Below, in pieces: positions 1 through 64,000 of a DNA stretch of 64,000 bases. How positions within the stretch are numbered: the stretch's first letter is position 1; each line of letters opens with the position of its first letter. A program made the translations under genes and the position numbers. The stretch comes from Pseudoselenomonas ruminantium (GTDB taxonomy: Bacteria; Bacillota; Negativicutes; Selenomonadales; Selenomonadaceae), in the NCBI RefSeq assembly GCF_900142515.1, contig NZ_FRBC01000011.1, positions 1 to 64,000 of the forward strand. The letters run 5' to 3'. Below the pieces are notes generated by a model that had not been told where the DNA came from, made no database searches, and saw nothing but the letters and a program-made list of their open reading frames with translations.

Positions 1-237
1 CTTGTTCAGGTTCATCTGGGCATTGGCAAGAGCAAGGCTGTCAACCTCTTTCAGCCATGGGAATTCTTCCTTGTACTGTGCAGGGGTATTGTTCAGCTTC
101 TTGCCAGTTTCCTTGTAATGGTCAAGGCGGTCTCCAAGCATTTTGTTATAGATGAATCTGGCACAGCCGAAGGTCTTGGCAAACATAATCTTCTGTTCAG
201 TTGTTGGGTAGAGCCTGTATCGGTATGCCTTATTCAC
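1..237 (-). CDS. tnpB: IS200/IS605-family TnpB, N-terminal part (cut by window edge)
   Basis: The minus strand encodes the start of a TnpB/OrfB protein: a GTG codon is followed by NKAYRYRLYPTTEQ, then AKTFGCARFIYNKML, the usual N-terminal helix-turn-helix signature of this family. TnpB is an RNA-guided nuclease carried by IS200/IS605 transposons. The 79 codons present are open to the window edge, so the catalytic RuvC part and the omega-RNA end of the element lie outside. GTG at 237 is preferred because an AGGCGG sits 8 bases upstream; an in-frame GTG at 246 is possible. No tnpA is seen on this side. Whether the rest of the gene is intact cannot be told here. Confidence 0.85.
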   Translation of the reverse strand, partial: MNKAYRYRLYPTTEQKIMFAKTFGCARFIYNKMLGDRLDHYKETGKKLNNTPAQYKEEFPWLKEVDSLALANAQMNLNK

Positions 238-316
238 TATAATCACCGCCTTCCTACCAATATTTTATCACAAAAAAGTCACAAAGTATCGTATGGCTCA
301 ATTACTTACGTAAATT

Positions 317-365
317 CGCCAGACCCGCCTTCATCCCCCACCTAAGAGGTGGAGGACTTCTGGCG
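317..365. mobile_element. Hairpin end of the IS200/IS605-type element
   Basis: This stretch upstream of tnpB is a nested palindrome. CGCCAGA (317-323) pairs with TCTGGCG (359-365), and inside it CCACCT (338-343) pairs with AGGTGG (347-352) around an AAG loop. Subterminal imperfect hairpins without classical terminal inverted repeats are typical of IS200/IS605 elements, where TnpA recognises them as single strands. The exact cleavage site is not resolved. A TATAAT at 381-386 lies just outside and may serve the next gene. Confidence 0.6.
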
Positions 366-415
366 TACTAGGTTAAAAAATATAATCATACCACATCTAT
401 TACGAGGTTTTTATC

Positions 416-943
416 ATGAAAAACATAACGATCCGTCCTGCCACGCCAGAAGATGCCGCTGATATCCTGGCTATCTACAGCTACTACGTAGAAAAGACCG
501 CCATTACCTTTGAAATTGACGTTCCTTCCCTATCTGAATTTCAGGCCCGAATCACCAAAACACTTACCAAGTATCCTTATCTGGCAGCGATCAGAGATGA
601 ACATATTGTTGGTTATGCCTATGCAAGTACATTCAAAGATCGCGCAGCCTACGACCATTCCGTTGAACTTACCATTTATCTCTCCCCCAACGAATGCGGC
701 CAGGGAACAGGCCGCAAACTCTATACAGCTCTTGAAAAAGCACTATCTTCTATGGGGATAATCAATCTCTACGCCTGCATAGGCGATCCCCTCACAGAAG
801 ATGAATACCTTACCCACAACAGCGAAAACTTCCACGCCCATTTAGGTTTTACCAAAGTGGGTACCTTTCATAAGTGTGGCCGCAAGTTTGGCCGCTGGTA
901 CAATATGATTTGGATGGAAAAGTTTATTGGCCAGCATGATTAA
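416..943 (+). CDS. GNAT N-acetyltransferase, phosphinothricin/methionine-sulfoximine acetyltransferase type
   Basis: This 175-residue protein is one GNAT domain. The start TIRPATPEDAADILAIY and the acetyl-CoA loop NECGQGTGRKLY (about residues 100-111) match the Pat/MddA branch, which acetylates the amino group of glutamate analogues such as methionine sulfoximine or phosphinothricin, or of methionine-related amino acids. The length is normal for the family. The ATG follows GAGG with 8 bases of spacing. It is a single gene between the IS end and a converging MFS gene, and a possible -10 box (381-386) sits in the IS flank. The subfamily is a good match; the physiological substrate is unknown. 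Confidence 0.85.
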   Translation: MKNITIRPATPEDAADILAIYSYYVEKTAITFEIDVPSLSEFQARITKTLTKYPYLAAIRDEHIVGYAYASTFKDRAAYDHSVELTIYLSPNECGQGTGRKLYTALEKALSSMGIINLYACIGDPLTEDEYLTHNSENFHAHLGFTKVGTFHKCGRKFGRWYNMIWMEKFIGQHD

Positions 944-944
944 A

Positions 945-980
945 AAACTCTGAGGGATTTTGCGTCTCTCAGAGCTTTTG
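945..980. terminator. Bidirectional terminator between converging genes
   Basis: CTCTGAG (948-954) pairs with CTCAGAG (968-974), with an A-run before and CTTTT after. It can end both the acetyltransferase transcript and the converging MFS transcript. Confidence 0.7.
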
Positions 981-988
981 CTGTTTCT

Positions 989-2155
989 TTAGCATTTTAT
1001 TTGTTCGCGCCGCAAACGTGGCACCATCGCTGCTACGAAAATATCTACCCCCAGAAGTGCTGCCAGAACCAAAAAAGCTCCGGAAAAGCCAACATGCTCA
1101 TGCAGGTAGCCGAAGGATGCGGATATGACTGTTGCCCCCACCCCCGTTGCCACTGTGATGGCCGCTGTAACCGTAGCCGTACGTCCGCCGGCGAAATCCG
1201 CTACATAAGTCAGCACATTGGGATAAACACCGCCACAGAAAAAGCCACATACAAACACCACGACGAAAGCCAACCATTCCTGTGTCAGCACGGCCAAGAG
1301 TGCCAGCGTCAAAGCTGCACCCAAAGGTGCGATATAAATAAGGCGGCTGCGATAATCCGCCAGAAAACCACAGAGGAAACGCGACGGGATCATGGCCAGC
1401 CAGAAAAGCGATAAGGCCAGATAGCCGCGTGAAGAGTTCATGGTATCCTGCATGAAACTGTTCAGGAAAAAGCACAGACCATTTTCCACGCCTACATAGA
1501 TGAACATGATGATGCACAGCAAGGCTGTGCCCTTGTAATATATACCGCCTTCAGCCTTGGCCAGTTCAGCAGGCGATGCCTCTTCACGGGGGGCAAAGCT
1601 CGTTTTGGCCAGACCAACCGTAAGGGCAAGAAAGATAAGTGCACTCAAGGCAAAGAAAGCCCTCCAGCCCCAAGGCGTTTCCAGCGAAAAGCCGACAACC
1701 AGCGGCGCAATGACAGCCCCCAGCGCAAACATAGCAGTAATATAGCCCATACGGCGATTGCGCGTAAGCGGATAGGCATCCTGCATCCCGGCAATGGCTA
1801 CATACTGTACGATGCTGCAGGCAAAGCCAAGAATAAAGATGCCTACAGCAAAAATCAAAGAATTGGTAGCCAGCAGGATAACCCCCGCCGATATTACCCG
1901 GCAAGCTGTGAATATCACCAGCATGATCTGCTTGCCAATCTTATCGGCCAAAGCGCCGAGGAGCAATGGTGCGATCATGGTCGCAAAAAGCTCTACCGCA
2001 GCCAGCAATCCCTGCTGACCAATCGACAGGTCAAACTCCTGCCCCACATAAAGCAGCGACGCCTGATAGCCGCCCGTCTCGAAGCCATTCATGAAAATGG
2101 ACAACAGGAATAACACAGATAAATCATTTTTCGCCCAAAATCCCATTCTCTCCAT
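989..2155 (-). CDS. MFS transporter
   Basis: This is a polytopic membrane protein of about 388 residues with the length, roughly 12 hydrophobic segments and central charged loop (around residues 195-210) of a major facilitator superfamily carrier. The loop GALADKIGKQ after the second segment is the MFS motif A region. The substrate cannot be read from sequence; the architecture suits a DHA1-type efflux or a metabolite carrier. ATG at 2155 is preferred because AAGGGGA lies about 9 bases upstream; an in-frame GTG at 2164 has that site almost touching it. It lies downstream of an HlyD adaptor gene on the same strand, with a hairpin between them. Confidence 0.85.
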   Translation of the reverse strand: MERMGFWAKNDLSVLFLLSIFMNGFETGGYQASLLYVGQEFDLSIGQQGLLAAVELFATMIAPLLLGALADKIGKQIMLVIFTACRVISAGVILLATNSLIFAVGIFILGFACSIVQYVAIAGMQDAYPLTRNRRMGYITAMFALGAVIAPLVVGFSLETPWGWRAFFALSALIFLALTVGLAKTSFAPREEASPAELAKAEGGIYYKGTALLCIIMFIYVGVENGLCFFLNSFMQDTMNSSRGYLALSLFWLAMIPSRFLCGFLADYRSRLIYIAPLGAALTLALLAVLTQEWLAFVVVFVCGFFCGGVYPNVLTYVADFAGGRTATVTAAITVATGVGATVISASFGYLHEHVGFSGAFLVLAALLGVDIFVAAMVPRLRREQIKC

Positions 2156-2269
2156 AATCCCCACTCCCCTTATCCGTCAGTTTTTAAAGCTGACACTTTT
2201 TTATATAATTTGTCAAAAAATCCATTATTCCTGTCAAGCCCCCAAAAATAATTGCTGAATGCACCAAAC

Positions 2270-2301
2270 GAGCGGCAGTCCCCATCAAGGAACTGCCGCT
2301 C
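2270..2301 (-). terminator. Hairpin after the HlyD gene
   Basis: GAGCGGCAGT (2270-2279) pairs perfectly with ACTGCCGCTC (2292-2301) just past the stop of the HlyD gene. The following U-tract is weak, so it may only partly terminate transcription before the MFS gene. Confidence 0.5.
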
Positions 2302-2326
2302 GCTTGCGTGTTTTCCATCACTTGCT

Positions 2327-3358
2327 TCAATCACTCAGTGGAAACGTTATTTTCCCCTGCATGCCCGATTTGATGACAAAAGACGGATCTGCAGGCAATG
2401 ATATCTTGACCGTCGTCAAGGAATCAGACTGGTCAGAATCGGACTCTTCAGGCTCTGGTGTCGTAATCTCCTGTACCGTTCCCTGAAGTTTATGACCGTC
2501 AATTTCATAATTGACAAACTCGCCCAGACGTACTTTAGCCGCCTGGCTTTCAGTCAGCTGGGCTTCAAGCCAGGCATCGCTGCTGGCCTGGATCCTGGCC
2601 ACTTCCTGATCGATTTTCAACTCACTGTCAACAGCAATACCATCTGCCAGGCTCACCACGCCGGCAGCAGTGGCCACAATCTCCTTGACCTGCTGGTCAC
2701 TCTTGGCATTGGCAAGCGCAGCCTCAGCCTGCTTGACCTGCAGCTCAGCCTGCTTCAACACTTCCGGGTTGGTGGGAATCACCGTGGTCTGGGCAGGAGC
2801 AGGAGCTGTAGCAGGTGCCGAACTGGCCGCAGCCTTGGCGGCGGCATAAGCTGCAGCTGCTTCATCCCGCTTTGCTGCACTGATAGCTCCCATATTGAAC
2901 AACTCGTTCATCCGCTGCATTCGGGCATAGGCATCAGCAGCCCGCTGTTGGGCACCGCTGTCAACTGCTGCAACTGACGGAACTTGCGGCTGTGCTACCG
3001 TGGTTCCCTTTTGCAGCTGAGCATAACTTTGCTGGGCCAGCTGGACATTCTGCTCCAATTGGGCAATATCCTCCGGCGTGATCTTCGATTCCACGCGGGC
3101 AATCACAGCGCCTTCTTCCACATAATCGCCATCCTGCACCAGCACTTCTGTAATCTTGCCTTCACCCTTGGCACTGATGACAGACTCATTGCCGGCCACC
3201 AACGCATCACTGACCGTAAAGCTGCGCTGGCTGTGCTGATAGAAATACAACCCGCCGCCAGCCAGGGCTGCTAAGGCTATCAGGCCCAGCAGACCAAAAC
3301 GGATGAAATTCTTGGCTTTCTCTGTAATATCTACTTCCAAAATATCACCTGACTTCAT
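2327..3358 (-). CDS. HlyD-family periplasmic adaptor / secretion protein
   Basis: The 343-residue protein has a short cytoplasmic start, one membrane segment at about residues 20-38, a biotinyl-lipoyl-like half (VISAKGEGKITEVLVQDGDY), a long coiled-coil region interrupted by an Ala/Pro-rich stretch (about 165-200), the second lipoyl half and a beta-barrel. This is the layout of HlyD/EmrA adaptors, which join an inner-membrane pump to the outer membrane or cell surface. No ABC or RND pump and no TolC gene adjoins it; the nearest transporter is the MFS gene downstream. Its Shine-Dalgarno is GGGGG 6 bases before the ATG, and those bases belong to the palindromic repeat upstream. Confidence 0.85.
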   Translation of the reverse strand: MKSGDILEVDITEKAKNFIRFGLLGLIALAALAGGGLYFYQHSQRSFTVSDALVAGNESVISAKGEGKITEVLVQDGDYVEEGAVIARVESKITPEDIAQLEQNVQLAQQSYAQLQKGTTVAQPQVPSVAAVDSGAQQRAADAYARMQRMNELFNMGAISAAKRDEAAAAYAAAKAAASSAPATAPAPAQTTVIPTNPEVLKQAELQVKQAEAALANAKSDQQVKEIVATAAGVVSLADGIAVDSELKIDQEVARIQASSDAWLEAQLTESQAAKVRLGEFVNYEIDGHKLQGTVQEITTPEPEESDSDQSDSLTTVKISLPADPSFVIKSGMQGKITFPLSD

Positions 3359-3362
3359 AGAC

Positions 3363-3484
3363 GCCCCCTTCAGGTATGAAGTATCCGTTAGGACAGAGGG
3401 GGTAACTCTTTCACAGTTCTGTATCCCAGTCTGTTCGAGAGTTACCCCCTTCGGTGCTATGCACCACTTCCCCCTGAAGGGGGC
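3363..3484. repeat. 122-bp nested palindromic intergenic repeat (MITE/REP-like)
   Basis: The ends are perfect 12-bp inverted repeats: GCCCCCTTCAGG at 3363-3374 and CCTGAAGGGGGC at 3473-3484. Inside lies a perfect 13-bp inverted pair, AGGGGGTAACTCT (3397-3409) and AGAGTTACCCCCT (3438-3450), and a small hairpin GGTGC-TAT-GCACC (3453-3465). Such a nested structure between two genes resembles a miniature palindromic element. Read on the minus strand, its end supplies the G-rich Shine-Dalgarno of the HlyD gene. The copy number in the genome cannot be judged from this window. Confidence 0.65.
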
Positions 3485-3502
3485 AGCTCTTCAATTTTTA
3501 TC

Positions 3503-6130
3503 TCAGCTCAACTGAGCTTTAATGACTTCCACAGCCTTATCAAATGCCTGCGGCAGTGCTTCGGCATTCTTGCCGCCAGCCTGAGCCATGTCGGGACGGC
3601 CGCCGCCGCCACCGCCAACAACAGCTGCAGCTTCCTTGATGATTTTGCCGGCATGGATGCCCTTGGCATTGGCTTCCTTCGTAGCCTTGACCACCAGGTT
3701 CACCTTTCCAGCATTAGCGCAGGCCAATACCACAACACTCGGAGTATCCAGCTTGGAGCTGGTCATATCGGCCACTTCACGGAGCTCGTCCATGCTGCCG
3801 GCATTGGTCTTACCGCAGACAACATTGACACCGTTCACTTCCTGCAGACCAGCGATGAGTTTTGCCGCATCAGCCTTGTCACGCATAGCAGCCACTTCGT
3901 CCAGCTGCTTCTGCATGGCCTTCATTTCGCCCTGTACCTTCTCAATCTGAGCCGGTACATCCTCTTCCTTGGTCTTGAGTTTGGCAGCTGCCTCGGCGAG
4001 AACAGCCATCTTGCCGTTTGCATAGTCAAGAGCAGCCTTGCCTGTGATGGCCTCGATACGGCGCACGCCGGAAGCTACACCGCTTTCACTGACAATCTTG
4101 AACATGCCGATCTGGCCAACGTTAGCCACATGAGAGCCACCGCAGAGTTCCATGGAGAACTCGGGAACCTTGACCACGCGCACCACATCCCCGTATTTTT
4201 CGGAGAACAGAGCCATGGCACCGGCTTCTTTGGCTTCTTCGAGGCTCATATGGGAAATTTCCACATCCTGGCCCTTGAGGATCTCATTGTTTACCAGTTC
4301 TTCCACATCGGCCAGCTGCTGAGCCGTCACCGGTTCAAAGTTGGTGAAGTCGAAGCGCAGGCGTTCCGGCGTAACAGAGGAACCAGCCTGGCTGATCTGG
4401 TCGCCGACCACCCTCTTGAGGGCAGCCTGCAGCAGATGAGTAGCCGTATGGTTGCGGGCGGAAGCCAGTTTTTGTGCCTTGTTGACAGCAATCTGTACTT
4501 CATCGCCAACCTTGAGCTGACCTTCTTCCACATAGGCCACATGGTAAACCGTGCCATCCGGCAGCTTCTTGGCGTTGCTGACGCTGATATGTCCCAACTC
4601 GGAAGTCAGGATACCCTCGTCACCGACCTGTCCGCCACCTTCTGCATAGAACGGCGTAGTCGTAAGGATAACGCCTGCTTCCTGGCCGTCGGTGATTTCA
4701 TCCACCAGCTTGCCATCCTGCCAGATTGCGACAACTTTGGCAACCGTAGCCTTTTCGTCCACAGTCAGCTTGCTGACATCGATGGAAGACAGGTCAGGTA
4801 CAGCCACGCGGGTGTTTTCGGCACGGGCATTGCGGGCGCGGGTGCGCTGCTCATCCATAGCCTTGTCGAAGCCTTCCTTATCCAGCTCCAAACCGTTTTC
4901 ATGAAGGATTTCTTCCGTGAGTTCCCACGGGAAACCGAAAGTATCATAGAGACGGAACGTAACTTCACCATCCAGAGCAGTCTTGCCGGCAGCCTTGACC
5001 TTTTCGATCTCAGCGCCCAGAAGTTCCATACCCTGATTGAGGGTAGCAGCAAAACGGTCTTCTTCGAGGCTGATGACCTTCTTGATATAATCAGCCTTGT
5101 TGACGAGTTCTTCAAAGTCCTTGGCACCGCGATAGATTTCCACGGCAGCGTTGACAGCACCTTCGAGGAACTTGTCCTTGATGCCCAGCATGCGGCCATG
5201 ACGGATGGCACGGCGCAGGATACGGCGCAGCACATAGCCGCGGCCTTCGTTGGAGGGCAGGATGCCATCCATGATCATGATGGCCATGGAGCGGGCATGG
5301 TCAGCGATAACCTTCAGGGAGATATCCTTTTCAGCATCTTCGCCATAAGTCACGCCAGCAACGCCAGCAGCGTATTCGATGATTGGGAACAGCAGATCCG
5401 TCTCGAAGTTGGTCTTCTTTTCCTGCACAACGGAAGCAAGACGCTCCAGACCGCAGCCCGTATCGATGTTCTTATGGGCCAGGTTCTTGTAGGAACCATC
5501 TTCCTGCTTGTCGTACTGCGTGAACACGAGGTTCCAGATTTCCAGATAACGGTCGCAGTCACAGCCTACAGCGCAATCCGGGCTGCCGCAGCCGCGTTCC
5601 TCACCCAGGTCGATGTAGATTTCGGAGTCCGGACCGCAGGGGCCAGGGCCGATTTCCCAGAAATTGTCTTCCATCTTGACGATATGATCCTGCGGGAAGC
5701 CCGGCTGGGATTTCCAGATTTCGATGGCTTCGTCATCATCAGGATAAACCGTAACCCAGAGTTTTTCCTTCGGCAATTCCACCACTTCCGTCAGGAACTC
5801 CCAAGCCCAGGGAATAGCTTCGCCCTTGAAGTAATCGCCAAAGGAGAAGTTGCCCAGCATTTCAAAGAAGGTCTGGTGGCGGGCGGTGCGGCCGACATTT
5901 TCGATATCACCGGTACGCACGCAGCGCTGGCTCGTGGTCACGCGAGTACGGGGCGGCTTCATCTTGCCCGTGAAGAACGGCTTCAGCGGTGCCATACCTG
6001 CGCCAATCAAGAGCAGGGTGGGATCATCCTGCGGAATCAAGGAGAAACTGGGCAGGCGTAAATGCCCTTTCTTTTCTGCAAAGAACTGCAAATATGCTTC
6101 GCGCAGTTCATTACCACTCATATACTTCAA
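3503..6130 (-). CDS. alaS: Alanine--tRNA ligase
   Basis: This 875-residue protein charges tRNA-Ala with alanine in the cytoplasm. It has the class II catalytic core (the N-terminal third, with the RTGDIENVGRTARHQTFFEM region), the editing domain with the zinc-ligand pairs HTATH and CGGSH, and a C-terminal Gly-rich C-Ala domain (VVGGGGGGRPDMAQAGG). The length is normal. The start is probably TTG at 6130, which has GGGGG 9 bases upstream; an ATG at 6121 would place that site too far away. No T-box leader is visible upstream. Unlike in Bacillus, it is not next to the ireB-ruvX genes, which lie about 25 kb away in this window. Confidence 0.97.
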   Translation of the reverse strand: MKYMSGNELREAYLQFFAEKKGHLRLPSFSLIPQDDPTLLLIGAGMAPLKPFFTGKMKPPRTRVTTSQRCVRTGDIENVGRTARHQTFFEMLGNFSFGDYFKGEAIPWAWEFLTEVVELPKEKLWVTVYPDDDEAIEIWKSQPGFPQDHIVKMEDNFWEIGPGPCGPDSEIYIDLGEERGCGSPDCAVGCDCDRYLEIWNLVFTQYDKQEDGSYKNLAHKNIDTGCGLERLASVVQEKKTNFETDLLFPIIEYAAGVAGVTYGEDAEKDISLKVIADHARSMAIMIMDGILPSNEGRGYVLRRILRRAIRHGRMLGIKDKFLEGAVNAAVEIYRGAKDFEELVNKADYIKKVISLEEDRFAATLNQGMELLGAEIEKVKAAGKTALDGEVTFRLYDTFGFPWELTEEILHENGLELDKEGFDKAMDEQRTRARNARAENTRVAVPDLSSIDVSKLTVDEKATVAKVVAIWQDGKLVDEITDGQEAGVILTTTPFYAEGGGQVGDEGILTSELGHISVSNAKKLPDGTVYHVAYVEEGQLKVGDEVQIAVNKAQKLASARNHTATHLLQAALKRVVGDQISQAGSSVTPERLRFDFTNFEPVTAQQLADVEELVNNEILKGQDVEISHMSLEEAKEAGAMALFSEKYGDVVRVVKVPEFSMELCGGSHVANVGQIGMFKIVSESGVASGVRRIEAITGKAALDYANGKMAVLAEAAAKLKTKEEDVPAQIEKVQGEMKAMQKQLDEVAAMRDKADAAKLIAGLQEVNGVNVVCGKTNAGSMDELREVADMTSSKLDTPSVVVLACANAGKVNLVVKATKEANAKGIHAGKIIKEAAAVVGGGGGGRPDMAQAGGKNAEALPQAFDKAVEVIKAQLS

Positions 6131-6184
6131 ACAAATCTACCCCCATTAGGTATATTTTTGCAGCAGAATGAAAACTCTGCCGTA

Positions 6185-6247
6185 ATTTAAAAATCTAACG
6201 TTCCCATTTTATCACAAAGAATCACTTCTGTAAAAGGGGAACGTTAG
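6185..6247 (-). terminator. Terminator of the GntP permease gene
   Basis: A 17-bp stem with one mismatch (6195-6211 with 6231-6247) has a 19-base loop and is followed on the minus strand by ATTTTT. It lies just past the permease stop codon. Confidence 0.85.
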
Positions 6248-6273
6248 AAAATAGTTGCTGTAATCGTATGTAA

Positions 6274-7701
6274 TCAACAGATTCCTGTCAACATATAAAA
6301 TAAAATGCACAAAAACGGCACCAAAAACTTCATACCCATGATAACGGCAATATCAAAATAAGATTCATTATGTGTGAGCCCACAAATTGCCAATAACGTT
6401 ACCAAAGCACCACAATGCGGTACTGGATCGATACCCACAGAGGCCACTGCTACAATACGATGCAAGACTTCCAAGGGAATCCCAGCAGCAATGGCCATCG
6501 CTGCCCATTGATCCCCCAGTGCAGACAGAGCTATCGTCAGACCGCCAGAAGCCGATCCAGTAATGCCGCACATGATATTGGTGGTAATGACTGCCGAAAG
6601 CAGCGGCCCAAAGCTGGCAGCAATCCCCACCAGCCATTCCGTCACAGGGGCAAATCCCGGCATAGCCGTGATGACACAGCCAAAAGCATAACCAGATGCC
6701 ACATTCAGAGCAGCCGAACCCGAAGACAATGCCGCATAATTCACCGTTGGCAGGATCCCATCCGTTACCTTCAAACGGTGACGGCCAATATACGCTGCTA
6801 CAATGCTACTGAGAATCAGCGCAACACTGATGGACCATATAGCTGATACTTTTCCCACATGAGAGGCCAATAACGTCAGCTTCAACGGGACAAAGGCTGT
6901 CAGACTCTCTTCATTCCAGTGAAAGCCCCATTCCCATCCGAAAGGATTAGACAGAATCACATTGATAACAATGACCATCAAAAGTGGTACCATCGCCCAA
7001 TACCAAGGGATATTGATTTTGGGGTTGCGCTTCTTGCGGCCATCACTGCCATGATCGCCATATCCTTCACCTCTGCCCTGTAACAGTTTTGCCCGGCGGC
7101 CAATCCAGCCCCAGCCTATCAGCAGGAATAAAAGTGAAGCAAAAAGGCCAATTCCTGGAGCAGCCCAAGTACTTGTCTGAAAATAAGATGACGGAATAAT
7201 ATTCTGAATTTGCGGAGTTCCAGGAAGAGATACCATAGCAAACGAGAAAATCCCCACCCATAAGGCAGCGGGCAAAAGCCTTTTGGGAATATCCGCTTTC
7301 TTAAACACCACCGCACCAAAGGGATACATAACAAAAGCAACAACAAATACAGACAGGCCGCCATACGTTAGAGCACCACATCCCATCAATACTGCCAAAA
7401 TTGCCCTTTTCTCCCCTAGGACATCCACAATCTTGCCTGCTATGGCAGAGGCTAAGCCCCCTTTTTCCATCAGCTTAGCGAAAACTGCGCCAAAAAGAAA
7501 AACAGGATAATACGTTTTCACATATTCTGCCAATCTGGTCATGTAAAGCTCACTATAGACAGGCAGGATATCAAACATGCTGGCTAATGCTGCCAGCCCT
7601 GCAAAAAACGGTGCAATCAAAATGATCGACCATCCACGGTAGGCAAAATACATAAGCCCTAAAAGTGCTAATCCGATACAAAGTGCTTCCATGGTGTCCA
7701 A
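6274..7701 (-). CDS. GntP-family permease
   Basis: A 475-residue polytopic membrane protein of the GntP family (gluconate:H+ symporter-like; members also move D-serine, glycerate-type or hydroxy acids). Support comes from the length, the long hydrophobic segments throughout, the YGGLSVFVVAFVMYPFG and VSLPGTPQIQNIIP stretches in the first half and the GITGSASGGLTIALSALG stretch in the second half. The substrate is unknown. TTG at 7701, 3 bases after AGGGGAG, is one possible start; ATG at 7692 is the alternative. It stands alone behind a long leader containing a cobalamin riboswitch and two terminators, which suggests repression when B12 is plentiful. Confidence 0.85.
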   Translation of the reverse strand: MDTMEALCIGLALLGLMYFAYRGWSIILIAPFFAGLAALASMFDILPVYSELYMTRLAEYVKTYYPVFLFGAVFAKLMEKGGLASAIAGKIVDVLGEKRAILAVLMGCGALTYGGLSVFVVAFVMYPFGAVVFKKADIPKRLLPAALWVGIFSFAMVSLPGTPQIQNIIPSSYFQTSTWAAPGIGLFASLLFLLIGWGWIGRRAKLLQGRGEGYGDHGSDGRKKRNPKINIPWYWAMVPLLMVIVINVILSNPFGWEWGFHWNEESLTAFVPLKLTLLASHVGKVSAIWSISVALILSSIVAAYIGRHRLKVTDGILPTVNYAALSSGSAALNVASGYAFGCVITAMPGFAPVTEWLVGIAASFGPLLSAVITTNIMCGITGSASGGLTIALSALGDQWAAMAIAAGIPLEVLHRIVAVASVGIDPVPHCGALVTLLAICGLTHNESYFDIAVIMGMKFLVPFLCILFYMLTGIC

Positions 7702-7735
7702 AGACTCCCCTCGTAGAAAATATACTATGTAAATG

Positions 7736-7768
7736 GAAAAAAATAAGCTCCGATAAGCTTATCGGAGC
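7736..7768 (-). terminator. Second intrinsic terminator in the GntP leader
   Basis: A perfect 22-base palindrome at 7747-7768 (arm GCTCCGATAAG) is followed on the minus strand by TTATTTTTTT. It ends only about 35 bases before the GntP start, so transcripts must read through it to express the permease. An open frame starting at ATG 7819 runs across the stem. Confidence 0.8.
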
Positions 7769-7824
7769 CGCTGTGACAAGCACAGCCAATCCATAGAACT
7801 GAATGAAATGTATGAGCATTTCTT

Positions 7825-7844
7825 CCTGTTAGTCCCCTAACAGG
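7825..7844 (-). promoter_or_regulatory. Small hairpin masking an AGGA motif in the GntP leader
   Basis: CCTGTTAG and CTAACAGG form a perfect 8-bp stem with a 4-base loop. On the minus strand its 3' arm contains AGG of an AGGAAG that precedes ATG 7819, so the hairpin could hide a ribosome-binding site for a leader frame. This is inferred from sequence only. Confidence 0.35.
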
Positions 7845-7881
7845 AAAAACTTTTCGACAAAAGCAAAATAGGCAAAATAAT

Positions 7882-7906
7882 AGCTCCTCCCGCGCAGGGA
7901 AGAGCT
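7882..7906 (-). terminator. Riboswitch expression-platform terminator
   Basis: AGCTC (7882-7886) pairs with GAGCT (7902-7906) and, after one mismatch, TCCC with GGGA. On the minus strand ATTATTTT follows. Its position just after the cobalamin aptamer makes it the likely switchable terminator. Confidence 0.7.
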
Positions 7907-7989
7907 TATTTACGCTACTCAAAAATACCCACACTAACTCAGGCTCCAAGAACTTTTCAGTACCGATAAATCTCCATCCCCATCACTCG

Positions 7990-8170
7990 CAGGTCAAACG
8001 GCGATTGTTAATCAGGCAGTTCTCCTGGCTCCAGATCAACATTTATCTGCGCCTTCCCAAAGAAAAATCTCCAGTGACGTAACTATGCAGACAAACTCCC
8101 TGTTACAGTGGCGGGACCGCGCCGGCTTTTACCGACTTCCCTATTAAGTCTAAGACACCTGACCCAACCT
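7990..8170 (-). ncRNA. Cobalamin riboswitch
   Basis: The minus strand carries the conserved aptamer core: GCCGGCGCGGTCCCGCCACT (8112-8131 region), preceded by GGGAAGTCGGTAAAA. Further along is the B12-box-like AGCCAGGAGAACTGCCTG (about 8013-8030). A closing helix may form between GGGTCA near 8160 and TGACC near 7992. The element binds adenosylcobalamin or a related corrinoid and normally shuts down expression downstream. The next substantial gene on this strand is the GntP permease. The outer limits are approximate. Confidence 0.92.
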
Positions 8171-8201
8171 ATATTCTATTGGTCTTTCGTTTACAATATG
8201 T

Positions 8202-8230
8202 ATATTAACATAAATTTTCTTTATTGTCAA
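8202..8230 (-). promoter_or_regulatory. Promoter of the riboswitch/GntP transcript
   Basis: TTGACA (8230-8225) and TAATAT (8207-8202) are 17 bases apart on the minus strand, with TG one base before the -10 box. Transcription would begin near 8195, just ahead of the aptamer. Confidence 0.75.
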
Positions 8231-8250
8231 TGCTACTATGAAAAAAGCAC

Positions 8251-8610
8251 TCACACCGCCTTGAACTCTTCCTCGGCATATCCAAAACGCGTAGTCAGGC
8301 GGTAAATCATACGACTATCCTTGAGGCTGCGGATGGTAATATGATCAATATCCCGGAGCATGCTCTTGATATCCATGACGGCAGCCATGCCGCTGATATA
8401 TTCAGTGGCCCGTTCCATTGTCATCTTATGCCGTTCTGGCACCAAAGCTCCTGTATGATATATGTCCATACACACCCGTTCATCCCTATCCACAGAGTGA
8501 CGACAAAGTTCTGGTTCCCAGGCATTGTTTATCTTTTTCACACGTTCGATAAATTCCATCAGGTCTTGCTTCCTCCAACCAACACAATGATATTGAACAA
8601 TCAATTCCAT
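8251..8610 (-). CDS. Small protein of unknown function
   Basis: I do not recognise this 119-residue, mostly hydrophilic protein. It has no signal peptide, membrane segment or Cys cluster, and looks like a mixed alpha/beta cytoplasmic protein. ATG 8610 has no clear Shine-Dalgarno; ATG 8559 (about 102 residues) has GGAGG 12 bases upstream and may be the real start. It follows ligA on the same strand and lies just upstream of the riboswitch promoter. Confidence 0.55.
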   Translation of the reverse strand: MELIVQYHCVGWRKQDLMEFIERVKKINNAWEPELCRHSVDRDERVCMDIYHTGALVPERHKMTMERATEYISGMAAVMDIKSMLRDIDHITIRSLKDSRMIYRLTTRFGYAEEEFKAV

Positions 8611-8681
8611 AATATATCAGCTAAAAATGCACGTGTCAAGACAGATTACTTATCTACTTCCGGCGTCACATCCACGAAATC

Positions 8682-10688
8682 CTATTTTATCATCCGGAAC
8701 AGCTCACCCTCGTCTATGATTCTGATATTCAAGGAAACAGCCTTATCTAATTTGCTGCCAGCATTTTCCCCTGCCAACAAGAAATCCGTCTTTCGACTCA
8801 CTGAGCCGACACATTTTCCACCATTTTTTTCTATCAGCGCTATAGCTTCTTTACGATCCAGAGTTGGCAGGGTTCCTGTAACCACAAATTTCAATCCATC
8901 CAATTTATTCATCATACCAAAATCGTGTTCCACATCCATATTAAGGCCACACTCTTTTAATTCTTGAACCAGGGCCACATTCTCTGCATCATGAAAGAAA
9001 TCATAGATATATTGTGCGGTTGTTTCTCCAATATCGTTAATATTCGTCAGCTCATCAATCGACACCGATAAAAGATCTGTAATCGAATCATAGTGATCCA
9101 ATAAAGCTTTTGCTGTATTCCTTCCTACATTCCTTATGCCCAGTCCTGTCAACAACTGTACTGGATTATTGGTTTTAGATGCCTCTATAGCAGCAAGGAC
9201 TTTATCCGTATTTTTTTCTTTGCCTATTACCTTTTTCTCAATCAATTCATCTCTGAAATCATGCAATTTATAAAGATCCACAAATGAATGAATATATCCA
9301 CTATCGATTAATCCGTCTATATTCTTTTCACCTAAGCCAATAATATTCATTGCATTTATCGATGTAAAATAACTTAAAGTCCTACTTATCTGAGCTGGGC
9401 AAGATGTATTCAAACAACGAATATCTGCACTATCCTCTTCTCTTATCAAGGCGTGACCACATTTAGGACATGTTGCAGGTGCACTATAAACCTCACGCGG
9501 TTCTCTGACACATCCATTTAATTTAGGAATAATTTCACCACTTTTGAAAAGTTTATATCTTCCACCGATCCCAATATGCATATCCGCAATATAGTCCTGA
9601 TTATGTAAGGTTGCTTTAGATACATTCGTCCCACACAATTTTACAGGCTTCAATGTTTCTGGATCATGAAACTCCGCTGTAAAAGTCAGTTTCCCCGTCC
9701 GGCCAACATCTACGATTATATTATCAATCTCAACAATCTTTTCTTCAGGCGGATACTTATATGCGATATGGCCACTTGCATATTTGCTGCTTGAAGGAAA
9801 TTGCTCTCGCAGGGACATATTATCAATCTTAACCACAGCGCCATCAATGTCATAGGGTAAATCTTCTCTCATTCCACCAATAGCATCTATCGCTTCTATG
9901 ATTTCTTCACTCGTTTTGCAAAGACGATGATATACAACCGGTACGCCATGTTTTGATAACAGATCTAAACCAGCAACATGACTATCCGTCAGTTCATTTG
10001 GCCCAACTTGAACATTAAATATAAACATTTTCAATCTGCGCTCTTTCGTTATGGAAGTATCCAATTGGCGCAATGTACCTGCTGCTAAATTACGAGGATT
10101 TGCCGCCATTTTCTTACCCAAAGCTTCTTGTTGCTGATTAAATGCCTCAAAATCTTCATGAGCCATATATACTTCACCGCGCAACTGAATTGAATCATAT
10201 GGTAAATCTATGATTTTTTTTACATCAGGAATGACCATTGCATTGGCAGTCACATCTTCACCAATGAATCCATCCCCTCTTGTTTCAGCCAATACCAGTT
10301 TAAGCTTCCCATTAGAATCTTTTTCATATCTTAATGTCATGCTTAACCCATCAATCTTTGTTTCCACTGAAAACAAACAATCCGGAATCGTATTATGAAT
10401 TTTATCTACCCATTTTACAACGTCATCCTTGGTAAAAACATCCTCTATAGAAAGCATGGGGACATCATGTGTTACTTTTATGCCAGCCTCACGTTTAGGG
10501 ACCCCGCCTATTTTTTGCGTTGGTGAATCAGCAGTAATCCATTCTGGATGTTCTTTTTCTATTTTCTTCAATTGAGACATCAATTTATCATAATCATAAT
10601 CACTTATTTCTGTTCTATCTTGATTATAATAAAGATCCATATGATAATCTATTTTAGCAATCAATGCATTATATTCTTGTTTATTCAC
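8682..10688 (-). CDS. ligA: NAD-dependent DNA ligase
   Basis: LigA seals nicks in double-stranded DNA with NAD+ during replication and repair. In order it has the NMN-binding Ia region, the adenylation site KIDG (Lys near residue 111-114), an OB fold, a four-Cys zinc finger (CPKCG...CLNTSC), helix-hairpin-helix repeats and a C-terminal BRCT domain. GTG 10688 is chosen because AAAGGA lies 8 bases upstream; ATG 10697 overlaps that site. It sits downstream of pcrA as in many Firmicutes. It is much more AT-rich than its neighbours: sampled 60-base lines are about 23-45% GC, against 55% for a line in pcrA. All motifs are intact. Confidence 0.95.
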   Translation of the reverse strand: MNKQEYNALIAKIDYHMDLYYNQDRTEISDYDYDKLMSQLKKIEKEHPEWITADSPTQKIGGVPKREAGIKVTHDVPMLSIEDVFTKDDVVKWVDKIHNTIPDCLFSVETKIDGLSMTLRYEKDSNGKLKLVLAETRGDGFIGEDVTANAMVIPDVKKIIDLPYDSIQLRGEVYMAHEDFEAFNQQQEALGKKMAANPRNLAAGTLRQLDTSITKERRLKMFIFNVQVGPNELTDSHVAGLDLLSKHGVPVVYHRLCKTSEEIIEAIDAIGGMREDLPYDIDGAVVKIDNMSLREQFPSSSKYASGHIAYKYPPEEKIVEIDNIIVDVGRTGKLTFTAEFHDPETLKPVKLCGTNVSKATLHNQDYIADMHIGIGGRYKLFKSGEIIPKLNGCVREPREVYSAPATCPKCGHALIREEDSADIRCLNTSCPAQISRTLSYFTSINAMNIIGLGEKNIDGLIDSGYIHSFVDLYKLHDFRDELIEKKVIGKEKNTDKVLAAIEASKTNNPVQLLTGLGIRNVGRNTAKALLDHYDSITDLLSVSIDELTNINDIGETTAQYIYDFFHDAENVALVQELKECGLNMDVEHDFGMMNKLDGLKFVVTGTLPTLDRKEAIALIEKNGGKCVGSVSRKTDFLLAGENAGSKLDKAVSLNIRIIDEGELFRMIK

Positions 10689-10861
10689 GTTTCTCATCCT
10701 TTATAAATATACATATAATAAATCCATACCCATCCCATTAACCATGCGTCCATTTTTATATATCATGATGATCTACCAATACTGTATTATCAATAAGTTG
10801 ATGATTATACACGAAAACAAGGTCTCAATGAACTTTCCATAGCGTTTGACCAGCCGTCCAA

Positions 10862-10886
10862 GCGAAGGAAAATCCTTTTCCTTCGC
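10862..10886 (-). terminator. Hairpin after pcrA
   Basis: GCGAAGGAAAA (10862-10872) and TTTTCCTTCGC (10876-10886) form a perfect 11-bp stem with a 3-base loop just past the pcrA stop. There is no clear U-tract, so termination may be incomplete. The remaining 170 bases up to ligA are AT-rich and hold no gene I can support. Confidence 0.5.
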
Positions 10887-10906
10887 CCGACGTCTTCTAA
10901 TGCAAG

Positions 10907-13204
10907 TTATACCTTGCTAATCGGAGCATACTTCTGCATAAGCCCCTTAACTCCCTGTCCCGGAAATGCAATCTTGAGTTCGACTTCTTCGCCCTCACCC
11001 TTGACAGAAACCACGGTGCCTACTCCCCATTTGCCATGCTGGGCCTTATCCCCGACTTTCCACTGCACGGATGTATCGGGACGGATCACGCCGGTCTTGG
11101 GCTGGACATTGATATTGCGCTTCTGCAGGGAATTCATGACTTCCAGAGCCGACTTCGCTTTGTCGGAGAAATTCGCGCCGTTGCCCATCTGACTGGCAGC
11201 GGGGCGGAACGTCATGGTACCACTGCGCTGCTGGGCACCATAGTGGTTGGCATTGGCAAAACCATAGGCATTGACACGGGGCACCAGTCGCTCCGTATAT
11301 TCCTCAGGAATCTCATCCAGGAACCGCGACGGCGTGGAGGCACTGGTCTTTCCGTAAATCGTGCGCTGCTGGGCACAGGTCAGATAGAGCTTGCGCTGGG
11401 CGCGGGTGATGCCCACATAGCACGTACGGCGCTCCTCCTCAATCTCATTTTCATCCATCAAGGTGCGGGAATGCGGGAACAGGCCCTCTTCCATACCAAC
11501 CATGAATACCGTGGGGAATTCCAGTCCCTTGGCAGAATGCAGCGTCATCAACGTGATGCGGTCATCTTCCAGTTCGGCATTGTCAATATCCGATACCAGA
11601 GACAACGTAGACAGGAAGTTTTCCAGCGTGGGATTGGCCTCCGTCTTCTGGAAATCCCTGGCCACACCGATGAATTCCTTGAGATTCTCGATACGACTTT
11701 CGTTCTCCGGCTTCTTCTCATCCTGCAATTCCTTGAGGTAACCGGATTCTTCCAACACTTTTTCAATCAAATCATCCAGACGCAGATTGCTCTGATAGCC
11801 CATGAACTGAAAGATGAAGGCTGCAAAGAGCTCCAACGGTCTCTTGGCTCTGGTCGTCAGCCCTTCCACCGCATCGAGATTGGACATCACATCAAAAAGC
11901 GTCAGACCGTTGAATTCTGCATATTCCGTGAGCTTGGCAATGGTGCTGGCGCCAATCCCCCGCTTGGGCACATTGATGATGCGCAGCAGGCTTACCGTAT
12001 CCAGCGGATTATAGATTACCCGTAGATACGCAAGGATATCCTTGATTTCCTTGCGGTCATAGAATTTCAGTCCGCCCACCATGGTATAAGGGATGCCTTT
12101 GCGCATGAACATTTCCTCGATGACACGGGACTGCGCATTCGTGCGGTAGAGGATGGCCATATCGCCATAGGACGCATTGAACAAAGTCTTCTGCTTAGAC
12201 ACAGTAGTCGCGATAAACTGAGCTTCATCCCGTTCATCCCGAGCTTCATAAATAGTCAGCTTCTCACCCGTGGCATTTTCCGTCCAGAGGTCTTTCTTCT
12301 TGCGGTTGATATTGTGCTCAATCACCGCATTGGCCGCTGCCAGGATGTTCTTGGTGGAACGATAGTTCTGTTCGAGCTTGATGGTACGAGCTTCGGGATA
12401 ATCCTGCTCAAAGTCCATGATATTGCGAATGTCCGCGCCACGCCAACCATAGATGGACTGGTCGGCATCACCTACGACGCAGAGATTGTGATGCTTAGCT
12501 GCAAGGATTTTCGTCAGCTGGTATTGCGCACCATTGGTATCCTGATACTCATCCACCAGTATATACTTGAAACGGTTCTGATACTTGACGCGGATTTCTT
12601 CGTGTTCTTCCAGCAGCAGCACAGATACCATCAACAGATCATCAAAGTCCATAGCATTGTTGGCCCGCAGCTTCTTAGCGTACAGAGCGTAGATTTCTGC
12701 CACTTTCTTCTGAAAGAAATTATCGGCATCCCGTTCAAAAGCCTTGGGGCCCATAAGCTGGTTCTTGCCATTAGAAATAGCGTTCTGCACAGCACCAGGC
12801 GCATACTGCTTGGGATCCAGGTTCAGTTCCTTCAGGCATTCCTTGATGACTACCTGGCTGTCGCTGCTGTCATAGATGACGAAATTACGCTTGTACATCC
12901 CCGTGGCTTCGACTTCCCGTCGCAGGAATTTGGCACAGAAAGAATGGAAGGTAGAAAGCCACACATCTTTGGCTCCCTCGCCAATCATGCGGTCAACGCG
13001 TTCCCGCATCTCGGTTGCAGCCTTATTGGTGAAGGTAATGGCCAGAATGCTCCAGGGAGACACGCCCTGCGCCAGCAGATTGGCAATCTTGCATGTCAAC
13101 ACCTTGGTCTTGCCGGAACCTGCGCCAGCCATAATGAGAAGTGGTCCATCCGTATGCTCAACCGCCTGTTTCTGGGCGGGATTCAGTCCTGCAAAAATAT
13201 CCAA
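10907..13204 (-). CDS. pcrA: ATP-dependent DNA helicase PcrA/UvrD
   Basis: This is an SF1A 3'-5' helicase for nucleotide-excision repair, plasmid replication and removal of proteins from DNA. It has the Q-motif start (LNPAQKQAVEH), Walker A GAGSGKT, motif Ia ITFTNKAATEM, motif II VDEYQDTN, the QNYRS motif, the TLHSAKGLEF motif and the C-terminal VGITRAQ motif. The C-terminal tail ends in a Tudor-like segment (VGDKAQHGKWGVGTVVSV). The length of 765 is normal. TTG 13204 is chosen because GGAGG lies 5 bases upstream. It is followed by ligA on the same strand. Confidence 0.96.
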   Translation of the reverse strand: MDIFAGLNPAQKQAVEHTDGPLLIMAGAGSGKTKVLTCKIANLLAQGVSPWSILAITFTNKAATEMRERVDRMIGEGAKDVWLSTFHSFCAKFLRREVEATGMYKRNFVIYDSSDSQVVIKECLKELNLDPKQYAPGAVQNAISNGKNQLMGPKAFERDADNFFQKKVAEIYALYAKKLRANNAMDFDDLLMVSVLLLEEHEEIRVKYQNRFKYILVDEYQDTNGAQYQLTKILAAKHHNLCVVGDADQSIYGWRGADIRNIMDFEQDYPEARTIKLEQNYRSTKNILAAANAVIEHNINRKKKDLWTENATGEKLTIYEARDERDEAQFIATTVSKQKTLFNASYGDMAILYRTNAQSRVIEEMFMRKGIPYTMVGGLKFYDRKEIKDILAYLRVIYNPLDTVSLLRIINVPKRGIGASTIAKLTEYAEFNGLTLFDVMSNLDAVEGLTTRAKRPLELFAAFIFQFMGYQSNLRLDDLIEKVLEESGYLKELQDEKKPENESRIENLKEFIGVARDFQKTEANPTLENFLSTLSLVSDIDNAELEDDRITLMTLHSAKGLEFPTVFMVGMEEGLFPHSRTLMDENEIEEERRTCYVGITRAQRKLYLTCAQQRTIYGKTSASTPSRFLDEIPEEYTERLVPRVNAYGFANANHYGAQQRSGTMTFRPAASQMGNGANFSDKAKSALEVMNSLQKRNINVQPKTGVIRPDTSVQWKVGDKAQHGKWGVGTVVSVKGEGEEVELKIAFPGQGVKGLMQKYAPISKV

Positions 13205-13262
13205 AATAACCTCCAAAATTCTTTGATTCTCTTTTTCCCTGTCCTTACATAAGACAGAAAGC

Positions 13263-13288
13263 CCGCCCCAAACTACTGTGAGGGGCGG
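13263..13288 (-). terminator. Terminator after the pyrophosphatase gene
   Basis: CCGCCCC (13263-13269) pairs with GGGGCGG (13282-13288), extended by flanking AGC/GCT pairs. It lies between the pyrophosphatase stop and the pcrA start. Confidence 0.65.
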
Positions 13289-13311
13289 TGCTTATCTTAT
13301 CACACTGCAAA

Positions 13312-14958
13312 TTATTTGCTGATGCATTTAACCGCTTCGGAAAGAGGCGGAATGATCTGCTTCTTGCGGCTCATGACGCCGGACAGATATACATGGGTGC
13401 CGCTGGCATCCTTCTTGAAGGCTTCACCAATCAGCGTCTTCGGGGAACCTGTGAAGAGCAGGTAAGTTGCCTCTTCGAGGATATCCGTAACCATCACGAG
13501 GCTCATATCAAAGCCGTCATGGTCGCAGATTTTCTGCATGGCCTCAATCAGCTGCGGCTCCAGATCCATGACCTCCTTGGTATCCATTACGGAAATCTGG
13601 CTCACAATGATGCGGTAATCGCCAATCTGGAATTCCTTGAGGTCATTCTTGGCAATCTCAGCCGGCGTCATATCGCCAATGCCAGAACCAGCCTTGAGCA
13701 TTTCCATGCCATATTCGTTGATGTCCACGCCTGCGATTTCAGCCAGACGATAGGCCGTCTTCTTGTCGTAATCCGTGCAGGTCGGGGATTTGAAGAGCAC
13801 CGTATCAGAGATGATTGCCGACAGCAGCAGGCCTGCGATGGACGCGGGGATATCGACATCCTTCTGCCAGTGCATATTAGCCACGATAGTTGCCGTGCAG
13901 CCAACGGGCTCAGCATGCGTGAAAATCGGCTCACTGGTCTGGATACCGCCGAGACGATGATGGTCTACAATCTCTACGATCTTGGCTTCTTCAATACCCT
14001 CTACAGCCTGACCGCGTTCATTGTGGTCCACAAGGATAACCTGCTCACGCTCCGGAACCATGAGGTTGTCACGACTCACGATACCCACGAGCTTGCCATT
14101 TTCCACCACCGGATAGTTGCGGTAGTTGGTCTCATCCATGGTCCCCTTGATATCGGAGAGCATATCCAGCGGTTTGAAGCAAACCGGATTCTCATGCATG
14201 ATGCGGCGGATGGGCACGCACTGATTGATCAGACGGGCTACCGTATACGTATCATACGGCGTGGACAGGACGAACATGCCCTTAGCTTCCGCAGCTTCGA
14301 TAACATCAGCAGAAACACGGCCATTGCCCGTCACGATCAGGCAGGAAATCCCCTGATTCACGATATCGATAAGGGTTTCATCATGGCGGTCACCCACGAG
14401 CACCACATCATTTTCGCTGATGATGTTCTGAATCATGCTGATGGAGCCAGCAGCAATGCGCACATTGCCCTTGATGAAGTCGCCTTCTTCACCGGAAACC
14501 AGCACCTTGCTGTCGGTAGCGGCAATCACATCACGATAGCGCACACGCATATCGGCCAGATTCTGCATACCCAGTTCCTGGAAATAACGCTTAGCCAGAT
14601 CCGAAACCGTCACAATGCCGACCATGACCCCCTTACTGTCCGTAACCGGCACGGAACGCAGGTCATGTTCGCGCATAACCTCACCCAGACGGCGCAACGT
14701 ATCATGCTGACGCACTACGATCTGCGAATCCAGCATCACATCTTTCACCCGGGGATACAGGTCTGCCAGCAGCAGCGGCTGCTCTACCTGGAAATGCTCC
14801 AGAGCATACTTGGTTTCAGCATTGACTTTGCCAGCTCTGGCAGGAACAACATTCTCTCCCAAAGCCTGCTTCAGATGAGCATAACCGATGGCGGAGCAGA
14901 TCGAGTCTGTATCCGGGTTGCGATGACCAATGGTGTAGATAGGTTTTGCGCTTTTCAT
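13312..14958 (-). CDS. Family II (DHH) inorganic pyrophosphatase with CBS/DRTGG regulatory insert
   Basis: This 548-residue enzyme hydrolyses pyrophosphate. It opens with a DHH-type catalytic start (IGHRNPDTDSICSAIGY), then has a regulatory insert of CBS repeats around a DRTGG-like domain (about residues 70-300). The catalytic part resumes with VDHNERGQA and VDHH and ends with a DHHA2 domain (about 410-545). CBS-PPases are Mn/Co-dependent and controlled by adenine nucleotides through the insert. The ATG follows AGGAGG. It starts 16 bases after csrA, which implies co-transcription. Confidence 0.93.
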   Translation of the reverse strand: MKSAKPIYTIGHRNPDTDSICSAIGYAHLKQALGENVVPARAGKVNAETKYALEHFQVEQPLLLADLYPRVKDVMLDSQIVVRQHDTLRRLGEVMREHDLRSVPVTDSKGVMVGIVTVSDLAKRYFQELGMQNLADMRVRYRDVIAATDSKVLVSGEEGDFIKGNVRIAAGSISMIQNIISENDVVLVGDRHDETLIDIVNQGISCLIVTGNGRVSADVIEAAEAKGMFVLSTPYDTYTVARLINQCVPIRRIMHENPVCFKPLDMLSDIKGTMDETNYRNYPVVENGKLVGIVSRDNLMVPEREQVILVDHNERGQAVEGIEEAKIVEIVDHHRLGGIQTSEPIFTHAEPVGCTATIVANMHWQKDVDIPASIAGLLLSAIISDTVLFKSPTCTDYDKKTAYRLAEIAGVDINEYGMEMLKAGSGIGDMTPAEIAKNDLKEFQIGDYRIIVSQISVMDTKEVMDLEPQLIEAMQKICDHDGFDMSLVMVTDILEEATYLLFTGSPKTLIGEAFKKDASGTHVYLSGVMSRKKQIIPPLSEAVKCISK

Positions 14959-14974
14959 AAAGAAAAATTCCTCC

Positions 14975-15232
14975 TCATATTACAGCGGTTTGCGCCGCTT
15001 GCTTGCTAAAATTCTGACCAGCAACTTTGATGGCCGCACTATGCACTTCTTGTATTGCGCGCGCCCGTGCCTGCCGTTCAAATTTCTGTGGATCTTCTTC
15101 GCGTTTTATGGAAATCTCTGGCGGTGCGGTGATGCCTAATTTGATTTTTCCTCCGCTGACCTTGACGATACTTACCACAATATTATCGCCGATCATGATT
15201 TCTTCCTGTGCTTTCCGCGTGAGTACCAGCAA
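14975..15232 (-). CDS. csrA: Carbon storage regulator CsrA
   Basis: CsrA is a small dimeric RNA-binding protein that blocks or stabilises mRNAs at GGA motifs, commonly controlling flagellin and carbon-storage genes. The sequence MLVLTRKAQEEIMIGDNIVV and the SIKREE segment are canonical. At 85 residues it has a C-terminal tail somewhat longer than usual. The start is TTG with GGGGGAG upstream. A promoter-like TTGAAA...TATCAT lies ahead. In many Firmicutes csrA sits with fliW and flagellar genes; here no such gene is near, and it appears to lead a two-gene unit with the pyrophosphatase. Confidence 0.95.
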   Translation of the reverse strand: MLVLTRKAQEEIMIGDNIVVSIVKVSGGKIKLGITAPPEISIKREEDPQKFERQARARAIQEVHSAAIKVAGQNFSKQAAQTAVI

Positions 15233-15330
15233 AATCGCACTCCCCCTTTATTCCGTTACTGTTAATGATATCACAACTGACGGGGAAATTTCAAACGAAA
15301 ATACAAGTTTATGGGCAGAAAGTAAAAGAA

Positions 15331-15357
15331 GTCCGCAGATAAATCGCATCTGCGGAC
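15331..15357 (-). terminator. Terminator of the ndk transcript
   Basis: GTCCGCAGAT and ATCTGCGGAC form a 10-bp stem with a 7-base loop. TTCTTTT follows on the minus strand, just past the ndk stop. Confidence 0.85.
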
Positions 15358-15371
15358 CCCATTCTTGCCAA

Positions 15372-15809
15372 TCATTCCATCACATGATACTCGCCATCGA
15401 GGATTTCCGTTTCATTGAAGAAAATATGGATTTCCCTTTCGGCACTTTCCGGACTGTCGGATGCGTGTACCGCATTGCGGCGGCCGTTAGTAGCGTAGAG
15501 CTTGCGAATCGTGCCCTCGGCAGCTTCTGCCGGATTGGTCTTGCCATGCAGCTCGCGGATGCGGGCGATGGCATTCTCGCCTTCAAGCACCAAGGCAATC
15601 AGCGGTGCCGATGTCATAAAGCCGACCAGATCGCCATAATACGGACGACCGATATGTTCAGCATAATGGATAGAAGCCAGTCTTTCATCCATCTTGAGCA
15701 TCTTCATGGCCACAATGCGGAAGCCTTCTGCCTCATACCGCTTGATGATATCACCACTGTAATGCAGGGCAAATGCGTCCGGTTTGATGAGTACCAATGT
15801 TTTTTCCAT
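15372..15809 (-). CDS. ndk: Nucleoside diphosphate kinase
   Basis: Ndk transfers the gamma phosphate between nucleoside di- and triphosphates through a phosphohistidine. The catalytic segment NAVHASDSPESAEREI carries the active His at residue 115, and the start KTLVLIKPDAF is typical. The length of 145 is normal. It follows the gamma carbonic anhydrase-like gene with a 20-base gap and probably shares its transcript. Confidence 0.96.
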   Translation of the reverse strand: MEKTLVLIKPDAFALHYSGDIIKRYEAEGFRIVAMKMLKMDERLASIHYAEHIGRPYYGDLVGFMTSAPLIALVLEGENAIARIRELHGKTNPAEAAEGTIRKLYATNGRRNAVHASDSPESAEREIHIFFNETEILDGEYHVME

Positions 15810-15829
15810 GTCTAATCTTAACCCCTTGC

Positions 15830-16363
15830 TTATTTATTATTGAGTTTGTCCAGTTCCATCTGGTAGATTTCCGCTACCTGCCGGTAATTATCCGCCGAAA
15901 CCTGCAGAGCCTCGATTTCATCTTCTCGCAGGGCCCGGATGATCTGGGCCGGATTGCCATAAACCAAAGAATTGGATGGTATCTTCTTGTGCTGCGTCAG
16001 CTGCGTACCCGCACCGATCACCACATTATCTCCGATTTCCGTATAACCAAGGATAATAGAACCCATGCCAATCAGGCAATTACTGCCGATTTTCTTTGCA
16101 TGCACCACAGCATTATGACCGATAATGACATTATCACCGATTTCCGTAGGCTCATCTGCCATCACATGGATGGTGCAATTATCCTGAATGTTACAGTTTT
16201 TGCCAATGGTGAGTTTCTGGAAATCACCACGCACCACGGCGTTGAACCACAAGCTCGTGCCTTCACCGATTTCCACATCACCCACCACCGTAGCCGATGG
16301 TGCCATGAAGACATCTTTGCCCATAACAGGTGTTTTCCCCTTGTAGGAAAGGATAGTGCTCAT
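15830..16363 (-). CDS. Gamma carbonic anhydrase-like hexapeptide-repeat protein
   Basis: The 177-residue protein is a left-handed beta-helix of hexapeptide repeats (the YrdA/PaaY/CaiE group). The three zinc-ligand positions of gamma carbonic anhydrases are present: His in TIHV, and both His in IGHNAVVHAKKIG. Carbonic anhydrase activity is possible, but many members have unproven activity. The start ATG 16363 follows AGGAGG with 8 bases; an upstream ATG at 16384 would overlap that site. It is the first gene of a unit with ndk. Confidence 0.88.
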   Translation of the reverse strand: MSTILSYKGKTPVMGKDVFMAPSATVVGDVEIGEGTSLWFNAVVRGDFQKLTIGKNCNIQDNCTIHVMADEPTEIGDNVIIGHNAVVHAKKIGSNCLIGMGSIILGYTEIGDNVVIGAGTQLTQHKKIPSNSLVYGNPAQIIRALREDEIEALQVSADNYRQVAEIYQMELDKLNNK

Positions 16364-16540
16364 AAATACCGCCTCCTGGTTCATTTTGGAAAACCATGAT
16401 TCATTCCTTATTATTCTCTATTATAACGATTTTTGCGAAATTTAGCAAATATCACGAAGAAATAACTTTATGATTGGTTTTTCTCTCTGGCTATGCTAAA
16501 ATATTATCTAATACTATAGTTTTAAGGATGTGACTTTACG

Positions 16541-17860
16541 TTGGATAGTTCTGACGCGGGCCTATTACTGGCCTTAATGTTTATTTTTCTCTTCACCCTG
16601 GGTTTCTTCTCACTGATGGAAACTGCCCTTACCGAAAGCCATAAGAGCAAACTGGAAAAAATACAGGAGGATGGCGATGTCGCCGCAGGAAAAGCACTGG
16701 AGCTCCTGGAGCAGTCCGACCGCATGTTGTCGCTGTCCCAGATCGGCATCACCATGAGCAGTATCCTGATTGGTGTCTGCACAGGTGTATTGCTTGCGCC
16801 TATGATTGCAGCATTGCTGCCCCTTCCGCAGGCGGATTCTTTGGCACTGGTAATCAGTATCCTGCTGATTACCTATATCTCCCTGTTGCTGGGAGAATTC
16901 CTGCCCAAGAAAACAGCCCTGCACAATCCGGAAAAGATGCTCCTGAAATATCATGGCATCATGCGGACACTGGCCCAGATCAATCGGCCTTTCGTTTCCC
17001 TGCTGTCCGGTTCAGCCAATATGATCCTGCTGATTTTCGGCATCAACCCTTCATCTGCCGATACTGTTACCGAGGATGAAGTCAAGGATCTGATTGAACA
17101 GGGCACCGAAGATGGCACCTTTGAAAAAACAGAGCAGGCCATGGTGGACCGGATTTTCCATCTGAGTGACCAGACCGCCTATGCTCTGATGACGCCCCGT
17201 ACCCAGATGCTCTGGCTGGATCTGTCTGACTCCCTCTGGGAAAACATGCGGCTGATTCGGGAAACGCCGCAGGATATTTTCCCCGTAGGCCGGGACAGTC
17301 TCGATGATTTCTGCGGTGTGCTCTACGCCAAGGATCTACTCAATGCCACTTTGGCCCATGAGGTGCTGGATCTTTCCCAGTATATCCGCAAGCCCCTCTT
17401 CATCCCCCGTTCCATGGAAACTTTCCGAGTGCTCAAACAGTTCCATTCCACAGGCATCCATGAAGCCATGGTACTGGATGAATACGGCGGCGTGATTGGT
17501 TTTTTGACCATGGATGATATCCTGCAGGAGATTGCCGGTGAATCCTTCGCGGCCCATGAAGAGGACACGGCCCAGCTCACCCCCCGGGATGAAAACAGCT
17601 GGCTCGTGGACGGTCTCTACGATATCGATGACTTCAAAGAGCGCTTCTCCATTGAGGAACTGCCTGACGAAGATCATGACCATTACCAGACCATGGGCGG
17701 TTTCCTGACCTCCTACTTCGGTTATATCCCCAAAGCCGGGGAACGCATCGATTGGCAGGATTTCACCTTCGAAGTCGTGGATATGGATGGAGCACGCATT
17801 GATAAAATCATGATTACCCAGAATCCGCCCGCAGAGATCACAGAAACCGCCAACGAATAA
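16541..17860 (+). CDS. CNNM/CBS domain membrane protein (hemolysin C / CorC family)
   Basis: The 439-residue protein has an N-terminal CNNM transmembrane domain (residues 1-190, about four membrane segments, with the GEFLPKKTA signature), a CBS pair (about 205-340, with MTPRTQM and VLDEYGGVIGFLTMDDIL) and a C-terminal CorC_HlyC domain. Such proteins are linked to Mg2+ or Co2+ export and homeostasis; the old hemolysin name is misleading. The start is TTG after AAGGA at a long spacing of 12 bases. It is transcribed alone, divergent from the carbonic anhydrase-like gene. Confidence 0.92.
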   Translation: MDSSDAGLLLALMFIFLFTLGFFSLMETALTESHKSKLEKIQEDGDVAAGKALELLEQSDRMLSLSQIGITMSSILIGVCTGVLLAPMIAALLPLPQADSLALVISILLITYISLLLGEFLPKKTALHNPEKMLLKYHGIMRTLAQINRPFVSLLSGSANMILLIFGINPSSADTVTEDEVKDLIEQGTEDGTFEKTEQAMVDRIFHLSDQTAYALMTPRTQMLWLDLSDSLWENMRLIRETPQDIFPVGRDSLDDFCGVLYAKDLLNATLAHEVLDLSQYIRKPLFIPRSMETFRVLKQFHSTGIHEAMVLDEYGGVIGFLTMDDILQEIAGESFAAHEEDTAQLTPRDENSWLVDGLYDIDDFKERFSIEELPDEDHDHYQTMGGFLTSYFGYIPKAGERIDWQDFTFEVVDMDGARIDKIMITQNPPAEITETANE

Positions 17861-17876
17861 ATACGATGATGCAAAG

Positions 17877-17906
17877 GACCGCCTCTCTGAACCCTGAGAG
17901 GCGGTC
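17877..17906. terminator. Bidirectional terminator
   Basis: GACCGCCTCTC (17877-17887) and GAGAGGCGGTC (17896-17906) form a perfect 11-bp stem between the converging CNNM and methyltransferase genes. Confidence 0.8.
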
Positions 17907-17919
17907 ATTCGTATATGTG

Positions 17920-18678
17920 TTATTTGCTCGCTACGATACTGAATAAAGGAAGTGCATCGAATTTCATGGCCGCATCTACGCGAACCCGTGACGCAATATC
18001 TGCTTCAATCGTCACCTGCATGCCCAGACTGCGCAGGAACTCTTCATCCCAGCCAGGACGGCGATGGCTGCTGATACGCAGCTCATCTTTTATATCATTG
18101 CATTCCGTCACCAATTCCTGACGGATATTGGCATGGACATCCGCCTGATCATCCTTGCGTGAGAAGGTCATCAGCCCATAATCCGAATCAAAATTCAAGA
18201 GCCTGCCGCCTGGTTTCAGCACGCGCCGCCACTCACGATAAGCCTGCGTGGCATCCGGCAGCGTCCAGGTCAGATTGCGGCTGATGACCACATCGAAAAC
18301 GTCATCAGCAAAATCCAACTCCTGTGCATTCATCTTATGGAATTCTGCCCGATACCCTGCTGCCAACACATTCTGTTTAGCCTGATGCAACATATCTGCA
18401 GACATATCAATCCCCGTAACCCGGTGTCCCAAACTTCCCAACAGAATAGCAAAGAAGCCCGCGCCCGTTCCCACATCCAGAATCTTCAGGGACTCTGCTG
18501 TGTTCAGCTTTTCAGCCAGATAACCGCGCCAGGCCGCAGCACAAGGGCCGGCCAATTCCTTCAGCCGCAGCCTGCTGAAGTCACTGCTGCGTTCGTCCCA
18601 ATAGGTCTCAATCAGATGATTCAATGCTGCATCCTGATCATAAACAAAATTTTCTTGCTGTATCATACTGGTTCTCAT
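17920..18678 (-). CDS. Class I SAM-dependent methyltransferase
   Basis: A 252-residue single-domain Rossmann methyltransferase. Motif I is LDVGTGAGFFAILLG, followed by the acidic ribose-binding GIDMS, then FDVVISRNLTWTLPD (motif IV) and LKPGGRLLNFD. The substrate is unknown; the type resembles UbiE/Methyltransf_11 enzymes acting on small molecules. ATG 18678 has AGGAG 7 bases upstream; the upstream in-frame codon at 18732 lacks a suitable site. It stands alone between two terminators. Confidence 0.88.
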   Translation of the reverse strand: MRTSMIQQENFVYDQDAALNHLIETYWDERSSDFSRLRLKELAGPCAAAWRGYLAEKLNTAESLKILDVGTGAGFFAILLGSLGHRVTGIDMSADMLHQAKQNVLAAGYRAEFHKMNAQELDFADDVFDVVISRNLTWTLPDATQAYREWRRVLKPGGRLLNFDSDYGLMTFSRKDDQADVHANIRQELVTECNDIKDELRISSHRRPGWDEEFLRSLGMQVTIEADIASRVRVDAAMKFDALPLFSIVASK

Positions 18679-18733
18679 AATAAAACTCCTCAAGCCTTTC
18701 CCATTTCTCTCTCCATAGTTTACTATCTTCAAA

Positions 18734-18780
18734 GAAAAAAATTAAGCCCCCCGGGGGGTTCAAAATCCCCGAAGAGCTTG
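18734..18780 (-). terminator. Terminator of the D,D-carboxypeptidase gene
   Basis: A G/C-rich hairpin (CCCCCC and GGGGGG with an outer AAGC/GCTT pairing) is followed on the minus strand by AATTTTTTT. Confidence 0.75.
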
Positions 18781-18790
18781 TTTTTTCTTA

Positions 18791-19945
18791 TCATACTAAT
18801 CTTATAGCCCAGGAAAACATCTTAACCAGCCAGGAGCCAATGCTGAAACCACTGCTTACATCATCCGCCAGCATGTCTACATGCTCTACGTCCTTGCCAT
18901 TGTAGCTGACCACGATTTTTCCCACCGGTGTTCCGGCCTTCAAAGGCGCTTCCACAATCTTAGGCACTTCATACCGTATCGAATACTTGCTCTTATCCTC
19001 ACCATTTATCAAAGGATAATTAATATCCCGGGCAGGATAGAGCTTAGTGGAAGCCTGCTGTCCATTGGTCACCCAAACCTTTCGGTACCCTTTCTCCTGG
19101 GAAATGCCCTTGACCATTCTTACATGTTCAAAACCATAGTCCAGCAATTTCTTTGCATCACTGAAGCGATCATCCGGTGTGGGGGTCTTCATCAGCACCA
19201 CGATCAATTCCACACCATCACGTTTTGCCCCTACAGCCAGACATCCGCCGGCTGCCTGTGTCCAACCAGTTTTGATTCCCGTCATGCCCTCATATTTTTC
19301 CAGCAGTTTATTGGTATTATGTGCATGGAAGATTTTCGTATGGGGAGATGTCCAATGAATCGTGCGCTGCGGTTGACAAACAATCTCACGAAAAGCCTTG
19401 TTCTCCATCGCATATCGTGCCAGTTTCGCCATATCCCGTGCGGTAGAATAATGCCCCTTTTCCGTCAGCCCATTTGGATTGACAAAATGCGTATCCTTCA
19501 TATCCAATTCAGCGGCTTTACCATTCATGACTCCAGCAAAAGCCGTAACACTGCCAGCCATGGCCTCTCCAAGTGCCACTGCCGCACCATTATCCGATTC
19601 CAGCAACATACCATTGAGCAGTTCATCCGTCCGGATGCGCTCACCAGCCAACACCCCCAACGACGAAGATTCCGTATAGGCGGCCTCACGCGACATCATG
19701 ATCTCCGAACGCATATTCAGCTGCTCCAGTGCCAGTATTCCCGTCATCATCTTGGTCATACTAGCAGGATAAAGACGTTCATCTGCATTCTTTTCCCAAA
19801 TAACCCGCCCAGTAGAGGTTTCGATGATAATAGCTGCTTCTGCCGTGATATCCGGGGCATCACTTTCACCTGCTGATACCGGCAGCTGCACAGCCAACAT
19901 ACAGACTCCGATAAAGACTGCTACAAGCTTTTGCCAGAATTTCAA
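18791..19945 (-). CDS. D-alanyl-D-alanine carboxypeptidase (DacF/PBP5 type)
   Basis: This secreted peptidoglycan enzyme trims the terminal D-Ala of stem peptides. It has a signal peptide (residues 1-25, ending PVSAG), then the serine-peptidase S11 triads SMTK (Ser62, Lys65), SDN (117-119) and KTG (225-227), and a C-terminal PBP5-type beta domain. A hydrophobic tail (GSWLVKMFSWAIRLV) could anchor it to the membrane as an amphipathic helix. The length of 384 is normal. It is transcribed alone, with a terminator behind. Confidence 0.95.
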   Translation of the reverse strand: MKFWQKLVAVFIGVCMLAVQLPVSAGESDAPDITAEAAIIIETSTGRVIWEKNADERLYPASMTKMMTGILALEQLNMRSEIMMSREAAYTESSSLGVLAGERIRTDELLNGMLLESDNGAAVALGEAMAGSVTAFAGVMNGKAAELDMKDTHFVNPNGLTEKGHYSTARDMAKLARYAMENKAFREIVCQPQRTIHWTSPHTKIFHAHNTNKLLEKYEGMTGIKTGWTQAAGGCLAVGAKRDGVELIVVLMKTPTPDDRFSDAKKLLDYGFEHVRMVKGISQEKGYRKVWVTNGQQASTKLYPARDINYPLINGEDKSKYSIRYEVPKIVEAPLKAGTPVGKIVVSYNGKDVEHVDMLADDVSSGFSIGSWLVKMFSWAIRLV

Positions 19946-19984
19946 AATAAAATCTCCCTCGATAAAACATAAAAAGTCAAAAAT

Positions 19985-20012
19985 AAAAGGCTCTCCTTTT
20001 GGAAAGCCTCTT
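19985..20012 (-). terminator. Terminator after the M16 peptidase gene
   Basis: AGGCTCTCC (19988-19996) pairs with GGAAAGCCT (20001-20009), one mismatch, followed on the minus strand by TTTTATTTTTG. A second small stem (GGAAAAA with TTTTTTCC, about 20052-20078) lies between it and the stop codon. Confidence 0.75.
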
Positions 20013-20125
20013 TAGTATAACACGTTCTGGAAATTTATGCATTTATTTTCAGGAAAAATTTACCAGTTTTTTCCTTTCAAACATACCGTGACCCAGATGC
20101 GGTATCTGCCGATGAACACGTTCCA

Positions 20126-23041
20126 TCAAAGCGCCGGACGTACTTCACCGAATATCTCTTTATGCGCATTGATCTTTTCCTGTCCTCCAAATACACACAG
20201 AACATTTTCAGCCATGCAATCTTTCACCATTGCAGCCAATTTTTGGACATCCGCCTGACGCGTATCCAGGATTTCATCCCTAGCCTGTTGGCGATCTGCT
20301 TCTGTAATCCCCCTGAGCCAGCAAGTGGCCGCCGCGCTGCCTTTCATCTGTGGCGTAAGCGGCGTATCAATACCACTCATGGTGCCAATGATATACTTAT
20401 CCATTTCCCGTTCTGAAGCAGCAAATCCAGCAATGTAATCAGCGGTACCATCAAATACAGCCAATGTCTCCGTAAGGTTTGGATCGCGATAGGAGCCAAA
20501 ATACATCATACCATTACGATTGAAACTGGTAAACGCACCATAAGCCCCACCTTGCACGCGGATTTTGGTCCAGAAATAATCATAACGCAAAATGGTTTCT
20601 AATACATGCATGGTTCCTGTAAAACCATAACCAAGTTTCAGGAAGTTGGCTCCTTTGCCTACATACTGCACCCGGCTGGATGAGGTAAGCCCCTCGTTCA
20701 AAGCACGCAAATCCCAATGATATTCCTGAGCGGGGTAGGTTTCAGTCCCTAATCCCTGCTGGAAGCGGCTGAAATCTGCAGCAAAACCATCATAAGCTGC
20801 AGCATTATCTGTCACACTGACAATCAAATTGCGGCGGTTAAAGATTTTCCGTGCCAGCTCGCTGAGTTTTGCGCTGATAGCCGGCAAATTACCGGGGAAA
20901 TCCGCCAACACGCCTTTAATGAAAGGATAAAAAGCCAATCCTCCCTCATCTGCATAACGCCCTGCCGGCGTCAGATAACCGGCCAGACGAGCACTGACGA
21001 CCTGATGCGCAGAACGCTGCAGATTCAATTCGATAGTTGCCTGCTCCTGTTCCAAAAGCTCCCGCATCCGCTTTTCATCCTGGAACCGGCTGGTCATGAG
21101 GATTTCCTGCAGCAACTCCAGCAACTGTGGCATCTTTTCCCGCAAGACCTTAGCCTTGACTTTAAACTTCGGTACGCTGGAATCCGGCTCATTCTTTTTC
21201 GTATAAGTAACCATATCATAGGTGATGCCACCAGTATGCAGATTCTTGCGATTAGCCAGCTCTGCATAAGTGCTCACTTCCGTATCCACATTGCCGAGCA
21301 ACTCACTCAACAAAAATGCATACGGGAGATCTTCCTGCGGCACGACCTGGGCATCAAAGAGCATACTGACATAGGTAATGCCACTGGTTTCAACATCACT
21401 GAACAAGATTTTCGTGCCATCCAGATCTTTTTCCTCTAAAGGCAATTCATAGGCCTTGCGGCGGATATCACTAAGCTTCAGCAGCGGAATCGTCCTTAGT
21501 GCTTCTTCCGTATCCTCACTCTGCTGCCGCGCTTTCAATGCTTTGTTTTCCTCAATCAGCTGAGCTATTTCTTCCTTGCTCAGTTCAGCTTTATGAGCGG
21601 CCAGGATCTCAGTCTGTTTTGCCTCCCGCTCTGCTGCCATTTTCGAGGAAGGTGCCATCGTAATCAAGGCAGCATGCTTGTTGGCTAGGAAGTACCGGCG
21701 GATCAGATCTTCAAAATAGCCGTTATCCAGACCTTCCTTCATGGCCTTCAGTGTGCTTTCATACCCCAATACTGTCTCCGGTAAGCCATCATAGAGCCAG
21801 GTCTTCATGATACGGATGCCATAAATAAGCCCCTTGGGCGCAGAGCCGAAATCCGACTCCCGCAAGCGGAATTCCAGCAGATTGATGGATGCTTCCAAAA
21901 GGGTACGATCAATTCCCTCATCAGCCAATCTCTGCAATGTTTCCAGCACAATGCGATAAAACTCATCTGCCTTTTCAGATTCAGAATTGTTGATGATAAT
22001 GCTGAAGAACGGCTGTAATATGTCATCTTCAAAAGAAGAATCCACATCCTTGCCCAACTGGGCATCCAACAAGGCTTTGCGCAAAGGTGCCGCCGGCGTC
22101 CGCAGCAATGCATGTTCCAGGATTTCCAATCCCATCATGTCTACAGGGTTCAGCGATTCGCCTGTCACCCAGTTAAGAGAAAGGAACGTCTTGTCCGCAG
22201 TCTCTTCATCCGAACTCACAGGATATTGCAGCTCCTTGCGCTGCAAACTGGTAAACTTTTCCTGTCTTTCAATGTGCGAATCCAAGGAGATTCTTTCAAA
22301 ATCTGACAGGTATTCCTGATCCAAATAGGCCAGCTTTTCCTCAATATCCATATCACCATAAAGATAGATATAGCTGTTGCTGGGATGATAATAGCGCTGA
22401 TGAAAATCCTTGAACATCTCATAAGTCAGCTGGGGAATAGCTTCCGGATCTCCACCAGATTCATACCCATATGTAGTATCCGGATAAAGAGTTGCCATAA
22501 TGTGATTTTCCAATAAATCATCCGGAGAGGACAGCGCCCCCTTCATTTCATTATAGACAACACCGCTATAAATCAAAGGATCATCAGCTTTTTCAATTTC
22601 ATAATGCCATCCTTCCTGCATCAGGATCTGCGGATTCTCCAGCATAGCAGGGTAGAACACCGCATCAAGGTATACATCCATCAGATTCTGAAAGTCCTTA
22701 TCATTGCGGCTAGCCACAGGATACATGGTCTTATCCGGATAAGTCATGGCATTGAGGAAGGTATTCAAAGATCCCTTCACCAGCTCCACAAACGGTTCTT
22801 TCAACGGATACTTGCGGCTGCCGCAAAGAGTCGAATGCTCCACAATATGCGCAACGCCTGTGTCATCAAATGGCGGTGTGCGAAAGCTGATGGAAAATAC
22901 TTTATTATCATCATCATTCTGCAAAAAAAAGAGACGGGCCCCGCTTTTTTCGTGTTCAAATGTCCAGGCAATAGAACTTGTTTCCTTGCTTTCGCTGCAA
23001 TTTATTACTTTAAATCCATGAATATGGTCATTGATCTTCAC
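20126..23041 (-). CDS. M16C family zinc metallopeptidase (presequence-protease type)
   Basis: This 971-residue enzyme has the inverted zinc motif HIVEH (about residue 65-69) near the start and the distal Glu region expected for M16 peptidases. It then shows the full two-half clam-shell length of the PreP/Cym1 subgroup, including the M16C-associated middle region. No signal peptide is present, so it probably degrades unstructured peptides in the cytoplasm. The start is taken as GTG 23041 because AGGAG lies 7 bases upstream; the longer frame from TTG 23077 has no such site. It is 43 bases downstream of the heptose-kinase homologue and likely co-transcribed. Confidence 0.92.
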   Translation of the reverse strand: MKINDHIHGFKVINCSESKETSSIAWTFEHEKSGARLFFLQNDDDNKVFSISFRTPPFDDTGVAHIVEHSTLCGSRKYPLKEPFVELVKGSLNTFLNAMTYPDKTMYPVASRNDKDFQNLMDVYLDAVFYPAMLENPQILMQEGWHYEIEKADDPLIYSGVVYNEMKGALSSPDDLLENHIMATLYPDTTYGYESGGDPEAIPQLTYEMFKDFHQRYYHPSNSYIYLYGDMDIEEKLAYLDQEYLSDFERISLDSHIERQEKFTSLQRKELQYPVSSDEETADKTFLSLNWVTGESLNPVDMMGLEILEHALLRTPAAPLRKALLDAQLGKDVDSSFEDDILQPFFSIIINNSESEKADEFYRIVLETLQRLADEGIDRTLLEASINLLEFRLRESDFGSAPKGLIYGIRIMKTWLYDGLPETVLGYESTLKAMKEGLDNGYFEDLIRRYFLANKHAALITMAPSSKMAAEREAKQTEILAAHKAELSKEEIAQLIEENKALKARQQSEDTEEALRTIPLLKLSDIRRKAYELPLEEKDLDGTKILFSDVETSGITYVSMLFDAQVVPQEDLPYAFLLSELLGNVDTEVSTYAELANRKNLHTGGITYDMVTYTKKNEPDSSVPKFKVKAKVLREKMPQLLELLQEILMTSRFQDEKRMRELLEQEQATIELNLQRSAHQVVSARLAGYLTPAGRYADEGGLAFYPFIKGVLADFPGNLPAISAKLSELARKIFNRRNLIVSVTDNAAAYDGFAADFSRFQQGLGTETYPAQEYHWDLRALNEGLTSSSRVQYVGKGANFLKLGYGFTGTMHVLETILRYDYFWTKIRVQGGAYGAFTSFNRNGMMYFGSYRDPNLTETLAVFDGTADYIAGFAASEREMDKYIIGTMSGIDTPLTPQMKGSAAATCWLRGITEADRQQARDEILDTRQADVQKLAAMVKDCMAENVLCVFGGQEKINAHKEIFGEVRPAL

Positions 23042-23084
23042 AAAATCACTCCTGTTTTGCAATTTATTATCCTGCAATATTATA

Positions 23085-24065
23085 TCACTGTATCAGCAAG
23101 CTCTCAAGTTCCTCACGCGTAACGGCATAGGTTCCCAACCTGGCCACAACCCGGCTGGCTGCCAGATTAGCAAGGTATGCGCCCAAAGCTGGCGGCAAAC
23201 CGCCCGCCAAAGTCAGGCCAAACACAGCCGTTACCGCATCAGTAGCCCCCAATACATCAAAAAGTTCCTGCGCTTTGGTTGGAATATGTATCGTCTCATT
23301 TTCCTGCACCAAAGCCATGCCCTTCTGCGAACGGGTGGCGATGATATTCTTGATATGGAATTTACGCATCAGATAGTGACATGCCTTCTCCACTGCGGCA
23401 TCTTCATTTTCAATCGGTTGCAGGAGCTGCTGATTGATACGCTTTAAATTCGATACGATGTAATCCGCATTCCGATAATTCACCCAGGAAGAGGTACTCA
23501 TATCCACTACCACCGGCACACCATGATTGTGGCATTTCTCAATGATCCAATTGCAGGATGCATCAGTGCAAGCGCCATTGGCATGGTCCGAAATAATGAC
23601 ACAGTCCAAACTCTCACTGAGTTTTTCACCAATATACTGTTCGAAGCGCGCCATATCCTGCAAGTCAATGGCCTGATCTGCCTCAAAATCCACGCGGAAC
23701 ATCTGCTGGTTGTCGCTCATGACACGCACTTTTGTCGTAGTCGGCCGACTCGTATAGATAAGTCCAGTGGCATCAATACCGTAATGCTGAAACTTTTCCA
23801 CCAGACTTTCACAATGTGTATCCTTACCTACAAAACCGGTGATGCTGACCTGGCACCCTAATACAGCCAAACTATATGCAATATTGGCGCCGCCCCCCAG
23901 TTTTTCCGATGATGATTTCACCCGCGTGATGGGAACGGGAGCTTCACCGGATATACGGGTCACTTCACCGTAGTAATACTTATCCAGCATGATATCTCCC
24001 GCCACTAATACCTTACACTGTTTGGGCTTCTCAGCTAAAAAGTCCCGCAGACGCTGTCCATCCAT
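23085..24065 (-). CDS. PfkB-family kinase related to heptose-7-phosphate kinase (HldE N-terminal domain)
   Basis: The 326-residue protein aligns along its length with the kinase half of HldE/RfaE, which makes heptose-1,7-bisphosphate for LPS: VLVAGDIMLDKYYYGEVTRI, GGGANIAYSLAVLG and TRSQKGMALVQ are typical. There is no nucleotidyltransferase half. Several normally fixed positions differ: the anion-hole GAGD is GATD, DYAKG is DHANG, and the substrate-side DPKG is DMST. It may therefore be a specialised or altered-substrate kinase. ATG 24065 has GGAG 6 bases upstream. A TTGACA at 24201-24196 may be its -35 box. Confidence 0.75.
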   Translation of the reverse strand: MDGQRLRDFLAEKPKQCKVLVAGDIMLDKYYYGEVTRISGEAPVPITRVKSSSEKLGGGANIAYSLAVLGCQVSITGFVGKDTHCESLVEKFQHYGIDATGLIYTSRPTTTKVRVMSDNQQMFRVDFEADQAIDLQDMARFEQYIGEKLSESLDCVIISDHANGACTDASCNWIIEKCHNHGVPVVVDMSTSSWVNYRNADYIVSNLKRINQQLLQPIENEDAAVEKACHYLMRKFHIKNIIATRSQKGMALVQENETIHIPTKAQELFDVLGATDAVTAVFGLTLAGGLPPALGAYLANLAASRVVARLGTYAVTREELESLLIQ

Positions 24066-24194
24066 ATTAAACTCCATTCCACCGCTGTCGCTGACGGCAC
24101 AAAGATGATTGAAAATGAAGGTGCGACACTCCTTTATTTCGTATATTCGCTAAAAAGAAAAAAAACTCCTGCTATACAACTTTACAAGTAAAAG

Positions 24195-24224
24195 CTGTCA
24201 AAAGATAACAATCCATGCTATAAT
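24195..24224 (+). promoter_or_regulatory. Promoter of the ASCH-like gene, overlapping a divergent -35 box
   Basis: CTGTCA (24195-24200) and TATAAT (24219-24224) with TG one base before the latter make an extended -10 promoter. On the other strand the same bases give TTGACA (24201-24196) for the kinase gene, so the two divergent promoters would share polymerase contacts. Confidence 0.6.
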
Positions 24225-24271
24225 AAAAAACAAGTAATTATTATACATAAACAGATAGGAGATGTTGCTTT

Positions 24272-24625
24272 ATGATGGCCTTGAATTTTCAAGCTGCCAA
24301 GCATAAGAAAATGCTGATGGAGCGCACCAAGAATTGTACGGTACGCTTAGGAGATGTCAGCCAGCTGTATCCCGAAGGCTCTGTTGTCTGGATTACCACC
24401 GGCGTAAAAGGTGAGCCAAAGCTCAAACTCTATCCGGCTTATCTCGACAAGGTACGGGTTAAGACCATGGGGACCCTGACGTCCAATGATTTAGGTCATC
24501 AAAATCCGGAAATAAACTCCCAAGAGGAACTGGTGGCGGATTTTGAGAAAATCTACAAACGCCGTATCCTGATGGAAGATACCGTTACCGTTATCTATTT
24601 CACAGAGATCCACGAATCCCTGTAA
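24272..24625 (+). CDS. Small ASCH/PUA-like protein (tentative)
   Basis: A 117-residue protein with no export signal. Its pattern (MALNFQAAKHKKMLMERT, NCTVRLGDVSQLYPEGSVVW) resembles ASCH-superfamily proteins, where a K-x-x-T-x-R-like segment follows the first helix; such folds often bind RNA or modified nucleosides. The match is by pattern only. ATG 24272 follows AGGAG with about 10 bases. It is a single-gene unit with its own promoter and a strong terminator. Confidence 0.6.
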   Translation: MMALNFQAAKHKKMLMERTKNCTVRLGDVSQLYPEGSVVWITTGVKGEPKLKLYPAYLDKVRVKTMGTLTSNDLGHQNPEINSQEELVADFEKIYKRRILMEDTVTVIYFTEIHESL

Positions 24626-24630
24626 AACAT

Positions 24631-24666
24631 AATGGGCACAGCTACTATTGCGTAGCTGTGCCCATT
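24631..24666. terminator. Bidirectional terminator
   Basis: A perfect 15-bp stem (AATGGGCACAGCTAC with its complement at 24652-24666) has a 6-base loop. It lies between the converging ASCH-like and SIMPL genes. Confidence 0.9.
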
Positions 24667-24684
24667 ATCATATAACTATGGAAA

Positions 24685-25386
24685 TCAATGGTCTGATAAA
24701 AGAAAATCAATATGTACTGAAGCATCCAGAGAAATCGTCCCTGGCTCTATATTGGTATCAGCAGCCTTCGCAGCCATCATCATATTGCCACTATAAGAAC
24801 GCGCTTCGATATAGCCGGTACTTTCTGATACCGACTTGATGCCCACAATCTGCCGGCCCAAACCACGGGCGATGATATCTGCCTTATTGCGGGCATCAGC
24901 AATCGCCTGTTCTAAGGCTTCCTGACGAACTTTATTCTGATTGCTGACAGAAAAACGCAAAGAAGTGACCTCATTTGCACCAGCATTCAACGCTGCATCA
25001 ATGATTTTTCCAATCTTGGCCACATCCCGGACATTAACCTGCAGGGAGTGATTGGCCGTATAGCCACTGATTTCATTACGTCTTTTTTCATCCATATGGT
25101 AATCAGGAGCAAAGGAAAAATTCTGGCTCTTAATATCATTAGCAGCTACTCCCATCCTTTGCAAAGCCTGGGTTATTGCTGCCGATTTTTGCGCATTTTC
25201 TGCCTGTGCCTGATTGGCATTACGTGCGTGAGTAGTCACTCCTACCGTTATAACAGCCTGATCAGGAGTTATAGCAGCACTGCCACGTCCATCCACCGAT
25301 AAAACAGGTGCCTCTGCTGCCAAGGCCATGGGCATGCACAAGACCACCATTGCTGCAAACGCAACGAAAAACTTAGCAAACCTCAT
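24685..25386 (-). CDS. SIMPL domain (DUF541) protein, secreted
   Basis: The 233-residue protein has a signal peptide (residues 1-24, ending MALAAE) and one SIMPL/DUF541 domain starting LSVDGRGSAAITPDQAVITV. Family members are periplasmic or outer-membrane-associated oligomers (for example Omp28/BP26) whose role is poorly defined, sometimes tied to oxidative stress. ATG 25386 is preferred for its GGGGG site 5 bases upstream. It follows the M24 peptidase gene with a 14-base gap. Confidence 0.9.
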   Translation of the reverse strand: MRFAKFFVAFAAMVVLCMPMALAAEAPVLSVDGRGSAAITPDQAVITVGVTTHARNANQAQAENAQKSAAITQALQRMGVAANDIKSQNFSFAPDYHMDEKRRNEISGYTANHSLQVNVRDVAKIGKIIDAALNAGANEVTSLRFSVSNQNKVRQEALEQAIADARNKADIIARGLGRQIVGIKSVSESTGYIEARSYSGNMMMAAKAADTNIEPGTISLDASVHIDFLLSDH

Positions 25387-25400
25387 AAAAACCCCCGCTA

Positions 25401-26480
25401 TCAACGTACTCTGATCTCAATCAATTCTTTCGGCGCCTTGGTCAAAGGTTCACAGCCCGTTTCCGTTACCAGCACGGTATCTTCGATACGCAAGCCGCCC
25501 CAGCCCGGCAGATATACGCCCGGTTCATCCGTCACCAGCATCCCCGGCTGCAATGCCTCGCAGGTGCTCTTCGGCGACAGGCGCGGTTCTTCATGGATTT
25601 CCAGACCTAAGCTATGGCCGAGACCATGGCCGAAATACTGCGCCAGGTCATACTTGGCCAGATTAGCCCGCACGGCTTCATGAACGGACTTGCCGGACAC
25701 ACCCGGCTTGATTTTATTCAGGCCCAGCAGCTGGGATTCCAGCACAGCCTTATAAATCCTGCGCTGCTTCTCATCAGCCTTGCCAATGCAGATGGTGCGG
25801 GTGATATCTGAAGCATAGCCACCATAGAAGGCGCCAAAGTCCATGGTCAGGAACTCGCCCTCATTGATGACCTTGTCCGTAGCGATACCATGCGGCAGGC
25901 TGCCACGCACACCGGAAGCCATGATGGTTGTGAAAGACGGTCCTTCCGAACCATTTTCCCGCATGCAGTTCTCCAGATGTGCTGCTGCCTGTACCTCCGT
26001 CATGCCCGGACGGATATAGGTGAGCATATCCGCAAAGGCAATGTCCACAATCGCACAAGCCTTGCGGATATTAGCGATTTCTTCCTCATCTTTGATCTGG
26101 CGCAAAGTATCCAGCTTCAGCGGCGTCTTGAACTCGCAGCCATCCAGCAGCTCACCCAATCTGGTGAAATAATCATAGATAAGGTCATTGCCTTCAAAAC
26201 CGACTTTCTTGGCGCCGATCTTCTTCACGCACTCCGCCGTCTTGGAGAGCAATCCATCCTTCTGCTCCACGATCTCAAAGAGCGGCGCCTGCTGCCCCGC
26301 CTGCTCCGTATAACGGCTGTCCGTAATCAGCATCGCATCATTCTTGCCGATAACCAGGGTAGTATCATCACCACGGAACCCACTGAAATAATGCAGGTTC
26401 ACATATTTCGTGATGATTACCGCATCCAAATCTTTCTCACTAAGCAAAGCCCGTAAAGCTTCCAAACGATTTTTCTGCAT
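25401..26480 (-). CDS. M24 family Xaa-Pro aminopeptidase
   Basis: This 359-residue cytosolic enzyme has a creatinase-like N-terminal domain (residues 1-125) and the pita-bread M24 catalytic domain. The metal ligands are visible: Asp in LTMDFG, Asp in YASDITRT, His in FGHGLGH, Glu in VTDEPGVYLP and Glu in RIEDTVLV. It removes N-terminal residues ahead of proline. ATG 26480 is the start; the best Shine-Dalgarno (AGGAG) is rather far at about 14 bases. A terminator separates it from aroQ upstream. Confidence 0.94.
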   Translation of the reverse strand: MQKNRLEALRALLSEKDLDAVIITKYVNLHYFSGFRGDDTTLVIGKNDAMLITDSRYTEQAGQQAPLFEIVEQKDGLLSKTAECVKKIGAKKVGFEGNDLIYDYFTRLGELLDGCEFKTPLKLDTLRQIKDEEEIANIRKACAIVDIAFADMLTYIRPGMTEVQAAAHLENCMRENGSEGPSFTTIMASGVRGSLPHGIATDKVINEGEFLTMDFGAFYGGYASDITRTICIGKADEKQRRIYKAVLESQLLGLNKIKPGVSGKSVHEAVRANLAKYDLAQYFGHGLGHSLGLEIHEEPRLSPKSTCEALQPGMLVTDEPGVYLPGWGGLRIEDTVLVTETGCEPLTKAPKELIEIRVR

Positions 26481-26507
26481 AAAAATGCTTCATCTCCTAC
26501 TTTAACG

Positions 26508-26539
26508 AAAAAATCCTGGCGCCCAAGGATGGGCGCCAG
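26508..26539 (-). terminator. Terminator after aroQ
   Basis: CTGGCGCCC (26516-26524) and GGGCGCCAG (26531-26539) form a perfect stem followed on the minus strand by GATTTTTT. It lies about 75 bases past the aroQ stop. Confidence 0.85.
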
Positions 26540-26545
26540 TGACCG

Positions 26546-26612
26546 TAAATCCCCGGACGGGATTTCAGGCCACAATTTCTTTTGATACCTTTCTTTGTGG
26601 CAAAGAAAAGTA
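26546..26612. repeat. Cluster of small intergenic hairpins, repeat-like
   Basis: Between aroQ and its terminator lie AAATCCC/GGGATTT (about 26546-26565) and TTTCTTTG/CAAAGAAA (about 26590-26610). The second resembles CTTTTCTTTG-type palindromes scattered between genes in many bacteria. Copy number cannot be judged here. Confidence 0.35.
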
Positions 26613-26614
26613 CA

Positions 26615-27052
26615 TCAACTCTTTAACTTGTAGATAATGGCCTCAAGAGCTGCCAAATAGCTCTCAACCCCTAATCCGCATATCTGTCCGACAGCCACGG
26701 GCGCCAGCACGGAATCATGCCGGAACTCCTCACGTTTGTGGATATTGGAGATATGCACCTCAATCAAAGGTACCTCCACCGCGGCAATGGCATCCCGCAA
26801 GGCAATGCTGTAGTGAGTGAAAGCTGCCGCATTGAAGATGATGTAATCATACACACCGCGGGCCGCCTGAATCTTATCCACCAGCACCCCTTCATGATTG
26901 GACTGGAAGCAGTCCACCTCGATACCCGCTTCAGCCCCCCGCTTCTGCAGCATCTCCTCGATGTCTTTGAGCGTAGTGCTGCCGTAAATCTCCGGCTCCC
27001 GGGTTCCCAGCAGATTGAGATTCGGACCATTTAAAACCAAAACCTTATGCAT
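26615..27052 (-). CDS. aroQ: Type II 3-dehydroquinate dehydratase
   Basis: AroQ converts 3-dehydroquinate to 3-dehydroshikimate in the shikimate pathway. The 145-residue protein has the flavodoxin-like type II signatures [17 protein letters not shown] with its catalytic loop, [10 protein letters not shown], and EVHISN. ATG 27052 is chosen for AGGAGG 6 bases upstream. It begins 11 bases after the acylphosphatase gene, so the two are in one operon. Confidence 0.96.
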
Positions 27053-27063
27053 GAACAGCCTCC

Positions 27064-27345
27064 TCAATAGCGAATATCAAAACGCCGTTCCATGGCGATA
27101 ACATCCCGGACTTCCAGCCCGAAGCTCTGCACCTTGATGAAGTAATTGCCTTGACGGATAACCTCTTCCAGCCGGTCAACAGCCTCCTGGGTGCCCTGCA
27201 CTTCCATGGTCACCGTGCCATCGTCCATATTCTTCACCCAGCCCGTGATGCCAAGTTCCGAAGCATTCTGCTGCACAAACATGCGGAAGCCCACACCCTG
27301 TACCGTTCCCGTGGCCGTGCCGAAATAACGAACCAAATCTGCCAT
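27064..27345 (-). CDS. acyP: Acylphosphatase
   Basis: A 93-residue small enzyme that hydrolyses acyl phosphates. The phosphate loop [13 protein letters not shown] carries the catalytic Arg, and [11 protein letters not shown] carries the catalytic Asn. ATG 27345 has AGGAGG 8 bases upstream. It is the gene before aroQ in the same unit. Confidence 0.94.
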
Positions 27346-27425
27346 GATAATTACCTCCTTCAAGTTGCGATATTACAAATTACAGGTTATATTGTACTAT
27401 TTTTATTAACATTTGTAAACAAAGT

Positions 27426-28658
27426 CTATTTATTTACAATATCACGCCGCAAAATCGTATAGGGTTCCACCGGCTGTTCCATCTTCATGCGGATAATCTG
27501 CTGGGGATGGGGTGCCACAGAGATCTCCTCATTGGTCTCATTGTCGATCATCGAGGTAATTTTCTGTCGGTAAAGCGGCCCTGTCGGCTGGAACACTTCG
27601 AGTTCCTGCCCCAATTTCATATTATTGCGCTGTTCCACCACAGCATAGCCTGTAGCGGCATCATAGGAGCGCACCAACCCCACAAAATCTGAGGTCTGGT
27701 CATAGGATGTCTTGCCGTAGATCTGGTCATCAGCATCCGGCTGATGATAGTAGAAACCTGTCGTATATGCCCGATGGGAAACCTTCTCCAGCTCATCCAT
27801 CCATTCCTGCCTGACTTCAAAATTCTCCGGATCAGCAAAGTAGCTGTCAATAGCCAGACGATAAGCCTTGGTCACGCTGGCGGCATAGTGGACGCTCTTC
27901 ATGCGGCCCTCAATCTTGAGACTGTCCACACCGCTTTCAATGACATCCCGGATATGGGGCATCAGGCACATATCCTTGGAATTCATGATATAAGTGCCCC
28001 GCTCGTCTTCCTCGATGGGAAAATACTTGCCTGGCCTGGTTTCCTCCACCAGCGCATATTTCCAGCGGCAGGACTGGGCACAGCTGCCACGGTTGGAATC
28101 ACGGCCTGTGAAATAATTGGACAGCAGGCAGCGCCCCGAGTAGGAAATACACATGGCACCATGCATGAACATTTCCAGGTCTATATCACATTTTTCCCGG
28201 ATTTCCCGGATTTCGTTGAGGCTCATCTCACGAGCCAGCACCACGCGCTTAGCCCCCATTTCCTTCCAGGCATTGACCGTTGCCCAATTGGTATTGTTAG
28301 CCTGCGTGCTGATATGCAGTTCCATATCGGGAATCAACTTGCGGCACAGGGAAAACACGCCCAAATCCGCCACCAACAAGGCATCTACCTGAATTTCCTG
28401 CAGATAGCGCAGATATTCCGGCAATTTTTCGATATCACTGTTATGCGGGAAGATATTGACCGTCACATAGACTTTCTTCCCGCGGGCATGGGCAAAACCT
28501 ACCGCTTCCTTCAGTTCCTCATAGGTGAAATTGCCACCAAAGGCCCTCAGGCCAAAGGCTTTGCCGCCCAGATAAACCGCATCAGCGCCGTAAAGCACCG
28601 CCATCTTCATCTTTTCCAAATTCCCTGCCGGCGCAAGGAGTTCAGGTTTCTTAAGCAT
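27426..28658 (-). CDS. trhP: U32 family protein, prephenate-dependent tRNA uridine hydroxylase type
   Basis: This 410-residue U32 protein (ELLAPAGNLEKMKMAVLYGA at the start; the signature EMFMHGAMCISYSGRCLLSN with conserved Cys; a beta-barrel C-terminal tail) belongs to the YegQ/TrhP group, which hydroxylates uridine 34 of tRNA using a prephenate-derived oxygen route. The older name is collagenase-like peptidase. Context agrees: its ATG directly abuts the stop of trmR (TAAATG), and TrmR methylates the hydroxyuridine. Bacillus has two subunits; only one copy is in this operon. Confidence 0.88.
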   Translation of the reverse strand: MLKKPELLAPAGNLEKMKMAVLYGADAVYLGGKAFGLRAFGGNFTYEELKEAVGFAHARGKKVYVTVNIFPHNSDIEKLPEYLRYLQEIQVDALLVADLGVFSLCRKLIPDMELHISTQANNTNWATVNAWKEMGAKRVVLAREMSLNEIREIREKCDIDLEMFMHGAMCISYSGRCLLSNYFTGRDSNRGSCAQSCRWKYALVEETRPGKYFPIEEDERGTYIMNSKDMCLMPHIRDVIESGVDSLKIEGRMKSVHYAASVTKAYRLAIDSYFADPENFEVRQEWMDELEKVSHRAYTTGFYYHQPDADDQIYGKTSYDQTSDFVGLVRSYDAATGYAVVEQRNNMKLGQELEVFQPTGPLYRQKITSMIDNETNEEISVAPHPQQIIRMKMEQPVEPYTILRRDIVNK

Positions 28659-29255
28659 TTATAAAACTCTCCTCGTTACGGCGAGTCCATCGCCGTTTTC
28701 CAATATTTCCGTTACAAAGGGAGGCTGGCTGACCAGCCCGATATATTCCCGCAACCGCTTCACAATAGTCTTGAAGCGGCGTGGTGTAGGCACATCACCC
28801 TTGACATAGCCACGGAACAAGACATTGTCCGCCAGTATCGTGACCTTATCAGCCAGCATGGGCTGTATTTTGTGGAAATAATCCACATATTGCCCCTTGG
28901 CCGCGTCAATGAAGACGAAGTCAAATTTTTGACCGGTCAGCTGCAGTTTTGTCAGATTTTCCGCTGCATCACCGCCGATAATGCGAATCCGGCCAGCATA
29001 AGCTGACCGGTCAATATAGCCTTGTGCCGTCCTTATCCGTTCGTCACTCAGCTCCAATGTCGTGATTTCAATATCTTCTGCGCCATTCATGGCCATCAGC
29101 AGGCTGGAATAGCCAATAGCCGTACCGATTTCCAATACACGATGCGGCCGGGCTTCCCGCACCACTTGCAGGAATGCCTGCCGCCCGCGTTCATTGATGA
29201 TGGGGACATGATGAAGGCCAGCAAAAGCCTCCATCTCCCGTAATAAAGTTTCCAA
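28659..29255 (-). CDS. trmR: tRNA 5-hydroxyuridine O-methyltransferase (YrrM/TrmR)
   Basis: A 198-residue class I methyltransferase of the caffeoyl-CoA OMT-like type: LEIGTAIGYSSLLMA (SAM motif), ITTLELSDERI, FDFVFIDAAKGQYVDYF, and a metal-binding DNVLFRGYV segment. Its place between mltG and the U32 hydroxylase gene matches TrmR, which makes 5-methoxyuridine at the tRNA wobble position. The start is TTG 29255, two bases after the mltG stop, with AGGTG about 9 bases upstream. Confidence 0.88.
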   Translation of the reverse strand: METLLREMEAFAGLHHVPIINERGRQAFLQVVREARPHRVLEIGTAIGYSSLLMAMNGAEDIEITTLELSDERIRTAQGYIDRSAYAGRIRIIGGDAAENLTKLQLTGQKFDFVFIDAAKGQYVDYFHKIQPMLADKVTILADNVLFRGYVKGDVPTPRRFKTIVKRLREYIGLVSQPPFVTEILENGDGLAVTRRVL

Positions 29256-29257
29256 TA

Positions 29258-30391
29258 TTATCGCACCTGTTCTACAATCTGCTGATGTTCAACATAGGTA
29301 TTTGAATAATGATTATGACCCTGACGATCCGCCACGAAATAGAGATAATCCGTATCAGCCGGATAAAGCACGGCCTCGATGGCCGCCATGCCGGGGCTGG
29401 CCACCGGTCCCGGAGGCAGTCCCTTTATCTGATAGGTATTATAGGGAGACTCAATCTTCGTATCCTTGATGCTCACATCTTCCTTGGGCTCATCGAGAAG
29501 ATACTGTATCGTAGTATCGGTCTGCAGGGGCATGCCGAGCTTGAGCCGTTTGAAGAACACCTGCGCGATAATAGGCCGATCCTCAGCATACATTGCCTCT
29601 TTTTCCACCAGCGAAGCCATGGTAATCAGCTCATGGATGGACAGATCCAGCTCCGCTGCCCGCTGCCGCATTTTCGGCGTCAGACGGGTATCCAGATCTT
29701 CGGCCATCATCTTCATGATGCCATCCACAGACGGTTCTTCATGCAGCACATAGGTATCCGGGAACAGAAACCCTTCGCAGGCATAGCGGATATCCTTATC
29801 TCGCTTGATATAACTGTAAGGCGCATAATCCCTGGCCTTGCGCAGGAATTCATCTTCATCCACCAGGCCTTCATCACTGAGCCGCTTGGCGATTTCCTTT
29901 ACACCAAACCCCTCGGGAATCGTGAACTTCACCTGCGTCGTTTCCCCGGCTACCAATTTGGCAATGATTTCTTCCGGAGGCGTATTTGGCTTGAAGGCAT
30001 AGGTCCCGGACTTGAATTTGTCCGCAGCATCGCTTTTCTTGACCTTCAGCCAAAATGTCCGTTTGTTGGTGATGACGCCATGCTTGACAAGTTCATCGCC
30101 GATATCGCTGGCGCTCATGCCCTTCTTTACTGATACGAAAATCGTCTGGTTTGGATCCAGATTCTTCGGTACAGCCTTATCATCCATGCCTAAAAACAAA
30201 GCCGTCAGCAGTGCAATCGCCACTATGAAAGCGGCTGCTGCCGCCGCCCAATGTTTCCATGTCAAGGATTCCAGCCATGACTGGCTGCTTTTCAGCCCAT
30301 CCTGAATATTGCCCAATGTTACATCTTCACCATTCAGCCATTTTCCCAGTTTGTCCTTGAACTCCCCGATCTTGGAAAGCAAATCCCCCAC
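29258..30391 (-). CDS. mltG: Endolytic peptidoglycan transglycosylase MltG (YceG-like)
   Basis: MltG cuts nascent glycan strands in the membrane-associated wall. The protein has a cytoplasmic N-terminus of about 45 residues, one membrane segment (about 48-67), a LysM-like region and the YceG catalytic domain with the catalytic Glu in ASLVEKEA and the closing ESPYNTYQIKGLPPGPVASPG. The length of 377 is normal. The start is GTG with GGGGAG 8 bases upstream. A terminator separates it from the DUF1292 gene. Confidence 0.94.
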   Translation of the reverse strand: MGDLLSKIGEFKDKLGKWLNGEDVTLGNIQDGLKSSQSWLESLTWKHWAAAAAAFIVAIALLTALFLGMDDKAVPKNLDPNQTIFVSVKKGMSASDIGDELVKHGVITNKRTFWLKVKKSDAADKFKSGTYAFKPNTPPEEIIAKLVAGETTQVKFTIPEGFGVKEIAKRLSDEGLVDEDEFLRKARDYAPYSYIKRDKDIRYACEGFLFPDTYVLHEEPSVDGIMKMMAEDLDTRLTPKMRQRAAELDLSIHELITMASLVEKEAMYAEDRPIIAQVFFKRLKLGMPLQTDTTIQYLLDEPKEDVSIKDTKIESPYNTYQIKGLPPGPVASPGMAAIEAVLYPADTDYLYFVADRQGHNHYSNTYVEHQQIVEQVR

Positions 30392-30421
30392 ACCAACATC
30401 TCCCCATCATATTTTTTGGCA

Positions 30422-30456
30422 AAACAAAAAACTGCCATCCGTAAACTGAATGGCAG
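30422..30456 (-). terminator. Intrinsic terminator between the DUF1292 gene and mltG
   Basis: CTGCCAT (30432-30438) pairs with ATGGCAG (30450-30456), followed on the minus strand by TTTTTTGTTTT. It splits the conserved cluster into two transcription units or attenuates the distal genes. Confidence 0.85.
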
Positions 30457-30467
30457 CTTCTACCTAT

Positions 30468-30797
30468 TTACTCTTGTTCCGATTCTTCAACCAGAGCATC
30501 GTAGGCTTTCTGTACCGCCTCGAATTCCTCATCGGTGGGCTCCACATACTCGTCTTCGCCATCGGCGCCCTTGACGATCTTCGCGATGATGACATCCTCT
30601 TCTTCATCTTCGCAGCCACAGCCACAACCGCAATGATCATGACCATCTTCCTCGTTGTGGATGCCAATCAGCAGGGCATATCTCTCTTCGCCTACGGGGA
30701 TGATCATCTCTTCCTCGTAATAGTATTCGTTGCCTTCCTCATCGGTCATGACAACAACTACGCCTTCTTCATCCTGCATATCTTCTTTATGTGCCAT
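30468..30797 (-). CDS. DUF1292 protein (YrzB-like) with a His/Cys-rich insert
   Basis: A 109-residue acidic protein of the DUF1292 family (VVVMTDEEGNEYYYEEEMII, then YALLIGI), found between ruvX and mltG in many Firmicutes; function unknown. The unusual feature is an insert, HDHCGCGCGCEDEEED, with four alternating Cys and two His, which looks able to bind metal. ATG 30797 has GAGG 8 bases upstream; the GTG at 30806 overlaps that site. Confidence 0.88.
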   Translation of the reverse strand: MAHKEDMQDEEGVVVVMTDEEGNEYYYEEEMIIPVGEERYALLIGIHNEEDGHDHCGCGCGCEDEEEDVIIAKIVKGADGEDEYVEPTDEEFEAVQKAYDALVEESEQE

Positions 30798-30843
30798 TTT
30801 CTTCACCTCTTACATTTTTTTCAATAATTTATTTTATCCTATC

Positions 30844-31260
30844 TCAATGAAGACTGTCAAGCCAGCCTTGCAGGATAAATACCGCTGCCATCTTGTCAAT
30901 GACCTTGCGCCGCTTCTTGCGGGACACATCTGCCTCAATCAGGGAGCGGGTTGCCGCTACCGTCGATAGCCGTTCATCCCAGAAATGTACGGGCAGATCC
31001 GGATGACGCTTGCTGACTTCTGCCATGAAATCCTTGACGATCTGGCAGCGCTCGCCCTCCGTACCATTCATATTCTTGGGATAGCCGGACACGAGCTCAT
31101 CCACTTCGTACTGGGCGATCAGTTCATCCAGACGATTGAGATCTGCTTCCAGTTCTCCCCGGCGGATGGTTTCTACGCCCTGGGCGGTGAGCCCCAATAA
31201 ATCACTTACGGCAATACCTACCGTGCGGTCGCCAATATCCAGCGACATATAACGTTTCAT
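30844..31260 (-). CDS. ruvX: RNase H-fold nuclease RuvX/YqgF
   Basis: The 138-residue protein begins with the RNase H-fold pattern [16 protein letters not shown] and has the acidic residues of YqgF (Asp in the first strand, Glu in FWDERLST). YqgF/RuvX acts in processing of pre-16S rRNA and may act on Holliday junctions. Its ATG overlaps the ireB stop (ATGA), so the two are translationally coupled. Confidence 0.94.
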
Positions 31261-31508
31261 TTAAGCTTCTCCAAATAGGAACGTACCAGTTCCTCCAACA
31301 ATTCATCGCGTTCCAGCTTGCGGATAAGGCTCCGGGCTTCCTTGTAGCTGGTTACATAAGCCGGATCACCGGAAAGCAGATACCCTACCAGCTGATTGAC
31401 GGGATTATAGCCTTTCTCCACCATGGCAGCAGTAGCCTGACGGATAATCGTCTCGGCCTTGTTTTCCTCGCCGCCCATTTTGAACATCATAGTTTCTTCA
31501 CTTACCAT
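31257..31508 (-). CDS. IreB-family regulatory phosphoprotein (DUF965, YrzL)
   Basis: An 83-residue protein with the family pattern [20 protein letters not shown] and [17 protein letters not shown]. In enterococci IreB is a target of a PASTA-domain Ser/Thr kinase and affects cephalosporin resistance; in other species it is little studied. The ATG follows AGGGGGG. It is the first gene of the ireB-ruvX-DUF1292 unit. No alaS lies upstream, unlike in Bacillus. Confidence 0.92.
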
Positions 31509-31600
31509 GAGAATCCCCCCTGATATGTTTCACTAGCTTATATGATACCATATTTCTGCTTAAATTCCTACCATATTTATTCATGAAAATCCACACAGAC

Positions 31601-31630
31601 AAAAAGCAACGCCCCAGCAGACGTTGCTTT
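31601..31630 (-). terminator. Terminator of the hypothetical gene at 31660
   Basis: AAAGCAACG (31603-31611) pairs with CGTTGCTTT (31622-31630); on the minus strand the stem runs into TTTTT. Confidence 0.8.
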
Positions 31631-31659
31631 CCAAATCGACCTGTCCTGATCCTGTAAAT

Positions 31660-32439
31660 TTATTCGTCTTTTTCCTGCTTGTCATTTATTTTAGTCCAAT
31701 CAATTTCCTGAATCTTCGCCCACAGCTCTTCTGCATTGAACGCCTCTACTATCGCAGATTTTATTTGTGAACTACCTTTTTCGTCTGCTTTGTCCTCAGC
31801 AACCTGTTTTTCTTCAGCATGTTTTTCCTTGGCCTTTTCCAAGCGTTCCTGCTGTTCCTCGCCCATTTTTTCGATTTGGGCAAAAAGCCGCATATTGCCA
31901 TCATCCTCTACAGATATCATCACACTTTTGAGTCTTACCCCTTCCCCCAATTCACCTTTTTCTTCCATTTCCTTCGCTTTATCCACAATAGAATCAACGG
32001 TGTCCATAACCTTTTGAGCATATTCTTCATCATTGGCCATATGTTCCAATTCATCCTTGGTGAATACCACAGAATAGCCTTTGCTGCCCTGCCCCTGGAA
32101 ATTTTGCAAGGCTTCTTCATCATCTACGACGAAAAAATCATATTTGTCACCATACTTCTCCTGTAATTTCCCCAGTAAGTCCTGGGCCCGACTGGATAAT
32201 TCTGGTGCTTTCTTCTCTGTACCGCTATTGCTTTCTTCTGCAAAGGCCTTCACACCTTTAACCTGATTGGCATAGGCCGCCCTTGCCTCATCTGAGAGTT
32301 CTACTTTTGTATCCGCCCCATACTGCGCCAGTGGATCTTTTTCTTCCTTTTGTCTCAGCTTGCCATTTTCCTCGTTCTTTCTCGCTGAAAAACTCTTTTG
32401 ATAGGATAAGAGCTGCTGATTCGTGATGCTGTTGACCAT
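31660..32439 (-). CDS. Conserved hypothetical protein, possibly DUF6033-like
   Basis: I do not recognise this 259-residue protein with certainty. It has no signal peptide or membrane segment. The N-terminal 60 residues are polar and probably disordered, with a segment TKVELSDEARAAYANQ. The middle (about 90-195) is an alpha/beta region (YDFFVVDDEEALQNF, YSVVFTKDELEHMANDEEYA, VMISVEDDGNMRLFAQIEKM) that resembles DUF6033 proteins of clostridia. The C-terminus is a highly charged Lys/Glu helix. ATG 32439 has AGGAGG 7 bases upstream. It is a single gene. Confidence 0.7.
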   Translation of the reverse strand: MVNSITNQQLLSYQKSFSARKNEENGKLRQKEEKDPLAQYGADTKVELSDEARAAYANQVKGVKAFAEESNSGTEKKAPELSSRAQDLLGKLQEKYGDKYDFFVVDDEEALQNFQGQGSKGYSVVFTKDELEHMANDEEYAQKVMDTVDSIVDKAKEMEEKGELGEGVRLKSVMISVEDDGNMRLFAQIEKMGEEQQERLEKAKEKHAEEKQVAEDKADEKGSSQIKSAIVEAFNAEELWAKIQEIDWTKINDKQEKDE

Positions 32440-32568
32440 TTCCAATCCTCCTTTGAAACTCGACGAAATCCCTTTCCTCAACAGGCAAGGTACCATTTGG
32501 TACATCTGTCTATCTTCAGTATAGCATAAAGATTCAGAATTGCAATATTTTTATTGTCGCTCAAATTC

Positions 32569-32598
32569 TTGACAAATCGCAGAGCATTTCGTTATAAT
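32569..32598 (+). promoter_or_regulatory. Promoter of the agcS transcript
   Basis: TTGACA (32569-32574) and TATAAT (32593-32598), both perfect consensus, are 18 bases apart. Transcription would begin near 32605 and give a leader of about 125 bases. Confidence 0.85.
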
Positions 32599-32603
32599 GT
32601 CCT

Positions 32604-32712
32604 ATGTTGAGAACATCATAATTCAGGCAACGACGCCTTTTGCCCCCAGCAAGATTTACAGCTTTGCTGTATATTTTTGGTTGGTTGATTGCAAAAGGCG
32701 TTTATTATTTTA
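32604..32712 (+). promoter_or_regulatory. Structured leader with a terminator-like hairpin before agcS
   Basis: The leader holds a hairpin ATGTT-GAG-AACAT (32604-32616) and a long-range 11-bp stem, ACGCCTTTTGC (32633-32643) with GCAAAAGGCGT (32691-32701), followed by TTATTATTTT. Inside the large loop two small stems are mutually exclusive: CAGCAA/TTGCTG (32647-32669) and TACAGC/GCTGTA (32657-32671). The layout suggests attenuation by an RNA switch or protein. It does not carry the glycine-riboswitch core that I would recognise. Confidence 0.5.
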
Positions 32713-32729
32713 CAGAAAGAGGGTTTTTT

Positions 32730-34145
32730 ATGGTATTGTTAAATTCTATAGTGGATAGCATCAACACCGTATTATGGTCTTACGTGCTGATTGTCATCCT
32801 GATTGGGTGTGGTATCTATTTCACACTGTCCACAAGATGCGTGCAGTTGAGTATGTTACCAGAAATGATCAAGCTCCTGACGGAAGGCGTGGGCAAGAAG
32901 ACGGACGGCCGTGCTATCAGTTCCTTTCAGGCATTCTGTGTCAGCACTGCCTCCCGCGTCGGTGTCGGCAATATCGCTGGCGTAGCCATCGCCATCGTAA
33001 CCGGCGGTCCCGGTGCAATATTCTGGATGTGGATCATCGCCTTTATCGGCAGCGCCACGGGTTTTGTGGAAAGCACTCTGGCACAGATCTACAAGATTCA
33101 GCGTCCTGACGGCTCATTCCATGGCGGTCCGGCTTATTACATCAAAAACGCTCTGCATCAGTCTGGCGTGGCCAAGCTCTTTGCAGTGTTGCTGGCAGTG
33201 ACTTTTGGCCTGATCTACAATTCTGTGCAGGCCAATACCATTGCGTTATCTGCTGCCACGGCCTTTGCCATTCCCCAATACGTTACGGCTGGTGTGCTGG
33301 CTTTCTTCACCGGTTTGGTCATCTGCGGAGGCGTTCAGCGTATCGCTCAGGTCACAGAATTCCTCGTACCGATCATGGCCGGTCTTTACATCCTTGTAGC
33401 TCTCCTCATCACAGTGATCAATATCGACAAAGTTCCGGACATGTTTGCCCTTATTTTCCATGATGCCTTCAACCCACAAGCTGCCGTAGGCGGCGGACTT
33501 GGTTCTGTACTTCTTACAGGCGTCAAACGCGGCCTTTTCTCTAACGAAGCCGGTGAAGGTTCCGTCCCGAATGCAGCGGCCACTGCTGATGTCAGTCACC
33601 CCGTGAAGCAGGGACTCATCCAGGCTTTCGGTGTTTATGTAGATACCTGGCTTGTATGCACAGCCACAGCCTTTATTGTACTCCTGACAGGCCAGTATAC
33701 GATTGGCGGTGACCTTACCGGTATCGCTCTGGCTCAGGCATCACTCAGCAGCATATTCGGCGCCTCTGCTCCAGCAGCAGTTTCCTTTATGATTCTCATG
33801 TTCGCTTTCAGCTCCATCGTCGGCAATTATTACTATGGTGAAATCAACATTGCCTTTTTTGAAGCAAAAAGCAAAACGGCGCTTTTTATCTTCCGTGCTT
33901 TGGTTATCTTCATGGTCGTTTTCGGCAGCATGGCTGAACTTTCTTTGGTCTGGAATCTAGCCGACCTCTTTATGGGACTTCTGGCCCTGACCAATCTCTA
34001 TGCGATTTCCCGCTTATATAAATATGTGCATGTGACTTTCACCAGTTACCTGGAACAGAAAAAACAAGGCCTCGAGCCGGTCTTTGACCCGGCAATCCTG
34101 CCCGACGAGCATGGCATTCATGCTTGGGGCGTAGACAAAGACTGA
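32730..34145 (+). CDS. Alanine/glycine:cation symporter (AGCS family)
   Basis: The 471-residue membrane protein has about ten hydrophobic segments and AGCS family signatures: RVGVGNIAGVAIAIVTGGPG and GPGAIFWMW near the start, AYYIKNAL, GGVQRIAQVTE, and FSNEAGEGSVPNAAATAD in the middle. It imports alanine or glycine with Na+ or H+. ATG 32730 follows GAGGG with 6 bases of T; longer upstream frames run through the leader and have no ribosome site. It is a single gene with its own strong promoter, and converges on a chemoreceptor gene. Confidence 0.92.
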   Translation: MVLLNSIVDSINTVLWSYVLIVILIGCGIYFTLSTRCVQLSMLPEMIKLLTEGVGKKTDGRAISSFQAFCVSTASRVGVGNIAGVAIAIVTGGPGAIFWMWIIAFIGSATGFVESTLAQIYKIQRPDGSFHGGPAYYIKNALHQSGVAKLFAVLLAVTFGLIYNSVQANTIALSAATAFAIPQYVTAGVLAFFTGLVICGGVQRIAQVTEFLVPIMAGLYILVALLITVINIDKVPDMFALIFHDAFNPQAAVGGGLGSVLLTGVKRGLFSNEAGEGSVPNAAATADVSHPVKQGLIQAFGVYVDTWLVCTATAFIVLLTGQYTIGGDLTGIALAQASLSSIFGASAPAAVSFMILMFAFSSIVGNYYYGEINIAFFEAKSKTALFIFRALVIFMVVFGSMAELSLVWNLADLFMGLLALTNLYAISRLYKYVHVTFTSYLEQKKQGLEPVFDPAILPDEHGIHAWGVDKD

Positions 34146-34157
34146 TCCATCACATAC

Positions 34158-34194
34158 GAAAAAGTGCAGTGAATCTGATTCACTGCACTTTTTC
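34158..34194. terminator. Bidirectional terminator
   Basis: A perfect 17-bp stem (G34158-T34174 with A34178-C34194) with a 3-base loop has A- and T-runs at its ends, between agcS and the chemoreceptor gene. Confidence 0.95.
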
Positions 34195-34209
34195 TATACT
34201 CCAGGAAAC

Positions 34210-36300
34210 TCAGAACTTGAATCTCGCACTTTCCTTCTGAAGTTCCTCTGCCATATTAGCCAATCTGTGACTGGACGCTGCCAATTCTTCCATCGAAGCG
34301 GACTGTTCTTCGGTTGCTGCCGAGATGGATGCAATATTCTGGGTAATCTGCTTGGTAGTCTCATCCACATCTTCAGCATCCCGCAGTACGCTTACGCTGT
34401 CTTCCGCTACCCTTGAAGCGCTATGGGCCGCATCCTTGACCAGATTATCCACTTCCTCGATATGGGAAGCGATCTGACGGAATTTTTCCCCGGCTTCGAC
34501 AACCGTACGGCCGCTGGTGCTGACCTGCTCGGTACCTACGTTCATGGATTCCACCGCACGCTTGGTCACCTGCTGTACACCGCTGATCATCTGTGCGATT
34601 TCCGTAGCGGCTTCGGAGGACTGTTCTGCCAGTTTGCGGACTTCATCTGCTACTACGGAGAAACCACGTCCCTGTTCACCAGCCCGGGCTGCTTCGATAG
34701 CTGCATTGAGGGCCAGCAGGTTCGTCTGCTCGGCAATGCTCTGGATCGTGCTGATGATTTCACCAATCTGCTCAGAACTCTTGCCCAGTTCATCGACATT
34801 CTTCGCCGATTCCACCACCGTCTTATGGGCAACCTTCATCTGGTCAACCGCTGCTTCAATAGCGGCCACGCCTTCTTTAGCCGCCTCACCGGCCATACCA
34901 GAAGTCTTGCTGATGTTTGCAGACTTATCCGCGATGCCATTGACATGCTCAGCCATCTGCCGGATATTGCCCACCACATTGTTGATGGTATCACTCTGAT
35001 GGCTCGTGGCTTCCGCGATATCACCAACCTGTTCAGCCACATGGGTGATGGTCTCTGCCACCTGCTCCACACCGCTGGACATCTGACCGGAAGCATTCGA
35101 TACTTCGTCGGCACTGCCCTTGATCTGTTTCAGAAGTGTAGTAAGTTCCCGGGTCATCTTATGGAAAGATTGTGCCAGACTGCCAATCTCATCATCCGAT
35201 TCCACAGACAGATCACTGTCGCGCAAATCGCCATCGGCCAGACGTTCTGCCGAATCCTGCAGCCCACGCAAAGGCGATACGATAAGATTGGAAATCGCAT
35301 AAGTAGCGATAAAGATCAGGATCAGAGCCACTACCAATACGCCGCCCAGTATCATGCGCATATGATTGACATTTTCCATGAGCTGCGCACGGTCAACAAT
35401 GATCAGATAACGATAACCGGTCTTTTCCGAAACGTAGGTATTGACCATTTTCTTCGTGCCATCCAGTTCCACTTCCCGCAAGCCTTTGAGGCTTTTGGTC
35501 GTATCCAGATTGGACAGATCGCCCAATTCTGCATCCGGCAGTTTCTTGAAATCCTTATCCGGATGCTTGGGGTCAGCAATGATCACACCATCCGCATCAA
35601 GCATCATGATATAACCGGTCTCACCTATCTTGATCTCAGAAATCATATCCGTAACTACCGGTAAATCGATATTGAGTCCCAAAACACCCAAAGGCTGGCC
35701 AGTCATGCTCTTGACCGTGGCAAAGATACCAACGGTTGGCGTTCCCTTGGAAGTCTTGAACGGCTTGGTGATGCGAACCTTATTCACATCGGCCATGCTT
35801 TCCTTGAACCAGTCACGCTGACGGGAATCATAGCCCTTCTTGCGCTTCACAGCCGGATACTGCAGATAGCCGCCATCCGTGGTACCATAACTGATTACCG
35901 ATACTGCGGCCTTATGTGATTCACCGAAGCGCTGGAAAACCTGATAAGCTGCCAGCTCAAAACCGCCTTTTGCCTGCGGATCCATGGCAATATTGCCATC
36001 AGAAGCTGCCGTAGCCGTTACAGCCTCATCCATATAGCGGGTAATATCGCCGCCCGCTCTGAGCGTCGGGTCATTGGCCATATTCACCAGGCCATCCCGC
36101 AAGCCATTAAGGAAAAGATCCATCGCATTATCCACCTGTGTGGATTGCAAATCCGCCTCTTCCTCAAAATTGGCCATCTGGCTGTTGGTTATGATCCTAT
36201 CCAGCACAAATCCCAGCACTGCCATAACAAAGATAAAGAGTACCGATACTGATATCATTATCTTCTGCTTGACATTGAACCGGTCTAACAATCCGCCCAT
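34210..36300 (-). CDS. Methyl-accepting chemotaxis protein with dCache sensor
   Basis: The 696-residue receptor has a membrane segment (about 14-36), an extracellular double-Cache domain (40-310), a second membrane segment (about 315-337), HAMP (338-392) and a cytoplasmic signalling domain with the hairpin tip [20 protein letters not shown] followed by [20 protein letters not shown]. The sensor contains Y157-D-S-R-Q-R162-D-W164-F165 and a later Asp in GLNIDL, close to the motif of amino-acid-binding dCache_1 domains (Y-x4-R-x-W-Y ... D), with Phe for the second Tyr. An amino-acid ligand is therefore likely. AAGGAG lies 8 bases before the ATG. Confidence 0.94.
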
Positions 36301-36501
36301 TCCCTCATCTCCTTTATGTACTTCCTATACACCTTACTACATCTATGTTTTTTATACGACAACCAGGCAAGAATATCCTGCTAAAATCACGAAACGATTC
36401 TTAAAGTTTTGCAATTTTTTTCATCTGCTTCATCACTCATTGTTTTTCTAAAATCTCTGTGCTAAACTAGGATTTAACATCAGCTTCACGGAGGAACTAT
36501 C

Positions 36502-37293
36502 ATGACAATACCCTATAATATCATCGATTTTGATATGCAGATTGGCAGACAAAAGCCTGAGACGATACGCCATCCTGATAATTATTGTCCGTTCTGTCAT
36601 CCTGAGGATCTAACAGACATTATCGCTGCCGATGGCCCCATCATTCTCTTGCGCAATAAATACAATGTCCTGTCTGGCACCAAACAATATGTCCTAATTG
36701 AAAATGATGTTTGCAACAGCGATATTCCAACATATTCTCCGTCTCATATGCAAAGACTGCTCCGTTTTGGCCTTTACCATTGGCAGAAAATGCTGACATC
36801 CGGCCAGTATGATGATGTTGCCTTTTTCAAAAACTACGGTCCCCTATCCGGAGGCACCATACGCCATCCCCACATGCAGATCATTGCTTTTCCTAAACTG
36901 GAGACTCCTCTGTCGATTCATATAGAAGAATTTACCGGCGAGACTATCACGCGGGAAAATGGCGTAGAATTCAATATCTCCACCATTCCCCGTATTGGCT
37001 TTTGGGAGCTGAATATCATACCACCACCAGGAATGATCGAAGACGAACTCACTATTGCAACCATGTCGCGTTTTCTACAGATTGGTACACATTATCTGAC
37101 CCATCGTTTCCACAATGGAAGGGTAGAAAGTTACAATATTTTTTTCTACCATCTGCAAAGTCAGGTCTATTGTAAAATCATGCCCCGCTTTGCTACACCC
37201 CCACTGTTCGTAGGGTATGGTGTTCATGTGCGCCCCACGAATATCAGCGCCACCATCGCAGAAATACAACGAATCTATTTTGCAAAGGAATGA
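36502..37293 (+). CDS. DUF4931 / GalT-like HIT-fold protein
   Basis: The 263-residue protein resembles galactose-1-phosphate uridylyltransferase-type HIT proteins: a CPFCHPEDL zinc-type knuckle near residue 30, FKNYGPLSGGTIRHPHMQI with the H-x-H-x-Q catalytic pattern (about 112-130) and a second half without an active site. This matches DUF4931, whose substrate is not established. The start follows GGAGG with 7 bases. A TTGTTT...TGCTAAACT promoter (36440-36468, 17-base spacer) lies ahead. Its last codons are inside the terminator stem. Confidence 0.8.
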   Translation: MTIPYNIIDFDMQIGRQKPETIRHPDNYCPFCHPEDLTDIIAADGPIILLRNKYNVLSGTKQYVLIENDVCNSDIPTYSPSHMQRLLRFGLYHWQKMLTSGQYDDVAFFKNYGPLSGGTIRHPHMQIIAFPKLETPLSIHIEEFTGETITRENGVEFNISTIPRIGFWELNIIPPPGMIEDELTIATMSRFLQIGTHYLTHRFHNGRVESYNIFFYHLQSQVYCKIMPRFATPPLFVGYGVHVRPTNISATIAEIQRIYFAKE

Positions 37294-37319
37294 CCCCCTT
37301 CACAGGGGGTCATTCCTTT
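37284..37319. terminator. Bidirectional terminator overlapping a stop codon
   Basis: A perfect 15-bp stem (AAAGGAATGACCCCC with its complement at 37305-37319) has a 6-base loop and ends in CTTTC. The stop codon of the DUF4931 gene (37291-37293) is inside the 5' arm. It also serves the converging U32 gene. Confidence 0.85.
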
Positions 37320-37330
37320 CTCTATAAAGG

Positions 37331-39811
37331 TTACATCACACCGCGGAAAAAATGGCCACGAGTGATATCCGTACCCTCCTGCTGTTTCAGGATAGCTTCC
37401 TGTACCTCATCAATAGCAGCAGGCCATTTCATCGCCTGAACATAAGCCTTCACGATTGACTCAATCTCCCGGCACTCCATGGCCTTGGCCTCAATCTGCA
37501 GAGTCCCGATACCTGCGCCCTTGAACTTCATGGCATGAGGCAGCATGGACAGCGTCTTGCTGTTCAGCACATGCATATGGCAGAACTGATCCATGCGCAG
37601 GGGGAACAGTGCCTCCTTGCGGTCCTTCAGTGCAAATCTGCCGCTGGTGCAGGGATGGCTGCAGGAGCCTTCGCCTGCATTGCCTAAGAAGCTGCCCGTC
37701 ACGCAGTATTCCGAAACCATCAATTCCAACCGGCCATGCACGATGGTGCTCAAAGGTATGTCGCTTTCCTTTGCCAGCGCTTCCATCTGTTGCCATTTGA
37801 GTTCCGGTGACAGCGTAGCCGACATCACACCATAATCCCTGAGGAACGCCAGTGTGCTCTTGTTATAAGAAATCAGGCTGTAATCCGCATGGATTGCAAA
37901 ATCTGTCAGGCGCTTGACCAGATGCAGCTGTGCAATATTATGGACATGAATGGCTGCAGGTGGGAATTTCTTCGCCGCTATGAGGATCTTTTCAAAGAAA
38001 GGCTGGAAATCATCCCGCATGATGCGCGGCAGATTGAAGTCAATGCGTACCCGCGCTTTTTGCGCCAGATGCCAAGCCTTCTCATAATCCATTACGGTCA
38101 AGGCTTCATGCTCGTAGGATTCGCCGCCAAAGATGATGCCATCCGCACCGCCGGCAATGGCTGCACGCATCTTTTCCAGATTGTCCACGGCCACCATCAA
38201 ACGGGGCATCGCGAGAGCCTGCACCGCAGTTTCTGCCTTGAAGGGCTGCGGATTTTCCACCCGCAGCGGATAATGGGCCAGTCGCTGAGCATCCAACATT
38301 TCCACGGCCTGCCGCCGGGCTTCATTGATCTCACTCATGGGGACCATGACTTCACCGCTGATTTCCGTCTGCAGTTCCATGAGTTCATAAACACTGGTTC
38401 CCAAACGGTCAACCTGCTTGTGGATAACCTCTTCCGACAAGGGGCGTTTCTTCGCTGCTTCACCGATGAAGTCCGTCTTGCCCTGCCCAATATGCCCGGC
38501 ATTATCCCGCAGGATGACAGTCAAAGGCTCGCCAATCGCCGCCCTGACTTCAGCCGTAATGGGAATACGCCGCACAGGCGCACCGCTGGCATATTTTTCC
38601 TTGGCCCTTTCCATCAACTGAGCATCATAGACCTTGAATACCCGGTCATGGTCACGGACAGCTGTGGGAATGGCAAAACGTACCGTATCACCGCTGTCCG
38701 CCAAAGTCAGCGGCTTCCCTTTGACATCTGACATCTCGCTGATGGTCGCCGTCACCCGGCCACCAACCTTCACCCAGAAATCGACCTGATCGCCCAACGC
38801 CAATTTACCGGAAAGTTTCACCGTCACGAGCCGCTTATCCCAGTCATAGGCGGTAACCCGGCCAATCAGCAGGCCCCGGTTATTGGGGCGGCGGTCACTC
38901 ATCATCTTTTTGCCGGGACGATTCACGAGATAAGCCGTGGTAAAGTCACGGTTGAAAATCTGCGCCAGATTGTCACGGGCTGACTGGTCAATCGTATAAT
39001 CCTGACCAGCCAGATACAGGTCAATTGCCGCCCGATATGTTCCCACAACTGTTGCCACATATTCCGGACGCTTCATACGGCCCTCGATTTTCAAAGAAGC
39101 CACGCCGGCCTTGATCAGGTCAGGAATCACATCAATGGTATTGAGGTCGCGGGGCGAGAGCAGATAATTACCTGCCTTATCCCCCAGCACATCATGACCA
39201 TTTTCATCCACCAATGTATAGGGCAGACGGCAGGGCTGGGCACAACGCCCCCGGTTGCCGCTGCGACCGCCGATCATGCTGCTCATAAGGCACTGCCCCG
39301 AATAGCAGACACAAAGGGCACCATGCATGAATACTTCGATTTCTACATCACAGTTCGCACAGATATGAGCAATCTCTCTCAAGGACAGTTCTCGGGACAG
39401 CACCACGCGGGTAAAGCCCATTTCCTGCAGGGCCAGTACACCTTCCAGACTGTGCACGGTCATCTGGGTACTGGCATGCAGCGGCATATCGGGCACAATC
39501 TCCCGGGCAATGCGGGCTACGCCCAAGTCCTGTACCAGGACTGCATCCGCGCCTGCATCCCGCAAAAACAGGAGATACTCTTTAAGTGCCGGGATTTCTT
39601 CGTCATCGACAATGGTATTGACGGTGACATTGATCAGCACATCCCGCAAATGCGCAAAACGGATGGCCTCACGCAGGCCATCCTCATCAAAATTATTGGC
39701 ATAAGCACGGGCGCCAAACTGCGTGCCGGCCATATAGACCGCATTGGCCCCGCTTTCCACAGCGGCAATCAGCGCTTCACGGCTGCCCGCCGGGGCTAGT
39801 AATTCAATCAT
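37331..39811 (-). CDS. Large U32 family protein (RlhA-like)
   Basis: The 826-residue protein has a full N-terminal U32 domain (LLAPAGSREALIAAVESGAN; the Cys-rich signature EVFMHGALCVCYSGQCLMSS), a middle DUF3656 region (about 380-520) and a second, shorter U32-type module (about 540-780) with its own Cys set (SEYCVTGSFLGNAGEGSCSH). This layout matches the RlhA group, which hydroxylates a cytidine of 23S rRNA; peptidase activity is doubtful for the group. Its ATG overlaps the scpB stop (ATGA). Confidence 0.85.
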   Translation of the reverse strand: MIELLAPAGSREALIAAVESGANAVYMAGTQFGARAYANNFDEDGLREAIRFAHLRDVLINVTVNTIVDDEEIPALKEYLLFLRDAGADAVLVQDLGVARIAREIVPDMPLHASTQMTVHSLEGVLALQEMGFTRVVLSRELSLREIAHICANCDVEIEVFMHGALCVCYSGQCLMSSMIGGRSGNRGRCAQPCRLPYTLVDENGHDVLGDKAGNYLLSPRDLNTIDVIPDLIKAGVASLKIEGRMKRPEYVATVVGTYRAAIDLYLAGQDYTIDQSARDNLAQIFNRDFTTAYLVNRPGKKMMSDRRPNNRGLLIGRVTAYDWDKRLVTVKLSGKLALGDQVDFWVKVGGRVTATISEMSDVKGKPLTLADSGDTVRFAIPTAVRDHDRVFKVYDAQLMERAKEKYASGAPVRRIPITAEVRAAIGEPLTVILRDNAGHIGQGKTDFIGEAAKKRPLSEEVIHKQVDRLGTSVYELMELQTEISGEVMVPMSEINEARRQAVEMLDAQRLAHYPLRVENPQPFKAETAVQALAMPRLMVAVDNLEKMRAAIAGGADGIIFGGESYEHEALTVMDYEKAWHLAQKARVRIDFNLPRIMRDDFQPFFEKILIAAKKFPPAAIHVHNIAQLHLVKRLTDFAIHADYSLISYNKSTLAFLRDYGVMSATLSPELKWQQMEALAKESDIPLSTIVHGRLELMVSEYCVTGSFLGNAGEGSCSHPCTSGRFALKDRKEALFPLRMDQFCHMHVLNSKTLSMLPHAMKFKGAGIGTLQIEAKAMECREIESIVKAYVQAMKWPAAIDEVQEAILKQQEGTDITRGHFFRGVM

Positions 39812-40431
39812 TCCATTTCCTCCGTATCTTGTTTCTCCGCTTCCTGCAAATGCTGCATCTCCTGAAAGAGTTCCATCTGATCATTGTCCAGCGCTGCCAC
39901 AGCCTCTTCTGTACTGGGCAGCTCCGGCAGATCTGCCAGGGTGTTTATCCCAAAGCAACGCAGGAAGGTATCCGTCGTACCATAAAGTATCGGCCGCCCC
40001 AATACAGGCTTGCGGCCCACTTCGGCAATAAGCTCTAATTCCAATAGTTTCTGCAGGGCACGCTCCACGCGTACACCACGGATATTTTCAATCTCCGCCT
40101 TCGTGATTGGCTGTTTGAAGGCCACAATGGACAGGGTTTCCATAGTCGGTGCCGAAATCTTCCGGTCCACGACCTGGCTGAGCCGTTCCACCGTCATATA
40201 AGCCTCGGGCCGGGTGGCAAGTTGATAGCCCCCCGCTACCTGCCGCAGGGTGAGACCGCTATGCCGTTCATCCAGTTCTGCCTGCAGGCGGGTCAATATA
40301 TTCTGGGTTTCTATCACGCCCAGCTCCATGATATGGGCGATTTCCTTCACGCTCATGGGATTGCCTGCCGCAAACAGCACCGCCTCCACCAGTCCTGTTG
40401 CTGATATTTCTGCCCGTTCTTTCTCAGGCAT
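39808..40431 (-). CDS. scpB: Segregation and condensation protein B
   Basis: ScpB is a winged-helix dimer that joins ScpA and SMC in the bacterial condensin. The protein (207 residues) shows LVEAVLFAAGNPMSVKEIA, then AFKQPITKAEIENIRGVRVE and the GRPILYGTTDTFLRCFGI segment. ATG 40431 has GGAGG 9 bases upstream. It overlaps the scpA end by 8 bases and the U32 start by 4. Confidence 0.95.
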   Translation of the reverse strand: MPEKERAEISATGLVEAVLFAAGNPMSVKEIAHIMELGVIETQNILTRLQAELDERHSGLTLRQVAGGYQLATRPEAYMTVERLSQVVDRKISAPTMETLSIVAFKQPITKAEIENIRGVRVERALQKLLELELIAEVGRKPVLGRPILYGTTDTFLRCFGINTLADLPELPSTEEAVAALDNDQMELFQEMQHLQEAEKQDTEEME

Positions 40432-41149
40432 GAACTTCCTCCTCCCGGACACAGATATAGATTTCCGCAAAAGAACGCTGCTGCCTGACTGTAACCGTCC
40501 GGAGTTTCATCAGTTCCAGCAGCGCCAGAAAAGTCACAATCAGTTCACTGCGCGTTCCTGACTGGAATGCCTCTGAAAACAACAGTTTGCCCCGACTGCG
40601 CCCTAAAAGCAGGATGATGTCTTCCATCTTGCCCTTTATGCTGTATTCCTCCGGTTCCACCAACGCCTTCGGGATGGTGAGCTCCTCCTTCACGGACAAT
40701 ACCGTGCGGAAAGCATCCACCAACAAATCCAGCGACAGATTCCCCGGCGGCAGATGATGTACCGGCAGATCCATGGGCTCGCGGGCCACAAAACGTTCTT
40801 GCACGCCAGCCATATCCCCTAATACCTGGCTCACCTGCTTGAACTTGCGGTATTCCAGAATTCGCTGAACCAGTTCAAAGCGGGGATCTTCCTCCGGTTC
40901 TCCCTCTTCCTTCGGGGCTTTCGGGAGCATCATGCGGGATTTTATTTGCAATAATGTCGCCGCCATCACCAGAAAGGAGCTGGCAATCTCCATATTGAAC
41001 TCCCGGAATCTATCCAGGTAATCCAAATACTGCCGTGTCAGCTCCGCAATGGGGATATCATAGATATCAATCTTGTTCTTCTCAATCAGATGCATCAAAA
41101 GGTCCATGGGGCCTTCAAAAGCATCAAGTTTAATCTTATAATCTTCCAT
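40424..41149 (-). CDS. scpA: Segregation and condensation protein A
   Basis: ScpA is the kleisin subunit of the SMC complex. The 241-residue protein has the N-terminal SMC-contacting part (LDAFEGPMDLLMHLIEKNKI), a helical middle (RMMLPKAP...) and a C-terminal winged helix (VTFLALLELMKLRTVTVRQ). ATG 41149 lies 7 bases after the M50 protease stop and lacks a strong ribosome site, so translation is probably coupled to the gene before it. Confidence 0.95.
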   Translation of the reverse strand: MEDYKIKLDAFEGPMDLLMHLIEKNKIDIYDIPIAELTRQYLDYLDRFREFNMEIASSFLVMAATLLQIKSRMMLPKAPKEEGEPEEDPRFELVQRILEYRKFKQVSQVLGDMAGVQERFVAREPMDLPVHHLPPGNLSLDLLVDAFRTVLSVKEELTIPKALVEPEEYSIKGKMEDIILLLGRSRGKLLFSEAFQSGTRSELIVTFLALLELMKLRTVTVRQQRSFAEIYICVREEEVHA

Positions 41150-41156
41150 CAATAAA

Positions 41157-41783
41157 TCAGATAAAGGGGCTCAATAGCAAACGGAAAATCTGCCAAATCA
41201 GATTGCGGCAGGGAATCAAGATCATGCTGAGCACCGGTGTCATCAATAATACGATCAGGATAAGGAAACTATAACGCTCCAAACCGGCCAGTTTATAGGC
41301 CATATCCCGCGGCAGCAGCTGCATGAGCACATGTGAACCATCCAGCGGCGGCAATGGAATCAGATTGAAGATACCAAAGCCGATATTATACTCGATGATC
41401 AACCGGAAAACCATATAGACACCAGCCGTCATATCGCCGCCCATGCGATCAAACACCACCAGTACCACCAAGGCCAGAAAAGCCGTGACGAAATTCGCCA
41501 TAGGACCAGCCAGCGATACCAAAATATCATCCCGCTGGGGATTTTTAAAGTTACGAGGATTGATCTGCACAGGCTTAGCCCAACCAAAATGCACGAGAAA
41601 CAGCATCAGCATACCGATCGGATCGATATGCGCTTTGGGGTTCAGCGTCAGCCGCCCCATGAGCCGCGGTGTGAAATCGCCTAACCAGACTGCCACCTGA
41701 GCATGGGCATACTCATGAATCACCATAGCGATAATCAGGCCTGGCAGACCTGCAATAATCATCATTGGATTGAAATCAAACAT
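41157..41783 (-). CDS. Site-2 protease family (M50) membrane metalloprotease
   Basis: The 208-residue membrane protein has the zinc motif HEYAH (His23-Glu24-His27) in its first membrane helix and the third-ligand region NLIPLPPLDGSHVL near residues 141-154. This is the short cytoplasm-facing type, without PDZ or CBS domains, that is often found next to scpA. The substrate is unknown. It starts directly after the Nudix gene. Confidence 0.93.
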   Translation of the reverse strand: MFDFNPMMIIAGLPGLIIAMVIHEYAHAQVAVWLGDFTPRLMGRLTLNPKAHIDPIGMLMLFLVHFGWAKPVQINPRNFKNPQRDDILVSLAGPMANFVTAFLALVVLVVFDRMGGDMTAGVYMVFRLIIEYNIGFGIFNLIPLPPLDGSHVLMQLLPRDMAYKLAGLERYSFLILIVLLMTPVLSMILIPCRNLIWQIFRLLLSPFI

Positions 41784-42341
41784 TTATTTCTCCCTCCGGC
41801 TGCGTTCCAGCATCAAAATGGCCGTTACCGATTTAGCATCATAAATCTCACCATTCAGCACCAATTCCACGGCCTTCTCCAGCGGCATCTTCACCACATT
41901 GATAAACTCATCCTCATCCGTATGCTGCTTGCCAGCCTTCAAGCCTTCAGCGGCATAGATATGGATATATTCATTAGAAAAGCCAACCGTTGTGGCAACC
42001 GTTGTCAATTTCGTGATGCAATCCGCTTCATAACCGGTTTCCTCTGACAGTTCCCGGGTTGCACAATAAAGCGGATCTTCATCCGGTGCATCGAGCTTGC
42101 CCGCCGGAATTTCCAGCGTGATGCGGCCAATAGGATAGCGATACTGTTTTACCAGGATCACCTGACCATCTTCCGTCAAAGGAATCACAGCCGAAGCACC
42201 AGGATGCTTGATCCACTCCCGTGTGGCTTCACTGCCGCTTGGCAATTTGACTGTATCCCGTTTCACATGCAGGAGCGTGCCATCAAAAATATCTTCGCTG
42301 CCAATTTTTTCTTCAATCAAGTCTTTATCTTCCATTGCCAT
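41784..42341 (-). CDS. Nudix hydrolase, ADP-ribose pyrophosphatase type
   Basis: A 185-residue NudF-like enzyme that probably hydrolyses ADP-ribose. The Nudix box reads GKLDAPDEDPLYCATRELSE and continues ETGY; there is one residue more between the first Gly and Glu than in the textbook pattern. The preceding KQYRYPIGRITLEIPAG is typical of ADP-ribose pyrophosphatases. ATG 42341 has GGAGG 8 bases upstream. It begins a run with the M50 protease, scpA, scpB and the U32 gene, with gaps of 0-7 bases or overlaps. Confidence 0.92.
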   Translation of the reverse strand: MAMEDKDLIEEKIGSEDIFDGTLLHVKRDTVKLPSGSEATREWIKHPGASAVIPLTEDGQVILVKQYRYPIGRITLEIPAGKLDAPDEDPLYCATRELSEETGYEADCITKLTTVATTVGFSNEYIHIYAAEGLKAGKQHTDEDEFINVVKMPLEKAVELVLNGEIYDAKSVTAILMLERSRREK

Positions 42342-42410
42342 GATTTGAGCCTCCCCGAATATAACATAATTTATATTTTACAATATTTAGCCACTGACTT
42401 CAATACAGAA

Positions 42411-42441
42411 AAGCCTTCTCCCATCGAGCAGGAGAAGGCTT
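42411..42441 (-). terminator. Terminator of the tRNA operon
   Basis: AAGCCTTCTCC (42411-42421) pairs perfectly with GGAGAAGGCTT (42431-42441), and TTTTCTG follows on the minus strand. Confidence 0.9.
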
Positions 42442-42451
42442 GCTTTCATTA

Positions 42452-42525
<74 letters not shown>

Positions 42526-42531
42526 ATAAAA

Positions 42532-42607
<76 letters not shown>

Positions 42608-42610
42608 AAG

Positions 42611-42687
42611 TGGCGACCCGAAGGGGACTTGAACCCCTGACCTCCGCCGTGACAGGGCGGCATTCTAACCAACTAAACTACCGGGCC
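42611..42687 (-). tRNA. tRNA-Asp (GTC)
   Basis: Acceptor GGCCCGG paired with TCGGGTC, anticodon GTC in CTGTCAC, T loop TTCAAGT and encoded CCA. It is the first tRNA of the operon. Confidence 0.95.
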
Positions 42688-42727
42688 GTCTTTACTTTTT
42701 TGCCGCTGTCGTTCAGCGACATATATT

Positions 42728-42756
42728 ATTATACGGATAACCTACCTGCTTGTCAA
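42728..42756 (-). promoter_or_regulatory. Consensus promoter of the tRNA operon
   Basis: On the minus strand TTGACA (42756-42751) and TATAAT (42733-42728) are separated by 17 bases. This is a perfect housekeeping sigma factor promoter, about 40 bases before tRNA-Asp. Confidence 0.95.
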
Positions 42757-42795
42757 CAGTAAAATTACATTTTTTCAAAAAAACTTCAACATCTC

Positions 42796-43272
42796 TCAAA
42801 AAGCCCCAGAAATATCAATCACCTTCTTAAAGAGCGAACGATCCATTTCATCGATATCACGCCACTGTCCATCAGCATTTTTGGTAAGTATCTGTGCCCC
42901 ATCCTGCTTGAAGGAAACGACTTGTTCACCATACGATTCACCCTGAGAATTTACATTTTTTATCCTGACTTGCCATTTATGAGCTTTTTTATCCACTGTA
43001 ACGGATCCTGCAACAATAAAAACCTTTTCGCCTTCGAAGCTATAGACAAAAACGTCCTGTATCGGTTTAACCGCCTGTCTTACTACTTTTTTTTCCTCTA
43101 TTGGCTGGGGAAGCTTATTTATCTTGGAAGTATCCTCATTCCTGCTAGCTACAGTAGTTTCTGTAATCTGCTGACCTGCCGGAGACACTCCACCATTCAA
43201 GAGCATCACAGCTCCGCCAATGGCCAGTAAGATTCCCATCAGTCCACCAATTACAATTCTTCGTTTATTCAT
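42796..43272 (-). CDS. Membrane-anchored protein of unknown function
   Basis: A 158-residue protein with one N-terminal membrane segment (about residues 6-25), a polar linker and a C-terminal domain of about 90 residues (VFVYSFEGEKVFIVAGSVTV, KWQVRIKNVNSQGES, GQWRDIDEMDRSLF), probably outside the cytoplasmic membrane. I do not recognise the family. ATG 43272 has GGAGG 6 bases upstream. A TATAAT at 43309-43304 with TTGCCC 18 bases away gives a promoter embedded in the terminator of the gene before it. Confidence 0.7.
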   Translation of the reverse strand: MNKRRIVIGGLMGILLAIGGAVMLLNGGVSPAGQQITETTVASRNEDTSKINKLPQPIEEKKVVRQAVKPIQDVFVYSFEGEKVFIVAGSVTVDKKAHKWQVRIKNVNSQGESYGEQVVSFKQDGAQILTKNADGQWRDIDEMDRSLFKKVIDISGAF

Positions 43273-43313
43273 GTTGCACCTCCGCATGAATGTTTACGGA
43301 ACAATTATACAAG

Positions 43314-43340
43314 AAAGACCTTGCCTGGGGCAAGGTCTTT
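43314..43340 (-). terminator. Terminator of the STAS/RsbW-like unit, with an embedded promoter
   Basis: AAAGACCTTGCC (43314-43325) pairs perfectly with GGCAAGGTCTTT (43329-43340), a 3-base loop, followed on the minus strand by CTTGTATAATTG, which contains the -10 box of the next gene. Confidence 0.75.
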
Positions 43341-43343
43341 CTC

Positions 43344-43973
43344 TCAGCAGCTTGAAGGAAAATTTTTTCGGATTATCATCTCAATGTTATTTCCCTTTAC
43401 ATACACACGAATATCATCGGCGATATTGGCTACAATCGATTTTTCCAATTCATCCAAAGCAGCTTCTATATCCGCATCTTCCCCATCAGCAGCCTGTCCC
43501 AAATCTTCACGGTATTTATCCAGAGTCCACATATAGCCATCTATAGCCAACGTCACTCCTCCGAGGCTCATAATCTCAGGATTCCCTGCCAACACCTGAC
43601 TATCATTTTCCATACTATAGATACTATCTTCAATAAAATCCTGAATCTTCCCCATAATACCTACAGATGCCTCATTCCGCTGCCTGGATGATGTTGCAAT
43701 CAACTCCTGCTTCTTTTGATAATTCATAGGCGACGTCGCTAGCAAATGCAAAATACAGTTACAATCATCCTGACTTTCCATCCAGAACTTAGCTACAAAC
43801 TCTTCAACAACAGCCCGTACCATGCTCATGGTTTCCTCAGCCAACAGACGAGTGCGCCGGACACTGCGCTCATCAAATCCCATTTCCCGGCTGAAATATT
43901 CTACCTCATCCAAGGCCGTTTCCATGCCTTTTCCATTGCTGTTGATCATGATTTTTGTCGTTTCCATACCCAT
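43344..43973 (-). CDS. RsbW-like (degenerate HATPase-type) partner of a STAS protein, tentative
   Basis: The 209-residue soluble protein resembles the N-terminal part of serine-kinase/anti-sigma ATPases (ALDEVEYFSREMGFDERSVR followed by RTRLLAEETMSMV, where the N-box Glu is present but the Asn is not). I cannot find the glycine-rich ATP-lid motifs, so ATP binding is doubtful. The pairing with a STAS gene 27 bases upstream supports a partner-switching role. ATG 43973 is 4 bases after AGGGGA; ATG 43967 is an alternative. Confidence 0.55.
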   Translation of the reverse strand: MGMETTKIMINSNGKGMETALDEVEYFSREMGFDERSVRRTRLLAEETMSMVRAVVEEFVAKFWMESQDDCNCILHLLATSPMNYQKKQELIATSSRQRNEASVGIMGKIQDFIEDSIYSMENDSQVLAGNPEIMSLGGVTLAIDGYMWTLDKYREDLGQAADGEDADIEAALDELEKSIVANIADDIRVYVKGNNIEMIIRKNFPSSC

Positions 43974-44000
43974 TCAATCCCCTATTGTCATTTTTCGACA

Positions 44001-44300
44001 TCATTCTTCAATGGTCAGGAAATCAATAAAGCCCGTCATCTCCAAGACATCCTTAACATCCGGACTAACATGAATCAGTTTCATCATACCTTGTTTTTTC
44101 ATTCGCTTCTGCGCCAATAACAAAACGCGCAACCCAGCAGAAGCCACATATACCAATTCAGTAAAATCAAAAGTCAGCTCTGTAATGCCCCCCAGCTCAT
44201 TTTGCACGACCTTATCTAAATCTGGCGCAGAAACAGCATCCAATCGTCCCGTTAAGGCCAACGTCAGAGATGCACCATTTTGCTCTTTTTTAATTTCCAT
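44001..44300 (-). CDS. STAS domain protein (anti-sigma factor antagonist type)
   Basis: A 99-residue single STAS domain: LTLALTGRLDAVSAPDLDK, LTFDFTELVYVASAGLRVLL. The conserved Ser54-Ala-Gly-Leu is at the usual phospho-acceptor site. Such proteins bind an anti-sigma kinase when unphosphorylated. AAGGAG lies 9 bases before the ATG. Only the RsbW-like gene follows; no sigma factor or phosphatase gene is close by. Confidence 0.88.
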   Translation of the reverse strand: MEIKKEQNGASLTLALTGRLDAVSAPDLDKVVQNELGGITELTFDFTELVYVASAGLRVLLLAQKRMKKQGMMKLIHVSPDVKDVLEMTGFIDFLTIEE

Positions 44301-44657
44301 AATAAATTACTCCTTCCAAGTTACAAATACTACCTTATCAGTAAAATTCGCTCTATGAAGGAAATTTCCTGCTGCCATCTCATATACTTCCATAATGCAA
44401 GCATGTTTTTTCCTTCAGTAGCATCCAGATCTTCTCTTGCCAAGGAACCACAGGGCCTGCCCTCATCGGCAAAAATAAGCGCCCATTCTGCCAAAACTGT
44501 TCAAAGCCCCCTTTGCTGACAGACAATCCATCGAACTGTCAGCTAAATAATTCGTTAGCGCAATAGAAAAATCCTTTTTTCATGTTAACAACTATGGCAC
44601 TATAAGTTTTTTTTTGCTATCATAGGTAAGTACTAATTTTTTATCGAGGTGTTTTTT
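44301..44657. other. 357-base intergenic region with no supported gene
   Basis: This region separates the divergent STAS and acyltransferase genes and must hold both promoters; none stands out clearly. The minus strand has a 48-codon open stretch (TTG 44526 to stop at 44380) encoding GGFEQFWQNGRLFLPMRAGP, which looks protein-like but has no ribosome site. It could be a gene remnant. Confidence 0.4.
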
Positions 44658-45803
44658 ATGCAAACAGCCACCACGCCCCGCAAGCCAAGACTTGCTGCTA
44701 TCGAATACATCCGTGGCATTTCCATGATGGGGGTTATCGGCATCCATATCGGTTCTCAATATATTATGAATCCTGCCGCTAATATCCATTTGGTAGCTCT
44801 CTTTGAAACATTTACCCGTTTCAGTGTTCCGATTTTCTTTTTCATCTCCGCCTTCGGACTGTTTTACAATCTGGATCTCCATGCACCTTTTGATTTTGGG
44901 AAATTTACCCAGAGACGATTAAAAACCGTGTTGATTCCTTATCTAGCCTGGTCCCTGCTCTATCTGTTCCATGACGGCCTTCTCTACGGTGTAGGCTTCC
45001 CTGACCCTATGCACTTGCTGTCCATACTATTCTTTGGTAATGCTAAATATCAACTCTACTTTATGGTAATCCTTCTGTGGTTCTACTTGCTGATGCCCTT
45101 GTGGATCAAGCTGGTCCGCCATTTGACCATACCTCGTCTCTGCATGATGCTGGCTCTGCAGATTGCTTTTGACTACTGGTCCAGCTTCAGCACCTCGTTT
45201 AATCTTTATGTATACAGTTTACCAGATGATGATATCTTAAAACCGTTCCTCATGTATCGCCTTAATTATTGGGTATTGCATTACTTCTTTATTTTTCTGC
45301 TGGGCGGATATCTCGCCAGCCACACGGCCCAATTTATGGATTTTATGAAAAAGCACCTCCACGGATTGACCGCCTGCTTTTTCTTCACGTTGGGTGGTTT
45401 GATGACTTACTACTATGAGAAGATCTTTCTGAGCGGTTACACCGCATTGGAAGCGATCAACACCGCTCATCAGCTCTGCCCATGGGGAATTTTATATACG
45501 GTAGCCGCCAGCTTCTTCTTCTTTGCCATTTTTACGTACCAAAAGTACCCTGCCGTCCTCAGTCCGTTGTTACACCTTCTAGGTAAGCACTCATATTTCG
45601 CCTACCTATCACATCCCCTTTTCATCACCTACATCGGCCTGTGGCTGCAAAACACGGGGCATCTTATAACCGCCCCAGTGGCAATCAGCTTTTATGCCGC
45701 CACACTCATATTCTCTATTGCAGCAGCTGTTATCTGCCGAAAGATAGGTGAACACATCCCCATCCTTAACAAAATAACCATTGGCGTCTACCCGTCAAAA
45801 TAA
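44658..45803 (+). CDS. Acyltransferase 3 family membrane protein (OafA/YrhL-like)
   Basis: The 381-residue protein has about ten membrane segments and the start AAIEYIRGISMMGVIGIHIG, where the conserved Arg and His of acyltransferase-3 proteins lie. FFFISAFGLFYN and LGKHSYFAYLSHPLF are also family features. Such proteins O-acetylate surface or secreted glycans. The acceptor is unknown, and no polysaccharide cluster adjoins it. ATG 44658 follows GAGG with 8 bases. Confidence 0.85.
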   Translation: MQTATTPRKPRLAAIEYIRGISMMGVIGIHIGSQYIMNPAANIHLVALFETFTRFSVPIFFFISAFGLFYNLDLHAPFDFGKFTQRRLKTVLIPYLAWSLLYLFHDGLLYGVGFPDPMHLLSILFFGNAKYQLYFMVILLWFYLLMPLWIKLVRHLTIPRLCMMLALQIAFDYWSSFSTSFNLYVYSLPDDDILKPFLMYRLNYWVLHYFFIFLLGGYLASHTAQFMDFMKKHLHGLTACFFFTLGGLMTYYYEKIFLSGYTALEAINTAHQLCPWGILYTVAASFFFFAIFTYQKYPAVLSPLLHLLGKHSYFAYLSHPLFITYIGLWLQNTGHLITAPVAISFYAATLIFSIAAAVICRKIGEHIPILNKITIGVYPSK

Positions 45804-45814
45804 TATCAATCCCA

Positions 45815-45862
45815 AAAGAAGCTGTGGACGAAATGCGAAAGCATTTCATCCACAGCTTCTTT
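45815..45862. terminator. Long bidirectional terminator
   Basis: A 22-bp stem with one mismatch (arm starting AAAGAAGCTGTGGA) around a GAAA loop separates the acyltransferase gene from the end of the pyr operon. Confidence 0.9.
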
Positions 45863-45875
45863 CATGTATGAAAAG

Positions 45876-46460
45876 TTATACCTTTGCCTTTCCTGTACTC
45901 CCACGTTTTGTCATGGGAATCCCCTGTTTGCACAGCGGGCATTCTTCAGGCTTGTAGGTTTCCACATCCATGTGCAGCAAAGCCGTGCAGGGAACATCGC
46001 CGAAGCTGGCCTTGCCGCCACTGCGGTCAACGAGCATGCTGACCGCTACGGGAATGCCGCCGTGAGCCTTGACCACTTCGATGACTTCCTTGATGGAGCC
46101 GCCCGTAGTCACGATGTCTTCCACAATCAGGCAACGCTCCCCTTCATGGAGGCTGAAGCCACGGCGGAAGGTCATCTTGCCATCTACGCGTTCGGTGAAG
46201 ATAGCCCGGGTGCCCAGTGCCTTGCCCGTTTCATGGGCCAGCAGGATACCACCGGTCATAGGACCGACGACTGTCTCGATATTCGCATCCTTGAATTTCT
46301 CGGCCATGGCCTGGCAGAGTTTTTCTGTGTATTTCGGCTGCTGAAGCACATTGAACTTTTCCACATAATGGGGGCTGTGCAGGCCGGAGGTCAGAAGGAA
46401 ATGACCATCCATGATTGCACCCGTTTCAATCAGTAATTCTTTTACTTCCTGTTCCGTCAT
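45876..46460 (-). CDS. pyrE: Orotate phosphoribosyltransferase
   Basis: PyrE joins orotate to PRPP, giving OMP. The 194-residue protein has the PRPP loop CLIVEDIVTTGGSIKE and the PMTGGILLAHETG segment. A CPLCKQG pair of cysteines near the C-terminus recalls a small metal site seen in some PyrE proteins. Its ATG comes 2 bases after the pyrF stop. It is the last gene of the pyr operon. Confidence 0.96.
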   Translation of the reverse strand: MTEQEVKELLIETGAIMDGHFLLTSGLHSPHYVEKFNVLQQPKYTEKLCQAMAEKFKDANIETVVGPMTGGILLAHETGKALGTRAIFTERVDGKMTFRRGFSLHEGERCLIVEDIVTTGGSIKEVIEVVKAHGGIPVAVSMLVDRSGGKASFGDVPCTALLHMDVETYKPEECPLCKQGIPMTKRGSTGKAKV

Positions 46461-46462
46461 CT

Positions 46463-47179
46463 TTATTTTACTTTCTCCATTTCTTCAATAATCTTCAAAG
46501 CGGCAGCCTTCGGATCAGCCGAGGCATAGATAGGACGGCCAATCACCAGATGGGTGGACCCATCTTTGAGGGCACTTGCCGGTGTCGCGATACGGCTTTG
46601 ATCGTTGACATCACTGCCCGCAGGCCGGATTCCCGGCGTGACAATCAGAAAATCATCGCCACAGGCTTCCCTTATAAGGGCAGCTTCCTGCGCAGAAGCC
46701 ACTACACCATCCAAGCCGGCTTTCTTGGCCAGCTTGGCATAGCGCACAACAGCTCCCTTGATCTGCATGGCCTGTCCGAGGCCTTCCCAATCTTCCTGAT
46801 TGATGCTGGTCAGCACTGTAACCGCAATGAGTTTTGGACACGCAATCCCCAGCTTCTCAGCTTCCACATGCATCCTGTCCACGGTGGTCTTCATCATGGT
46901 ATAGCCGCCGCTGGCATGCACATTGAGCATGGTCGCTCCCAGCCGCATCAGCGAGCAGATACCGCCCGCCGCCGTATTGGGTATATCGTGAAGTTTGAGA
47001 TCAAGGAAAACATCTTTTCCCTGCTCTTTGAGCCAGGTTACCACCTGAGCGCCCACACTGTAAAAGAGCTCCATGCCGACCTTATAATAGGACACACTGT
47101 CTCCTAATGATGTTACCAGCCGCTTCACATCTTCCATCATGTGGAAATCAAGAGCTGCTATCAAGCGTTCATCTGCCAT
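46463..47179 (-). CDS. pyrF: Orotidine 5'-phosphate decarboxylase
   Basis: PyrF makes UMP from OMP. The 238-residue TIM-barrel protein has IAALDFHMMEDV at the start, the catalytic FLDLKLHDIPNTA (Asp-x-Lys-x-x-Asp) and the phosphate-binding VTPGIRP and HLVIGRPIY. AGGAGG lies 8 bases before the ATG. Confidence 0.97.
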   Translation of the reverse strand: MADERLIAALDFHMMEDVKRLVTSLGDSVSYYKVGMELFYSVGAQVVTWLKEQGKDVFLDLKLHDIPNTAAGGICSLMRLGATMLNVHASGGYTMMKTTVDRMHVEAEKLGIACPKLIAVTVLTSINQEDWEGLGQAMQIKGAVVRYAKLAKKAGLDGVVASAQEAALIREACGDDFLIVTPGIRPAGSDVNDQSRIATPASALKDGSTHLVIGRPIYASADPKAAALKIIEEMEKVK

Positions 47180-47215
47180 AACCTGGGCCTCCTGTATCTA
47201 CTGTAAAAATCTGAA

Positions 47216-48145
47216 TTAAAGTGCTGCACCGATAATATCCCGGACTGACTCGATATGCTGCTGGGCCAGATAATCGTTGATGCCATCGCAGATTTTCATG
47301 GTTACAGCGGGATCACTGAAGTTAGCCGTACCTACCGCCACTGCGCTGGCTCCCGCCAGCAGGAACTCAATGGCATCCTCGGCGGAGCTGATGCCCCCCA
47401 TGCCAATAAGCGGAACCTTGACGGCTTTTGCCACCTGATAGACCATGCGCAAGGCCACGGGCTTCACACAGGGGCCGGACAGGCCGCCGGTGATGTTGCC
47501 GAGTGTCGGCTTTTTCGTGCGGATATTGATTTCCATGCCCAGCAGAGTGTTAATGAGCGAAATCATATCAGCTCCTGCGGCCTCTACGGCTTTGGCCATG
47601 GTGACAATGTCCGTGACGTTAGGCGAAAGCTTCAGGATAACCGGCTTCTTCGTATGAGCCTTGGCCTCCTTGACCACCGCAGCCGCAGCCTTAGGGTCGG
47701 TACCGAAGACAATGCCCCCCTCCTTGACGTTGGGACAGGAGACATTGAGTTCGATGGCCGCCACCTCCGGCACATCCAGCATTTCAGCCAGAACACCGTA
47801 TTCTTCCGCAGTGCTGCCCGAGATATTCACGATTACATTCATATTGTATTTCGCGAGGCGGGGCAAAGTTTCCTGCAAGAAAACCTCCACGCCGGGATTT
47901 TCCAGACCGATGCAGTTGAGCATGCCGCCAGGCGTTTCCGTGATGCGGATGCCTTCGTTGCCCCGGCGGGGCTTCAGGGTGGTGCCTTTGACCATGACAC
48001 CGCCAAGTCTTGACAAGTCAACGAATTCGGCAAATTCCTCGCCAAAGCCGAAGGTGCCCGACGCCGTCAGTACCGGTGTATTCATGGGAATACCGGCAAT
48101 ACTCGTAAACAGACGCTTGTCCTGCATATTTATGTTCCTGCTCAT
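47216..48145 (-). CDS. pyrD: Dihydroorotate dehydrogenase B (NAD+), catalytic subunit
   Basis: This 309-residue class 1B enzyme oxidises dihydroorotate, passing electrons through PyrK to NAD+. It shows NVSCPNVKEGG with the catalytic Cys and the FMN-site segment PLIGMGGISSAEDAIEFL. ATG 48145 overlaps the pyrK stop (ATGA); ATG 48127 with AGGA 8 bases upstream is an alternative start. Confidence 0.96.
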   Translation of the reverse strand: MSRNINMQDKRLFTSIAGIPMNTPVLTASGTFGFGEEFAEFVDLSRLGGVMVKGTTLKPRRGNEGIRITETPGGMLNCIGLENPGVEVFLQETLPRLAKYNMNVIVNISGSTAEEYGVLAEMLDVPEVAAIELNVSCPNVKEGGIVFGTDPKAAAAVVKEAKAHTKKPVILKLSPNVTDIVTMAKAVEAAGADMISLINTLLGMEINIRTKKPTLGNITGGLSGPCVKPVALRMVYQVAKAVKVPLIGMGGISSAEDAIEFLLAGASAVAVGTANFSDPAVTMKICDGINDYLAQQHIESVRDIIGAAL

Positions 48146-48909
48146 GACAGGTCAAACACCTCCTGGGCATAGAATACCGGGCCATCCTTGCAGACCTTCT
48201 TGCGCTTCCCATCCGTGGTATCGATGGAACAGGACAGGCAGGCCCCGAGGCCGCAGCCCATGCGCTTTTCCAAGGAAACCTGGCAGGGAATTCCCTGCTT
48301 ATGGGCAATCTTGGCGATGCCCTGCATCATGATTTCCGGGCCGCAGGCCACAACGAGGTCATACCCCCCCTTGGCCAGGATTTCCGGCAAAGCCATGGTG
48401 GTAAAGCCCTTCTGGCCATAGGAACCGTCATCGGTAGTGCAGAAGACATCCTGCACCAGAGGAGAATAAAGCTCCTCCCAGAAAAGTTCCTGCTTACAGC
48501 GGCCGCCCATCAGGATATCGGCCTTGCCCCCCATAGCGGAGGCGTAGAACAACAGCGGGGAAAGGCCCATGCCGCCGCCCACCAGCAAGGGGCGTTTGGC
48601 CGTCATGGCAAAGCCATGGCCCAAGGGTCCCAATACGTTGATGACCGTCCCGGCCTTGACCTTTGCCAAGGCCGCTGTGCCCTTCCCCACCGTCCGGTAG
48701 ATAAAGGCCACGGTGCCTGTCTGCAGATTGCGGGCGGCGATGCCCACTGGACGGCGCAGGGTAAAGGCGCCGTCGGGAATCTGCAGCTGCACGAACTGCC
48801 CCGGCTCTGCCTCCCGGGCAATTTTGGGGGCTTCTACCTCCAGGTAGTACACCCCGCTCACCAATTCCCGGTTCAAGATAACCTCGGCATCCACCAAAGC
48901 CTTAGGCAA
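48142..48909 (-). CDS. pyrK: Dihydroorotate dehydrogenase B, electron transfer subunit
   Basis: PyrK carries FAD and a [2Fe-2S] cluster. It has the FAD motif [10 protein letters not shown], an NAD-domain glycine run ([14 protein letters not shown]), and the cluster Cys set in [13 protein letters not shown] plus a later Cys in KKVCKDGP. The start is taken as TTG 48909, 8 bases after GGAGG; the upstream GTG codons at 48924 and 48918 sit in or on that site. It overlaps carB by 8 bases. Confidence 0.95.
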
Positions 48910-51900
48910 GGTCGTCACCTCCACCTACATAATCCTGGATGGCCAGCGAGTACACGAGACGGCGCTCCCGCATGAAGGACAGCACCCGCATCACTTCCCA
49001 GGCAGTATCGAGAGAGGTCAGGCAGGCAATGCCATGCTCTACCGTAGCCCGGCGAATCTTGAAACCATCCTTCAGGGAATGCTTGCCCTGCGTCAAGGTA
49101 TTGATGACCATATGAATCTTGCCGGTCTTGATTTTCTCGATGATGTCGGAGCTGCGCTCATGCACCTTGCCTACTACTTCCACATCGATGCCCATGGACT
49201 TGATGGCCTTTGCCGTACCTTCCGTGGCAGCGATGTTGAAGTCCAGTTCCGAGAAAGCCTTCGCCAGCTGTTTCATCTCTTCTTTGTCCTTATCGGCTAC
49301 CGTGAAGAGGACGCATCCCTTGGTGGGCACGTTGATGCCGGAACCCACAATGGCCTTGTAGAGGGCTCTTGCATAGTGATAGTCAATGCCCATGACCTCG
49401 CCGGTGGATTTCATTTCGGGTCCGAGGGCGATATCCACATCCGTCATCTTGGCGAAGGAGAATACCGGTGCCTTAACGGCCACATAGGGTTTCGGCGGTA
49501 CAAGGCCAGTACGGTCGCTGACTTCCTTGAGGGATGCCCCCAGCGCGATGCGGGTGGCCAGATTGACCATCTTCACATCCGTTACCTTGGACAGGAAGGG
49601 CACCGTACGGCTGGAGCGGGGGTTCACCTCGATAATGAATACTTCATCATTGACTACTACGAACTGGATGTTCAACAGGCCTTTGACATGCAGGGCCACC
49701 GCCAAGCGCTTCGTGTAGTCGATAATCGTGTAGAGCACCTTGGAGGGCAGAGTCTGAGCCGGATACACGGCGATACTGTCGCCAGAGTGGACGCCAGCCC
49801 GCTCCACATGTTCCATGATACCAGGAATCAGTACATCGATACCGTCGGAGATGGCATCAACTTCCACTTCCGTGCCCTGCATGTAGCGGTCCACCAGTAC
49901 CGGGTGGTCCGGGGTAACCTTGACGGCTCGGCTCATGTAGTCACGCAGTTCCGCTTCGTTGTAGACGATTTCCATGGCCCGGCCGCCCAGCACGTAGGAG
50001 GGACGAACCATGACGGGATAGCCGATGCGCTCGGCCCCGCTGATGGCATCTTCGAGATTCGTCACGCTGATGCCCTGCGGACGGGGAATCTGCGTTTGGG
50101 TCAGCACTTCATCGAAGCGCTCACGGTCCTCTGCCCTATCGATATCATCAACAGATGTACCGAAGACCTTGACGCCAGCCTTCTGCAGGGAAACTGCCAG
50201 GTTGATGGCGGTCTGGCCGCCGAACTGGACGATAACCCCTTCGGGCTTTTCCTTGTCGATGATGTTCAGCACATCTTCCGTGGTCAAGGGCTCGAAGTAG
50301 AGTCTGTCGGAAATATCGAAGTCCGTGGATACGGTTTCCGGGTTGTTGTTGATGATGATGGCCTCAATGCCCATTTCCTTCAATGCCCAGACCGAGTGCA
50401 CAGAGCAGTAGTCAAATTCCACGCCCTGACCGATGCGGATGGGGCCGGAACCCAGCACGATGACCTTGCGTTTGTTGGATACAACCACCTCGTCCTGCTG
50501 TCCCTTGAAGGTAGAATAGTAGTACGGCGTAGCTGCTTCAAACTCAGCGGCGCAGGTATCTACCATCTTGTAGCAAGGCAGAACGCCCATGCTCTTGCGG
50601 GTGGTACGGATTTCATCCGCCGTCTTGCCAGTGATTTCCGCAATGGATACATCTGCCAGGCCCACATTCTTGGCCGCCAGCATCAGGCTCGGCGTCAAGG
50701 CATCACTTGCCAGCTGGTTTTCCACCTGAGCGATATTGTTGAGTTTGTTGATGAACCACTTATCCACCTTGGTAATGTTGTGGATTTCATCCACCGTGGC
50801 AATGCCCCGGCGCAGGGCTTCGGCAATCACGAAGATGCGCTCGTCATTGACCCGGGACAGATTCTTCTTCACCCGGGCATCATCCCACTCTGCCATCTTG
50901 GGCATGGAGAGACGGTGCACGCCGATTTCCAGTGAGCGCACAGCCTTGAGGATGGCGCCTTCGAAGTGGCGGTCAATGCTCATGACCTCGCCAGTGGCCT
51001 TCATCTGGGTTCCCAGCGTCTTGTCCGCATAGACGAACTTGTCAAAGGGCCAGCGGGGGAATTTTACCACGCAGTAGTCCAGAGAAGGCTCGAAGCAGGC
51101 CTTGGTCTTCTGGGTAACGGCGTTGGTGATTTCATCCAGCGTGTAACCGATGGCAATCTTGGCGGAAACCTTGGCAATAGGATAACCCGTAGCCTTGGAA
51201 GCCAAGGCCGAAGAGCGGCTCACACGGGGATTTACTTCGATTACATAATAGCGGTTGCTGTTGGGATCCAGCGCATACTGGGCGTTGCAGCCGCCCTCGA
51301 TGCCCAGCTCGCGGATAATACGCAAGGATGCGCTGCGGAGCATCTGATATTCATGATCCGTGAGCGTCTGGGATGGTGCCACGACAATGGAATCACCAGT
51401 ATGCACGCCCACCGGATCGAAGTTTTCCATGTTGCAGACGGTGATGCAGTTGTCATTGCCGTCCCGCATGACTTCGTACTCGATTTCCTTCCAGCCGGCC
51501 ACACTGCGCTCGATGAGCACCTGGCCAATCAGGGAGTAGTTGAGGCCCTTGATGACGATGTCGATGAGTTCCTCTTCGTTCTCGGCAATACCGCCGCCGG
51601 TCCCCCCCATAGTGTAAGCCGGACGCACGATCACCGGATAGCCGATTTCCGTAGCAAATGCCACGGCACTGGGCACATCTTCCACAATGGTACTTTCCGG
51701 AATGGGTTCTCCGAGCTTTTCCATGGTTTCCTTGAAGAGTTCACGATCCTCAGCCTGCTTGATAGCAGACAGTGGCGTTCCCAAAAGCTCTACACCGTAC
51801 TTTTCGAGCACACCGCGCTCAGCCAGCTGTACGGCCAGGTTCAAACCAGCCTGACCACCGAGAGTTGCGAGCAGACCATCCGGTTTTTCCTTCGCAATGA

Positions 51901-52129
51901 TTTCTTCCAAGAATTCCGGCGTCAGCGGCTCAATATACACCCGGTCGGCAATATGCGTATCGGTCATAATAGTTGCCGGATTGGAGTTTACAAGAACAAC
52001 TTCCAAACCTTCTTCTTTGAGTGCCCGGCAAGCCTGGGAACCAGCGTAGTCAAATTCCGCTGCCTGACCGATGATGATGGGTCCCGAGCCAATTACCATT
52101 ACTTTTTTGAGATTTTCCTTTTTTGGCAT
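48902..52129 (-). CDS. carB: Carbamoyl phosphate synthase, large subunit
   Basis: The 1075-residue CarB makes carbamoyl phosphate from bicarbonate, ammonia and ATP. It has two homologous ATP-grasp halves, each starting with the same pattern ([19 protein letters not shown] and [19 protein letters not shown]), and a C-terminal MGS-like allosteric domain ([19 protein letters not shown]). It starts 1 base after carA. Confidence 0.98.
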
Positions 52130-52130
52130 C

Positions 52131-53201
52131 TTATTCTCCCTTCAACATGGTCCAAAATTCATCGAATAAATAAAGGTTGTCGTCCGGGCCCGGGGAGGCT
52201 TCCGGATGATACTGCACGGAGAACAGGGGCAGTTCCGTGTGACGCATGCCCTCTACCGTGCCATCGTTGACATTGATATGCGTGACTTCCAGCGGCAGAT
52301 CCTTCAAGGACTCCTCCTCCACCGCATAGCCGTGGTTCTGGGAAGAAATCTGCACCTTGCCCGTGCGCAGGTCTTTGACGGGCTGATTGGAGCCGCGATG
52401 GCCGAACTTCAGCTTGTAGGTCTTAGCCCCCAAAGCTCTGGCCAGCAGCTGATGCCCCAGGCAGATACCGAAGATGGGTTTCTTGCCGATCAGCTTCTGG
52501 ATTTCCGCCACGATTTCCGGCACATCGGCAGGATCACCAGGACCGTTGGAAAGGAAAATGCCATCAGGATTCATGGCCAGAATATCTTCTGCCTTCGTGT
52601 CTGCCGGCACTACCTGCAGCTTGCAGCCGATGTCATGGAGGGAAGTCAGGATGTTCTGCTTCACGCCGAAGTCCATGGCCACCACCAGCGGCGCATCTTC
52701 TTTTTCTGCCTCTATAGTATAAGCTTCCGGTGTGGTCACTTCCATAACCACTTCCTTCTTGATAGGCACAGCCATGAGCTTGTCGATTTCTTCCTGGCTG
52801 GCATCCTCGGGTACGATAATCCCCTTCATGGTACCGGCGTTGCGGATCTTGCGCGTTACGGCCCGGGTATCCACATCATAAAGGCAGGGAATATCCTGTT
52901 TGGTCAGGAACTCCGCCAGACTCTCTTCATAATGCCAGTTGCTGCCCAGCTCGCAAAGCTCACCGATTACGAAACCACCCACGAAAGCCTTGCGGGACTG
53001 CATGAAAATCTCCGCAATGCCGTAGTTGCCTACCATGGGATAGGTCAGCGTCAGAATCTGGCGGCAATAGCTGGGGTCCGTCAGGCTTTCCTGATACCCC
53101 GTCATGCTGGTGTTGAACACCACTTCGCCGGTGGCCCGGCTGTCATTCAATAACTGCCCCGTAAAAACGCTGCCGTCTTCGAGGATTAATTTACCCTTCA
53201 T
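52131..53201 (-). CDS. carA: Carbamoyl phosphate synthase, small (glutaminase) subunit
   Basis: CarA releases ammonia from glutamine for CarB. The 356-residue protein has the N-terminal CPSase domain ([14 protein letters not shown]) and a class I amidotransferase domain with the nucleophile in [11 protein letters not shown] and the His/Glu in [16 protein letters not shown] lies 5 bases before the ATG. Confidence 0.98.
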
Positions 53202-53219
53202 GAAAACACCTCATATCTG

Positions 53220-54509
53220 TTAGTCCAGGATTTTGCCTTCCTGCATAACTACTTTACCCTTAACCATGGTCAGCACTGCCTTGCCTTTGAGCTTGCGGCC
53301 CACAAAGGGACTGTGGCTGCCCTTGGTGTAGAATTCTTTTTCGTCAACCGTCCACTCAAGTTCCGGGTCGATTACCGTGATATCTGCCTGTGCACCAACG
53401 CTCAACTTGCCTGCATCCAGACCGAAAACCTGAGCCGGTTCATAGCTCATCTTGGAAACAATCATCGGCAGATCCAGTTTCTGCGTATGATACAAATCCG
53501 TCAGCATAACGCCCAAGGAAGTTTCTAGGCCTGGGAAACCACTCGGTGCATAGATATACTCCCTGTCCTTCTCTTCCTGCGCATGTGGGCTGTGATCCGT
53601 GACGATGGCATCGATGGTGCCGTCCTTCAGCCCTTCCAGAATCGCGTCACAGTCTTTCTGTGCCCGCAGGGGCGGATTGATTTTCGTGGAGGTGTCAAAG
53701 AGGTTGACACATTCTTCCGTCATGGTCAGATGCTGAGGCGTGGCCTCTGCCGTTACCTTGACGCCCCGTTTCTTGGCCTGACGCACGATATCCACCGCCC
53801 GGGCGGAACTGATATGCGCGATATGGACTTTGGAACCAGCGTACTCAGCCAGCATGATGTCCCGGGCCACAGCGATGTCCTCGGCAACCGTAGGACGGCC
53901 CTTGAGGCCCAGCATGGCGCTGCGATGACCTTCGTTCATCACGCCGTCTTCAATCAGCGTAGGCTCCTCCTCATGGTTGATGATGACCTTATCAAAGGTG
54001 TGGAGGTAGTCAAAGGCATTGAGCATGACCTTGGCACTGGGGTCGAAATGACCATCATCGGAGAAGGCCACTGCCCCGGCTTCCAGCATATCCCCCATCT
54101 CCGCCAGTTCCTTGCCTTCTTGATTCTTGGTAACGGCGCCGATGATTTCCACATTGACGACACCGACTTCCTGAGCGCGCATCTTCAGGCTGCGCACCAG
54201 TGCTGCCGAATCCACAGCCGGCTTGGTGTTGGGCATGGTGCAGATGGTGGTAAAACCGCCTGCTGCCGCCGCCTGGGTACCGGAAGCAAAGTCTTCCTTG
54301 GCTTCCTGGCCCGGTTCCCGCAGATGAACGTGGAGGTCGATAAGGCCAGGAGTTACCACCTTGCCGCTGACATCCAGCACTTTGTCAGCCGTTTCCTCGA
54401 TGCCTGCTGCAATCTTGACCACCTTGCCATCTTCCACCAGTACATCTGCCACTTCATCGAATTTATTTTCCGGATTGATTACGCGTCCGCCTTTGAGCAA
54501 AATTTTCAT
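53220..54509 (-). CDS. pyrC: Dihydroorotase
   Basis: PyrC closes carbamoyl aspartate to dihydroorotate. The 429-residue amidohydrolase is the long type I form, with the metal motif LIDLHVHLREPGQE, later ligands in IINHEEE and HIAHISS, and DHSPHAQEEK. Its ATG overlaps the pyrB stop (ATGA) and has GGAGG 9 bases upstream. Confidence 0.97.
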   Translation of the reverse strand: MKILLKGGRVINPENKFDEVADVLVEDGKVVKIAAGIEETADKVLDVSGKVVTPGLIDLHVHLREPGQEAKEDFASGTQAAAAGGFTTICTMPNTKPAVDSAALVRSLKMRAQEVGVVNVEIIGAVTKNQEGKELAEMGDMLEAGAVAFSDDGHFDPSAKVMLNAFDYLHTFDKVIINHEEEPTLIEDGVMNEGHRSAMLGLKGRPTVAEDIAVARDIMLAEYAGSKVHIAHISSARAVDIVRQAKKRGVKVTAEATPQHLTMTEECVNLFDTSTKINPPLRAQKDCDAILEGLKDGTIDAIVTDHSPHAQEEKDREYIYAPSGFPGLETSLGVMLTDLYHTQKLDLPMIVSKMSYEPAQVFGLDAGKLSVGAQADITVIDPELEWTVDEKEFYTKGSHSPFVGRKLKGKAVLTMVKGKVVMQEGKILD

Positions 54510-55453
54510 GCCTGTTTTCCTCCCGTCAGCACCAAGGTAAAGAGCGCCATGCGCACGGCCACACCATTCTGTACTTCTTCCTGAATGGCCGAATTCTTGC
54601 CATAAGCCGTGAAGGGCGAGATTTCCCAGCCCTTGTTCATGGGGCCCGGATGCAGGATCAGCACATCATCCTTGGCCAGCTTCAGCCGCGTATCGTTGAG
54701 GCCGAAGATGCGGGCATATTCTCTCGTCGTCGGGAACAGGCCGCCCTTCATGCGCTCCAGCTGGATGCGCAGCACTTCGATGACATCAGCATTGGCGATG
54801 GCGTCTTCGATGCGTTCATGCACCACGATGCCCGGTTCTTCGTAGAGGAAGCGGGGCAGCAGCGTCTTGGGGCCGGCGATATGAACTTCCATGCCCATCT
54901 TGCGCATGCCGTAGATATCGGAGCGGGCTACACGGCTGTGGAGCACGTCGCCGATAATGGCCACCTTCAGGCCTTCCAGATGACCTTTATGCTCCTGAAT
55001 CGTGAAGAGGTTCAAGAGCCCCTGTGAAGGATGAGCGTGAGCGCCGTCACCAGCGTTGAGGATTACGGGGCTGACTACGCGGGAAGCATATTCAGCCGCA
55101 CCTTCTGCCTTATGGCGCATGACGATGGCATCCACGCCCATCGCCTCAATGGTGTAGAGCGTATCTCTGAGGCTTTCGCCTTTGACGATGCTGCTGGAAC
55201 CTGCCGTGATGTTGACCACATCAGCTCCGAGGTATTTGCCCGCCAGCTCAAAGGATGTACGGGTACGGGTGCTGGGTTCGTAGAACAGGGTGACAATGGA
55301 TTTGCCGCGCAGGGTGGGAACCTTCTTGATATCCCGATGAATGATGTTCTTCATTTCCTTGGCGGTTTCGAGCACCAAGCGAATCTCTTCCGGGCTGAAA
55401 TCCTCCAGGCCCAAAACATTCTTTCCCCGCAGGGATACATTGTTTTTCTCCAA
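54506..55453 (-). CDS. pyrB: Aspartate carbamoyltransferase, catalytic subunit
   Basis: PyrB joins carbamoyl phosphate and aspartate. The 315-residue protein has the carbamoyl-phosphate loop FYEPSTRTRTSFE and HPGPMNKGWEI near the end. No pyrI regulatory subunit is present. TTG 55453 is preferred because AAGGAG lies 8 bases upstream; the in-frame GTG 55462 touches that site. It is the first gene of the operon, and pyrR and pyrP are not present upstream. Confidence 0.97.
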   Translation of the reverse strand: MEKNNVSLRGKNVLGLEDFSPEEIRLVLETAKEMKNIIHRDIKKVPTLRGKSIVTLFYEPSTRTRTSFELAGKYLGADVVNITAGSSSIVKGESLRDTLYTIEAMGVDAIVMRHKAEGAAEYASRVVSPVILNAGDGAHAHPSQGLLNLFTIQEHKGHLEGLKVAIIGDVLHSRVARSDIYGMRKMGMEVHIAGPKTLLPRFLYEEPGIVVHERIEDAIANADVIEVLRIQLERMKGGLFPTTREYARIFGLNDTRLKLAKDDVLILHPGPMNKGWEISPFTAYGKNSAIQEEVQNGVAVRMALFTLVLTGGKQA

Positions 55454-55485
55454 GTCATTCACTCCTTAACAGGTTGACAATAATA

Positions 55486-55515
55486 ATTATACATTAAAGT
55501 TGCATAAACTTTCAA
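55486..55515 (-). promoter_or_regulatory. Promoter of the pyr operon
   Basis: On the minus strand TTGAAA (55515-55510) and TATAAT (55491-55486) are 18 bases apart. The leader to pyrB would be about 26 bases, too short to hold a PyrR-type attenuator. Confidence 0.75.
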
Positions 55516-55570
55516 GGGGAGAAATCCATTGTCTTTGCAAAATTTGCCCGCATATCGATAATCCAGTATC

Positions 55571-55610
55571 AAAAAAAGGAGCTTCCTATGCGTATGCATA
55601 AGAAAGCTCC
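55571..55610 (-). terminator. Terminator of the putative RNA
   Basis: GGAGCTTCCTATGC pairs with the opposite arm at 55596-55610 around a short GTAT loop; on the minus strand seven Ts follow. Confidence 0.9.
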
Positions 55611-55732
55611 CGCTTTACTTCAGGTTATAGTTATACTACTAGCTATATGACAGGGTCCCCTTATGCGCATCGCAGTACGCATTTTAAAAAGGCAATGTAT
55701 TCGTTTGTCCTTGAGCAGCTCTCGTCTGCTTT
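55571..55732 (-). ncRNA. Putative non-coding RNA or attenuated leader upstream of pyrB
   Basis: A promoter and a strong terminator bracket about 160 bases without a gene. The RNA can form AGCAG/CTGCT, AAGG-CAA/TTG-CCTT and ATGCG/CGCAT hairpins. It ends in a 14-bp terminator stem (55578-55591 with 55596-55610) followed by seven Us. The 5' segment GAGAGCT can also pair with AGCTTTC of the terminator arm, which would make an antiterminator. I see no T-box, PyrR-site or ykkC/PRPP signature. A 6S-like or other small RNA is possible but not shown. Confidence 0.6.
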
Positions 55733-55738
55733 GTTAAC

Positions 55739-55767
55739 ATTATAGCCTGCTTGTTACTTAAATGCAA
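55739..55767 (-). promoter_or_regulatory. Promoter of the putative RNA
   Basis: On the minus strand TTGCAT (55767-55762) and TATAAT (55744-55739) are exactly 17 bases apart. It lies right after the end of the molybdopterin oxidoreductase gene. Confidence 0.8.
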
Positions 55768-55794
55768 CCCTTGTAAGCAATTTATTGTATTTTT

Positions 55795-57807
55795 TTATTG
55801 GACTTTTTTTCTTAGATTTACTCTGACATCATAGAACGTACTGCCTTCCGCCTTATCCGTTGTCCGCTGATGCGTCAGCAGATTGGTGTTGCCAGCGGCC
55901 GTATGTTCCCGCCACCAGACGCCCTCACTGACCACAGTCCCCACTTGTACCCGTTCGGACAATCTGACGGTAAACTCCGCCCGCCCCTGCGTATTTTCTG
56001 CCATGACTGCGTCGCCATCCTGAAGATGCTGCCGCTGCCCATCTGCAGGGTTCATCATCAATACCATGATATTGCCTTTGGTCAATTCTTCGCGTTCGTT
56101 GAAGGAACTATCCAATATCCGGGGATCGGGACTGTTTATCAAGATAAACTCTTCCTTATCCTCTGCCAGATGAGGCGGCAGATAATCCGGCAGCTGCCGT
56201 TCCAGCGCCGGATTGAAGATCTCAATCTTCCCCGAAGGCGTCTTGAAGTTCAGCTTGTAAGCCTCAGGCATAGGCAATTCCACCGGTTCTCCTTCGGCTA
56301 ATTTTTCCTTGTCCACAGGCAGCGGCCAGGCCTTATCTGTGCTGGCGATGAACTTTTCCACCAGCTCCGTCTCACTCTGGCGGAAAAATTCGTCATCCAC
56401 TCCCATAGCCTCAGCCAATAACTGTGCCACCTGCCAATTGGACCGACTTTCCCCAACGGGCGGTATGATCTGCTTTCCGCGCTGGACCACATACTGACCA
56501 TAGGAATAGTAGATATCCTCATGCTCCAGCGAAGTGGTAGCCGGCAGCACGATATCAGCATAAAGCGCCGTATCCGTCATAAAACGCTCATGCACCACGG
56601 TAAACAAGTCTTCCCGTCTGAGTCCTGCCAACACTTTGTTCTGATCCGGCGCTGTGCAGGCCGGATTAGAGGAATAGACAAACAGACTCTTGACGGGCGG
56701 CTGCAAGGTATTATCCGTCAGCACATCCCCCAGCTTGATCATATTGATATGACGGATGCCGTTCTTTTCCATATCTGGGCGGCGGATGATATCCTTATCA
56801 AAAGCATGACTGCCTGAAGATGAAGTCAGCATGCCACCGCCTGCTTTGGCATAAGCTCCCACTACTGCTGGCAGACAGGTAATCAACCGGGATGTCATCG
56901 CACCGTTGCCATAACGGGACTGGCCGCTGCCCAGACGGATAAACGGTGCCCTGGCTGCAGCGAATGACCGGGCAAAATCTTCAATCTGCCCAGCAGACAG
57001 GCCTGTAAGTTCTGCTGCTTTTTCCGGCGGATAGGCAGGCAGGACTTCCACTTTCAGTTCCTGCCAGCCCTGCACATAGCGGGCAATGAATTCTTCATCC
57101 ACCAAGTTTTCCCGTGCCAGAACATGCAGCATTCCCAGCGCCAGTGCACCGTCTGAACCTGGCTTCACACAGATGAATTCATCGGCATACTGCGCGGTCT
57201 TCGTTGCATAAGTATCCACGCAGACAATTCTTGCCCCCCGTTTGCGGGCAATGTCCACATCATGCTTGAAATGGATATCCGTCGCCAGCATGCTGATGCT
57301 CCAAAGGATAATGTAATCGCTCTGCTGGGCCTCCTGCGGCGCTGTTGGCAAAGTGCCCCCCATCAGCGAACGATAGCCGTGAGCCTTGGCTGGTGCACAG
57401 ATGGTACGATCCAGGCTCGAAGCTCCCAACGCATAGAATAAGGCATGACCCGCACTGTATTGTATCGTTCCCATGGTACCGGCATAGGAATAGGGCAAGA
57501 TGGCCTCTGCACCATAGCTGCCAATGATTTCCCGCCAATGGGCAGCTATCTCATCAATCGCCTCCTGCCAGCTGATTGGCACAAAATCCCCCTTTCCCTT
57601 TTCTCCCACCCGCTTCAAAGGTGTAAGCAAGCGCCGAGACGAATGGACCGTACGCTCATAATGAGCCATTTTGGGGCACAACGTCCCCCGGGTAAATGCA
57701 TGTGACGGATCTCCCGCCACCTCAATCGTCTTTCCCTTATCCACCGTGACCAATAGGCCACAGCAATCTGGACAATCATAGGGACAAACCGATTTATATT
57801 GTTCCAT
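55795..57807 (-). CDS. Molybdopterin-dependent oxidoreductase (DMSO reductase superfamily)
   Basis: The 670-residue protein has an N-terminal [4Fe-4S] set (CPYDCPDCCG and GTLCPKM), the Mo-bisPGD core with a possible metal-ligand Cys in DRTICAPAKAHGY, and a C-terminal MopB-CT domain (NPADGQRQHLQDGDAVMAEN). No Tat signal is present, so it is probably cytoplasmic and acts without an obvious electron-transfer subunit nearby. The substrate is unknown. ATG 57807 is used; TTG 57810, with AGGAG 8 bases upstream, is also plausible. It follows the condensation-like gene by 18 bases. Confidence 0.88.
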   Translation of the reverse strand: MEQYKSVCPYDCPDCCGLLVTVDKGKTIEVAGDPSHAFTRGTLCPKMAHYERTVHSSRRLLTPLKRVGEKGKGDFVPISWQEAIDEIAAHWREIIGSYGAEAILPYSYAGTMGTIQYSAGHALFYALGASSLDRTICAPAKAHGYRSLMGGTLPTAPQEAQQSDYIILWSISMLATDIHFKHDVDIARKRGARIVCVDTYATKTAQYADEFICVKPGSDGALALGMLHVLARENLVDEEFIARYVQGWQELKVEVLPAYPPEKAAELTGLSAGQIEDFARSFAAARAPFIRLGSGQSRYGNGAMTSRLITCLPAVVGAYAKAGGGMLTSSSGSHAFDKDIIRRPDMEKNGIRHINMIKLGDVLTDNTLQPPVKSLFVYSSNPACTAPDQNKVLAGLRREDLFTVVHERFMTDTALYADIVLPATTSLEHEDIYYSYGQYVVQRGKQIIPPVGESRSNWQVAQLLAEAMGVDDEFFRQSETELVEKFIASTDKAWPLPVDKEKLAEGEPVELPMPEAYKLNFKTPSGKIEIFNPALERQLPDYLPPHLAEDKEEFILINSPDPRILDSSFNEREELTKGNIMVLMMNPADGQRQHLQDGDAVMAENTQGRAEFTVRLSERVQVGTVVSEGVWWREHTAAGNTNLLTHQRTTDKAEGSTFYDVRVNLRKKVQ

Positions 57808-57825
57808 CAAAAAATTCTCTCCTCA

Positions 57826-59463
57826 TTATGCCTGTATCCACAGACGTTGATATTTTTCCATCTGCCGGATGCAATGGCGAATGATATTATTTACTAAAAC
57901 AGGCGATTGCAACAGATGCTTGTTCAGAGCCAGTAAGGGAATTGTCATAACCACGGCCCGCTCTGTCAGCACTTCTGCTGACAGATTCGTCTTCTTGTCT
58001 GATAACAATATCGTTTCATTAAGCCAGGTATTTTCTCTGGCAATGTCCAACGGCCTGAACCAGCCATCCCCCTGCTCGATACTACGCGCCAACTTTCCCT
58101 TGACCACAAAAGCCAATTGCCCTTCCCAATCTTTCTCCAACAAGCGATCGCCTTCGAAATAAGTCGTAAGCTTGGCATCATCAACAAACAATTGGATAAT
58201 GCCCTTGTCGCATTCCTGCAGCAAATGCAATTTCGATAAAGCATCCTGCAAAATTATGCGGGAATCAGGCGTTTCGGCCTGTTCCAAACGAAGATTCTGC
58301 AACCGCTCATATAAATGACTGCAAAAATTCCCATAAGTTGAATACCAGTCCGTCAGCATCTGCTGTAATACCAGCTCATATTCCTGGGCAATCTTGCTGA
58401 CCTGCAGAAGGCCAAAAGTTCCACAACCATACACAAACGACACATTCAGCTGGTTTTCTCCTAAACAAAATCGCAGCCCCAGCCGGACGCCGCTGCTGTC
58501 CAAAATATTTTCCTGCACCAAAGTGCCATCAGCACGACCTTTCACTGCCGTATACGTTTTTTCTTCCTCAGTCAAAAAACCACAGAAATTCAAGATATTG
58601 TCAAAGTAGTCCTCACCCTGCTGATCCATGATTTGCTGCAAGCTTTCCCGTCCTATAGCCGCATATGGCTGAGAGATGATAAACTGCTGGAAGGCCTTCC
58701 CCACAATATCCTGCACTACCTGCTGATCTGTATTGATGTGACGCACTGGCAATAAGCTCTGCTGAACCCCCTCCGTTGCGGAACGATTGGTTGTCTGCAG
58801 GCAAAGTACCGTATCCCGGCAATCATTTTCCACCTGTAACTGTAATGCCCATGCACTCTGCAGGATTGCCATCATCATGACCCGATTGGATTTTGCCTTT
58901 TCTCTGATATCAGACAAAATACTGCCACCAATGCGTATGGGATAGATTGCTATTTCACTGCTGTTATTACGGTTGATTTCCCTTTGGAGAGCATAAGGCA
59001 GACGTGGCTTAGCAGGAAGGTGCTGAAATAACTTTTGCCAATAGGCGCGAATCGCCTCAGCTGCATTTTTCATTTGCGGATCAGCTACAGAAGCAGTCCT
59101 GCCAGACTGCAGCGGCAGCTTCATCACCTGCCGGAAAATATTACGCACATCCATTCGTGTCAATAACTCTGGCCGTGCCGTAACGATGACTGCATATTCA
59201 TTCATGCTGGTATGAAAGACTGACAACCGCAAAGGCAAAGATGCATCCGATTTAAATCCCCGGCGTAATTCTGCCTCCATAACTTTAGCCAAAAGTTCGT
59301 CAATCTCCTCATTCGAAAGATCCACTACATTGCGAAAAGTTATTTCCGGCGTTTCATACTGCCGCAAAACATCCTCTGCCGACAAAACCATAAACGCGGC
59401 CCGATTAAACTGCAAGGGCGTGAATCCACCTCTTATTTTATACAGGCTCTGTGATATTTTCAT
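57826..59463 (-). CDS. Degenerate NRPS condensation-like domain fused to a cyclic-nucleotide-binding-like domain
   Basis: The 545-residue protein follows the order of NRPS condensation domains: LPLRLSVFHTSMNEYAVIVT (76-95), YWQKLFQHLP (141-150), ILQSAWALQLQVENDCRDTV (200-219), then LLPVRHINTD and ILNFCGF. The catalytic HHxxxDG is absent: the matching place reads TARPELLTRMDV (95-106). Residues about 405-535 look like a Crp-type cNMP-binding fold (YFEGDRLLEKDWEGQLAFVV and KGKLAR), but the usual phosphate-binding Arg is not found and no DNA-binding HTH follows. There is no signal peptide or membrane segment. ATG 59463 has GAGG 7 bases upstream. Function unknown. Confidence 0.7.
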   Translation of the reverse strand: MKISQSLYKIRGGFTPLQFNRAAFMVLSAEDVLRQYETPEITFRNVVDLSNEEIDELLAKVMEAELRRGFKSDASLPLRLSVFHTSMNEYAVIVTARPELLTRMDVRNIFRQVMKLPLQSGRTASVADPQMKNAAEAIRAYWQKLFQHLPAKPRLPYALQREINRNNSSEIAIYPIRIGGSILSDIREKAKSNRVMMMAILQSAWALQLQVENDCRDTVLCLQTTNRSATEGVQQSLLPVRHINTDQQVVQDIVGKAFQQFIISQPYAAIGRESLQQIMDQQGEDYFDNILNFCGFLTEEEKTYTAVKGRADGTLVQENILDSSGVRLGLRFCLGENQLNVSFVYGCGTFGLLQVSKIAQEYELVLQQMLTDWYSTYGNFCSHLYERLQNLRLEQAETPDSRIILQDALSKLHLLQECDKGIIQLFVDDAKLTTYFEGDRLLEKDWEGQLAFVVKGKLARSIEQGDGWFRPLDIARENTWLNETILLSDKKTNLSAEVLTERAVVMTIPLLALNKHLLQSPVLVNNIIRHCIRQMEKYQRLWIQA

Positions 59464-59567
59464 AACCGCGCCTCATTTCCTGTCACTACGATAACTCATC
59501 TCAGTGAAATTAATTCGTCATTGACAGAAAATTTCCTGCTTAGCAAAACCAGACCTTACGCATTCCA

Positions 59568-60347
59568 TCAACACTTGGATAACGGAAAAAGTATTTTTCG
59601 TCCAGCATCATTGTGAAACACATCCGCATGCACGTTGAATACCTCCCGCAAGCACTCCACTGTCAGGATTGTATGCGGATCGCCTTGTGCCCGAATCCTG
59701 CCGTTTTGCATAATGACAACTTCATCCGCATATTGCAGCGCATGATTGATATCATGGAGTACCATAATCACAGTGATCTTTTTCTTATGATGAAGTTCAC
59801 TCACGATATCCATAACCTGTAATTGATTGGCAATATCCAAATAGGTAGTCGGCTCATCCAGCAATAAAATCTCCGGCTGCTGTGCCAGCACCATGGCTAA
59901 AAAAACCCGCTGACGCTCACCGCCAGACAGATCTGCCACCCGTCTCTGCGCAAAATCAGTTACCCAGGCTGCATCCATGGCCTGTCTTACAGCCAGCAAA
60001 TCCTGCTGCTGATCGCGGCTAAACATACTCCGATAGGGAAACCGGCCATATTCCACCAGATCTTGCACACTGATATCTGCAGGTGCCATCGTTCCTTGAG
60101 GCAAAATAGCCAGCTTACGAGCCAGCGCCTTTCGCGAGAACTTCCGAATATCCTTACCATCCAGCAGAACCTGCCCCTGAAAATCCGTATTGAGTGCTGC
60201 CAATGATTTCAGCAAAGTGGATTTCCCCGCACCATTAGGACCAATAATCGCTGTGCGCCTGGCAACGGGAAAGCGCAGGGTTATATCCTGCAAGATACAC
60301 CGCCCATTGACAGCAAACTGCAAATCACGCGTTTCAATAGACATCAT
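59568..60347 (-). CDS. ABC transporter ATP-binding protein (FecE/BtuD type)
   Basis: The 259-residue ATPase has Walker A IGPNGAGKSTLLKS, the Q-loop ILPQGT, the signature LSGGERQR, Walker B ILLLDEPTTYLD and the H-loop VLHDIN. It is of the class that powers import of corrinoids, haem or ferric siderophores. Its ATG overlaps the permease stop (ATGA). Together with the next two genes it makes a full importer. Confidence 0.94.
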   Translation of the reverse strand: MMSIETRDLQFAVNGRCILQDITLRFPVARRTAIIGPNGAGKSTLLKSLAALNTDFQGQVLLDGKDIRKFSRKALARKLAILPQGTMAPADISVQDLVEYGRFPYRSMFSRDQQQDLLAVRQAMDAAWVTDFAQRRVADLSGGERQRVFLAMVLAQQPEILLLDEPTTYLDIANQLQVMDIVSELHHKKKITVIMVLHDINHALQYADEVVIMQNGRIRAQGDPHTILTVECLREVFNVHADVFHNDAGRKILFPLSKC

Positions 60348-61342
60348 AACTCCCTCCTCAGCAAGAAAAGAAAAAAGGGAGCACCGATAACGGCCATGAT
60401 AATGCCCACAGGTAATTCCACGGGTGCAAAAGCCAATCTGGCTACCGTATCACAAAGTGTTACCGTTCCCGCCCCCAGCAAAGCTGTAGCGGGAAGCAGC
60501 CAACGATAATCCGAGCCAATAAGCAGTCTTGCAGTATGGGGGACAATAAGCCCTACAAAGCCCAAAAGCCCCACCACCGAAACAGCACTGGCTGCCAGCA
60601 GGGCTGCAATTGCAGACAACAAAATACGCGTCATCCCCACTCTGAGCCCCAACCCCTTGGCTAACTCATCTCCTAATTGCAAGATATTCAAATGCCGGGC
60701 ACCGCCCAAAGCCAAAAGGGTGCCTGCCAAGGTATAAGGCCATAGTATTTCCACCTGTGGCCAGCTGCGGGCAGAAAGGCCACCCACCATCCACATCAGG
60801 GCACTATGTACCCGATCACTATAAAATATCAACAAGGCCGATATGCCAGCACCAAAGAAAGCAGATACCGCTACCCCAGCCAATACGATACGCAATGGAC
60901 TGATGCCATTCTTCCAGGCCAAAATATAGATGAGAACAGCTGCTCCCATCGCCCCCAAAAAGGCGGCAGGTGTAATCAGATAAGCATAGGCGGGAAAAAC
61001 CAGCATGACCATGATGCCACAAATCCCTGCTCCAGATGATACCCCGATGATATGTGGATCAGCCAGTGGATTGCGCATTACCGCCTGTAATATGGCTCCG
61101 GATAAAGCCAGGTTCATGCCCACCAGTAAAGCCACTATCGTGCGCGGAAGACGGATATTATAGAGGATCTGCCCATAGGCCCCCGAGGCATCGCCTCCAA
61201 ACACTTCTATCGCTTCAGTCCAGGGAATATCCACAGAACCTTTAGCCAGGCTTGATATAATTCCAAAACAAGCAAAAGCGGCCAACGCTACCATTAGCAG
61301 CGTCCGCCGTTTTGCCGATGATTTACTTTCCATCTGCATCAT
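60344..61342 (-). CDS. FecCD/BtuC-family ABC permease
   Basis: The 332-residue permease has about ten membrane segments and family patterns RLPRTIVALLVGMNLALSG, QAVMRNPLADPHIIGVSSGA, and GLIVPHTARLLIGSD with GTVTLCDTVAR. It forms the channel of a vitamin B12/siderophore-type importer, as a homodimer. Its start overlaps the end of the binding-protein gene by 20 bases and has GAGG 6 bases upstream. Confidence 0.94.
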   Translation of the reverse strand: MMQMESKSSAKRRTLLMVALAAFACFGIISSLAKGSVDIPWTEAIEVFGGDASGAYGQILYNIRLPRTIVALLVGMNLALSGAILQAVMRNPLADPHIIGVSSGAGICGIMVMLVFPAYAYLITPAAFLGAMGAAVLIYILAWKNGISPLRIVLAGVAVSAFFGAGISALLIFYSDRVHSALMWMVGGLSARSWPQVEILWPYTLAGTLLALGGARHLNILQLGDELAKGLGLRVGMTRILLSAIAALLAASAVSVVGLLGFVGLIVPHTARLLIGSDYRWLLPATALLGAGTVTLCDTVARLAFAPVELPVGIIMAVIGAPFFLFLLRREL

Positions 61343-62294
61343 AAAAAACCTCAGGATAAAGACATGCAGCCATATGCGCTACAGCTTCCGGATAATGGAT
61401 GCCAGGACTCAGCAAAAAGAGTTCCTGTGGCAGATAATAAACGTTTCCATTCCGTACAGCAGCAACTGATTGCCAGGCAGGACTCTGTAAGGTTTTATCC
61501 ATACCAGACTTAATGGACTCCATCTTTCCCATACTAGTGATAAAGAGAACCTCAGGATTCTTTTCCACCAATGTCTCTAAGCTATAAGGCGCTGCATCGG
61601 GATTCTTAGCCAAAGGCTCCATACCACTGGCCACATTTTCCCATCCCAGCATTTTGGCAATGGAACCAGCAATGCTGCCATCCAACTGCACGGTCAGCCC
61701 CTGACTCGTGCTATGGATGATTGCTGTCCGCCGTTTATCGGCCGGGATCTTGTTTTTTACAGCAGCAATCTTTTCATCCATAGCAGCTGCCAGCTGCTGG
61801 CCTTTATCCGGATCACCGGTGATCTGCGCCAGTATTTCCACTTCCCGCTTGACATCTTCATAGCTCTTCATATCCAGCACTAAGGTCTTGATGCCATTGG
61901 CCTCCAACGTATCCACCAACTTTTCATTCATGCCTTTGTTGATGATAACCAGATTGGGCTGGCAAGCCATGATTTTTTCCGTATCGATCTGATAGACCTT
62001 GCCTACACTCGGCAGGTCCTTGGCATAATCAGGCATCTTCGTTTGAGAATCCGGGCGTCCCACCACGAGTTCCGCACCGCCTACGGCTTCCAAAGGTTCC
62101 AGGAATGATGCCGAAGTCACGACAATACGAGCAGGCTTCTCATTGAGTTCCACTGTACGTCCCAGATCATCCGTCACCGTGACAAAACTTTTCTGAGCAT
62201 CAAACCTGCTGACCGCATGGTTGCTTCCACAACCTGCCGCCAGCAAAGCCACTGTAAAAAAAAGCATCAGGAAAAAACCTATTCGACGCTTCAT
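61323..62294 (-). CDS. ABC substrate-binding lipoprotein (BtuF/FepB type)
   Basis: The 323-residue protein has a lipoprotein signal (lipobox LLAAGC, Cys22) and two lobes of the helical-backbone metal-receptor type (TVTDDLGRTVELNEKPARIV; LEPLEAVGGAELVVGRPDSQ; PNLVIINKGM). It captures a corrinoid, haem or siderophore outside the membrane. The neighbouring cbiK and cbiL favour a corrinoid or cobalt-related ligand, but this is inference. It starts 15 bases after cbiL. Confidence 0.92.
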   Translation of the reverse strand: MKRRIGFFLMLFFTVALLAAGCGSNHAVSRFDAQKSFVTVTDDLGRTVELNEKPARIVVTSASFLEPLEAVGGAELVVGRPDSQTKMPDYAKDLPSVGKVYQIDTEKIMACQPNLVIINKGMNEKLVDTLEANGIKTLVLDMKSYEDVKREVEILAQITGDPDKGQQLAAAMDEKIAAVKNKIPADKRRTAIIHSTSQGLTVQLDGSIAGSIAKMLGWENVASGMEPLAKNPDAAPYSLETLVEKNPEVLFITSMGKMESIKSGMDKTLQSPAWQSVAAVRNGNVYYLPQELFLLSPGIHYPEAVAHMAACLYPEVFYDADGK

Positions 62295-62309
62295 AACATC
62301 ATCCCCTAA

Positions 62310-63011
62310 TCAGTTCTTACGGGTCAAAATCGTAGAGAGGTAGTTGAGTTTATCCTTCTTATGCGCCAATACATCATAGATGATCTTTTCGTCATCGAGA
62401 CCTGCACGGCTGACCAGTACAGCCTGTTCTGCCATTTCATTCGCATCGAGCATATTCGCAACTTCTTCGAAGTTCTTGTAAACTTTCATCAGCACCACAT
62501 TGTCAGCAGCCTGCATGGCCTTTTCTACCTTTTCAGGACTAGCCGTGGCCGGGATGATTGAAAGCACATCGTCCCCTTCTACGATAGGATACCCCAACTG
62601 GCTGCCAATAGCCGCAAAGGCAGGAATCCCCGGAATGGTCCTGATTTCTACGCCGGCAGTTTCCAACAGTCGGAACACATAGATATAGGTACTGTAGAAC
62701 ATGGGATCGCCGATGGTCAGGAACGCCACATTCTTGCCTTCATTCAGGAGTCCCAGGATCTCCTGCTTATTGGCTTCCCAAGCATCCGTGCTGTTTTCTG
62801 CGAATCCCTTGACCATAGGGAACACCTGATAGACGATTTCCACGTCTTTTTTCAGATAAGGCTTCGCTACAGACAGAGCCACGCTGCCGTCCTTCTTTTC
62901 CGTCTTCGGTGCAATCAGCACATCCACCTGCTCAATGGCTTTGATTGCCTTCACCGTCAACAGTTCCGGATCTCCAGGGCCTACACCGATACCATAAAAT
63001 ATTCCACTCAT
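62310..63011 (-). CDS. cbiL: Precorrin-2/cobalt-factor II C20-methyltransferase
   Basis: The 233-residue SAM methyltransferase of corrin-ring synthesis has the family start GIGVGPGDPELLTVKAIKAI, the FLTIGDPMFYSTYIYV segment and PGIPAFAAIGSQLGYP. With CbiK upstream, the cobalt-early (anaerobic) route is indicated. GGAGG lies 9 bases before the ATG. Other cbi genes are not in the window and may lie beyond the right edge. Confidence 0.95.
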   Translation of the reverse strand: MSGIFYGIGVGPGDPELLTVKAIKAIEQVDVLIAPKTEKKDGSVALSVAKPYLKKDVEIVYQVFPMVKGFAENSTDAWEANKQEILGLLNEGKNVAFLTIGDPMFYSTYIYVFRLLETAGVEIRTIPGIPAFAAIGSQLGYPIVEGDDVLSIIPATASPEKVEKAMQAADNVVLMKVYKNFEEVANMLDANEMAEQAVLVSRAGLDDEKIIYDVLAHKKDKLNYLSTILTRKN

Positions 63012-63082
63012 ATATCCAAACCTCCATAAAAGTTATCTTAGCTTATCATACTATGCTGACTATTCTCTGTCAAATATTGAGG

Positions 63083-63122
63083 AAGCCGCCTGCCCCTTTC
63101 TGACAGGGAGGACAGACGGCTT
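63083..63122 (-). terminator. Hairpin between cbiK and cbiL
   Basis: AAGCCG (63083-63088) pairs with CGGCTT (63117-63122), continued by CTG/CAG and CC/GG with two mismatches. The T-tail is weak, so it may reduce rather than stop read-through from cbiK. Confidence 0.5.
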
Positions 63123-63154
63123 TAGTGTGTCATGTTGATGAATATGATTAAATT

Positions 63155-64000
63155 TTATTTTTCTAATGCATTCCAGGCATCTTCAGCCCGCTTTACATAG
63201 AGATCACGGATGGCCTTGTTTTCGCCGATGCCATGAATATAGGCATCAACCTTGTAACCAGCCTTTTCCAAAATGGATTTATGAGAATCTTCTTCCTTAC
63301 CGGCCATATCATTGTTAGCATGATCACCAGCAACCATCATCATGGGCATGAGCGTTACATGCTTGATACCGTTCTTTTTGAGTTTCGGCATAACCGTTTC
63401 AAGGTTTGGCCAGCCTTCTACCGTATAGATATAGACATTCTTCAAACCCATTTCATCAATCTTGGCCTGGATCACGGAATAATAAGCATTGGAAACCTGC
63501 GGCGTACCATGAGCCATGATCAGGATAGCATCATCCTTGCCCTGTTTCGGGAACTGAGTGGACAGTGCCTTGATGGTCTCCGTCACATCATCAGCCTGTT
63601 CTTCCTGGCCCTGCCAGTACATCAGGGACGTACCCAGCGTCATTTTCTTGAACTGATCTTTGTAGTTATGGTATACACCGATATCGTAGTTGTATTCCAT
63701 GCCCGGAATAACATCCAGGGATGCCAGCGCTACGCGGGTATAGCCTTCTTTTTTCAGCTGATCCAAAGCTTCTTCCGGAGTCGGATAGGTGATGCCTTCA
63801 TTCTTCTTCACACGATTGATGATGATGTGGGAGGTATAAGCCGTAACTACCTTCGTATTCGGATGCTTAGCCTGAATTTCCTTCACCGTAGCGTCAATGG
63901 TCTTTTCCCGGGTATCCTTGAAAGTCGTACCAAAGGTCATGACCACGATAGCATCCTTGTCAGCCTGATTTGCCATAGCCGGATTCTCATTCTTGAGCAC
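63155..64000 (-). CDS. cbiK: Sirohydrochlorin cobaltochelatase CbiK (5' end outside the window)
   Basis: CbiK inserts Co2+ into sirohydrochlorin at the start of anaerobic B12 synthesis. The visible 281 residues have VVMTFGTTFKDTREKTI, the active-site His in LIMAHGTPQVSN and the second His in MVAGDHANNDMAGKEEDSH. The frame is open to the edge, and at least 17 residues precede the usual start of the chelatase domain, so an N-terminal signal peptide is possible, as in periplasmic CbiK of Desulfovibrio. The true start is not visible. Confidence 0.94.
   Translation of the reverse strand: MLKNENPAMANQADKDAIVVMTFGTTFKDTREKTIDATVKEIQAKHPNTKVVTAYTSHIIINRVKKNEGITYPTPEEALDQLKKEGYTRVALASLDVIPGMEYNYDIGVYHNYKDQFKKMTLGTSLMYWQGQEEQADDVTETIKALSTQFPKQGKDDAILIMAHGTPQVSNAYYSVIQAKIDEMGLKNVYIYTVEGWPNLETVMPKLKKNGIKHVTLMPMMMVAGDHANNDMAGKEEDSHKSILEKAGYKVDAYIHGIGENKAIRDLYVKRAEDAWNALEK

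Follow-up and report, generated by a model that had tools for sequence, protein, structure and literature searches.

What does a cobalamin riboswitch control when the gene that follows it is a permease rather than a B12 gene? The question is raised by a locus of Pseudoselenomonas ruminantium (assembly GCF_900142515.1, contig NZ_FRBC01000011.1, positions 1-64,000, hereafter the window), whose genome is close to Selenomonas ruminantium. The original prediction saw there a two-terminator leader through which B12 controls a GntP-family permease, with a short frame from ATG 7819 adding a layer of translational control. Our analysis indicates that the segment 8195-7737 on the reverse strand very probably encodes a small RNA (sRNA) that acts in trans and is controlled by its own cobalamin riboswitch.

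The riboswitch locus and its permease

The Rfam scan placed a cobalamin aptamer (RF00174) at 7998-8177 (-) with 95.7 bits (E 1.4e-22) against a curated cut-off of 31.5, covering the full model (1-189), and a scan at relaxed thresholds returned nothing credible beyond it. The sigma-70 type promoter of the riboswitch/sRNA unit, TTGACA-17-TAATAT, lies at 8202-8230 (-) and is kept in all S. ruminantium relatives possessing that stretch. Between the aptamer and the 3' part of the sRNA stands the intrinsic terminator T1 (7882-7906, -; 10 pairs, 6 of them G-C), followed by the terminator T2 (7737-7769, -), with a 10-pair hairpin at 7769-7746 and a T tail running to 7737. Terminator-like sites within the stretch numbered 10, compared with 3.2 +/- 1.6 in shuffles. 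A hairpin that masks AGGA, placed by the original prediction at 7825-7844, is found at approximately 7821-7849 (-) with AGGA in its 3' arm, and its stem covaries across genera, since in 5 of 7 consensus pairs both partners changed and pairing was kept. The leader after the aptamer folds much more stably than shuffles (z -7.3). The aptamer, promoter, first terminator and hairpin of the original prediction were therefore all recovered; T2 was recovered as well, though it most plausibly marks where an RNA ends and would act as a barrier in front of the permease.

The window aptamer is one of five cobalamin riboswitches in this genome, the others lying upstream of mutA/mutB/meaB, of cbiK, of an opp/nik-like ABC transporter and of a btuF/btuB/btuCD group. 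These genes were assigned by reading the proteins, and family models confirmed the genome's own mutA together with CbiK and CbiL of relatives. The riboswitch upstream of mutA (methylmalonyl-CoA mutase) is accompanied by a terminator (locus L050, 9333-9516, -, contig C38); an off switch before this B12-dependent enzyme would be odd. On the other side of the window riboswitch, between it and ligA, a 119-codon frame (8251-8610, -) is kept in S. ruminantium (L006, 4103-4423) and is without a Pfam or NCBIfam match.

The permease gene occupies 6274-7701 (-), starting at TTG 7701 or ATG 7692. Its protein had no match at 1e-3 in Pfam or NCBIfam (best CitMHS, E 0.088). The GntP_permease model (PF02447) left it unmatched and recognised 4 of 19 aligned relatives (best 1.8e-14), and distant relatives match CitMHS as well as GntP_permease. 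The structure model (mean pLDDT 70) resembles INDY/NaDC/TRAP-M transporters (TRAP membrane subunits), and distant homologues (40-44%) adjoin genes reading as hydroxybutyrate and CoA-transferase functions. Within the ion-transporter (CitMHS/GntP-like) superfamily, the permease belongs to the organic-anion carriers, and the predicted name "GntP family" expresses distant kinship only.

Distribution and architecture of the module in Selenomonadaceae

Alignment of the leaders of permease loci with a riboswitch revealed the near-invariant sequence ATTGCTCATACATTTCATTC between T1 and T2. The conserved pairing region of the predicted sRNA, or seed, is TGCTCATACATTTCATT (7802-7818, -), directly 3' of the AGGA hairpin, and has perfect complements in the 5'UTRs of B12 genes. 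As a 17-mer it occurs in 96 of 189 genomes of the family, mostly as a single copy; the reversed pattern, used as a control, gave a handful of matches overall. In the loci retrieved, the sense 17-mers lie 119-297 nt downstream of a cobalamin aptamer, except for one at 468 nt, which is the second member of a tandem pair, and one paralogue without an aptamer. The recurring module is thus cobalamin aptamer - T1 - hairpin - UGCUCAUACAUUUCAUU - T2, and a permissive scan found T1-like (5') and T2-like (3') candidates, each a hairpin plus U run, in most of 65 modules. Outside the family, matches with one mismatch were coding sequence, many in apparent mnmG, and the module therefore looks confined to Selenomonadaceae.

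The gene downstream of the module is not constant: it may be the permease, mutA, cbiK, a gene reading as serS, or a gene on the opposite strand. The permease follows the module in S. ruminantium sensu stricto, in Anaerovibrio-type genomes and in G042, whereas sister Selenomonas species (88-90% permease identity) and most other genera have the permease without a riboswitch, the sister clade carrying its module upstream of mutA. An ordinary cis leader, in which the riboswitch controls the permease via T1 while T2 and its surroundings form a second attenuator, would fit S. ruminantium sensu stricto, where the permease begins 35 to about 75 nt past T2, inspection of the interval found no clear promoter, and a long-range fold could open T2. 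But this explanation is unlikely in view of the modules before mutA, serS, cbiK and opposite-strand genes, of the permease's own promoter (TTGACA...TTAATAT) after T2 in Anaerovibrio-type genomes, and of the complements in distant 5'UTRs described below. Given the varying neighbours, the recurring T1 and T2, the covarying hairpin and a motif more unpaired than its surroundings, the stretch that runs from the promoter to T2 resembles an sRNA gene; its promoter, its T2 and its variable neighbours mark it, at the level of sequence, as an independent transcription unit. The module is best read as a small RNA controlled by a B12 riboswitch, which would move between loci independently of the permease, and in the relatives examined the output downstream of the aptamer would mostly be a T2-ended RNA, not a fixed gene.

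In the Anaerovibrio-type loci (L026-L042) and the loci of genus g22 (L089, L097, L098), the permease's own promoter is preceded or overlapped by a palindrome, ATAACY-N3-4-RGTTAT, which is likely a transcription factor site. Two copies of the 3' part of the module flank about 15 kb in G164 (contig C8, 1868873 and 1883714; L145, L146), one of them adjoined by an integrase-like gene; the pair is possibly a mobile element using the sRNA gene as its attachment site, or a duplication. Tandem cobalamin riboswitch units precede mutA in G161 and G162 (L142, L143), with the seed in both units in G161, and the leader of these loci also holds a seed complement, GATGTATGAG, which makes autoregulation possible.

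A second explanation of the conserved motif is a leader-peptide attenuator, in which translation of the frame from ATG 7819 (MLIHFI...) controls T2. The frame exists (82 codons) and crosses T2 as predicted, a GGAG-like sequence is well spaced from an NTG in nearly all modules, and six codons are common to them. Against this, the start is ATG, TTG, GTG or CTG, the length varies from 7 to 90 codons, the C-terminus is not conserved, and changes within the motif alter amino acids (H to Y, F to S, and variants at the motif end). We rejected a translated leader frame on the grounds of its variable start, length and C-terminus; pairing with mRNAs explains the conservation of the motif, and the leader peptide is accordingly highly improbable. 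In place of the proposed second layer of translational control, the T1-T2 stretch reads as an RNA that has a 17-nt region conserved for pairing.

Consistent with a pairing RNA, the seed is both conserved and accessible, with a predicted unpaired probability of 0.65 against a background of 0.40. In S. ruminantium it is predicted to be locally about half unpaired (0.42-0.52), and in the predicted fold of S. ruminantium sensu stricto it pairs in cis with 7934-7923: the sequence GTGTGGGTATTT (7923-7934, -) would pair with AAATGCTCATAC in the seed around T1. GTGTGGGTATTT is the S. ruminantium counterpart of the anti-motif AGAACTGAATG of relatives. In other Selenomonas and in genera g22 and g23 the cis partner AGAACTGAATG complements CATTCAGTTCT, which comes after the seed, and this complementarity accounts for the conservation of the CATTCAGTTCT extension, although the extension is not itself a target site.

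Complementary sites in the 5'UTRs of B12 genes

Among the motif hits were several opposite-strand complements, located inside the 5'UTRs of B12 genes. The complement is present in the 5'UTR of cbiK in G079, G101, G109 and at L028 (cbiK sites belong to genus g11 and one other genus), of cbiL in G012 and G007 (L173, L194), and of a BtuF-like lipoprotein gene in G064 (L201). In g11, 24 of 25 readable cbiK 5'UTRs carry it with exact runs of 10-21 nt, one of the 24 sites pairing via wobbles and a few reaching 10 nt only; throughout the comparisons, close relationship between genomes leaves fewer independent observations. The site usually lies right behind a promoter, flanked on one side by an anti-Shine-Dalgarno strand (CTCCTCAGC and variants) and on the other by the Shine-Dalgarno sequence (GAGGAGG), and 3' of the seed the g11 RNA contains GCTGAGGA, which is complementary to that anti-Shine-Dalgarno strand. 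The arms of the stem masking the Shine-Dalgarno sequence vary between genomes yet remain complementary. When the anti-Shine-Dalgarno strand and the seed site were covered, the mean predicted accessibility of the Shine-Dalgarno sequence rose from 0.19 to 0.53, with a gain above 0.1 in 18 of 24 cases. Since the g11 RNA would cover the anti-Shine-Dalgarno strand, activation of cbiK at low B12 is predicted.

Duplexes between sRNA and UTR of the same genome reached z -6.1 to -9.3 in 13 of 14 pairs and -3.0 in the remaining one. Matched pairs exceeded mismatched ones (p 0.001), mainly owing to G052 and G066, in which RNA and UTR had changed together. In g22 a gene of the SHMT family 3' of the permease has a 5'UTR with ATGTATGAGCAA amid divergent flanks; in G169 the RNA reads TGCTCATATATTTC (C to T) and the SHMT-like UTR AATATATGAGCAA (G to A), a compensatory change that represents one event. 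These results also bear on a third explanation, a protein-binding sponge RNA that, as EutX/Rli55 with the ANTAR regulator EutV, would not pair with mRNAs. Such an RNA would share the plan of a B12 riboswitch followed by a short RNA, and the conserved hairpin 5' of the seed could be accommodated by it. The conserved part is nevertheless single-stranded, perfect complements of it lie in 5'UTRs of B12 genes, and RNA and sites show matched and compensatory changes, which leaves the sponge a very small probability. The Rfam scans gave no ANTAR-like match.

The distribution of sites relative to riboswitches further supports the RNA-pairing reading. None of the 19 cbiK genes with a cis cobalamin riboswitch has a target site, whereas 27 of the 38 without one do, and several of the remainder are themselves preceded by the module. 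In g11, G068 has a cis riboswitch and no site, while G022 has a target site and its congener G023 a cis riboswitch; judged from these sequences, there are at least two separate cis/trans swaps of cbiK. As the examined cbiK genes carry a riboswitch or a site, never both, they amount to a natural experiment on the shift between cis and trans control.

The permease shows a parallel exchange, with the cis module in the window and a 13-nt target site for the RNA in its 5'UTR in G064 and G081 (L087, L088). The permease would thus seem to belong to the B12 regulon, by position in the window or by sRNA site in those two genomes. The predicted link between B12 and an organic-acid-type permease downstream of a riboswitch with two terminators therefore seems real, but not in the form of a permease leader as such. 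Two candidates were discarded: the permease 5'UTR as a general target, its long match being limited to G064 and G081, and the mutA leader, whose matching stretch is not conserved across strains.

Candidate targets in S. ruminantium and a proposed B12-sensing RNA

Conserved distant complements with covariation were found in relatives and not in the window's own genome. Among 16 Selenomonas genomes, no long conserved complement appeared besides the RNA gene, a search for long wobble complements gave back only the RNA gene and scattered matches, most of them in coding sequence, and a duplex scan of loci of the own genome gave noise. The own genome has eight exact 11-nt matches to the seed, the RNA gene counted among them, and three fall on start codons, those of metH, a TRAP dctM and a gene resembling nuoF, with the families assigned by family models. 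At metH the site is AGGAGATGAATGTATGAGCAG, would form 12 Watson-Crick pairs and one G-U, and was picked post hoc by match hunting. The start codons of dctM and the nuoF-like gene (L353 1500, C27; L356 1500, C36) read ATGTATGAGC, complementary to the seed as at metH. Pairing at the metH start at low B12 is a candidate mechanism by which the ribosome site would be blocked and this B12-dependent enzyme repressed.

The sequences themselves show the conservation, the complementarity, the mutual exclusion of target site and cis riboswitch, and one compensatory change; we infer transcription, B12 dependence, activation and any effect on the permease, in the following course of events. With B12 bound, transcription would stop at T1 and yield the aptamer alone; at low B12, transcription would pass T1 and end at T2, giving an RNA of about 455 nt. 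By its sequence this RNA carries the covarying hairpin followed by the mostly unpaired, conserved UGCUCAUACAUUUCAUU, which is complementary to, and would pair with, the 5'UTRs of cbiK, cbiL, the BtuF-like gene, the permease and the SHMT-like gene of relatives. In g11 the RNA would also cover the anti-Shine-Dalgarno strand of cbiK, freeing the ribosome site and activating synthesis of the cobalt chelatase, and in S. ruminantium read-through of T2 may additionally express the permease. We put forward only tentatively, as a possibility somewhat short of probable, the wider scheme of a B12-sensing RNA regulon, in which the sRNA would activate genes of B12 synthesis and uptake and repress metH in S. 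ruminantium, while genes swap freely between a cis riboswitch and the trans RNA.

Several known RNAs resemble parts of this system. In Listeria, Rli55 carries a B12 riboswitch, is made as a full RNA when B12 is absent and acts as a protein sponge (PMC8079631). Rli55/EutX (Listeria, Enterococcus) is alike in that a B12 riboswitch decides the completion of a separate regulatory RNA, but it sequesters EutV via an ANTAR element, whereas the Selenomonadaceae RNA has a seed for several B12-gene mRNAs. AspocR, an antisense RNA of Listeria under a B12 riboswitch, acts on a message with ties to B12 metabolism (PMC8079631); the control of the RNA and the B12 tie of its target are shared, while AspocR is a 1.4-kb cis-encoded antisense RNA for one gene and the present RNA is short, distantly encoded, has several targets and is predicted to activate. 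The terminated SAM riboswitch product SreA of Listeria pairs in trans with the prfA 5'UTR (PMC8079631). SreA/SreB are thus riboswitch-derived RNAs that pair in trans with a 5'UTR, but SreA is the terminated product at high ligand, and here the read-through product at low ligand would be the active one. Compared with ordinary cis cobalamin riboswitches (RF00174), the aptamer and T1 are standard, and the downstream output, mostly a T2-ended RNA, differs.

Cofactor-sparing sRNAs of the RyhB type are produced under scarcity of a cofactor or metal and have multiple targets. The Selenomonadaceae RNA would likewise be made in scarcity for several targets, and its candidate metH site would be sparing; it differs in that the sensor is a riboswitch within the RNA instead of a repressor protein, and in that activation is predicted for its clearest targets. 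A search of the open literature, with subscription journals mostly outside its scope, turned up neither this RNA nor any base-pairing sRNA replacing B12 riboswitches. Riboswitch-controlled RNAs are known; one that pairs with mRNAs in place of cis B12 riboswitches appears new.

In teaching, a riboswitch is presented as controlling the gene beside it. This gut and rumen family appears to have made one into a diffusible signal, passing from B12 sensor to RNA to distant B12 mRNAs; because the RNA would pair with distant messages, one B12 sensor could control distant genes. To our knowledge very few sRNAs are known in these bacteria, for which the system offers a testable sRNA-target pair. Propionate production in the rumen depends on B12, and the B12-RNA system bears on it. 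If true, the metH pairing would give S. ruminantium a B12-sparing counterpart of RyhB.
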